From the NCBI RefSeq assembly GCF_037975245.1, contig NC_092567.1, positions 18,482,876-18,546,875 of the forward strand: DNA of 64,000 nt, read 5' to 3'. Position numbers and translations under genes: made by a program. Below are positions 1 to 64,000 of the stretch, piece after piece. The notes below the pieces were generated by a model that was not told the DNA's origin, searched no databases, and worked only from the letters and a program-made list of their open reading frames with translations. Origin of the DNA: Apostichopus japonicus. Lineage: Eukaryota > Echinodermata > Holothuroidea > Aspidochirotida > Stichopodidae. Numbering within the stretch: position 1 is the first letter of the stretch; the number at the start of each line of letters is the position of its first letter.

Positions 1-2549
1 TGGTGTTGCCGTTGCCATGGTATCACCATGGCAAGTAAGCTATACAGTGGTTACCCTCATTGAAAAACATATATGGACCCTAGTGACACAGACAGATGGG
101 CCAGACCACGCTTTAGACACTCAAAGAGTACCACGCATATTTGTAATCATCTCATCTTAGCCAACTGTCCACGTTATCATTTACATTTTGAGCAAGAAAC
201 GGATTCGAAATCTCTTGGATATATTTACATTTGCCGCAGATATAGAAATTAAACATGTAAGTTAAACTTTTACTTTATTTCTGTTTGTTTTTTTACCTTG
301 TTTTAAAGTTCATTTCAAGACTTATATTTACTCTCTATTACCTACATGTTTATCTTACTTTATTTACTTTCATGAATTTAAGTCCAAAGTTACCAATTCC
401 GGTTATTAAGAATAATGCGAAAAGGGATGCTTTCTGCTTAAAAACACTGGTCACATAAACTCAGCGATATCTTAGTTTTCCTAAAGCAATATTTTGGGTT
501 CCTTACTAAGAAATATAGGATTTCTGCTTCCTGTTTAAACAGTATAAGATGGCAGTGACGTTTGTAAACGAAACCAAACAAACATGTTGCTCTGGTTTTA
601 AGATATTTACATAGATTCATAAACCATCAACAATATAGATTTATCAACGAACCCAGTTTAGTATATAATTTCTTTTATCATTCCTAAACTATTTGCAGCA
701 TCTTGTCATAAATTCATGCACGTGTCAAGCTTATCTAGTATGGCTTATTTGTTGTTCGCATTACCGTGGTAACCAAGGTACGCGTCCAAACAACTCAATG
801 CGGAAAGTCACTTGGCGTTCATCTTATGATAAATATATTGGGAAAAAACATATATAGGTTGCTTTTCCTAATAATTTAATTTAGATTCTAAAGTTGCTTG
901 ACATAATTTACTCTCTTTCGACAAAGTTGGATATTCATTTGAAGACATTTCTCGTCATGAAGTGGAATTACTTTGAAACGAAATTCGGTTTTATTTAACA
1001 AGGTTGACTTTATTTTAGACGCCTTTGGTTAGCCAACCGTTTTTATTTAGTTTAATTCCAAATTTATAAGTTATATAAATTCATTTAGCATTACAATTAT
1101 GCTGCATTAATTTGTGAATCGGGTAATACTGAATTTGGCGTAAGTTCTCTTTACATGTTTGAAACCTCCGCAAGTTATGGACTTTATTTGAAAGGTTAAA
1201 TTATGCTGTATAATTAAACAAAATGTGGTCACCATTTTTATGCCCTTGATTTAAGTGCTTGCACATGAAGCAGTTAGTTTTTGCGCGAAGTCCTGAATGT
1301 ATTTGTATCAATTTTGGTATTGTTTGTTCTGTTTGGAGAAAATTCCATAATGAATTGATTGATCAATTTTAATTATAAAAAAAAAAGAACACTTGAAATG
1401 TTTTTTTAGATTCGGGAATGTTAGTTTGTTTGTTACATGTGAGCGATACAGATATCGAAAACTGAGTGGACGACATCTTTTTAATATTATTATGATTATT
1501 ATTATTTTTTTTGGGGGGGAGGGGCAAAATCTAATACGGTAGATAGTAATGTAGGCTAATTTAAATCTTCCATTTTCAATCAATTAAAAATATTTTAATA
1601 TGTCTTAATTCGATGCATTTGAGACTACTTTTCAATAATATTCATAGTTTCCAACATTCCAAGCAAAGTCAATAAAATAAATAATACTACTTTGAATGCT
1701 CGACAAATTGGTTAATTTTACATCCTGCGACTTGGGACAGCTTTTCAGATCGATTTTAAGAGTTACCAATTTTTTTTGCCGCGAGAAAAGATTCAGACGA
1801 CACCGCCCATAGAATTCCTGCAGAACAATGGTATTGTGTAAAATATCGACCTAAGTCGTATACAGGAGGGGCCAGTGTTTTTATCGATCTGAACCTAGTG
1901 GTCCCAGGCAACGCCGGCGGTGGCTTAAACTGTTTTTTCTTTTTCTATTCTTGTTCATCACTCGACCTTATAGTGTAGCTAAGATATACCACGAGACGTA
2001 AATTGGCAATCTCAGGGGGACAAAGGGGTAATGGAGGGGGTTAAGAAGAAACTAGGTAGAACATAACAAAAGAACTTTGATGAGAGGTGATAAGAATGTG
2101 TAAGTGAGAATTTAGGAGTAGGAGGCCGGGGTTGGTTGTTGGAAGGAGGGGAGGGGGTTGTTAGTTATTTTCTTCCTGGGTGATTATGTAGTGAAGTGGA
2201 TAGTAGGGTTTGATGAGCAGCATTTCCTTCACCAAACAGGAATTTCTTGAAAACATTTCAAGTATCGATTTGAGCAGGGGCGAATGGGAAGGGTGAAACC
2301 CACATCGAAGAATAAAACACACACAGAACGCCATCAAACAATATCTCTCTCTATCTGATAACATCTGTGACGATAAAATTTAGTCGTATGCGCTTGTATG
2401 TTTGCAATCATCGAAATTTTCTTATTTCTCACCTCTTTGTTTCTTCGATTATTTTCTCGAGTTTTCCTTTCTTTGCTTTTGTTATTAAAGTTAGAAGCAT
2501 TTTCATTTTCTATAATGTCATTTATTTTATTTCCTATTATCATTCACAG
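1..2549. other. Upstream flank of the small membrane-protein gene, no gene seen
   Basis: AT-rich sequence with only short, non-protein-like reading frames. A consensus donor (GTAAGT) at 257-262 could end a non-coding first exon spliced to the acceptor at 2548-2549, but this is only a possibility. A perfect short palindrome lies at 12-34. Nothing else stands out. Confidence 0.5.
12..34. repeat. Perfect 10-bp inverted repeat with 3-nt spacer
   Basis: TTGCCATGGT at 12-21 and ACCATGGCAA at 25-34 are exact reverse complements separated by ATC. It could be a dimeric protein-binding site or chance; nothing around it decides. Confidence 0.6.
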
Positions 2550-2562
2550 ATATAACATCAAG

Positions 2563-2883
2563 ATGAAGTCTTCTCAAGTTATTACCATCCAATGCCTGGT
2601 TGTCTTGATGGCCCTGGTCCTGCCAGCTCTCTGCCAGACGACATACGAACCGGACTATACTCTGATCACCGAAATCATCACAGAAATCGACACAATGACG
2701 ATGGAAGCTGTTGAACCTACCGCAGAACCGAATACCGGCTTGTCAGCGGGAGCTATCGCAGGTATCGCCGTTGGGGGCACCGTCGTCGCTGGAGGGGTAG
2801 TTGGAGGCACAGCAGCGGGTGTTATCTTCTTTACTAAGGGAAGTTCAGCCGTTGCACCGGCGGCGGCCGGGGCTGTTGCTTAA
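2563..2883 (+). CDS. Small secreted or single-pass membrane protein with glycine-rich membrane segment
   Basis: This reading frame encodes 106 residues; I do not recognise the family. Residues 1-24 form a signal peptide (MKSS start, long Leu/Val core, likely cleavage after PALC). Residues about 25-60 are a short acidic, Thr-rich stretch with a doubled ITEI motif. Residues about 61-89 are a Gly/Ala/Val hydrophobic segment with several GxxxG-type spacings ending in IFF, followed by a Lys and a short Ala/Ser/Pro tail. I chose the ATG at 2563 because it directly follows a good acceptor (pyrimidine tract, CACAG at 2545-2549) and starts the signal peptide; the frame is open further upstream but reads through intron-like sequence. 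A poly(A) signal lies at 3521. GC content rises sharply inside the frame, supporting coding. Expression and function are unknown. Confidence 0.7.
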   Translation: MKSSQVITIQCLVVLMALVLPALCQTTYEPDYTLITEIITEIDTMTMEAVEPTAEPNTGLSAGAIAGIAVGGTVVAGGVVGGTAAGVIFFTKGSSAVAPAAAGAVA

Positions 2884-3520
2884 CTGTGAACTTGATACGG
2901 TTTAAGCGGAAAACGCGCAATAGGACACAAGTGTTCGAAAATAAGGGAAGGGGGTCATGTTTCTTAACAACCCCCTCCCCAAATATGAAGTCATGGTCCG
3001 TCCACGGATATTCTGCTACGAGGGGGACGCAGGAACGGTTCTATAAAGACCCATATATGCCAATGGAGTCTAACTCATGGGCAGTGGATGGATTCATTTT
3101 TTTCTTTTTTTCCTCTCGATTATCAAATTGTAACAATCGATTCGCTGTTGTGACGTCAGAAGGACTTAACAGCACGTACTTCGTAGTAACCGCCAGCCCA
3201 TCTTTACCACAGACTGTCTAACAACAGAAACACATCCGTATATTTAGGACATGAATTATCTCCAACGCCCTCATATTTTATGGTGGTTACGAAATATACC
3301 AATGGGCAAATCTAAAAAAAAATCACGGATTTTGTGAACGTTGTTTGAAAGTACTGTACGATACTACCATTGAAACGGTAGGGCCTAGGCATGTATATGG
3401 TTACACGAACGTCTATATTATAGCATGATGAAACATTGGTGTAACCATTGGGGCATGGGAAGGAATGAGGGATCGGGAAATTAGCATAATTACTCTAATT
3501 TTCGTAATGCGGATGCACAG

Positions 3521-3526
3521 AATAAA
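3521..3526 (+). terminator. Poly(A) signal AATAAA of the small membrane-protein gene
   Basis: First canonical AATAAA after the stop codon at 2883, giving a 3' UTR of roughly 650 nt. Assignment rests on position and strand only. Confidence 0.4.
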
Positions 3527-3529
3527 ACT

Positions 3530-6500
3530 GGTTACACCACTGTGTCTATGTACCGACGATAGATTGTATAGAAGTTCGTAAGCTTGTAAATTTCTGTAAA
3601 TATTTTAAGATTTCTTTTGCATAGAAAGTGTATATGTATGATAAAGTTGAATTTAAATTAATCATGTAAGTAAACCAGGCAACTGATGGTGATATTGGTA
3701 TAATGTCAAAGGTCATTTTGAAAATCGATTATCATCAAAAGAGCTCTTCTCAGTTTTAGAATACATCAATTCCAAACTTAATACTTAACATACATTTGTA
3801 ATACAAGGGGGAGGTTTTTCTCATAGCCTCACTTCATGGTTTTCAAACTGAGGTGCGCATATACTTGGAATGGCTTATGTACATGTTGCTCAGATATTGG
3901 CTCTGTACGTATGATCACAGGATAGGGGGGTGGGTATGTAGGGTAGGGGGAAGGGGTACAATGGCTATTACAGAAACATATCTTCCTCAGGTGTTCATTA
4001 CGTTTGACTTACTGTAAAAAAAAAAATGTAACCTATGGTAATGAAAACAGTACATGTATTGTTCTTCAATAGTTTCTCCCAGTGAGATGGCGCCAGTCCA
4101 AAATGAAATCATATTTTGTACTACATTCTGATTTTATAACTGTATGAAGAATGATAATATATTTTGTGCTGAACGTATTCGATTTTCTTTTGATTCCTCT
4201 TTTTTGTTTACACATTTTTTGTTAGGAGTAGTAAACTTTGAATCTGATGTCCACCTAAATTCCATTCTGTTCCCATTCCACCCGACCACCCCCCCCCCGT
4301 ATATACCATATGACCTATAGTGATACCTTCTCCCTATACCGCACCCCATCTTGATGTTGGAACATGAAGTCGGACCCCCATCACTCAGGATTCTTAAATT
4401 GATGATCTGACATGCACCCAATTTCCATTCTCTTTCCACTCCACCCCCACCCTCGGGTCCTGTTGACCATTTGGTAACCTGACCCCATAAATAGATTATA
4501 ACTAATTACACCGATGAAACTTATCTGTGTATAAAAATCGTTTAGCCTATATTTATATAACCGTTTCAACCCAAAAAGGGAAATATTTTCAACAAACTTT
4601 TTCGTTAGTTATGGAAAACATAATTCGGCAAATACAAGGCGCGCAATTAAGTATCCATGGGGAGAGGGGGGGGGGTGAACAAAAATCAATACCCTCGCCA
4701 ATGCAATACAAAACCGTACAAAAACACCTATAGTACAGATATACATGTAATAGGTACTAGGTAGCCTACTCGGTACAATATATATAAGCAGTTGAAAATG
4801 CTTAAAGGTAACGTTGTTACAAATTCGCAAAATAAAGCACATGTTTGCATCTATAGGCACCATCCATTTTACCAACACTTCTGAAAGCGATGGGGTACCC
4901 CCCCCCCCCGGAGGATATAGCAAATTATAGCTCCCACAAAAACTGGTGGTTGCGCCCCTTGTATATTAACAGCGGCTTTGCGAAAAGATTGGATTTTTTT
5001 ATTTATTTTTGAACCAACCTTTTCGTGAGTTTCAGTCATGGGATTCTATGACTGGGCGAATACCTTTGTATACCACAAACAAAGGCCAAAGGCTAACAAA
5101 GGCTAAATTTCACAAAACAACTCTTTATGTATTCGCTTTGTCAACATTCTAAAATTGAAGTGTTAGTTTACTTATTGTCACCGTTGTGTATTTTAAAATG
5201 GTGAATTTTGGGTGACTCACTTAAGTTGAATGAAAAGTAGGGCACCCAATTGGATCGTGACGCTTCGATAACAGTCATGTCAGTGCCTGTGAGGTGGAGG
5301 GGGGGGGGGTTGTTGCTGGGGCGAAAATCGAGGAGCAGTGGCACTTTGAATTGAGGAGATATATTCCATAGTTACCTGAAAGATTTTCAGATAAAGTGGA
5401 CCCTCCTTGCATTTAGTACCACAAAGTGGATCCTCATTGCATGTAATACTAAAGGGGCACTTTTTAGAAAACTTTTCTGATAAGTTTTCGACAGCAGGTC
5501 AATTTTACGTAACATTTTCATAAATTTTCCAACAAAATGGCGCTTTACATAGAACAAAATGGCAAGTTTGAATTTGTTTTAAATGGGGTAGTAATTTTCT
5601 TTACTCAAAAAGGGACACTTTTGTAAGGTTTTTGCAAATGGGGAATTTTGTCAAAACTGGGGGTGGGTTGGGGGGTGGGAAACCATGCATGCCGCCGGCT
5701 CTGCCCCCTGCTCTTCGTCGCCCCTGTGAGGACGGAAAGGGGAAGGAGGCATGGAAAAGCGCAAGATGTGCAATACCAAATCGTATCATATGACAGTGAG
5801 TTATGTGTATTTAGCCATGCAGAACCGTCAATCTGTCTACGGCATGACCACGTCATCATTATCAAACTGTTATCGAAATTAATTTCTAATCTGTTTTCAG
5901 ACATAATTTGGCAATATCTGCCGTGTATTTCGGTTAATCATCATATCATGAATCATTTGCATGGTTATATGATTCGATAAAGGAAGACTAAAGTCTTTTC
6001 TAACTTTAATAATTCTTTATAAATAAACAAGTACCAACTTCAACCTTTATTCCCTGTGTCACAAGTGGTATACTTGAAAAATGCAAACAATTTTAAAAAA
6101 TGCACGAGTTTACGAATCTATTGAACGCCAAGGTGAATACCCCCCCCCCTCCCCCTCCACCTCCCACCGTTTGTAAGGGATAGTGTTCTGATGTGTGGAT
6201 CTTTGTTGGAGTTGGACCAATTTATGTTGTGCAGTGTGTACTGAAGTTACATATATCTTAATGCATTGTTCAGTCTTAGATGAGACGCGGCACATTAATT
6301 GAAATTCAGCATAGCCAAAGTGGGTTTACACGAGTGCAAAGCACAAGATCATGAGGGTTATCCGTCGACACCCCCACCTCATGTAATATCAGTTCCCACC
6401 CTATAATCGTCTCGAATAGGCCCTCAAATAGTGTGTTTCGATATCATAAATATTAGTGAATCCGATCATCTTTGAATCCACAATTTTATGTCGTACCGTG

Positions 6501-7985
6501 ATAGAAGATTAAAAGCGGTTTGTTTCCCTTCGTATAAAATTAATGTCCTAAATGCAAAGGTAAACCATCTTTTGCTTAACATGTTTTTTATGAGTGTATG
6601 TTGATTCTATACAGAAAATTATTATCCTTCTATTCCGCTGTAATTCGAATTGAGGGCGCTCTACCATTTTGTGTTGAGACTATGCCGTGCTTTTTATTGG
6701 TGCCTGACAACTAAAGCAGCCTTTCATTAATTGTCCACATGCATGACTTGCAATCCTGCATTTCCTGGTTAAAATAGAAATGAACTATAAATTGGGGGGG
6801 GGGGGGGGGTAAGGCTCCCAATTTTGTGAAAAATAAATCAGAAGAAAGATCCCCTTTTTATGAATCTTACATGCACCATTTGGTCACAAAACTGTACCTT
6901 TTTCCAATTTTGTTAGTAATTACATGCGCCTCTTTTGTTATTTAAAAAGTGCTCCTCTGTTGAAGGAATAGAAAAAAATTAATGAAAAATATCGTTGCCA
7001 AATTAAGATGATATTCTTTTTTGAAAGGTGCTTTCTTGTTGAAAAACATTCAAATACTATACTCTCCGGTATAATTTTGGGGTTGGCAAAAAACCTCCTG
7101 CCGCCCGATACCCTTGAACCAAACATATCCTTACCCCAAAATAGTGACAGTTCCATGATACATTATTTCACTCGTTGTCAAACACATGAATATAAACAAA
7201 ATCTTTCAATAAATCAGTTAATTAATTGATCAATCATTCCATGATACATTATTCATGATCATATTTATTTATGTGCATACAAAACTATATTTTTGATGAA
7301 TTAAATACTACTACAGTAGGCCGCATATTATTATGATATACTTCCAGTTTTCAGTTGTTATGGTAACCGAGAAGAAATCCGATTGAGGAATAACTGTATT
7401 CAAGTGTAACGCAAATCCAACTGTCCTAGGCCTACCTCATAGTCATACTCTCCCCTCAAAATAATAAAATTAATCTCTTGTCATCAAATTCAACTGAAAT
7501 TTAGGAATGTGCCAAAATAAATCCCTTGTACTTGTGCAAATAATTTCTTTTTCTATGAAAGAACTCTGCCCCCTCCCCTCCCCCACCTTTCATTTCCCAC
7601 ATGAAAAAAAAAATGGTCACATGGCAGAATGACAACAAAGGTTGCCGACATTTTTTCACAATTGTAGGCACGTCTGTGACCAATCAACAGCCTGTGTAAC
7701 TAGAATGTTCAGTATACTTTATGCAAAGTCATGGTTGCCAACAATTTATAGAAATGACGTAATTTACTGTTACTTTTACTCAATGATATCCAAATCTCTC
7801 ACTTTTCTCCTCCAAATTATCAATTATATTCTTATTTATCGTACTTTAAATACAAATGGGTATGAAAAGATTCCAGAAAGTTGTTTTTGATCTCAACTTT
7901 AAGAGAAAATAAAACAAAATTGTGAATTGTTTGCCATCTTTGGAATTTTCAGTAGGGAGTAAGTTATTTAGATTGCACAGTCCCA
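3530..7985. other. Intergenic region, no gene seen
   Basis: No protein-like exon found on either strand. The region holds long G or C homopolymers (about 4291, 4888, 5300, 6130 and 6794-6809), a degenerate local duplication at 4240-4485, and a short duplication near 5394-5455 (two copies of AAAGTGGAyCCTC with similar flanks). Confidence 0.5.
4240..4485. repeat. Degenerate tandem duplication of about 160 bp
   Basis: The segment starting ATCTGATGTCCACC at about 4242 and that starting GATCTGACATGCACCC at about 4403 align through a shared TTCCATTCTsTTyCC motif and a C-rich tract followed by a GACC motif. The copies have diverged considerably. Confidence 0.45.
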
Positions 7986-7990
7986 TATGG

Positions 7991-8025
7991 TATATAAAGC
8001 AGCGTTGCGCAGTTAATGCTTCACT
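7991..8025 (+). promoter_or_regulatory. Ferritin core promoter
   Basis: TATATAAA at 7991-7998 is a strong TATA box. An initiator-like TTCACTA lies about 31 nt downstream, putting the predicted start near 8023. This gives a 5' UTR of about 129 nt and places the IRE about 26 nt from the cap, close enough to block ribosome loading when bound. Confidence 0.65.
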
Positions 8026-8048
8026 ACTACATACAGGACAAGATATTT

Positions 8049-8082
8049 GTTTGCGCTTTCGCAGTGACGAAACCAGACAAAC
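8049..8082 (+). promoter_or_regulatory. Iron-responsive element (IRE) in the ferritin 5' UTR
   Basis: Apical loop CAGTGA (8062-8067) matches the CAGUGN consensus. A perfect 5-bp upper stem flanks it (TTTCG 8057-8061 with CGAAA 8068-8072), and an unpaired C sits at 8056 exactly 5' of that stem. The lower stem pairs GTTTG (8049-8053) with CAAAC (8078-8082) across a small internal loop. In known systems, iron regulatory proteins bind this hairpin at low iron and repress ferritin translation. The imperfect lower stem might lower affinity. Confidence 0.93.
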
Positions 8083-8151
8083 TTGCCGCCAAAATTCCAT
8101 CAGATATTGTACTTTTCGTGTGATATTTTCGCCCAAAAAAGAAACATCAAG

Positions 8152-10724
8152 ATGCAGCCAAGCCAAGTCCGCCAGAACTTCCATGAGTTGTGTGAGGCCG
8201 GAGTGAACAAGCAAATCAACTTGGAGTTGTATGCTTCCTACACCTATCATTCCATCGTAAGTATATACCGTAGGCTAGTGTGTTATATTCAAGTACGATA
8301 AGGACAACGTAGGCTTAGCGAACATGCCCAAACGTTAAGGTTTTAAGACCGTTCGTATTATAGGTGTGTCTTTTTGGTGTGCCTGAACGATTGTTTAGAC
8401 CATATATTTCAGCCAGAACTTGTTCAGTATGCAATCCTAAAGGCTCTTCAAGAATATATTGTGCAAGTTGTGCAAGGTCATCGCCTAGATTGAAAAAGTA
8501 ACACAGCAGTAATACTAGGCTACAGTATACCAGAAACATTCAAGAATAAAATAAGTTTGCAAGCTTCAAATACTTCTAATTTCAATCGTGTATCATGTCA
8601 CAAGTTGCTGCTCTTTTCGATGTCTGTATGTTGTTATATCTTTATCCCACAAGGTCATGTAACATGAGTAATTGGTTATGTTAGATAATTTGATGTACAG
8701 CCCTCTCACTGTATTGTTAAGTTTAGGGAACAATGAGTTTGGGGCTTTACATATGTTGCAGAACACAGTTCCTGTCAGGGTGTAATGTAATATTGAACAT
8801 ACATTTCATGGCACTTCGGAAGGGGCAAGGATACATGCGCATAACATCATATTGCATTGACCATTTAGTTGGCTATGTGCCATGTATGTTCAACTGGGAA
8901 CGACTTCAGGAAGTGGTGCTGTTGGTTTGACTTCCTGGAAGGAAATGCCTACCAGCTCGTGACTCCAAACTGTTAAGTCGACCCCATTAATATCAAGAAA
9001 GACTATGTTATAGTTAACCAGTAGAGTGGGTGCTTATTATCATAGTTGTTTTTAAGGGAAGGTGAAGTGGGGTGGGGGGAGTGTATATAAGAGGTTTTCA
9101 GAGCAGGCATAGTATAGCATCTTCATATACAGTAGCTCACAGTAGAAAATCAATGACATGAAAAGCTTGCTGAGAGATAGTTTTGGGTGATGAGACAGCA
9201 GAAATGTTCTCTTCATATTTAGATCCTATGATGTGAATCATCAGGCTCCCTTTATTTGTTTACCATTGTTTGTTTAATCACTTAGCGAATGAATCACGAG
9301 TGCCAAAGATCAGTTCATTGAACAACCTTGGCCTTTTTTCACGCATTCACACCCAGGTGACCCTTGTCATATGACTGCCTGAGCTGTTTTGTTATCATTT
9401 GTTATCAACAATAGAGAGCAGTTTTTGCTTTGTCATTATCAGACCTATAGTTTTGTTGAAATGCCGCCTCTTAAGTAACAGACTCGCTAGGTATTCACAT
9501 GTTCTTTATAGAATTGTCACCCAGTTTTAATATCGTTTATCTTTCTGTAAATTTTGGTTAGTTTGAGACATTTATTTTCATCGTTATTTATTGTTTTTTT
9601 TCGCTCTCAGGCCTTCTACTTTGACCGCGATGATGTCGCCCTTCCTGGAGCCCACAAGTACTTCAAGAAGCAGTCAGAGGAAGAACGTGAACATGCCGAG
9701 AAACTGATGAAGTTTCAGAACCAGCGAGGTGGTCGCGTGAAGCTCAAGGACATCACGGTATGTATGTTTTTCCAATGAAAAACCGGGTACATGTGTGCAG
9801 TATGAGTGAAGCAAATGGCAGGATGGTACATGGAGGAGTGAGACCTGGGGAGTTAGTCCAAACAAAATTTTGTTACTTGAGGATAATTTGGTTGGCTTAA
9901 TTTTCAAGTTTTTGATTTTCTAAGAATTTGGAAAATTGGCCAAAAAAAAAAGGTGAAAAAAGATTCTTTACAGGAAACTTCTGTGGGTATAATAAATGCA
10001 TGTGTTTGAATCCTAGTAGATATATATATTGCAAATAGGTATTTGATTTCTGGTGTAAATTTGGTGCTGTTTTTCTTTGTCAGTTTTTTCCGTAAAGATA
10101 ATTATTTTACCAGTTATGTCCACAGGGTTGGATGGGATATGAATACGTTTGATTCAGGGGGTTAGCCGGGAGGAATATGTATCATATATGACATAAAATA
10201 TTCTTCTTATATGTGCACAGACTTTGTGGAAAAGGTGGGCCTGTGATCGTTAATTAATTCAGGCATCAATACTTGAGAACTTAACATTTAGATTAGGCAT
10301 TTTCCAGATAGCACAGTTATATGACAGTTGTGTCATTCAGTTGTATGGTTTTTAAGTGAATTGGTCACATTGGTAAATTTTTCCTTTTCTTTGGCAACAA
10401 CGACTGCTACGAATTAAAAATTGAGCATCTCCGAACTCTTTTGTACTTTTACAGGCTCCAGAAAAGGAAGAATGGGGCAGCCTGCTGGATGCTTTCAAGG
10501 TCGCCTTGGAACTGGAAAAGAAGGTGAACCAGAGTCTGTTGGACCTTCACGGTCTGGCAGACTCCAAGAAGGACGCGCAGATGTGCGACTTCATCGAGAC
10601 CCACTACCTGACGGAACAGGTGGAGGCCATCAAGGAGATCGGTGACCACATCACCAATCTGAAGCGCGTCGGCACCGGCCTGGGCGAATTCATCTACGAT
10701 AAGGAGAACCTGAAGGAGGATTAA
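8152..10724 (+). CDS. Ferritin, heavy-chain type (cytosolic)
   Basis: Iron-storage ferritin subunit, expected to form the 24-mer cage that oxidises Fe(II) and stores it as ferrihydrite. Coding exons are 8152-8256, 9611-9757 and 10455-10724, all phase 0 with GT-AG introns of 1354 and 697 bp, giving 173 residues. All H-type ferroxidase ligands are present: Glu25, Tyr32, Glu60, His63, Glu105 and Gln139 (human H numbering minus 2). Family landmarks include [20 protein letters not shown] and DFIETHYL. There is no signal peptide, so the protein should be cytosolic. The ATG follows the IRE-bearing leader (AACATCAAG before ATG) and begins [12 protein letters not shown], as in other invertebrate ferritins. 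Regulation is expected at translation through the IRE. A 405-bp antisense open frame over exon 1 is a shadow. Confidence 0.97.
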
Positions 10725-10778
10725 GACCCGGACCTCCCTCGGATGCCGTGGAACGGTCAGACTACTTCCTTAGGAAAG

Positions 10779-11216
10779 AATAAAAAGAAACATTTTAAAA
10801 CATTTTCGAAAACAAAATCTAGGCACCGATGAAAAAAATGAAAAAAAGAATTATTGTTCAGTACAATTGCCAGAGACCAACCTGGGAATTATTCACTAAA
10901 TCTTTGGGATTAAGATATTGTCTGCACAAATTCTGTCATTCCAATGCTGTGCAAAATTACAAATCAATGTACCACTATTCCAAGTTAATTGACATTGTAA
11001 CTGTGTAACAATTGTAAGTAAGCCAAGTTATGAAGAGTCCGACCCACACGAAGCACATTTAACATGTGAAGTAATTAATTTTAAAGAATAAAAAAAAATA
11101 TAAAAGGAAAGATTAAAAAATTGAGACCCACAGGATTTGGACTTTTAAATATGATTTTTTTTTGTATGCATGAATTTTTTTTTTAAAGGAAATGTGTGGT
11201 GATCAATAAAAATAAA
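10779..11216 (+). terminator. Ferritin poly(A) signals
   Basis: AATAAA occurs at 10779-10784, 11087-11092, 11205-11210 and 11211-11216, all after the stop at 10724. The AT-rich 3' UTR could therefore end at alternative sites, from about 75 to 510 nt long. Confidence 0.6.
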
Positions 11217-12395
11217 AACAGAAAAAATATGTATTGAAATTTGTTTGTGTCCTTAATATATCTCAGTGGCTAATACTTTTTATTCTTGTCACAACACACT
11301 GCTTTTAACTATGAAAAAAAGATCAAGTATGTTGTACACCCTCTCTATACATTGATTACGTAAGATCCATGAAGAAAACTGCTCATTACATCGATGAAAC
11401 CACAATGCTCTTTGCATCTGGTTAATTTTCGAAATTTGTGAGTGAATAAAAATACTAGCAAGAGTAAAATTCGAAAGTGACCTTCGAAATTATTTAACAA
11501 CTAAAAGCTAGCCAACTCTGTGAGTTGCTGGCTTTAACTAATGGTGTCATTACCACAGTTGCAACCCATAGTTCCTGAAATATCCTGTCATCGGTAGTAA
11601 TTTAAAATTCCCCGGATCAGTGTCAGCTTTCATGTTTTGCTCCTTTAAGATATCTAAACCAGTTAGAAGTTGAACCAAATGGAGGGACAAGTTAGGGTAG
11701 GGATGGGTGTGCTTTAAAGCAGAGGTGGGAAGGGTTGAAAAAGTTTCCATTCTCAAACTATCAGCAGTAGTATTACTATGAGGTCATGGAACCACCTACT
11801 CGTCCCAGCCATCGTCAAGGTACGGCACATTCTTTATACATCAACAACCCCTAACGTTAAAACCTACTCGTAGTACCACATAGGCTCTGTTAAACGGTTT
11901 GTATACAAAGGCTTATATGGTTCAATTGTGTGTGCATATGCATGAGTTGCTTGAAACATGCCACCCAGTTGGGGCATTCTTTTTCAGTACGAGCAGTATG
12001 AATATCATGTTTCTATCAGATCAAGGTTAGGAACTGTTTGTAATGTCAATACCAGTGTTCTGAGAGCACGATATTGGAGTATTGGTTGTATCAACGTGAA
12101 CGTCTATGGCAGTACCATACAAGATTCCAAATTGGCGACTGAAGGGCAATACCCTCCCCCAAGAGAAACCAGGTCGGGGAGGGGTGATGGCGGGAAGGGT
12201 TATCCCATTATTATTCTCAGAGGGCGTCGTGACGCCACATGTCCAAGCTTATACGAATGCCGTATAAGAAACGATGCCCTTCGATCTATTCAATTTATTT
12301 GGATGTAAATAAATGAGGGCTGACGAGGTACAACCAGCGGCATAACTAGAGGCCGCCCGTCCCTTAGGTGGGGGAGGGGGGGGGGGGGGGTGGAA
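11217..12395. other. Intergenic stretch between ferritin and the LINE
   Basis: No protein-like frame. Near the right end, a sequence like AGCGGCATAACTAG (about 12338) followed by a G15 run (12376-12390) resembles the start of a hAT-like element of the kind seen at 48229 (GTGGCGTAACTAG plus G run). No right end was found. Confidence 0.4.
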
Positions 12396-13063
12396 AGTAC
12401 CGAAACTTGAGGGAGACAACCAACCACCATCGCGCTGAAGCCGGCCGCTTTTATAATTTGTTCAAACTATTGGAGGAACAATCTTTAAAGTTAGATGAAG
12501 ATTTCTTGTTGGACGTGGGTCTTTTTATTTGTAAGGAAAAACGACTAAACGAAATCCTTTGTATACGATGCCCACCCACAACCAAAGTTCTCATAGCTGG
12601 GGACTCGATCTGGCGTGATTTTTCAAGAGATGACTTTGAAAGCAATGTCAATGTGTTGTCTTTGAGAGGAGCGACGATCAGTGCCCCAAAGCTGAATATC
12701 GAAGAACGTGAAGCCTTGACACCAATCACGTCATTTTACATGTTGGAACTAATGATATTTGCAAATAACACCCCAGTACAAGTAATTATAAGCGATTATA
12801 AAGGTCTTGTAACTTCAATACAGACGAAGAATACATCCTCGACAAAAGTAACCATCTTAGGTCCCTGCCCAAGGACGGATCCACACTCCGAATCTATCAA
12901 GGAATTCAACAACAGTCTAAAGGAACTAGCCATGAAATGTGACTGTAACTTCATTGAAAACATACCATCGTTTTCATACGGTGATGGCGAAGTCGACACA
13001 TCCCGATTCTGTGATGATAAACTACACCTTAGCCAGCTAGGCAGTGATAAAACTCAAATATAA
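12396..13063 (+). pseudogene. LINE ORF1 remnant with SGNH/GDSL esterase-like domain
   Basis: Reads VLIAGDSIWRDF (block I GDS motif) near 12588-12626 and DDKLHLSQLG (block V, Asp/His region) near 13013-13042. Between them ILGPCPRTD replaces the usual central block. This layout fits the esterase domain of CR1-type ORF1 proteins. The nominal ATG at 12368 lies in a G-rich run and is probably not the original start. A further in-frame piece downstream (13138-13380) is rich in His, Pro and Ser, as ORF1 tails often are. Likely nonfunctional. Confidence 0.6.
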
Positions 13064-13382
13064 ATTCACGTCAATAGGACCAGTTTGTCTCCGGAACTAG
13101 GTTCGTCTCGATCATCAAATGAGGGCTAAAACTCATAATGGAACATGCCATACCTATAGAAGACATCCCGTCAGCTACAATAACCAGATCTAGTCGCCAA
13201 CATAGGGATTTTTCGCATCATCAGCCTCAGCCCTACAACCCTCACCACTCCAACGAAAAGAACAGACTAAATATCAAAGATTACCCACACCAGTTAATTA
13301 CAAGAGGACCAACCATCAGTTCTCCAGAAGACCGTATAACAGATACGAAAGGGGTTGTTATACAACTGTGGGGAAAGTAACC

Positions 13383-16062
13383 ACAACTAAGAAAGATGTC
13401 GATTTGACCGACCCATTAAGTGTAGAGCATGTGGTCGTCATGGACACAAGGAACGGTCATGCTTTAACACCACACCCATTTATTAGATTCTTGGCCAAGA
13501 TGAGGGTGCATGCCGCTACACATGAACCCTGTCCTGTGAATACCCCTGACCAATTGTCAATACTGAAGTTCCAAAAATTAAGTTGAGTGACCATTACCCG
13601 ATATATTTCACTTGGAAACACGCTGCCTCACACCAACCATCATCAAAAAAGACGGGTCACGAAACCATGAAATATCGTGCGACAAATAAATTGGATGTAA
13701 ATGCGTTCAAGCAAGACCTAAGGTATTGTTCTTGGCAATCTGTGTTGCAGGTAGCAGATGCAAATCGTTCGTTAGAAAATTGGGAAAATATTTTTCTTAA
13801 TATCGTTAATAAGCATGCTCCCCAAAAAGAAAAAAAGGGTCAAAATAAAAAATCAGCCCAAGTGGTTCAATGCTGAGATAAGTCATGCCATTAAAATGAG
13901 GACTTCGTCAAAATTAAAAGATCCAGAGACATATCGATTCTGGAGAAACAAAGTTGTAAGTTTAATTCGATCGGCTAAACAAAGTTATTTCAGAGATTCT
14001 ATTGTTAAGGGCAAAGGCGATCCCAAAGCTATTTGGCAAATCCTTAGAAATGTTCAGTCCAATGATACTAATATGAAAAGTCAGCAGAAAATAAGCACGA
14101 TAATCAACAATGGTAACCTAGAAACATATCCAATCGATATCGCTATGTCATTTAACGAATTCTTTACGTCTGTATCGTCTAAGTATCTTATTGGTATTAA
14201 CAACAATGCGGATAGTGATTATTTAGCAAGTGTTAAAGAGTTTGTTTCTTCCAAATTACGCAATGGTGTTGCATTCCAAATTCCAGAGGTGACTGATGAA
14301 TTTGTCTACAAAGCGCTTATTTCAATGGATGCTATACTAAAGCCACCGGTCTGGACGGGATTAGCTCCTATCTTCTGAAGTTATCTTCTAGTGAAATAAC
14401 AAACAGTATCACCGATGTACTGAATAGTAGCATCAGAAACTCCGTCTTTCCTACTAAGTGGAAGAAAGCCAAAGTTGTTCCCATTTACAAGAGTGATTCA
14501 AATCTAGAAGTATCCAATTATCGACCCATTTCAATCTTGCCTGTATTATCTAAGATATTAGAAAAACACTTTCATGGTGCTTTATCCAAGTTTTTAAATG
14601 TATTTGGTCTAATACGATCGTCCCAGTCAGGTTTTAGAAATGGGCACTCTTGTGAAACTGCATTACTAAAGATAATCGACGACTGGAATAAATCTATTGA
14701 TAGCGGATATCTTATAGGATCTGTATTTCTAGACCTGAGAAAAGCATTTGACCTAGTAAACCATTCTATTCTAATAAATAAGTTATCTATATATGGTCTT
14801 TCCGAAAGCAGTCTGTTGCATGGTTTAAGTCGTATTTATGTAATAGACAACAATCTACATGTGTAAATGGTGTATTTTCCCCCTTACTGCCAGTAACATG
14901 TGGGGTGCCACAGGGGTCAATTCTGGGCCCGTTGCTCTTTGTTTTGTTTAGTAATGACATGGGTCAAAGTATTAATTATTGCAATGCGGACATGTATGCA
15001 GACGATACAACAGTTCATATGAAGGGCAAGTCTATGGATGATTTAAATACCAAATGAGTATATAGTTAATGTTTGCAAATGGTGCAAGAAAAATGAAATG
15101 GTTATAAATAGTAATCAAACTAAAAGCAGGTTGATTGGTTCAAGACAAAGGTTGAAATCCATTCAAAATAACAAATTAAATATTGCCGTCGAAGATTCTA
15201 TAATTGAAAGTGTATGCTGTGAAAAGAATTTGGGCGTAAAAATCGACAATGTATTATCTTGGAATGAACAAGTCGATTTTGTTTGCAAGCTTGTTTCCAG
15301 TAGATTGGCTCTTCTTAGACGCATAAAACCATTCATTGATACCAATACTTGTATTCTATTTTATAATGGATATATTTTACCGATGATTGAGTACTGTAGT
15401 TTAGTATGGGGAAATAGTAATGCCAGAAATGTTCTCAGACTTAGTCGTTTACAGAAAGCTGCAGCAAGAATTATTCTCAATGCAACATTTGATGATAGAT
15501 CTGAAGACCTTTTTAACACTTTAAACTGGTCCTCACTCGAAAAACGTTTAAAATGTAAACGATTGACAATGGTGTATAGGTCTTTAAATGGTCTGGCTCC
15601 ACAGTATGTTGTGAAAATGTTCCGCTACACAAGTACGGTAATATACACAAGGGCGTAGGAACCGGGGGGGCTGGGGGGCGCCAGCCCCCCGGTGAAAAAT
15701 GTGGAGGGGCGGAAGTATCATTCCGCCCCCCCACTTCGCAAGTCAGAAAACCCCTTTTTCATTTCCAAATGAGAAAAAAATCTCATTTGGAGCACCAAAT
15801 TGCATCTAAGGCCAGGTGAAAATGCAAAATTATATACAAAATGGAGTGGGTGGGTTGAAGTGTGCTATATTGCACCAAATTGCATCTGAGGCCACCTGGA
15901 AATGCAAAAAAATTCCAAAGGGGAGGGGGACACCCCCTCCCCTTAGACCCCTCCCCTAGGCCGGCCATCAGTCTTCAGCCCCCCACTCAAAAGTACCTTC
16001 CTACGCCACTGAATATACATAACCACTCTCTAAGGTCCACCACACGAAACAATTTATTTTAA
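13383..16062 (+). pseudogene. LINE ORF2 remnant: endonuclease end and reverse transcriptase
   Basis: LSDHYPIYFTW at about 13580-13612 is the C-terminal SDH motif of an AP-like endonuclease; almost all of the domain before it is missing. RT motifs follow: FLDLRKAFDLVNH (motif A, about 14727-14765), GVPQGSILGP (motif B, about 14902-14931) and MYADD (motif C, YADD at 14995-15006). The frame breaks near 13870, 14378, 14830 and at an internal stop near 15056. The RT C-terminal region resumes at 15098 and is cut by the hAT-like insertion at 15648. The catalytic YADD is intact but no single frame spans the domain. Confidence 0.85.
15648..16011. mobile_element. hAT-like nonautonomous element nested in the LINE
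   Basis: 364-bp insertion flanked by an exact 8-bp target duplication, AATATACA (15640-15647 and 16012-16019). Termini are CAAGGGCGTAGGAA on the left and TTCCTACGCCACTG on the right, which form inverted repeats. An 8-bp duplication and CA..TG ends are typical of hAT transposons. The interior is G/C-homopolymer rich with no coding frame, and contains two copies of a CACCAAATTGCATCT motif. A solo left end of the same family is at 24964-25080. Confidence 0.8.
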
Positions 16063-16093
16063 TGTTTTCTGGTGATACTGGTGTTTTCTGGTG

Positions 16094-16139
16094 ATGTTTT
16101 CTGGTGATACTGGTTATACTCAGTATCACCAGAAAACAT
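16094..16139. repeat. Perfect 19-bp hairpin in the LINE 3' region
   Basis: ATGTTTTCTGGTGATACTG (16094-16112) and its exact reverse complement (16121-16139) flank an 8-nt loop. A further partial copy of the left arm lies just upstream (from about 16061). The right arm matches the LINE sequence seen in the copy at 40577, so the left arm is the newer, inverted duplicate. Confidence 0.85.
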
Positions 16140-18494
16140 TTTCATATGTTGCTGCTAAGGAATGGAACGAATTATCAAAGGAGTGTAAGAATGCCAAGTC
16201 TTTAAATACTTGTACACGTTCTATCCAGGACTTAAACTAATTTATTATGCTCTTAATTTCTTTTCATTGATTGTTCCATGTTGTATTTTATGCCATGTCA
16301 ATTCTTATTTTTATTTTCATTGTCGTCTTATTTTTTTTATTATTATTATTTTATATGATTATATTTTTTTCATTTCACTATTAGTTATTTTATTTCAGGT
16401 CCTCGGGGGAGATTAGCTTTACGCTAACCGCCGAGTATACCCTTTAATGTTAAATAAATATAAATAAATAAATACGACGCCCGTACTACAAATTCCCTCG
16501 CGGTTAGGTCTGCACCTACTTCAAATGTTTTAACGAAGGGCGTGGTACACTGAGTCTGACACTGGCATGCGAAACACGTAAAAACATGTGCACACTATGT
16601 ACTAAGACGTTAGGTCTGTTTTATTTATAGCACTGCTAAAGCATACGACGAATTTGAACGCGTAAATAAGGTTTCCTTTAAAAACATTTGTTGACGTGTA
16701 AGAAAGTTTATTTTCACTTTTTGGAGGTTTGATTGGCTGTAACCTTAACGTGGTAAAAGCAATTGTTAAAGCGCTTAAAGGGATTTCTTTACTCATGTCG
16801 TTTTGACCCCCCCAACCATAGACGTTATGTCTGACCCGCACTGCTTACCATTATGTACATATAGTATAGTGGCAATTTGTCAATGCCCACACTAGCGCTG
16901 GCAATCAAAATCTTTCTCACCCGCCGATTATAGCATAGGTTAATCTGTACAATCAACGTTTCCGGGGGTCATGCCGTACGGGTTACATACATGATTTGGT
17001 GGTATTGGTAGGTAGATCGAGCTTTCGCGCCATCATTCCCTTACCTTGAAAATCGATATAGTGTTTATGCAAATGAGATGGTGTCCTTCTCGTGACACCA
17101 CTTTACGATGTCCTGTAATATATTACTGGTAGCATACTTATTGTTGGGTAGGGGGTGTGCTAAGTTAATGGAAGAGCTGGACGCCTGTAATACGTAACAC
17201 CTTGTAAAGTCACGCGATACGGACACACGAAGTTACTTTTAAAGGGGTTGTGTTGTTTAGTAGTAAGTTGCTCGTGGTAGTGTTCGAAAGTGACGTGTTT
17301 TGAACAGAGAAAGAATATGATAATTTAAAAGAATAAAACGTGGTTATTGTGTGGGGAGCTGTCTGTTCCAACTTCCTGGGTAATTGAAGGCCACGTAGTA
17401 CATTGATAAAACAATAAACAATAACAAAATGTTCAACTTTATTATCAGTTCAATGGGTCCTACAATTAGTGATATACGAGTTCAAAAACTTCCAGAAAAA
17501 AGATTACACTTATGCAAGAGTAAATAAATAAACAGATTACTCTAAATTTACCAAAAGACTTTGACCTGTGGACTATCATTGACTAAAACTACGCTTGTTT
17601 AATTATGTGTTCTTGTAAAGTTTGTTGTTGGTTTTTGTACTAAGAAATGTAAAACGTAAATAATTCGTCCTTTAGGCTCGTATATGGACAACGTGACTAT
17701 AGCTAGTTATCAGTAGTAGATTTATAAAGCCAACACGGATTAGGATTCCAGGGCCTGTGTTTGATTTTCATTTACGTCAGCCCTTAATAGGCTTACCGCT
17801 TCAGTGACCTATATCTCTATTTTCTGTTTGGTTAAATTCACACGTACTGTCATGGTAATTGTTACTATAATCACGCCTCAGCTTTAACAATGGCGGCTCA
17901 CTGTGTATTCAAATCTATCCGAGTCACATAACAACTCCTTGGTTAACGTGTAGCAGTCAATTAAAGGGGTTCTGCTGTATGAAGATTGTGCGCTTGAAAC
18001 AAAAACCAAGTAAAGCGGGGGGGGGGGGGGGGGGAATAACAGTGTAGGCGTGGCATATCCTCGTAGAAATAATTGACAGTTAATATTTCCACAATTGTTT
18101 CACTCCATTCCATTAACAATGTTGGTATTGTCAATTTCTTTTGTCTTTTAAAGAAATAGTCTGTTGGATGAAGTTGATTGCTAGAAATTTTCTGGGTATC
18201 TTTCAAAATCTTTCAAAGCTACATCCATATAGCATTTTGTATGTCGAGGATATATATATATATTATTTTTTTTAATTTGGAGGGTTTTTTGTTGTTGTTA
18301 ATGCATCTGGCAACAGTAGTCACCATGGTAATTCAGCAGAAAATGTCTTTGTTTCTCTTTATGATATTTTAACTTGCTTATGCATCAAGAAAAATTATAT
18401 TTCTACAACAAAAACAAGTTGCATTTTAAGGACATTTTGAGCATAGATGAAACATTGACAGCTTATACAAACCATTCCAAATGCATCCTATTAA

Positions 18495-18840
18495 AGATCT
18501 GTTTTATTGGCTCCAATTATAGCCATGGTATAGCTAGGAAAGTTTTGTTATTACGTAATCGACCTGCCACGGTCGTAAATCGACCTCAGGCTGTACAATT
18601 AGCCTGCATAGCTTCTTAACACCATTAGGCTCTTTGTGTACACACTGTGTGGAAATATGTTCATGTTAACAGTTTAGTTAATCATACAGCGTTCGCACAG
18701 AGACCCTCATACAAGAAAAAATATGTGGCAGGCGTAGCAGACTAATTGGTAGAAATTGGTCATTTTACGACCAAGGCAGGTCGATTAAATAATCTCAAGA
18801 AACTTTTCCATGATAGCGTTGGGGTCTATACAGCATACCT
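18495..18840. mobile_element. TTAA-flanked nonautonomous element, copy 1
   Basis: 346 bp bounded by TTAA on both sides (18491-18494 and 18841-18844). Terminal inverted repeats read AGATCTGTTTTATTGGCTCC on the left and, on the opposite strand, AGGTATGCTGTATAGACCCC. TTAA target duplications occur with piggyBac and Kolobok transposons; the AGG terminus fits Kolobok better. It carries the same interior, in reverse orientation, as the larger element at 38521-40423, and so serves as its empty-site reference. Confidence 0.75.
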
Positions 18841-19223
18841 TTAAGCTCAGATCAACAGGAAGATTAAAATAGGAATGTAAAGCTTCTGAGAAAAAATTAA
18901 CTCAGATGACATCACAGACCGCTTAAGTACTGTGATTGGATTCCTAGAATAAATGAGGGTTTAGCCTGTCAACAATAGGTTATACATTCAATCAACCGTA
19001 TCTTGAGTTAGGAATAAAATATTGAGATAGGACACATGAGGAATTTATTTTTCACTATGTGTGTATTTAAGATCCTCCTGCAAGCAGGAACTCGCGAAGA
19101 AGCCTCATTGGCTTATCAAAGCTGCAAGCTGACCAAAGTCATTCTCTTACATTCATATTTAACGTCCACGATTATGAATTGTCAACAACTCTGTTCTGTA
19201 ACTGGAGGACATACATTAATCTT

Positions 19224-19291
19224 GGAGTGACTCGAACCGGGGACCCCTTATGATTGAAAGGCACCGGCGTTAACCACTAAGCTAACACTCC
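19224..19291 (-). other. tRNA-derived SINE head or pseudo-tRNA
   Basis: On the minus strand, an A-box-like TTAGCTTAGTGGTTAACGC and a B-box GGTTCGAGTC lie at tRNA spacing, with GGAGTG/CACTCC ends that could pair. The T-arm stem does not pair and the total is only 68 nt, so a working tRNA is unlikely. A Pol III-derived SINE remnant is the better reading. Confidence 0.45.
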
Positions 19292-22200
19292 ACTATTAGT
19301 TTGTTAATCCCATAAAATAATAATATTACACTGCCTACACACCTGAATAACCCTTTAATACACAAACATGCAATTTAATAAAATAATGGAGAACTAAAAA
19401 AATTCAAATGTTCCTGTCTTTTATTATTATTTTTCAAGGTTAGAACATGAAACAAGGTGATTAGAGTTGGCGGGGAAAATTCAACCTCCAAAAATAACAA
19501 AATAAAAAACATAAATAAATTTATCAAAAGTAAATATATAATAAAAACTGGCTATCTTTAGAATTATGAAGATACAAATTATGCTTTACATGTAATAGAC
19601 GGTTCAAGACGAATCAGTAGAAAACATTTACCTGGAGTGAAGCACACTAAAAAGAATATTGCTATCATAAAGTTTTGTGAATTGATAGAATATAAACTAT
19701 AGAAATGAAAATGTATATCTGCAAAACAAAAAATTAGTAACATATGACAATAAAAACCCTTTCAGTACCCTTCACAGTGAACACAACTTTACCCTGTTTG
19801 CAACATGACACGCTCCCATTTACAAAATCCAGTTTGGGCAGGCATTCCTGCCCTCCCCCAACCATCCGCTCTTTTTATCTACCGCCCCCCCCCAAAAAAA
19901 AAACATTTTCCCCTATTATTTGGTCTGGCCGATCTGCACATAAGACTAATCCAATCTATGATGTATAATAATCACACACTACAAGCCATACTGATAACAC
20001 TATCCTTTGCAGTACTACACCACACTGTTGCACTGTATGTGCTGAAAAAGCCTGTGCCATATATACTACACGGTAGCACACTATATTAGACCTACTGAAT
20101 GGGATTACATTACAATACAATACATACTATATATACACTCAGTGTGTATGCTGTATATGTAGTAGTAATCATGTATGTGTATTACTAACAGAACCTTGAG
20201 TTTGTCAGTTTTCAGTTTTGTTTCACTTCACAGTAAGGTCCGATAAAAAAACTAGCTAGAGACATATTAAAAACAGAGCACTTAAACAAACCATACAAAC
20301 ATTAACTATCCTGTCGTCATGGTTGCAAGGGAAAAAAAACATGAATATTATGGAGGAGTCTCCTAGCAATATAGTCATTACAAAGAACTGCCACAACTTT
20401 ATGGTACATACAGTCTATGTGCAATTTACCCATGTACAAGATACTGATAAGATATATGCATAAAACCCAACTTAGATCAAGACCTAAATGTTGCTAAGCA
20501 AAGGTGTTGGAAAGGAGTGGGTGTGAATGAAAAATTGGGATGGGGGAGGGGGGGGGGAGAAAGGAGGAGGATGGGAAAGAATGGGGTGAGACAAGGGAGC
20601 AAACAACCTCCATTAGGGAAACAGTCCCCTTACAGCGAAGTTGCATTTCCAACCCGACCTCAAGCGGGGGAGCTCGGGTTGGGCTTATCTCGAGGTTCAG
20701 CTCTGCTTACACCACTTATCTTAACCCTATCACACGGACCAACGAACATGCGGTTTGCTCGCGGCATTAGCTAGTGTGTCAGCTATATGCAAGTGATCAA
20801 CAGATCAACGTTGTTCACAGGCATGCACAGCTATAGCTACAGGCGTACATACAGTACTCGCGACATATGATCGTATGAAGTGTATTCCGTGTCTTAGTTC
20901 CCTTTAGCTGCCGGTTCGGATTTTCGTGATTTTTATTCACCGGTTCCTGATTTTTCCGCGTCTGGCTTGCCTTTAATACATAACACCAGACGACCGCTAA
21001 TTTTCATAACCGACGCTTGGAAATTTCCCAAACGTTACTACATCCAAACCTGAGATTTTCATGTGCCCCGAATCCATAGCTGTCGCATTAGGCCTAATGC
21101 TATGTTGTAACATTGAGAAACCGGCCTCTGAATACGGTCTATATTTTTGTTCAAATTAATGCTGCACAAGTAAATGCAATTTTTTATTATTAGAAACATC
21201 ATTGGAGTTGTTTTTAGTTCTTATCATTCCTTTATATCAATCTGGAAACGTTAAACAGTAATCCTACACTAGTTACGTTGTCACTATTTACTTAGTTTGA
21301 TTGGCCTAAGCTTAAATTTCTAATTGAGCTTGAATGGAGTTAATAATAGTGACGAACAAGGATGTTAAACACTAAGTTCTGCATATTTTTTATTTGTTCA
21401 TAAACGGAATTATATTGAACATAAGTACAAAATAACGTTGGAGTGTAAGAATTAGGTATTAAAATTAACATTTTGGTAAAGATTGAAGATGGATGATTTG
21501 TTTGAGATACTTTTTGAGATGGAAAGTTTGGGTAACTATTCTTGGCGCTTTTCGGGCCATTAACACATCTAGTAGGTTAGGCCATTCGCTATTCATAAAC
21601 ACATGGTTACTTGGTACGGACAATCGTCATCTTTTTTATCTTTGGAAATTTTTTTTTTGGAAATCCTTTTTCTTTTTCTGCGAAACTCCTGAGGTGGTTT
21701 AGTAGGGGCCTATACATACACAAGGATACATACAAGCCTTTGTTACATGCATGAGAAGAGTTGCATTAAGTACAATGTACCAATTTTGAGGGAAGATAGG
21801 CTATTTCATTACTAGGGTTCACGGTGCGGGATCCCGGTAGTCAAGTGAATACCGGCATCCCGATCCCGGCTTTGACTAACCCCGATCACAGTGCAATGTG
21901 TAACTACTACCGGTATTGGGAAAACAACTGGTTATTACATTCGTTTCGGTATCATTCCCGGGAATCCAGGACATAATAAAAATATCTACGTGTTACTATT
22001 TAAATTAGAGAAAAGAAAACACGTTTATTTCTGGTTCCTGTGTTCTTAGTTTGAATAATATCTTATCAATTTACGCACTGGCCTAAACATATTAACGAAT
22101 CAACTTTTCACGTAGTAATTTGGACCTATAGCCTACACCAAATATCGAACGTTAGTGAACTCAGCATGTTACGAGACCTCAAAGTTATTCAGAAATTTTC

Positions 22201-23984
22201 GTTATTTATTCTTCCTTCAAACGATGATTGTGAAGGTTCCCATGTACAAAATCTCACCCTTATGCATTTCACCACATTTTGTGATAATAATTAAACGATT
22301 TAATAATTTTTGATCCAAAACCGAAGGGAGCATATCAAATTAAATCCATCTTCGCACGGGACTGTATATTATTATGGCATAGGGTACGGTACTGTTACAC
22401 ACTGCTGTTCGGTACACTTGAGAGTTGATGCTGTAATGAAATGGATTCGTTTATTAATGCGGGGGGGGGGGGTTCCACGATGTCATTTCTAGTTATCTTT
22501 CGCTACTTTTTTTTATTTTTAAGAACTTTTGTACGAAGATTGATATTGTACGTATTGAAAGTATATTTTCTGGAGTAAACAACAGCCGATTAACGATATA
22601 AATAAATCTGTACTATTCTTATATATGTAGTTTATAATCCCGTATTTATGTAGCCCCTAAGTTACATTATTGTTGTCTGAAGTTCCAAACAGGTGGGGAC
22701 TTGTTGAATGTTGATAGTTAAAAACTTTTCATTGTGAACTTTTAAACTTAAAGTAGTATTAGTAGTAAGTCGAGTCCTGTCTTTCCGACATGCTTAGTGA
22801 TTCCCGTTAAATTAAATTGAATTTAGGTAAAAATTCATGCAAACTAGGTAGGCATCGGCCGATCCTAATTCTAAGCCTACATCGAAAGTTACGCCGTATA
22901 CACCTCGCAAGAAAACCACGATAACCTTGAATGAAAAAACAATATTTTGCACTTGAAGATCTGTCTTCCCCCAAAATGCAATGATAAGGTCTAGACTCAG
23001 TACTTCTTGATACATTGAGTTTCCAATTACTAGTCAAAAACATCATTTCTGGAGAAAAAAAAACGTAAGATATTTTTCACAAAAATTGATGATTAGATAA
23101 GTGCTTCCTCACAATCAACGAGCCGCCCCGAAATTCGCTCCCCTTACGTAAAACTTCTATATATATTACACGTGGAAAAACACGAGTTTTTACACACATA
23201 ATTCCCATTGACATTGGTCACGGAACATAAGTAGGTCATCGACATTCGAACTTGGCAACTTGCCCAAGTTCATCGCACCATGGGAACGACCCAACAGATT
23301 GAACATTATGTTACATTTTCCCGCCATCTGGACGCCGATTGTAAATTTTGGTGTAATATGCAAATTATGAATGGTACTGCCCTTGGTTAAAACTTAAAAC
23401 TATTGCGACACATACAAATTTTGGGAAACTGTTGTATAGAAGAAACTTTTGTATCAAATGTAAAGTACTGTATGGTAGGCCTACTATAATTTATAAAAGA
23501 CGGTTTTCCTCAGGTGATAAGGAAAAGGGATGTTTCGGTGAACTCGATCTCTTTGTATAGTGGATACTTAAAATGACCATGCTGTAAATGCAGCTTCTAT
23601 TTCTCTTTAAGTAAGCTCTACTTAGCATTGTTATCTGTTGTGGATCTTTATTGGAATAAATACGAAATGTATTTTTTTGACGCCAGTATTTAACGGTAGG
23701 CCTAAGCATTTCTTAAATTGTTGACTGAGCTTCAAAATCCATTTTCAAAAAGTCTGTTTTCATGAAGGTTTTGTAAAATCGACATATAGCTAGGGTAGGA
23801 AAATATTAACGAAAGTTGTTCTATTATACAAATAAAATACATGTTTCTCGTACTGAGATCTGAAGGGAAAAAACGGGCGGCTATCGTTCTTCTTTTCATG
23901 CGCTTATACTAGTTTGGAATATGTGGCAACCTTTACGTGATTTCAGAAATGGCTCTTGTTCTTGGAAAATGACTCCCAGTCATT

Positions 23985-24112
23985 ATTCATTTTCTTATAT
24001 TAATGTTCTTATTGTTTATTGTATATTATTATATTTTTCATTTCACTATTGGTTATGATACTTCAGGTCCTCGGGAGAAGTTAGCTTTACGCTAACCGAG
24101 TTAAATATACGG
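23985..24112 (+). mobile_element. 3' fragment of the CR1-like LINE
   Basis: Matches the 3' UTR of the element at 12396-16474, including TTTCATTTCACTATTrGTTAT and the segment CAGGTCCTCGGGrGA followed by TTAGCTTTACGCTAACCG. Typical 5'-truncated copy. Confidence 0.75.
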
Positions 24113-24963
24113 AGATTTGATCACGGGTGCCAATTTGTATCTACGGATCCCCTTATAACATTCAATGCTAACAGCATCCTCCTATTCTTATGAGGCGATA
24201 GCACATAATATCAATAGGATGGTCGGAGGGAGGTATCTTAGATTATGAAATTGTGTTGCGGGCGCTGAGCGAGTGTATGGAGGGCCCGAATGCCCGACAT
24301 TTTTTATTTATTCGCATTTTTATCCAGGGTTGCTTATTCAGCAAAAGCTGATTTCCAATAAGGCCCTGCTTTTTACATTCAACGTTATACATAAAAAGTA
24401 AAAAATAGCAATACAAAAACAATTAAATGTACAGATACAAAACAATTAACGCTGTAAAGTGGAGACAACTACAAAAAAAATGGAAATAAAAGAATTATCA
24501 AAAATTGGGCTTGCAAATAATAACTGGAAAGTTTTGGAAACCAACACTATGCTAGTTATTTCAACATGCGCGTTGAAACTTTCGATACCCAAGAGCTGAT
24601 ATAATGTAATAGCTCAACAAAGCCCAGGAAGCAATATAAAAAAAAATATTGTAAAAAACAGCAAATAAGATTCATAATGCAAAAGTTATCATTGTAATCA
24701 CTCTTTGGTGAAAGGATTAGTGTGCCTACGACATGAAATTGAAACACAGTAGAAGACTTTCAGTTTATCTCAAATAGTTTTCCATCCAGTTCACATGCAT
24801 CATGGACTCGCAATAACATAAAGAATATAATTTTGCCCTTCAGCTATGTATTTGCCAGGCATAAAGCTGACACATCAACCTTTTGTTTAACTGCCTTTAT
24901 ATAAGCAGATACAAGAAAACGGACTGAGAAAGATTGTATTTTAACAGAGTCGGTGTTGTTTCA

Positions 24964-25080
24964 CAAGGGCGTAGGAACCGGGGGGCTGGGGGCGCCAGTG
25001 CCCCCCCCCCCCGCACCCCCTGTTAAAGATATGGAGGGGCGGAAGTATCATTCCGCCCCCCTCCCTCGCTTCGCTTTTCT
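24964..25080. mobile_element. Solo left end of the hAT-like family
   Basis: Starts CAAGGGCGTAGGAACCGGGG and continues with the same GGAGGGGCGGAAGTATCATT block as the copy at 15648. No matching right terminus is present downstream, so this copy is truncated. Confidence 0.7.
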
Positions 25081-25467
25081 GTCATCCTAAATCTGTGTTA
25101 TTATTTATTACATAGAAACATAGTTACAAGATAGTTGAGGTCTTGACATGTACGGAGATGAGTTTTAAATACAAGTCTTCCACTCAACACAGTACACGTT
25201 AAGAAGTCAATATCATTTCAGCTATACACTCTATACTGTCTTGATTGCTCATTGAAGTGCATATACTCCCTTATGTCCTGTGAAACTGGTTTAATTAAAT
25301 TAGTTCGCATAAGCGATCTTGTGGTCATTCTTATCTTGCTCATCTTACAAAACCTGCTCAACCATGTGTGGTATAGCCAGATAAGCAGCCACTTTGCAAC
25401 AATTCAAGTGGAAAATTTTGCACCTTCGGTGTAAGGGGACTGTTTCCCTAATGCATTCCTGCTAACT

Positions 25468-25750
25468 GCCAAACCCAACATGGATCATACACTTAATGTA
25501 GCTCAGTAAGAGTGCAGGAAATGAGGAGGTGGGAGAGAATAGGTGGAGGGAATAGGGAGGTAAGGAGGCAGATGAGAGAGGGGATGTAAGGAGGCAGATG
25601 GAATGGGATAGGGGGATAGGGGGGAGGGGAGGTAAGGAGAAAGAGCTGCATGATGGGCATGTGAAGAGAAGAAACAACTTCAAACCCCACTAACTGACAA
25701 ACCCAACATGGATCATACACTTAATGCAGCTAAGCAAGTGTGAAGAAAAT
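25468..25750. repeat. Direct repeats bracketing a GA-rich block
   Basis: A unit of about 60 bp containing CCCAACATGGATCATACACT and TTAATGyAGCT occurs at about 25475 and again at about 25703, about 228 bp apart, with purine-rich sequence between them. Sequence just left of the first unit is also found in reverse orientation near 20608-20640. Confidence 0.6.
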
Positions 25751-25973
25751 GAGGGTGTGGAAGGAAATAGAGGGAGGGAGGGTAACAAGAAAAATGCTGA
25801 GGAAGTGCATGGGAAGAGGATAAACAACCCGAACCCCAACTCCAATCCCACTGCTAGCTTTCTCATCACACATCCTCACTCAACTTTGAAACAGTGCTAT
25901 GGTCTAGTGGATAACGGCAGTGGTATTTGAAGCATCCAGCATCCAGGACAAAACTACAGTTTCCCATCTGAAC

Positions 25974-26033
25974 TGGCCTTCCAAATTGATTAAAAAAAAA
26001 AAAATTAGCTAAAATTTTAAATTGGAAGGCCAT
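25974..26033. repeat. Inverted repeat around a poly(A)-like spacer
   Basis: TGGCCTTCCAAATT at 25974-25987 is inverted at 26019-26033 with an A-rich spacer. A tRNA-like A box (TGGTCTAGTGGATAACGG, near 25900) lies just upstream, so the whole may be a SINE-related composite. Confidence 0.45.
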
Positions 26034-26690
26034 CTGACCTGCAGTGTAAGTAACTAGCCATTCGGCTTCTCCCACATACATACGTTGCTGCTTGGCATTG
26101 TAAACTAACTGCCTTCCAGGCCTATCTTTAAAACTGATAAACCTATCTATTTGCCGTCGAGTTTCAATTAACCGCCCGTACTTTGCAAAGTTGGTGGTAC
26201 CCTTCAATGGTCCTGGTTTCACATCCCCTTCCCCCCTTGTAATTATTCTAAGCTTTTAAATGAATCATTGGCATCTGTAACCCACACATCCCCTCCTCCA
26301 AATTTATAAGCTAATCAAACTCTAATCAAGCGACGTACAATAAATTCCTGAGAAGATGGCTAAGGCTCTCAAGGTATGTGACGGTAGCTGAATATTCATC
26401 TGCATTAACCAAAACCGTTCGGCAGATAAAGGTCATTTCTGGTAATAAAAAATTTAACCAAACTGTTGCTTATTGGAAGCTCAGTAACTGGGAAGAGTCA
26501 ATTGTAATTTTCACCTGTGCACAGTAATACATGTAATAAAATATTGGAAATTTCATGGCACTATTTAGTATTATTCACGTTACACCCAATTCAACTTGAC
26601 CCGACATCGAAAATGGGATAGTCAATTGACCGGAGTGAGTGTGCTAGGAGGACTGTCGATCCAGATTTAATCACTTTTACATCACATTGA

Positions 26691-26740
26691 CACCGATGGA
26701 CACCAATGGACACCGATGGACACCGATGGACACCAATGGT
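26691..26740. repeat. Five 10-bp tandem units (CACCrATGGA)
   Basis: Five consecutive 10-bp units with a G/A alternation at position 5 and one terminal change. No function evident. Confidence 0.8.
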
Positions 26741-27158
26741 CAGTCTTCTGGACTTATCTTCCAATAGACAATTCTTCAGGTCTACGTCAGCCAAATGGAC
26801 TGTCTTCTGATATGTATCGTACAACAATTTTGGAAGTCGAATAATTTCGTCCCAGGACTTCCGACTACTTGCGGTCCTGAGTACAGAGTACCAGTGTCTG
26901 AGTAGTGCTTCTAGGATCCAATTACAACAGTACCAGTATTAGCGGAGAGTAATACAATAGAATGCCGATAGTATAAGAACATTATGCGGCTTCCTGATGT
27001 AACGTCAGTATCAAATAACTAGCTTTTTATGTGAGTACTCGTAAAGTACTCGTCCCGAGCGAGCGACAAGTACTTTAAACTGATTACAAGTACTAGCACT
27101 GTACCATCCGAGTACTTTTCGTCGAGTGCCAGTAGGCCTTACGAGGACTCTCAAACAA

Positions 27159-27396
27159 GGTACTCGAGTATTACTGGAGTACAGAGGAGTTCTCGAGTTC
27201 TGCTATTCTGTCATACGATAGACGATGCGACGGGTCTGTGTCAAGCAATGGACGGTCTTTTGGCGTGTATCATCAATAAAAAAACTTCTTTAGGTCCTAG
27301 TGAACCTTTAAACAGCACAAACACAAAATTATCTACCCGATGACAGAATAGCAGTACTCGAAAAGTACCCTGTACTCTAGTAGTCCTCAGGTACTC
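27159..27396. repeat. Foldback rich in GAGTACT motifs
   Basis: The arm ending TCTGCTATTCTGTCA at 27213 is inverted from 27341 (TGACAGAATAGCAGTACTC). The innermost 19 bp differ at one base, and similarity at roughly 70-75% extends about 55 bp outward. Both arms, and sequence left of them from about 27033, repeat GAGTACT/AGTACTCG. It ends about 80 bp past the stop codon of the membrane-protein gene. Confidence 0.6.
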
Positions 27397-27475
27397 AAAC
27401 AGTACTTCATCCAAAAGACAAAGTTTGGTGGAAGATCCAGAGAGGCATTAGAGACTGATTGATTTCATAGATTGA

Positions 27476-30400
27476 TCAAACTTCTTCAACATCCATTCTT
27501 TTATTGCTGTTCCAATTGACTTCAACTAACCTAATCGCCCTTAGCAACATTGCACAAGGGGTGCACAGAGCTGTGAGTGTATCCCTTAAGGGTAAACTGA
27601 TAGTCCTACAGGCTACACAGCAGTTGTAGCTAAAAGCAGCGACCGGCTGACAGATGCTGTTAAAACAGGACGTGAGAAACGGCTTGAGGAGGAAATCCCC
27701 GGCGATCACCACGACGCCGACCAGACACGCGCCGATTATCCGGAAAGTTAAAAATCGCAGGAATTCCAAGAACAGTATCACAAAGAAATCTGCGACAATG
27801 CGAAGGGTACTGAAGACTTCTGAAATGCAGCGACGGACTAATTTTTCCGATCTACAGATTCAAAAACAAGACCGTGAAAATAAAATAAAATTGTATTGAC
27901 TTTGAAGGATTATTAAGACGGCTGGTCTTTTTTGCATGTCTATTTTTCTCTCAACATCGCATAAGGGTGACCAGAAATATATGCGTCTCCTTGTTGCGTT
28001 TATGATCATGTCTTATGTTGAAAATCTTCAAAAAAGGTTTTTGCATTTAAAAGTAAAGACCCCCATCAGCCTTTGGACTTCTACACTCATTCTTCCCAAC
28101 CTATTGCACATTGACTGAAAATTTAGTAAACGACAGCCCAAACAAAATGTCAAGCACAGTTAAAAATACTTCTACGAGCAGGTTCTTACAGTATTCCGTA
28201 CGATCATCTACAGTTAGGGCCAGCACTAGATTAACACCCACTGTCACCCCAAAAGGACCATATACTTGGTCCTGCCACCCCTCCCTCCCCCTCCCTCCCT
28301 CCTTATTAAGTTTTGCAGGTACAACCAGCAAGAGATATTTATGATATCTTGTCTGGAAGCATTCACAGAGGCTCCTTGATCTTGGGGGTCCCTCTGACAT
28401 TGATGGCCCTAGACACTGGGGCCCATCTGCCTATTAGAAGATCCACCACACAGTGCAAAGTGGCTGAACCACACAGAAGCTTAAACATCTCACAGTAGCC
28501 TAGTACATTTCATATTGTGTACTATGTCATTGAGTCCACCAGAGAAGCAAATTCGGGTAATAAAATGTAGGCACTATCGCAATGCAAAAAAATGGTCAAG
28601 TTGCAATACGAGTCCTAGGATGTATATAGCGATGGTTTACACAGGAAACAGTATTTTATAAAAGTCAAATCAAAATTCAGAATCCTCAAAAGTGTTACAC
28701 AATATTTGAATAAATAATTTCCTTAGAATTTCACTAAAGTATATATGCAACCTTATTATTCTATTTCCCATTTTTTGGAGGGGGGTTTCTGGACAACATC
28801 CACTCTCATAAGGTAAGATTATCAACAATTGACTGTTTTTCTGAAATCAAATTAGCATGGATTACTTACTTGTCAGCAACATTGCTCATGTAAACCTCAT
28901 TTTGACCGTTTCGGGTATCAAAATATCGGGTACTTCCTTGATGAAAATGATAGATGTACCTAGAGAAATAATAAAAACAAATTGAGCATAGCAGAGGGGT
29001 AATAAAACCTGTTACAGGATGTTACTGTCTGGAGTTTGCAAACTCTGCAGACAGACATTCTTTCTATTACTTACAATATTTTTGTTCACAGATTACCTCT
29101 TTTAGTTGATTTACAAGTCCATTCATAAGAAACACTTCTTCTTGACCTTTGACCTCCACAGAAAGCAAATAGTGATCTTTTACTGGGTAAGGTGGATCCG
29201 TATGCAAAGTATAAAGTTCTTCCATCATGTACTTTTTCATATGTCATGTCTACAATTAAAGGTATGTTGTATTGGCCCCAAATATGCTAGATATTCAAAT
29301 ATGGTCACCTTTGGTCAAAACTCTTGAACTGTTTCTATTACAACCTTTGAGGAAATTTTCCTCACTTAGACATTCAGTCATCTTGCGTGTTCCTTTAAAA
29401 TGTCTGCCAACAATTTGGAGAGTAAAGACCTCCAGGAAAGTACTTTTTGAGAACTTCTGGCAATTATAGTGTGCTATAATTTGGGGCCTATACTGACTAC
29501 CTTTAAAGGGTGTGAAGACTCGCGCAAAAAGAAACGTCTAATGCCGGTAATTTGACCTAGTTTCGAATGAGGTGTAACAGAAGTGTTAAACACCACCATC
29601 GATCACAGAAAATACAAACATAGCTTGCTACCGTCCGTAATAAGACACTAGTGTACAGTCAGTACATACAGCTGCGGTCAATATCCACAGCACAGTATAC
29701 AAACGATACATCTCAGGTCCAGCTAAAGGTTCAATTAAAGTATCACGTTTCATTACTGTCTACATTTTGTAGCGACACTAACAAAACGTCACTTGCAAGC
29801 AACAGAAAATTAACTTTTTCAGATGGCCGCACGCGGTTTGGGCCGATTCTTCAGTGCCTTTAAATCAAGGTGTCACATGGGCATACACATACGCACACCA
29901 TTACAGTCACACAGTTTTCACTTTTGCGTTTTACCAAAGGGATAAAAACGGAATAGTTAAATCTCACCTTGCATCTTTGGTTTCTTTTCTCATCAACGCT
30001 TCTTCTACCGTCTCGTTACGGGACGGATCCTGGTCCTCCACCACCGAGAAGTCTTTTTCCTCGTTGTATAAGACAGAGGCGTCGTAGTCGCCAGAATTGG
30101 CTATCAGGTGTTGCTGCGATACATTCATGGCATTGTTAATGTTTCCTTTGTTACTTCCAGACGTCGTCTTCTTTTTTCTCAACGACCACTTTGATTTGTG
30201 TTTGTCGCCCTCTTTTTTAGCCTCTCCTCTTCCTCCTCCATGACTGGAAGCTAATTTCGTGTAATAATAATTACAATAATAAATGAGACTTATATAGTGC
30301 CAAATCAGTAAACAAACGTCACTGCTCAAGGCACTTTACAAAGAAAGTAAATTAAATAACAAAAGAACAAGTGACAAAATGGGTCTTAAGTAGACCCATT

Positions 30401-33400
30401 TACAAGCAAAGAAATTTAAAAAAAATCGATAAAGAGAGTACTACTAATTTTAAAACGTTTACCAAACATTTTGTTTTTTGTGATGATGGAGGAAGTTTTG
30501 AACTTTCGAGCTAAAAATTACCAAGTCAGTCTTGCATATATTTAAGACTACATTCCAGTACAGGTAAAACTTAAAAGGTTTTAAATTCTCATGGCAGACG
30601 AGAGGAATGCTAGAAACATCAATTTCGATATTTTCGACGCTAATGTGTTGTACAGCTGATAGCATATAACCTATTAAGAAGTCCTGGCTAAACCCAGCTC
30701 TGTTTCACCAGGAATTGGATAAAAGTGCATTGTCTGTGACTTCATCACCATGACAACGATGGGCGTTCTTCAAAAGCATCAACTTTCCTATTGAAACAGG
30801 AATTTATTGATAAATATTTAATTTATGAAAAATTTATTCATCCTGGAAATGTGATACATATCTGGAATGTCTGCTTAGCCGTCAATGTTTATCTATATTT
30901 AACCATGATGCAACCTCTTTTGAAAAAAATATTATTTCTTCTTTGTTTAAATGATTAAAATATTATAAATTAAAACAAAGACAATTTCAGCTCAACTTTC
31001 ACAACAATGGCATCATTTAATCCAGCTGCTCTAGCCAGATGCCTTCACAAAATTTGAAGGGAGAAAATGATATCTTTGTGATACAAAAAAACTATGAGGA
31101 TTATGCATGTGACTTTTATCTAGAGACACAGAAATTTTCCAACAATTTTGACAGGCTGTAAAACTTCAGTCTCGGAATATCCCATTGTGGGTATCACCTC
31201 TCATGCGACTTGCTGTACTTTCTACAAAATGCGTTCACCAACAATTTGAACATCAAAATGATTTATACTAACATTGCCATCAGAAGTGGGTCATCTCTGA
31301 GATACAGTGTTAAAATTATCATTACTGCTGCAGAGTAAGAACACAGTACTTTGCAAAGATCTAGCCATACCAAGATATATAACAGTCTATTGTTCTATTC
31401 TATTGTTCTATTCCATTGTACTTGTTACCTATTGTTTCTTTTCCTTGGTCTTCCATTGTTCCTCCTAGCTCCTCCATGATGATTCTCTCATCCTCGTCAC
31501 TCACATCCCATGATCCTCTCCTTTCTATGGGTATTTAGAAGAAGAAAATATGTATTTATATCAATATATGTAAATATATTCAAAACAATTATTGAACTTA
31601 ATTTTATAGTATTGCTGAAGGTGCTTCAATATCAGTTTCCATTGGTGAACCCTGATGATCCTTACTTGTAGTTTATGTAACACTGTATCTGATTGGCTAA
31701 CATACAGGGCAGCCTAAGTTTTTAACATATCGAGCACCAGTCTTTGGAAACTGAATGTATTCTTACTCTCAAAAGAACTTGCAGTTTATGTAACACTGTA
31801 TCTGATTGGTTAATATACAGAGCAGCCTGAGTTTTAAACAAATTGAGCATCAGTCTTTGGAAACTCAATGTATTCTCTTTTTCCAAAGAACTTGTAGTTT
31901 ATGTAACACTGTATCTGACTGGTTAATTTACAGAGCAGCCTGAGTTTTTAACAAATTAAGCATCGGTCTTTGAAAACTGAATGTTTTCTCACTTTCCAAA
32001 GAAGAAAGTTGTTTGCAGTATTTATCTTTTTGTTCAAAAATGCACATCAATTTTCAAATCTAATGATTTACAGCCAAGGAATATTTTCCTTCTTTCTTTT
32101 TGACTTGGTGTTGCACTGTAGGTGATGGCGCTATTTCAAAATACAGAGAAGCTAAATCATGCTCCCTACATAATGTTTAACCACCTAGTTATTGGCTTTT
32201 CGTGACATGTTTATTACATTTGTCACATTTGTAAACCTAGTTAGTACGATAACTTCAAAACCGCCCAGTGTATTTCCTCTAGTTTTGCCCCACGGAAGAA
32301 ACATTTCAGTTTAGAATGAGACTCAATGGCCACACTCTCATCTTCACGACTCTGTTTCCATGACATGAAAGTGTTGAAAATTATTCATTTCTAGTTGAAA
32401 AGGTAGTGATATGTCACAAAGAAAGTCCTTACACATGAACGAAAACCTGTTTCCGTTTTTTTACTAATATTATTATTATTATTACACACTGTAGTAAAAC
32501 ATAGGAATTTATGAAAAACATTGACTTACATGCATTTATTGACATACACATATTACATTAATGTATCATTCCTTGCGACATTAGTCATTATACTTAAAGA
32601 TCATTACACAGACAGTATGAACATTACTCTCACAATATCCGTCATTACACTCATGCCTCACTCATCACAAATCATTACGTGCAGAGTACCACTACCTATA
32701 CATATACCAGTGGCGGGAACATGATTTCAATGTTCACAGTGGGGGTGGGGTGGGGTGGGGTGTTGGAGGGTGGTGGCAAATTCTAAATTTCCCTTGACTG
32801 ATTTGGGTAGGACAGGAATCTTCATGGAAAGGCCAGAGGACAATCAGGGAATTTATAAAGTAAAGGTGTTCCCCGGTGGTTGTTAAAGCTGACTCCCATG
32901 AAGGTGAGGGGGAATGTGGGGGTCCTCCCCAGAAAAAGAAACTTAAAGTTTAGAGGTCAAATGGGGGCATTACAAAGCATATTTAGATTATAAATTAGGT
33001 CTATAATTAGGTTTATATGCAAAACTTTTGTGCTAATAAATACTTGTGAAGTTTTGTGTGTGGTTTAAAAGGTGGGTCCACACCCGTAGGGCGTGGTCTA
33101 ATTCTTCCTAACGGAATGTAAAATAAAAAATCCCCAGACTGAGCCATTTTACCACCTACTAATGATGGGAGGTGGGGGTGAGTGGGAAGGGATGGTTATT
33201 GTAACTTGTCATTCAGCCTCTGAAGAAGATCCTGCTAGAATCGAAACGTCAGGCCCTCTTAATACTTTTACACACAGTAACATGCATTCATGTGTCACTC
33301 ATTCATGTACCACTACTGACCGTACATAAATCACGCATTGGACTACCGCTCACATCATTTCCCACTCTCTCTTACTTTGCCTCGGAGAACCCTCTGGAAT

Positions 33401-36400
33401 ATCGTAATTATTGCCTTTCCTCGATTGGCCGGGTCGTAGATCTGCAGGGGATCCTCTGTTGGCATCTGTTAGGTAAAGAGATGAACAAAAATGTATTACA
33501 AATCTAAGAAAGGGAGTGACTTAAATGTTCGGAATCTTGACAAGGACTCATCTAGAGTTTAGATGCAGGAAGGAAACAAGATTGACTTTTATACGTGGCA
33601 AACCAGCGAGGCTTATGAAATTTGTCATCTCTTAAGAAAAATTCCTGAAAATATGATGCTTCTTTTGTAAAAAAAAACTTTTCCACTTGTGAAACGGTGA
33701 TTTCACCCATGTTTTGCATGCCAATTTGTCATGCCATAGCGAATAAGCTATTGCTACTGAAAGTAAGCCAACCATGTTCTATTTCAATGTAACTTCAGCA
33801 ACAAAAACGTTATAATACATACTCTCATGACTTGTTGGACTTTCAACGCAATGTTTTTACACAAATGACCAGGAAGAGAAGGGACATCTGCTCTTTGTAA
33901 ACAATCGATAACTTCTTAAAAGCCCAAACTTCTTCCATATTCGTTTTTGAAAGTAAAAAGCACTACAACTTGCAAACATTTATCTTCCTGAAAGATGTTG
34001 CCTTGACAAGACAATAAATTTGCTGACAACTGTGTCATGGGGAGGGAGCTCGGAGGGGGAGTGGGATGGTGGCGGGGGGGGGGGGGGGGGGGGGGTAGAG
34101 GGGGGTAGAGGGGGGGGCGAGGGGCGTAGACTCAGCCAAATGAGAGCATTGTTTGGGAGGTAGAGAATGCAGGTAATGCAAGGGGGCATATCAGGTGCCA
34201 TGACGAGGGCGAGCACAAATCCATGTTAGCATGGCATCTAGGGGACCACTATAGGGTCCCCAGTGGGGGCAAAGTAAAGCTCTACAGTTTTATTCATTTC
34301 CAGAAATTAGCAAAACTTTGCAGCTTGATGTAAGTAATTAAAAACAAAGAGTTGTCTATTGTCCTGACTAATTTTCATGGCAAATCTCTTTAGGGTGAAC
34401 CAGGGGGGCAAAAAACATCTGGGTACAATGTGACCCCCATGAATGCCCCACCACATTCTTGGTTATGCAACTGATTGGCAAGACTGGAAGAAAGCTATTA
34501 AGCCAAGATAAAGGTTAACAGCTGAGACTGATGTTGTCGTGTCAAGACAGATATTGACTTGGCGAAACAGCAAGGTTGCATTTTTACAAAACTGAAAGGT
34601 GTTTATATACTTAACACATTGAGACAGAAACGTGTTAACACGAGGTGGTGGGAAAGAAATTCATGTGGCAAGACAAACGAGATGGTTGCATGGTGTGGTA
34701 AAGTTTGTTCATGTTTGACACTTATTTGGCAATGAAGTCTGTCATTTACTCTGCCAATAAAGAACAGTTTGGAGGACAAACTAGAAGGTGACTACAGAAA
34801 TGTGTCATTTTAAAAAAAAAAAAATTCAAAAGCCCAAATTTTTTTGGGTTTTTATTTTTGTTCTTGACAGTAAACATAATAAACTTAATTTTGAGCAGTG
34901 AACAGCTCTCTAAACCTTGCTGAAAAATGTTGACATGACGAGACCATAAGTTTGTTGGCAACTGTGGCATCGCCAGACATTACCGTGCCAATTTGCAGCC
35001 CTTTTCAATGGCCCTCCGTCCCACCCCACCCCATGCCACCATCTACCCTACCTCATCAAACACCAACTCCTCATTAATCACTTTATGTAAATATCTTTTG
35101 TTTTTTCGTACCCCCCTCCATCACTCCTCCTCTCATAGCTCTCTTCCACCTTTTTTTTTCCACACCTTTCTGTCTTTGTCCTTCTCCAGTTTATTCCCTA
35201 CCCCCTTCCCTTAATCCTCTCTTTGTCCCTCCACTGTTTATCTCCTACCTCTCCTCTTGCCCTGTTGGTTTCTTTCTTTCTTCTCTCCATCCCTTGTTGT
35301 CTACTAATCCCCTTACAAGATCTATCTCTTTGTGTTCACCATGCTCATTAACCTGTCTGTATTCTGTGCGTGTTTTTGTCCCTTCTGTTACTGTTACTTG
35401 TCATTTAGCCTTTGAAGAAGATCCTGCTAGGATCGAAACGTCAGGCCAACTTACTTTTAAATGTTTTTTCGTACCCTAAGGATGCTTACCACTAGCTCCG
35501 AGAGCGCTGCTAAAGTCGTACGGAGGGTTGTCGTCATCCTTTAACTTTCTGCTGCCTCTGCTCTCGACGTCTCGAGTTCTCTCTACTGAGTCGTCCGCAT
35601 GGCGATCTACGAATGAATTGACTCCTTTCCTCATGTTAGATCTGAGGAGAACAGAAAAGATGTCAATGAAACTCCTCAACTAGAAAAACTTTGCAAACTT
35701 CTTGCATCTTATGATTAGGAGTAAACAGTGACTTCATTGAAAGCAACTTAACAAGCAAATGAACTTAAAATGCCTCCAATCCCCGACCACCACCCACTGC
35801 AAGGAAAGTGAAAGGCTTAACGATTTTCAATTAATGCAAGAATAAAAACAAAATCCATTTGACTACTGTGTGTCACATCTCTCCCCCCCCACTTAGCTTT
35901 CTCTCTTCCCCACCCTTCCCCTTCCCTTTCTTCAACTAATCATTAATATTTGACAGTTTGCAGTCTTGTATATTTAAAGGACAAGGTCTTCTTGAAACAA
36001 GAGCTAATGCCTGGTCACTGGTAACTTGTCACACACACAAACACCAGTGTGCACAATTCAAATGGTTGCTCCCAGGATACTACAGCATGCAACAACTGTT
36101 TGTCCTTGGAGAGACTTCCCAAATGACGCTGTGTGGCCACACAGCGGTGCAAAGCAACTATATTTTCAAGTAAGCTCACAAGGTCCTCCCCATTTGTACA
36201 TCTGAGTGAAGAGAGGCTGTGGCAGCCATGCCCATGGACCCTTCGTAATGATACAGCCAGGACTCACACCTGCAATTCATAGATCGCGGAAAGGCCAACT
36301 GACCTAGGCATTTGACCACAGAGCTTTCCCATACATGCAGATCATTCCTCTGTTACTGATCCTTTTATATTTATTTTCGTTGTATATAGTAATAACACTG

Positions 36401-37654
36401 TGGTGGTTCATAAAAAGCCAGCCTTTAGCAAGCTTCCATTGAACCTTCAAGGAAACACAAATCCAACTAATCATCCTTTAAGCTTATAAATTATAGAGAT
36501 TTCTCTTTTCATGTTTTTAAGGTGGAATTTTGACAGTTTCGATAACTGACACCGATGCCATGATAATAGACGGAATTTTTTAATAATCAAAGAATATTAG
36601 TTAACAACTTCACATGCAGTCCAGGAATAATATTCTAAAATGAATTTATTTCAGATAAACATATGTACATCATATACATCATGTATTGACATGAGAGAAC
36701 TATTTAATAGTAAAATGAAGAAGAATTTACCCTGAGGAGCTAACGTCTGTTGCTTTGGACGGTGCGCCCCTTGATCGCTCTTGCTGCTTCTTCGGGGTTG
36801 ATGTTGAAGTTCTTTTCTTGGGCTTTTTGTCTGCAAAGTTGACAGAAATTTACACACTGTAATTAATATAGATATGAAAACGGACAAGCAATAAAACTTC
36901 AGGGACCATGACACAGGTTCGATATGGGAGGGGGGGGGGGCTGGATGGGGTCGAAGTTACTCCGAGCCAGACCTATGTTTATTTGGCACCAATTCTGTAT
37001 GAAAATGGTTACTGTGAAGATTATTGGAAGAGGTCATGGCCGCAAATCCACGAATTTGGGGCCCTGAGGTTACGTTCTGTTATGTTCTTTGCCGACTGGC
37101 ATCATCTGTTTAATCTGATAAACTTACTTCCCAACAACAAAATACTTGTCAACAATATAACCCAAACAAATACAGGATTGACTTCAGGTTTGCTGATTTT
37201 CATGCAGCCTCTTTAAGATTGTTTCACTTTCAAATCTGGCCGGTGGACTAAAAATGCTTTCGCCAACCTTATTGAATGATTCTTTTATCACTATAAACAT
37301 ATTTAACTTAATTTAAATTAAAATAGAGAGATAAACTTGGGAAGCTTCTGCTTATCGACTGTAAAACGTCTGTGTAGGAAAACGCATGTGTAAAAGTTAC
37401 AGAGCTTAAAGATTTGATCCTAGAAGTAAACTAGAGTTTTGAAGTACCTACTCTTTTAAAATTTTTAAAAAAAAATTTTCTTTTGCACAAATACCTTGTA
37501 AAGTAGACCTGCGATCTTTCTGCGATCTCGTCGACCGAGTGCTGATCTCTTCCCCTGAGCTGACATTGTTCACTGTTTCCTCTGGTTCAGAACTATCCCA
37601 ATTACTTACAGAGTCGGGTGACTGGGCTCTAGATTTCTTCTGCTGTGCAGCAAT
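27476..37654 (-). CDS. Unidentified cysteine-rich membrane protein, 3' exons (5' end not found)
   Basis: I do not recognise the family. Eight exons, in transcript order: 37495-37654, 36731-36830, 35490-35641, 33376-33465, 31429-31524, 29968-30250, 28870-28959 and 27476-27851. All have GT-AG boundaries and every junction phase agrees, giving 447 residues to the stop. Residues about 1-200 are Ser/Lys/Arg-rich and probably disordered (for example TSTSTPKKQQERSRG). An acidic stretch with WDVSDEDERIIMEEL follows, then a polar region with FSVVEDQDP. The last 155 residues look like the conserved part: YIYHFHQGSTRYF, then two hydrophobic segments (around VADFFVILFLEFL and IIGACLVGVVVIAGDFLL), then a Cys-rich tail (nine Cys in the last exon) with CQPVAAFSYNCC. 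Topology is uncertain. Upstream exons are missing or unrecognised. Confidence 0.7.
29260..29502. mobile_element. TTAA-flanked nonautonomous element, copy 2
   Basis: 243 bp with TTAA at 29256-29259 and 29503-29506. Termini AGGTATGTTGTATTGGCCCC and, inverted, AGGTAGTCAGTATAGGCCCC. It lies in an intron of the membrane-protein gene and belongs with the copies at 18495, 38521 and 54141. Confidence 0.8.
31665..32003. repeat. Three tandem copies of a 113-bp unit
   Basis: Units begin CTTGyAGTTTATGTAACACT at 31665, 31778 and 31891. Each also contains CAGyCTkwGTTTTwAACA and GTCTTTG blocks. The array lies in an intron of the membrane-protein gene. Confidence 0.85.
33216..33254 (+). ncRNA. Hammerhead-ribozyme-like motif, copy 1
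   Basis: Order and spacing match a type I hammerhead: GCCT (stem I 5'), CTGAAGA (CUGANGA core), GATCC-TGCTA-GAATC (stem II, one mismatch), GAAA core, C, GTC (cleavage triplet), AGGC (stem I 3', pairs with GCCT). Stem III would be only A-U plus C-G with no loop, so activity, if any, would need dimers. Hammerheads with very short stem III are known in metazoan Penelope-like elements and retrozymes. The motif lies antisense in an intron of the membrane-protein gene. Self-cleavage is not shown. Confidence 0.4.
34074..34095. repeat. G22 homopolymer, longest of many G/C runs
   Basis: Twenty-two consecutive G, followed by further G-rich GGGGGTAGAG units to about 34130. Comparable runs occur at 6794-6809, 12376-12390, 18017-18034, 49809-49826 (C) and 59543-59558. 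Confidence 0.85.
35408..35446 (+). other. Hammerhead-like motif, copy 2 (core mutated)
   Basis: Shares TTACTTGTCATTyAGCCT and the following motif with the copy at 33216. Stem II is perfect here (GATCC-TGCTA-GGATC), but the core CTGA reads TTGA, which should abolish cleavage. It ends about 45 nt from an exon of the membrane-protein gene, on the opposite strand. Confidence 0.35.
36190..36330 (-). other. Possible tRNA-derived SINE remnant
   Basis: On the minus strand CTAGGTCAGTTGGCC resembles an A box and GGTGTGAGTCCTGG a degenerate B box at tRNA-like spacing. No tail or target duplication was identified. Confidence 0.25.
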
Positions 37655-38516
37655 CTGTAACTCGCAAAAGGGGGAAATGTACCTTACATTTAATACAGGT
37701 TAAATAATAAAGGTTGGGCCTATTACCTGGTGGAATATGGAGCCACGCTATGATCAATATACATCCTGCTGCTGGGTGAATTTATAAGAAAATGTATCGT
37801 GTTATGCCTTGCAAGAGATGTTGCATGTCCTCACTATTTGTCCGGCTGTCAGGTAAAAAGAAACTTTGTTTCACCCAGCAGAAGAAGCTGTGCTCTTGCT
37901 TTTTGTCTTATTTTCGCCCAGCAGCTTAACAAAGATAGGGTTACCATATTTCTTTGGTTGTGCAACTCTGAGTCCTTAGTTTAACCATGCATCCCAACCA
38001 ACATTACACTCAATGTAAGAAATAATACTGAAGAAATAATATCACGAATTGGAGCTCTACATCAACGATAGTGTTAACTAGTACCTGATGTTAGAATGTA
38101 GCCCAAGCGTGTGGGGCTAATATAGCTATCCATCTGTCATGCTTCTGAAACGGTCACGATATTGATGCATGCTACAGTACATGTGTACTTGTAATAAATT
38201 TACGTATTGTCAAACACGTTCAGCGAAATATTTTAACATCACAAAGACCTTTAGAAAGTTGGGACAAGTTAGTTTTCTGGTGAAACGATACATTATTCAT
38301 TGCATCATAAATGATCAGGATGTATTGTTATGTCTAAACAAAGATGGAATCACATATTGGAAATTATATGCATTGTAGGCAATTGTGTAATTTAAACCTG
38401 TCATAAATGAGAACTCCCATATGGATTCGGTGATAGTAAGCAGAGATTAACCGTGTAGATGTGTTTCCAGGGGTAAGAAGTATACAATTAAATACTAACT
38501 GCTGCCCCATTCTTCC
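37655..38516. other. No exon recognised
   Basis: Upstream exons of the membrane-protein gene would be expected here or further right, but I could not identify any. A short inverted repeat (CTGCTGGGTGAA near 37770, TTCACCCAGCAG near 37871) suggests a small decayed foldback element. Confidence 0.4.
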
Positions 38517-38730
38517 TTTAAAGGTCTGCTGTATAGATCCCAACTATAGCATGCTATCATGCAAAAGTTTCTTGAGATTACGTAATTGACCTGCCTTGGT
38601 CGTAAAAGGACCTCTTTTTACCAATTATTCTGCAACGCCGGCCACATATTTTTTTCTTGTATGAGGGTCTTTGTGTGAACACTGTATGATTAACTACACT
38701 GTAGACATGAACATATTGCTTTCTAGTCAC

Positions 38731-38928
38731 TTCGCCCAACAACCATTTCGCCCAACTGCTATTTCGCCCAACCAGCCTGGTCATTTCGCCCAACCATGTT
38801 GGTCATTTCGCCCAACCAGCCTGGTCAGTTCGCCCAACCGTGTTGGTCATTTCGCCCAACCGTGTTGGTCATTTCGCCCAACCGTGTTGGTCATTTCGCC
38901 CAACCGTGTTGGTCATTTCGCCCAACCT
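38731..38928. repeat. TTCGCCCAAC minisatellite, left arm
   Basis: Nine copies of TTCGCCCAAC with 11-13 bp linkers, the later ones all CGTGTTGGTCA or AGCCTGGTCA variants. Inverted counterpart at 40091-40240. Confidence 0.9.
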
Positions 38929-39140
38929 TACTTTTACTAATATTCAGTCAGAATAATATTACTTTTTCTATTCCACCAGTTCAATTTGATTTATTTTGGG
39001 TGAGGTTACTTCGTAATAGGTAAATAAAGTGAGGTCTGCTCGATATCGATCGGAGTCTGAGCAGTTATTTCGGGTATAATGTGAGGATTACACTACTTTA
39101 GGCGTTTACGTATACAATGGAAGTTATATTATTATACAAA

Positions 39141-39777
39141 GGGGAATCGGTGTGGAATAATATAACCGTTTCTATTTCAATAGTTCAATTTGATTTATTT
39201 TGGGTTATATTATTGGTAGTTATAATATAATTATTATTATATGGAAGTTATGTTATTATTAAAACAAAGGGGAATCGGTGTGGAATAATATAACCGTTTC
39301 TATTTCACTAATTCAATTTTATTTATTTTGGGTTTAATTATTGGAAGTTACATTGTTATTTTTTGGAAGTTATAATATTATACAAACAAAGGGGAACCGT
39401 TGTGGAATAATATAACCGTTTCTATTTCACTAATTCAATTTGATTTATTTTGGGTTATATTATTGGTAGTTATATTATTATTATTATTATATGGAAGTTA
39501 TGTTATTATAAAACAAAGGGGAATCGGTGTGGAATAATATAACCGTTTCTATTTCACTAATTCAATTTTATTTATTTTGGGTTTAATTATTGGAAGTTAT
39601 ATTGTTATTTTTTGGAAGTTATAATATTATACAAACAAAGGGGAACCGTTGTGGAATAATATAACCGTTTCTATTTCACTAATTCAATTTGATTTATTTT
39701 GGGTTATATTATTGGTAGTTATATTATTATTATTATTATATGGAAGTTATGTTATTATAAAAACAAAGGAGAATCGG
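39141..39777. repeat. Tandem repeat of 122/128-bp units with partial higher order
   Basis: Unit marker GGGGAAyCGkTGTGGAATAA occurs at 39141, 39269, 39391, 39518 and 39640, with a degenerate start at 39768. Spacings are 128, 122, 127, 122 and 128 bp. Unit types alternate (AATCGG or AACCGT), so the last part behaves as an about 250-bp higher-order repeat. Confidence 0.85.
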
Positions 39778-40090
39778 CATGTTTGAGGAACTGAATAGTT
39801 GTCTTTTTCTGGAGCATTAAGTGGCCTTTAGAAGAGCCGTTTGCAAATTTGAGGAACTGTAGTTTTCATCTTTCTGGAGGATAGTTCGTATTCTGTAACG
39901 TTTCCTTACTAAAGTTATACAAAGAAAAGGACTTCAAGTTTCCTTAATATTCCTTAATATTCGAACGTTTACTATCAAACCTAACCCCCAACACACTGAT
40001 CGGTCCTCAAGTTTCCTTAATATTCGGTTCGTAACCTGTAACGTTAACAATTCCCGAACGTTTACTTTTCAAGTATCATATTTCATCAAG

Positions 40091-40240
40091 GTTGGGCGAA
40101 ATGACCAGGCTGGTTGGGCGAAATGACCAGGCTGGTTGGGCGAAATGACCAGGCTGGTTGGGCGAAATGACCAGGCTGGTTGGGCGAAATGGTAAGGTTG
40201 GGCGAAATGGCAGTTGGGCGAAATGGTTGTTGGGCGAAGT
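40091..40240. repeat. GTTGGGCGAA minisatellite, right arm
   Basis: Copies of GTTGGGCGAA separated by ATGACCAGGCTG linkers, then a degenerate end. It is the inverted counterpart of the array at 38731-38928 and could fold back on it. Confidence 0.9.
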
Positions 40241-40576
40241 GTCCTGCTTCCAACATATTTCCAAACAGTGTTTACACAAAGAGCCTAATGGTGTTAAGAA
40301 GCTATGCAGGCTAGTCTTAGAGCCGCTGAGGTGGATTTACAACCGTAGCCGGTCGATTGTAAACGTAATCACAAAACTTTCCTAGCTATAGCGTGCTATA
40401 ATTGGAGCCAATAAAGCAGATCTTTAAGTTGGCGTTTTTTCCCCCTTTGGCATAAGCTACTGAAAGTTTATGCTTCCAAGGGTTATCGTAGGCCTAGGTA
40501 CTACTGTACTTCAGCAGCAAACATATTTGGGTAAATATGGGTAATGCAAATAAACAAAGAGGGTGGTAATACCGGG

Positions 40577-40700
40577 CAGTATAATCAGAAAACATTTTCA
40601 TGTTAATGCTATGGAGTGGAACGACCTTTCAAAGGAATGTAAGAATGACAACTTCTTAAATACCTTTAAACGTTTATCCAGGACTTTTAACTATTTTTTT
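40577..40700 (+). mobile_element. 3' fragment of the CR1-like LINE
   Basis: Matches 16121-16240 of the full element through CAGAAAACATTTTCATrT, GGAATGTAAGAATG and TATCCAGGACTTwAACTA. It lies about 150 bp right of the composite TTAA element. Confidence 0.7.
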
Positions 40701-41589
40701 AACTAAAGTAACTATTACGCATACGATACTTCCCACACGCAGTATACTAGTCTATACTATAGTATTTACAGCTGGAAATAATTTCGCGAAACTACCCCTG
40801 TTAGTATAACAGACTAGACTGCTGCTGTCCTTTAACAAATTTTGAACCTCGAAGAGTATTTCACATTCACCGAACTGTAACGAACGACAAAGCATTACTT
40901 AATAAAAATAATATTAATGGTAATATCACGAGAGTACAGTCTTACTATCTTTGCTGCGTTCAATTTAAAGTCATCCATGCGGCATAGACAACTGAGCTTC
41001 TGCTATTATTATGCTGTTGTGCAAAGGAATGTCCAAATACAAATGCTAGAACCCCAAATATAGTTTGAAATTTGCGTGATATTTATACAGTATAAAGATT
41101 ATTTAGTAATTAAACTTATTCAAAGAAAATTTAAACAAATAATTCATATTGAATGGATATTTATCTGAAAAATAGTACATTATTAACTTTTTGTAATGAA
41201 TTGATAATTTCTAAGTTACTGTAATTTCCAGGGTACTGTAGCTTAAGGGCGTCCCTGGTAATATGTTGTTGGCGCAATGATTCAAACACGCTTTGAAAAC
41301 ACTTTCTTGGTACGCAAAGAGGGGATTATATCCTTACGTCTAACGGGAAAGCTGGCTTTCTTATACTTCAACATTTCCAATTATACTGGCGTTGTCATGT
41401 GGGAATTAATTGAGGTGGCTGGCCAGAATAAAATGAAACATGTTTCGCTTCAAACTCTATTTATATATGTTCACTTTAGTTTCAAAGTGCATTGTGCAAT
41501 AATAATGTGGTTCCACATACGACGGGGATCGCGGATCAAGTTTGAAATGTGAACGTGGGGGTGGGGGAAAAGAGTTAGACAGGGCGTCA

Positions 41590-42130
41590 AATTTTTGAAA
41601 ATTGAAATTGAAATTGAAACTATTTATTTCCACTTCACCGTAACATAAACAAAGTGAACATATAACATTTTAACATACACAAATACATTCCATAGGAATC
41701 AAATAATTGATATATACAAATGATATGAAGTGGGGGAGACCTTGCAGAAGCAGAGCTTATCGAGGCCAGGCCACCAACAACCCCCCACCACCACCACCAA
41801 AATACACCTAAAAAAGTAAAAGAAACTAGAAACTTTACACGTGCTTATTTAATAAAGACCGTTTTAGTTGTTTTTCAAAATGTAAAAGTGATTTTGAACT
41901 ATTTACCTGAGTTTCTAGGGTATTCCAAAACCTAGAACCAGTGTATCTAACAGTTAGTTGTGAAGTTGCAGAATAGGTATGTTTGTGAAATACATTTGAC
42001 TGTTGTCTGGTACTATGGTCATGAATTGTATTAGTAGGAGTGGGAAAAAGGTGAAAACTTTGTTGGAAGCAAGCATTCCCGCAACTTCTTGAACATAAAA
42101 ATACCCAACTGATAATGATAAATGTCAAAA
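41590..42130 (-). mobile_element. LINE 3' remnant with (TTTCAA)n tail
   Basis: On the minus strand the end of an RT protein is readable to a stop at 41835: HDHSTRQQSNVFH, LTVRYTGSRFWNTL and LLHFEKQLKRSLL, the usual C-terminal pattern of non-LTR retrotransposons. A 3' UTR of about 240 bp follows, ending in a short AATTTC-type tandem tail near 41597-41620. It is a different family from the LINE at 12396, judged by this tail. Confidence 0.7.
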
Positions 42131-42410
42131 ATTGTCAGTAAGAATATGTCGAAATTTAAGATAAGACGACAAACTTCTGAGATATAAGTCTTAATTTCGA
42201 GTGTCAAAAAGCAGCAGAGGAACATATTCTAGATATCTTAATTACCAAATCCATTTTGGTTTATGTGGTGTGCGTTCTAGAGCATGGTATACGTGTATAT
42301 GTGGTTTGACTGTTGCATAAATAAGAAAATTTAATTGGCTCAATGTACAGATAAGAGGGTGATTTCTCTGCTTTTTCGGGGAGGTAAAGAAAGATAGCCT
42401 ACTTCTTTAC

Positions 42411-42540
42411 CAGTGACAAACACTTGGACTGGGGCTTTCTGCATAGCTAAAAATTCAACAAGGCCATAATACGGAACGCCAAAAGTTCCACCGCGAATGG
42501 CCAACGTGTGCTGCCATCCATTGAAAATGAGCGTTAACCA
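42411..42540 (-). CDS. Orphan exon candidate
   Basis: I do not recognise it. On the minus strand an open segment of 43 codons reads protein-like: WLTLIFNGWQHTLAIRGG, then FGVPYYGLVEFLAMQKAPVQ. It is bounded by a plausible acceptor (AAAGATCAG) and donor (G/GTAAAG). The frame can also continue to a stop at 42340 without splicing. It lies between the laccase stop and the membrane-protein exons on the same strand. It could be an upstream exon of that gene (phase not testable), a separate gene, or a transposon remnant. Confidence 0.35.
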
Positions 42541-43837
42541 CTGATCTTTAAATAATGAAAGAATAGAGGCTCGATCCAGTCGTTATTTAGAGATCAATTG
42601 TGTTAACCTGCTAACAACTAGTATAAAACGATATGAGACCACGTTAATATGATGATTTAGTATGCAAGTCAATATGGGGAGGGGAGGGGGGGGGATTTAT
42701 TGGTGTATATGCTACTTGTATTTGCATATAAAATGGTGCAAGGCACGTAATCGGATAAGAGCAAATGATACCCGTACACAGTTAACAGATTTTTTTCCTC
42801 ATATAAAATTGCATTATCTTTGTTCTACGTTCTAATTCTTACGTTCTATTTCATATGGCAGTAAAATTTTATACACATGTTAAATTTGAAAATTTGAAAA
42901 GTTTAAAATTATTAGATTTTGATACTTCAAATCTTAAAGGAAACTTGCATATAAGATCTAGCCAAGCTGGACTTTATATAATATCGAACAGCATGATAAA
43001 ATTTATCAAAAGCAACTGAAGACAGCTGTATGATGCAGGACACCCCCCCCCCCCGCCCGGACCCCCTTCACCAATGTCAGACAGAATACAACAAAAAATT
43101 TGTGTAAGGTATATAAATATATAGTCTAGTTAACCGTTTATGTGCGGTTCAGCCGTTAAACATTCAAAAGTTCTTCAACACGTTCAAAAGTTGCAAAATA
43201 TAGTAATATTTTGCAGAGAACATATCCCTCTCCTGTTTGAATTAACATTTTACCCCCAACCCCCCCCCCCCAAGTACAAAAATAACATTCTAAATTCCTC
43301 GACTGAATTAGCCTATAGGGCGGCATGACCCTTTATGCATAGAACCCAAAGAAGGTGTCTAATTCTTCTTCGACTGAATGTAAAAAAAAGTCTCCGACTG
43401 AACATTTTTTCCCCGACCGGCAATGGAGGTGAAGGAAGAGCTTCGCCCACCACTCCAGTCCGCCCGCCCCCGCCTTGTGCACGCCACTGACTGTTGACCA
43501 AATAAATGAATAATAGTTGAGGCGGTGGTGATATCATTTTCTGCAGCCCTGTTCTTCCCTCAAATGTAATTTATACCTATTCGCAAATAGCTAAGGTGAA
43601 TATACAGTACAGTATTTTCATGTTACAGGAACAATAATAACTCAAGTATGCAATAAAACACGTCATTCGATTCGTTCTGTTTATAATTCCAAAATAAAAT
43701 CTTCGAAAAAGAAAATACCACTCCTATCCCTCAACCCCCCCCCCCCCCCAAAAAAATGTACAACAATTAATTTTCTTTAAAAAGAGAGTGATACTCCAGA
43801 TGAATATATTTGGATGAATTAACCACCTTGCACCAGC
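42541..43837. other. Flank downstream of the laccase, repeat debris
   Basis: No exon seen. The segment 43310-43490 ends in CACGCCACTGAC, a hAT-like right terminus. It contains TCTAATTCTTCTTCGACTGA, a motif seen again in degenerate form near 33098 and 44150. C-runs lie at about 43041, 43261 and 43731. Confidence 0.45.
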
Positions 43838-53770
<9,933 letters not shown>

Positions 53771-54140
53771 TTTGAAATCTGATACTTGAAAACGACAAAC
53801 AAGTTTCATATCCTGCCGTGTAATAACGAACAAACAAATCAACTATCATATTCAAGTCGATCCCGTTTGCACGAAGCCCATATTCACCCTTTGTGAAAAG
53901 CCAACCATTGAAGGAAGTAAAGTGAGGTTTAAATATGTTTGGTGAAGCGATAAGGAGACTGGAACTTTTGTTTCACCTCTTTTCCACTCGTATTTGTAAA
54001 GGAATGCAGACTCCAGGGAAACTATCAGAGCCTATACCAGCGTGACATTCACATTGAAAAACTATTATGTAAAGATTACGTCAATGGTCCGGTTGACTGT
54101 TTCACAAAGGCTGTTATGAAATATCGTGCAAACAGGTTAA

Positions 54141-54390
54141 AGGTATAGTCTGTATAGGCCCAAGATTATAGCGTGCTATAATTTCTTGAAGTTTTCAAAA
54201 CGGTACTTTCCTGGAGGTCTTTAATTTCCAATAATTGTTGTAAGACATTCTACATGAGCATAAAAGATGACTGAATGTCTCAGTGAGGACAACTTTCTCC
54301 AGGGTGGTTATAAAGGCAGTTTAAAAATTTTGACCAAAGGCGACCAAAATTTTAATATCCGAGCATATTTGGGGCCTATACAGGATACCT
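54141..54390. mobile_element. TTAA-flanked nonautonomous element, copy 4
   Basis: 250 bp with TTAA at 54137-54140 and 54391-54394. Termini AGGTATAGTCTGTATAGGCC and, inverted, AGGTATCCTGTATAGGCCCC. It lies about 370 bp upstream of the laccase start codon, so it could overlap promoter sequence. Confidence 0.8.
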
Positions 54391-56891
54391 TTAAATATGC
54401 TAGTTGGTTTGTCTGCTTTACGGACGATTATTGCTATGCAGTTTATACTGCGCTGTTACCACAATCCAAAGTACGGTATAAAGAGGAGTCTTTTAAGTTT
54501 CTAGACACAAGAATTGTGGATTTTATTTTTAGGTATTACAGGTCATTGTTCCTTCTTTATGACTTAGTCTGCTGGTATAGGCTATATGCATTTTCTTTTT
54601 GTCTGACAAAAATGACGAATTCTACAACAACAAAACTAGACTGATGGGAGTAGGCTATAGGTAAGAGAATATGATTTTTGTTACTATTACTTTTCAAGAC
54701 ATAGAAAGTAGTACAGTAGAACAAACTTTACAGAATGTTATAAAATATTGACCAGAATGTGATACACCAGAAACGCCAGGACAGCAGACCACTCCACTCA
54801 ACTGATGATGGCGTTGAGATCTGTCACGTATCCCCTGCTCCACCCCCTGGGTCAGGTGGAGAGGGAATTGCCATGTATCCCCCTCTCCACCCCCTCCCAC
54901 GGGCAGATGAAAACCCCCATCTCTTTTGAACTGCGAATGAATTTCTGGAGAAGTTGGATAAGTTTCGAAGTCATCAATAATGTCTCCAAATATGTTATTT
55001 AAAGTCAAGTAATATTCGTCACTCAGCTGCATCAAACTTCAACATACAATATCAGTATTACCCCCTCTCTAAATATTTTTGCTCACAGAGTTGTTTCATT
55101 GTCTATATTTAAATACCTCTCTTTGTTTTTGTTTAACACAAGTACACCTCTCTTCACATTAACAAACGTTGAAACAAATTTTATTTCTGAAACTAATTTG
55201 CAGAATCGTTATATCCGGAAAAAAGTTGGTTGAAAAATGTTTATTCGATCTAACACTATAAATCGATCTAAAACTTCTGCGTTCTAATACTTCAAGCCAA
55301 TACTGATAGGATCCTTAACACAAAACTTTCCCTAGAAAAGTTCTAAATATTTTCAAAAATTAAAAAATTAAATTATCAGACAAATAAGAAAAGATTTCAA
55401 ACATCTAATTATTATCACATTTAACAGTGATTTTTATTATATATACATAAGTCACAAACGAATCTTGCTTCATGAAGAGACAAGTGTAACAAACAATTCT
55501 CAAAATAGAAACTAAACCTTTATACCACTGAAGGATGCCTTTGGGCAGAACTTTAGTCTTGATATGTAAAGGTCCAAAAAAAGTGGGTAAGGGGGGGGGG
55601 GGACATTAGAACCTAGAAATGTTTCTATAGATAATCGTTGCTCAACTTTAAAATATATTTAATCCTCTAGAAAGCGCCTTTAAGAATAGATTGTTGTTGT
55701 TGATGACGTCAGCTCGTAAGTGTAGTCCTAATTGTTTTAATGTTCAGTCCATTGTTTCAGAAATTTCTAGTAACTCGACCAACAAATGTTCTTTTCATTA
55801 ATATCATACAAAAAACAAACCACCCTTGGTTGGTATTTCACACCATTTTTGTGCTTTATAAATTTCTACTGAATAACAAAACAATGTCTTAATTTTGGCC
55901 ACAAAAGTATGACGTTTCTTTATTGAGTTTTATAAATGCATCTGAGGAACTGACATTTCATGCTCTGTGTTAGAATAAGTAGTCCAGCCGTTTTAATCAG
56001 TAAGCCTCTGATGTTCACTTCTCAACAAATTTTCAAAGTGAGATGGAAATACCACCTGAACTGAGTGGAGGGAATTCTATTTTTTCCTTCTTTTTTTTTG
56101 ACAGTCAACAACATTCCAATACTAAATTTTTGCCCGAAAGACATCCTTTTCAGTGGAATCGCTTAAATAGTATATTTTTAAGAACATAAAGCATTGCCGA
56201 AGAAATCACTGCATCGAAAACTTGTTATCTGGATCACTATCAAACAAACATCCATTCAGGATTCTTGGGTACTAAATATGCCTTCAACATTTACTGAAAT
56301 TGTCTTTAATGTTGAGGCAACTTTTACAGCATTTTGACAATAAAAAATAATTGATACAGGTATAATTACAATCATAAATCAATCAAGCATTGACATAAAT
56401 TATAAAGCGCCCAAAAATCATGCTCAAATTGCTCTTATGCACGATTGATATGCCTTCTCCAAACAGGTGGCCTTCCAGGGGATCCACTGAAAAGGCCACC
56501 TTTCAGCATGACAATGTTTTCACATGTTTCTGGAAGTTTAATCCACATTTTTTGGAGCTTAAACACAGGAAACAAGCTCCGCTACCAAAAGAAACACAAT
56601 GAACTCTGGGCTCCACAGGAATTGCTTGATGACTCCTTTTGTTACAATATTGACCTGGAGCATGCGAGGTAACGTCTGGTGAAACCTCAGAGTGCACAGC
56701 CTTGTAACCAGCAACTGTACATCGTTGAAAAGATGGGGAGCCGCTGGTAACGTAACGTTATGAAAACAAACTTGCAATGATCTTAGTGAACAGTCTGGCA
56801 GCTGTTCCACCAACATTCTGCACTTTAATTAGAATGGCGTTTACTAAATACGTATCAAAAGATGCCCGCAGACATCGAGCATCAAGGTGAC

Positions 56892-57083
56892 CTAGTGTAC
56901 GGACAGTCCAAACGTCGAGCTATTTCGAAGTTGTGAGGTATAAAAGATATCCCGTACGACAGGTTCTAACTTATCTATGGATAAAGACGGCTGGGCGTTT
57001 CGTTGCTTGGCGAAATCTATTTCACGAGAAAGATTCTGTAAGAATTTCGAAATGTCCAGCCTTCTCGACATAGCCTTTCTCAT
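56892..57083 (-). CDS. Small protein-like reading frame, unassigned
   Basis: 63 codons from ATG at 57083: begins MRKAMSRRLDISKFLQNLSR, contains KLEPVVRDIFYTSQL, with GC-richer codons than its surroundings. I do not recognise it. After the stop a shifted frame continues protein-like (RTLGHLDARCLRASFDTYLV, about 56900-56840), which suggests either a frameshifted pseudogene or an unrecognised exon. It lies downstream of DDB1 on the same strand and could also be part of its 3' UTR. Confidence 0.25.
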   Translation of the reverse strand: MRKAMSRRLDISKFLQNLSREIDFAKQRNAQPSLSIDKLEPVVRDIFYTSQLRNSSTFGLSVH

Positions 57084-57217
57084 TTACATATAATGCTATC
57101 TGTTAACATCATTTTTTCTCTGAGAGGTCTAAATAAGCAAACCTTTATCCTGACACTTTAGGATGGGGGAGTACCCTTCTTTAACTATATATGCTATAAG
57201 TCTGCTTTCCTATATAT

Positions 57218-57370
57218 CAGGGATGAACCTGGGGTAAAAAAAATCACGGAACTTTGCAAAAAATGCGGTATAGGCTCCAGTTTACGTATGCTACAGTGTG
57301 TTAGGATAATAGTTTTTGTCCCCGAGGTAGAAAAGATATCACGGTTATTCACGGAAAAAGCTCATGCCTG
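57218..57370. repeat. 153-bp interspersed repeat, copy 1
   Basis: Begins CAGGGATGAACC and ends CTCATGCCTG, so the ends form a short imperfect inverted repeat. Shares GCGGTATAGGCTCCAGTTT and GTGTTAGGATAATAGTTTTT with copy 2 at 62184-62336, which has the same length. Probably a small DNA element. Confidence 0.65.
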
Positions 57371-58044
57371 ATATATAAACCAATGTAAATCTCTACCAGG
57401 GCCTACAGTAGTTGTATGTCTTCCACTGAGTAATATCTAAAGCCAACTCGTCCTGGCTTCTTTCAGTCGAGATCGCGACGAGTTGTCTGCGAAATATACA
57501 GACCCTTGCTTACTATACGAGACACAAACCGTTGGTAAAAAACGTCAGGAAATCTCAACCAGAATCTGAGTCGCTTGTTTACATCAGGCCCCGCAAACTG
57601 TAAACAAGCGACTCCCTGGTGGGTAACGGACCAGATATACTTACAGTAGTAGAGGTTTGCATGCCGTGAGTGAAAAAGCAAATAACTTATCTGGATTCTT
57701 GCTTTGATCAATCTGATCATTGACACTTTTAATTAACCTACAGAGATCAATTTCTCCAAAAGATGTACATATTAAAAAAAAAAAAAAAATCATTTTTAGA
57801 AGTCTATCACCCCTGAAAGCGTGTGGAGGAGGGTCAAATTCTCTGTATTCTTTATCTTCCTTTCCAATTTCTTCAAAACTTTGCATTTTGCTGTTTGCAA
57901 ACAAGTCTTCTAATTTGGACTAAACTAGGCCTTATCCCAAGTGTCACTTCCCGTCTAAAGGTTGAATCTTGAGCTTGTCACGTCAGGGGAACCTGGAATC
58001 TGTGTATTAAGCCATGCGAGCTAAGAGTGACTAGCCAATACATT

Positions 58045-58220
58045 TCAATGTATTCTGGTCAGTTCTTCGACAATCTTGACAAGGTCGTTTACGGTCGCAT
58101 CTCGCTTCATTCCTCCCTCGTCGATCTGCAGAGAGAACACAAAGGAGATTGCAAGAGTAAGTTCTGGAAATATACTGGATATATATATACTGGATATACA
58201 TACATATATATATATATTGG

Positions 58221-58287
<67 letters not shown>

Positions 58288-61200
58288 GCAGTTATTTATA
58301 AGTTTTTGTGCGGCAGTATATAAATTGTGAAAGTTACTTATTTGTATTGCACACTGTCTGCGTGTTTACCCTAGCGTCGTCGCATCGTGTTGGGAGACAG
58401 GTGTCAGACGAAAGAGCTCTGTATTTGGGTTTGAGTATTAAAATCATTAAAAAAGAGGACGCTCCCTTGACGACTATCTAAGCTTTAACAGTGGTGAAAG
58501 AAAAATCATAGCAAAGAAAACAAATGGGAATTCCCTCCTCGGTGATACAGTCTGTATCAATCAAGTTAAATGTTTCGTATAAAGTAAGCGGGGACATTAT
58601 TTTGTACCCTAAGAAAGATATCGCTGATTAAAAAATTTCAGTTGGAATAATTTTAAGTAACGTGGCCTATAATTAATTGATTCCATTATTACTTTATTTT
58701 GTTGTCAATAAATATTGATTGATCCGAATTCGTTTTTATATTCTATTCCAGTGTTCTCGATTCGTCTTTAACGCATTTGGAGACTCGCACCAAACCGCGC
58801 GCCGCCCTGTGAAAATGTTAACTTTCTGTTGCCAGCAAGTGAAGTTTTTTTCTTGTAGCTACAAAATGCAGACAGTAATGAAACGTGATACCTTGTTATC
58901 TTTCATCTAGAACTGACATTTCCACGCTGCTATGTACACTGTGTTATGGGTATTGACCGTAGCGGCATGTAGTGACTGTACACTAGTGTCTAAATACCAA
59001 CGGTAGCAAGCTGTGTGTTTATTTTCTGGGAACGATGGTGGTGTCTAACACTTCTGTTCAAGGGCGGCGGAACCGGGGGGGCACAGGGGGCACGTGCCCC
59101 CCCACTTTTCCTCAGGTTAAAAATGTGCCCTTTTTCTACATAAAAATTGAGGTGTCTCAAGTTAGCAAGAGGCCAGGGAACCAGAATGAACACTCGGGAA
59201 GGGCCGTTTCCGGCCATCTGAGGGGTTTGTAAAACTAAAAAATTTCTTGTACGCTCCGCGCCAACCGATGGTGGCGCTCCGCTCAGATAGTCGTGCATAC
59301 AACTTTGCAAATCCTGGCTACGCCCCTGACTTTTAATGAATTTCTGTGGCTCAAACTCAAAGCTATTTCGAATAAAAACAAAATGGTTAAGATATTAACA
59401 AGAAATTAACTCTAATTCAGAAGATTCCTACTTTAGCAACTAGCATGATTTCACCTCATTTTGTCTCAAAAGAAAACTTGTTCCTTGTTTCCCAATTTGC
59501 ACATTGGATATTACAGTGCTAGTATGCATATTTTCCTTGAGTGGGGGGGGGGGGGGGGTTGATGGAGTGATGTGTATACGCAAATAAGATAATACAATAA
59601 GAGTTATAAAGGGTACTAAATATAAGGCTGCATCAGTCCAATCGAATTTCTGCAAAGTGCCCTTTGATGTCGGTGCCCCCCCAGATTAAAAGTGCTTCCG
59701 CCGCCCTTGCTTCTCTTACACCTCAGTTACAACTAGGTCAGATTACCGGCATGAGACGTTTCTTTGTGTGCAAGTCTTCACACCCTTTAAAATATATTTC
59801 AGCGATCATTATTTTGGAAGTGGTCACAGACCTGAAGAGGTATGTGACCGTACACTCATTTCTTGTTTTGTAGTTTCCCATCCTTCACTTGATGTGAATG
59901 GTCCAAATATTTAAGCTCTAACTGCTCAGTTAACTGTTTAATAGTTAACTGTTTAATCTTGCACTATTTTCTGTTTATAACTCGATGTAATGGTTGGTCA
60001 TTCTTAGTTTTGTATTCATAGATTTACATTTTGCTCTGTAGTTTTCACGGAGGCTAATTAGAATAATGCCATGTGTATCTGCGCCCCGTTCCACTACAGT
60101 AATGATTATATCTTCAGTATTCGTTCCCCTGTAGCTATTTTCTTGTATGTTGGGTGACACCCACCATAATAGACCTTTCCCGGTATTTTCTTCTGTTGGG
60201 TAACACCCACCATAAAAGAACCTTAGAACCGTTCCCTGTATTTTCTTATATGCTGGGTTTACATTCACCATAAATGACAACCATTCCCTGTAACTGTTTT
60301 CTTCTATGTTGGGTAACACCCACCATAAGAGACAACCATACACTGTAGGTATTTTCTGGTATGTTGGGTTAACATTCACCATAAAAGACAACCACCATTC
60401 CCTGTAACTGTTTTCTACTCTGTTGGGTAACTCCCACCATAATAGGAAACCCGTCCTCCCTTCATGTTTAATTCTACAAACAAATACTTTCTAACTACAT
60501 GAATATTGGCATCTTGTCTATAAACGAAACCTGGTTGGACAAAGTCATCATTTGTGTTTACTTCATTCATTGCAAAATACAAAAGACAATGAAGTAACAT
60601 CGTTAGAGGAATAAGTACCGTATTATTGGGCTAATGTTATCATAGGCTTTCAATGCTCCTCAAATATGTTCCACTTTAATACAGTTTCAAAACTCTTACG
60701 GGGATGTCAATTTTGCCCCCCAAAAAATGAAAAATCTGGATTTGTAATACTCGGAAAAAAATGACTCCCTCCTTTCAATGAATGCTGAATGTTACCTGCA
60801 GTCCTTGAGACACTTCCTCCATCTTGTCTTGGTTCAACTCCAGGAAACTTTCGATGAGATCGCCGTCGATGAAGTTCTGCATCGGCTCTGTCTTCTTGTC
60901 GGTGTGGAACGACCTCCAAGTGCATCATAAATCAGTCAAGGAAATGCGTTAGGATAAGAGACGCTTTTTGGCCAAGATATGACCCCAAAATTAAAAGAGT
61001 TTTCTATTAAAGACATGTAAATGCAGTATGAACCATCAAAGTTAACCTTTGCAAGAAGAGCAAGGGCTGTTTTGAGAAAAAATGTTATCTGATTCTTTCA
61101 GGATCAGCATTGAGGTGAACATTCAATGGGGTATGCAGGGGTGTTAAAAGGGGTGAAGGGGGGGGGGGGAACAATTGCCACTACATTATCTCTTCTAAAA

Positions 61201-63628
61201 CTTCACCATTTGGTACCCACTCTCACTGGTACACCATGTGGGGCAGACACTGGCTGTCGTCATAAAGGACAAGTTAACCCAACCATCACCTTTAGCTGAT
61301 CTGACAGCAATCTTCGAGATGAATGACCCCTCTACAGACCCGAGAAAAATATTGCGTCGCTTGTAAGATATTAAGGTTTTCAAATGTCATGTCATGGGGC
61401 TGCCACTTTGTGACGTCTCAGTGGCACTGGAAGGTGAAAGATTTTGATTTTTAATTCCATTTTGTTTCACATTTTCAAGCTGAAAATAACCGGTAGTGAC
61501 ACAAAACTGATGCTAACGTTATTAGTCATGCTAAAAATCTATAAAAATAAAAATATCTTCTGTTGCAGCATTTTCAAAACCTATCTCTGTTTACAGACAT
61601 AATAAACATTGCAATACATCAGGAAAAATATTAAAAAATACAAGAAAATGTGACTGTGTGATGTCATATTTAGACTTGCTCAAGACTAGATGTTTGCTTA
61701 GCTGTTTAGGAAGGGTGTTTATTCATCACAGGAGGAGGATGATGATGATGATGGTGATGATAACAATGACGATGATTGGGTTTTGCTTCCCCACTAATAT
61801 TTTACCCCCAAAAAGTATCTTCTGTTAAATTACAAAGGATATAAGCTATGATCAATTTTGCCAACGCTTTTGATGACCTTCGTGAGTTTGTTCTGCACTT
61901 CGAGGAGGAACTTGTAGAAATCTTCCGTGAGCTGGGTCATTAGACCTGCGAGAATGAAAAAAGAGAGATGAAGCGTCTAAGAATTTCAACAACCAAAATA
62001 ACAGGTTTTTTATTTCTAAATATGGTAAGAATTGCCATGATCAAGATAGCATTCATAAAATATCTCCCAAATTTGAAAACTTTCACATCTTTGTCATACA
62101 GAATATTACAGGGATATGGTTTTGAAATAAACAGGAAGACAAATTCCAGCAACTTTTGATAAGCAATCCACCTCAGCCACCGGCAGGGTAAAAAAAAAAA
62201 TCACTGAACTCTGCAAAACTTGCGGTATAGGCTCCAGTTTGCATATGCTACAGTGTGTTAGGATAATAGTTTTTGTCCCTGAGGTAGAAAAGAAATCATG
62301 GATATTCCGCGAATTCGCAGAAAAATCTCATGCCTGCACCGAAAAAAGTCGTTCAAGTAGTGGAGGACTTGAAACGTCCCTTCTTCTCTTACCGACAGTT
62401 CCGTCTGCGGTTCCGAAGAGCAGACTTCCCTGAGTGGAGAGACTGCTTTCTCCTATGCTACCTCTCACCAGGGAGCCGTGTCTGAAGACGTTGACGAATT
62501 CTCCGAGATGGAACTGTCCCACCTGAGCTAGGTTCCTCCTGTCGTCATCCGTTGTGGCTGCGCTGTTAATTTAGAAAACACAACGAGCTAAACTTAGAAA
62601 GGAACATTTCATAGTGTTTGATCTTGCTAAAAGAATAAAGGGTGAGAGAGTTGTGCAGAAATAATCACATGGAAACTATTAATAATTCATGAGCTCCATT
62701 AAAGCAGCAATCAGGGTTTCAATCGTCTTCAAGACTAGCACTAATAAGATCATACAACATTGACTATATCAGATAAGAACACATTATTCCTTTAAAGTAG
62801 CATATAGCTTGGAATATAATAGAGGCATACACAACATTGATGATATCTAATTAGAATATATTGATAAGCTCCTTTAAAGTAGCATATAGCTTGGAATATA
62901 ATTAAAAGAGGAATACATAATATTGATCATATCTATAAGAACATATTGATGAGCTCCTTAAAGCAGCATATAGCTTGGAATATCATAAAGAGGCATACAT
63001 AACTTTGAACGTATCTATAAGAACATAAGCTCCTTTAAAGTAGCAATTAGCTTGGAATATCATAAATAGAGGCATACACAACATTGATCATATCTAATAA
63101 GAACTTTAATATTGATAAGCTCCTTAAAGCAGCATATAGCTTAGACTATTGTAAATAGAGGCATACACAACATTGATCATATATATAAGAACATATTGAT
63201 AAGCTCCTTTAAAAGTAGCATAAAGCTTGGAATATCATAAAAAGAGGCAAACACAACACTGATCATATCTAATAAGAACACTTTGATAAGCTCCTTAAAG
63301 CAGCTTTGAGGGTTCCATCCAGCTTTGAGAATCACAACACGAGGCCCACACAATATAGACCATACCAAGGAAGAACATACTCCGTCAAGAACATCTCCTT
63401 TAAGAAGCACAAGTCATTCCATGTCGCTTCCAAGGTAATCTATGTAAGAGACAGCATCTGGACTACATACGCACCGGTTGTTGTAGGTAAAAATTCAAAA
63501 TCTTTCATCAGTTAATACCTGTCTTTCTGGCAGACGAACAGATTGCTGTTATGCTCGGCCCCGAGGAAGGTATCGTCGTCGAGGATTTCGACAGCCGTCA
63601 TCCAGTTAGGGCTGTAGTTTCTTGCAAT
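58045..63628 (-). CDS. DDB1: DNA damage-binding protein 1, C-terminal 195 residues (partial, 5' part beyond the window)
   Basis: DDB1 is the adaptor of CUL4 ubiquitin ligases, joining the cullin to substrate receptors, with roles in nucleotide-excision repair and replication control. Exons in transcript order: 63519-63628, 62393-62562, 61843-61945, 60796-60919 and 58045-58125. Together they encode the end of the protein with close identity to vertebrate DDB1: NPNWM-type start ([15 protein letters not shown]), [44 protein letters not shown] and the terminal [13 protein letters not shown]. This corresponds to the last blades of the third propeller and the C-terminal helical domain of a protein of about 1140 residues. 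Three introns are GT-AG. The intron 60920-61842 is AT-AC with U12-type signals; only that splice restores the conserved HSFWRSFHT. All phases agree. The first exons lie right of 64000. Confidence 0.96.
58171..58284. repeat. (TA)n microsatellite close to the last DDB1 acceptor
   Basis: TA repeats interrupted by TGGATATA units, starting 46 bp upstream (in the transcript) of the last DDB1 acceptor at 58126. Length changes could affect branch-point choice, though this is speculation. Confidence 0.9.
59059..59709. mobile_element. hAT-like element in the last DDB1 intron
   Basis: 651 bp with perfect 14-bp inverted ends, CAAGGGCGGCGGAA and TTCCGCCGCCCTTG. It is flanked by near-identical 8-bp repeats CTTCTGTT (59051-59058) and CTTCTCTT (59710-59717). 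The interior has GGGGGCAC/GTGCCCCC palindromes and, near 59310-59329, CTGGCTACGCCCCTGA, which resembles the right end of another hAT-like family and may mark a nested remnant. No coding capacity. Confidence 0.7.
60120..60445. repeat. Six tandem units of about 57 bp in a DDB1 intron
   Basis: Marker GTTGGGTAACACCCACCATA recurs at about 60150, 60194, 60251, 60308, 60363 and 60422, each followed by a CCCTGTA...TTTTCT block. Units vary from about 45 to 59 bp. Confidence 0.85.
60920..61842 (-). other. AT-AC (U12-type) intron of DDB1
   Basis: Minus-strand intron of 923 bp. The donor is ATATCCTTTG (61842 down), matching the U12 AT-AC consensus ATATCCTT at every position. The branch site is TTCCTTGACT (60943-60934), also consensus, with the branch A at 60936, 16 nt from the intron end. 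The acceptor is CAC. Joining AGC-TT to T-TGG-AGG gives S-F-W-R, the conserved DDB1 sequence; no GT-AG alternative nearby does so. Confidence 0.9.
62184..62336. repeat. 153-bp interspersed repeat, copy 2
   Basis: Same length and order as the copy at 57218-57370, beginning CAGGGTAAAA and ending CTCATGCCTG. It lies in a short DDB1 intron (61946-62392), 57 bp from the next exon. Confidence 0.65.
62760..63310. repeat. Tandem repeat of 77-89 bp units in a DDB1 intron
   Basis: The block AAGCTCCTTTAAAGTAGCAT followed by ATAGCTTGGAATAT and AGAGGCATACACAACATTGA recurs with markers near 62799, 62881, 62965, 63042, 63131, 63217 and 63302. It fills most of the intron 62563-63518. Confidence 0.85.
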
Positions 63629-64000
63629 CTAGGAAATCAAGCAAAGGTTGTCAAGTCTCTGCAGTAATTTACAAATTCTACGACGTGATGTGTTCGAAAT
63701 AAAGAACTACACCAATCGGACTGAGGGGGGAAGGGAGGATGCTGTCATACAGGTCCTAATGTGCATGATCAATACTGCTTACACGTCTCTGCATCTCTGA
63801 AGGGGGGCAACGAGGCAGGGGTGTGAATTCACTCCCATTCCTGCTCCTAGGACCACTTTAACATCCCCATCTAACGGACGAGAGTGTTTACCCCAGCATC
63901 TGACCACTTTCTCAAATATTGAGGTAGGCAAAGGCACCCATACAACATCACTGCAGTGCAGCCATGACAAACAAAGTTGTTTTGAAACCAAGTGGAGAAC

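Follow-up and report, generated by a model that had tools for sequence, protein, structure and literature searches.

A U12-type AT-AC intron predicted in the 3' part of DDB1 in Apostichopus japonicus

The 3' end of DDB1 lies on the minus strand of the window, which is the whole 64-kb stretch of Apostichopus japonicus DNA that was analysed. Judging from this DNA, one of the introns of the gene (61842..60920, minus strand) almost certainly belongs to the AT-AC subtype of U12-type introns. Protein homology determines the junction uniquely, and the donor, the branch site, the branch distance and the terminal dinucleotides found at that junction all support the minor-class reading, which an earlier note on the same DNA had put forward. 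If it is true, an essential adaptor of the CUL4 ubiquitin ligase relies on the minor spliceosome at this position, and retention of the intron would truncate DDB1.

The DDB1 exons and the junction between them

Five exons were read at the 3' end of the gene, and the candidate intron separates the third and fourth of them:

63628-63519, minus strand: DDB1 exon, read in frame
62562-62393, minus strand: DDB1 exon, read in frame
61843..61945, minus strand: DDB1 exon 5' of the AT-AC intron, 103 nt, from translation and an ungapped match to human DDB1 at the junction
60920..61842, minus strand: predicted U12-type AT-AC intron, 923 nt, phase 2, from the best of 1,613 joins, the AT and AC ends and the consensus motifs
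60796..60919, minus strand: DDB1 exon 3' of the AT-AC intron, 124 nt, starting (F) and ending ...VSQGLQ, from translation
58045..58125, minus strand: last coding DDB1 exon, ending in a stop codon, from translation

Joined together, the exons encode about 195 residues in an uninterrupted frame, and these align end to end with residues 945-1140 of human DDB1 (numbering counted on the 1,140-residue PDB chains). The Pfam family CPSF_A (PF03178) is matched at 140.9 bits. This C-terminal stretch matches human DDB1 at about 294 bits, whereas SF3B3 and CPSF1 reach no more than 41.4 bits, and on these scores the gene is DDB1 and not one of the two paralogues.

The exon on the 5' side of the intron opens within a Gly codon, of which it carries the last two bases, continues with ...SVGKIDHS and closes with two bases of a Phe codon. 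The intron thus splits the codon matching human Phe1072 (phase 2), and the spliced sequence AGC TT / T TGG AGG TCG TTC CAC ACC reads S-F-W-R-S-F-H-T, identical to human DDB1. In all five of the alignments listed, out of 39 PDB sequences matched, there is no gap at this junction against human DDB1.

How well the junction is determined can be seen from a scan of all joins that keep the frame, contain no stop and have both edges no more than 60 nt away, each scored against human DDB1 (n = 1,613). The 12 best of these were inspected by rank, together with the 25 best of the 56 joins that have GT-, GC- or AT-type ends. The join 61842/60920 has the single top score of 267. The runner-up scores 261, has TA-CT ends and changes the Phe, and none of the 1,613 joins with other ends equals the AT-AC score. 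It is also the only one among them that restores S-F-W-R-S-F-H-T. No alternative cut gives TTT TGG, because two T come from each exon side; with a single cut giving this sequence, the ends are therefore unambiguously AT and AC. GT-AG ends, as expected of a U2-type intron, are not found at the protein-defined junction, and the best GT-AG join scores 234 against 267. The earlier note had given these coordinates, ends and motifs and had claimed that the splice restores the conserved peptide exactly; both statements are correct on the sequence, the second by way of the top-scoring join and its ungapped match to the human protein.

Splice signals and how often they arise by chance

The signals of the intron are the following:

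61834..61842, minus strand: 5' splice site ATATCCTTT, matching (A/G)UAUCCUUU at 9 of 9 positions
60935..60943, minus strand: branch site TTCCTTGAC, with the branch adenosine at 60936 and a full match to TTCCTTRAY
60920..60921, minus strand: 3' splice site AC, the first AC past the branch site itself

The intron begins with ATATCCTTTG and ends with GATGCAC, so that AT and AC are the terminal dinucleotides at the protein-defined junction. TTCCTTRAY is the consensus of the U12 branch site. The donor agrees at all nine positions with the (A/G)TATCCTTT form expected of AT-AC introns of the U12 type, and no second exact copy of ATATCCTTT occurs in the window on either strand. Passages of PMC8199999 give the U12 donor consensus as (A/G)UAUCCUUU and print that of the branch site as UCCUUAAC. 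The branch site found here is close to TTCCTTAAC and lies one transition away from the printed form, with G in place of A. From the branch adenosine to the last intron base (60920) is 16 nt, which is the distance from the intron end that the earlier note had named for its consensus U12 branch site; it falls within the range of 10-20 nt and beyond the optimum of 11-13 nt given in the same passages (PMC8199999). The last bases of the intron, TGATTTATGATGCAC, show no pyrimidine tract by eye, and this is apparent just in the final 15 nt. Over the 23 nt that precede the terminal dinucleotide the pyrimidine fraction is 0.65, to which the branch site itself adds pyrimidines, and two GT-AG controls have 0.65 and 0.87; on this measure the lack of a tract is ambiguous.

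To estimate chance, the minus strand of the window was shuffled 60 times with its dinucleotide counts preserved. Where homology fixes the junction, the probability of ATATCCTTT is 8.9e-6 and that of TTCCTTRAY at one of the 13 permitted distances is 3.9e-4. Their product is 3.5e-9, and even when multiplied by 1,613 joins it stays below 1e-5. Both strands of the window together contain a single combination of a perfect donor with a perfect branch site and matching end no more than 6 kb away, and this is the DDB1 intron. Such a combination also appears somewhere in 12 of the 60 one-strand shuffles, and the motif pattern by itself is therefore weak evidence. Significance from the motifs alone was for this reason rejected as insufficient; the motif match draws its force from the junction that the protein fixes.

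If the intron is spliced in the manner known for the minor spliceosome, the U11/U12 di-snRNP would recognise ATATCCTTT through U11, to be followed later by U6atac, while U12 would pair with TTCCTTGAC and leave A60936 bulged as the branch nucleophile. The U4atac/U6atac.U5 particle would enter after U11/U12, a step described for the minor-intron pathway in sections of PMC8329584. Cleavage just 5' of A61842, with joining at the first AC past the branch site, would then yield S-F-W-R-S-F-H-T. The A-type (AT-AC) subtype suggests a dependence on CENATAC, which is likely for this intron by analogy with human ones: in the text available from PMC8280824, CENATAC depletion affected 92% of A-type and 24% of G-type human minor introns. 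In the 64-kb window, to which this result is confined, none of the Rfam families, those of the minor snRNAs among them, is matched at the gathering score.

Were the intron retained, translation would meet an in-frame TAA at 61830..61832 (minus strand, position counted by hand) after four extra codons, L-Y-P-L, and the last 68 residues of DDB1 would be lost. A transcript with the intron retained would probably not leave the nucleus or would be broken down. If it were exported, nonsense-mediated decay would be expected, since another intron follows downstream.

Other ways of reading the junction

A GT-AG pair is nested close to the AT-AC ends, 9 and 6 nt away from them:

60914..61833, minus strand: rival GT-AG pair, donor TTT/GTAATT, acceptor TTGGAG, in frame, product HS-LYPL-SFHT

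In the same region a second branch-like site, TATCCTAAC, is present at 60948-60956 (minus strand), just 5' of the U12 branch site and with its second A at 60949. This site could serve as a U2-type branch for the in-frame GT-AG pair. One may then imagine a dual-class intron, in which slow minor splicing leaves room for the major spliceosome to use 61833/60914 and the TCCTAAC site that goes with it. The isoform so produced would carry L-Y-P-L in place of F-W-R close to the C-terminus; or the intron may be one caught partway from the U12 to the U2 type. We regard this as improbable.

A stronger version, in which the true splice is the U2-type GT-AG intron 61833..60914 with TCCTAAC as its branch (A at 60949) and the AT-AC appearance is a relic or chance, is very unlikely. 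The pair does keep the frame and is free of stops, the first AG after TCCTAAC falls in TTGGAG, and the TTTCCTT stretch could act as a short pyrimidine tract. Its product, however, lacks F, W and R, all of them identical in human DDB1, and its score is 234 against 267. The donor is weak as well. On an approximate matrix it scores 1.07 bits, where the three other DDB1 donors in the window reach 3.83, 7.37 and 7.13; among the 50 GT of the intron it ranks 15th, and of all 7,363 GT in the window 29% score equal or higher. Nor would this reading explain why the motifs coincide, for which the joint chance is about 3.5e-9. As the main splice the pair was rejected because of its weak donor and the deletion of the conserved F-W-R. 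It is a potential cryptic site, and passages of PMC8329584 and PMC8280824 describe how cryptic U2-type sites close to minor introns become active when minor splicing is compromised.

It is worth noting that the class of an intron is not defined by its terminal dinucleotides alone (PMC6717393, in the part consulted), and an intron with AT-AC ends may be removed by the major spliceosome. The branch-like TCCTAAC site, 13 nt 5' of the U12-type branch adenosine, could offer such an intron a branch. For the DDB1 intron, whose donor fits the U12 consensus at 9 of 9 positions and whose near-perfect U12 branch site lies in the allowed window, this is extremely unlikely. U2-type AT-AC introns have ATAAGT-like donors, which again speaks against it. 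Known cases are SYCP2 intron 5 and TAF2 intron 1, which share the AT-AC ends with the DDB1 intron; in the pages cited from PMC8280824 they belong to the major class and do not respond to CENATAC depletion, whereas the DDB1 intron has a U12-type donor and branch site.

That the locus is a sequence artefact or a pseudogene and not a working DDB1 gene, as might be proposed for a gene read here from its DNA, is hardly credible: the five exons join into one open frame that covers the C-terminus of the human protein and ends in a proper stop, and the introns are still present, which argues against a retro-copy.

Known minor introns and the surrounding sequence

The U12-type AT-AC reading places the DDB1 intron in a class that includes introns of LKB1/STK11 and IPO5, as treated in parts of PMC8329584 and PMC8280824. 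The likeness is one of class features: AT and AC ends, a donor of the (A/G)TATCCTTT type, a branch site of the TTCCTTRAY type 10-20 nt from the end, a non-zero phase, and a position as the sole minor intron among the U2-type ones seen. The differences lie in the host gene and position and in the branch distance of 16 nt, longer than the optimum of 11-13 nt; nothing substantial sets it apart. The earlier note called AT-AC minor introns rare. This holds with respect to all introns, yet they make up about 22-26% of human minor introns according to passages of PMC10639083 and PMC6717393.

Minor introns as a whole account for about 0.3% of vertebrate introns, and their density in the starfish Asterias rubens is comparable (PMC10639083, in the sections used here). 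The same sections report a bias away from phase 0, with an average phase-0 share of 22%, and phase 2 of the DDB1 intron fits this bias. They also count Asterias rubens among the animals in which the major, and not the minor, introns are more 5'-biased. A location near the 3' end of DDB1, as had been claimed, is borne out, as the intron lies in the 3' part of the gene with the last 68 residues downstream; in view of the 5' bias of major introns in Asterias rubens, as far as those sections describe it, such a position of a minor intron is unsurprising.

In the passages of article text consulted from papers that pair DDB1 with minor-intron terms, a minor intron of DDB1 is not discussed. The word searched for is absent from the main text of PMC6966670. 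The intron may be listed in the public minor-intron database that is described, in the passages at hand, in PMC10639083. Already listed or not, the intron is well formed and ordinary for its class, which is a well-known one, and it leaves existing knowledge of minor introns unchanged. Its main value is comparative: a U12-type intron, a U2-type intron or no intron at the same position of DDB1 elsewhere would be one data point on the loss or conversion of minor introns. Plasmid sequences, searched by tblastn with the exons, and viral contigs yielded no relative, as was to be expected of collections unlikely to include animal DNA.

The other complete DDB1 introns in the window, read from the sequence as controls, are GT-AG in three of three cases:

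62563..63518, minus strand: GT-AG intron, 956 nt
61946..62392, minus strand: GT-AG intron, 447 nt, pyrimidine tract clearly present
58126..60795, minus strand: last DDB1 intron, GT-AG, 2,670 nt

Their ends are CAG/GTATTA...TTAACAG, TCG/GTAAGA...CTCGCAG and CAG/GTAACA...TCTGCAG (slash at the exon boundary), and both introns flanking the AT-AC intron are thus of the major GT-AG type. One minor intron amid major ones is the usual arrangement.

Some of these introns contain repeats. A degenerate tandem array at 62792-63304 (unit of about 86-89 nt, double unit of 166 nt, 82-83% matches) occupies much of the intron 63518-62563. The intron directly 3' of the AT-AC intron contains a second array at 60129-60442 (55/114-nt units, 74-77% matches), and a long (AT)n microsatellite, one of several in the window, is found at 58179-58284, about 55 nt 5' (in gene direction) of the last DDB1 exon. 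Outside the gene, an open frame at 49342-49662 (minus strand) matches the multicopper oxidase domain PF07732 at 104.7 bits and looks like a single exon of a laccase-like gene that shares its strand with DDB1. Between this oxidase and DDB1 there is a reverse-transcriptase fragment at 53061-53690 (minus strand; PF00078 at 34.7 bits), which may be a decayed non-LTR element.
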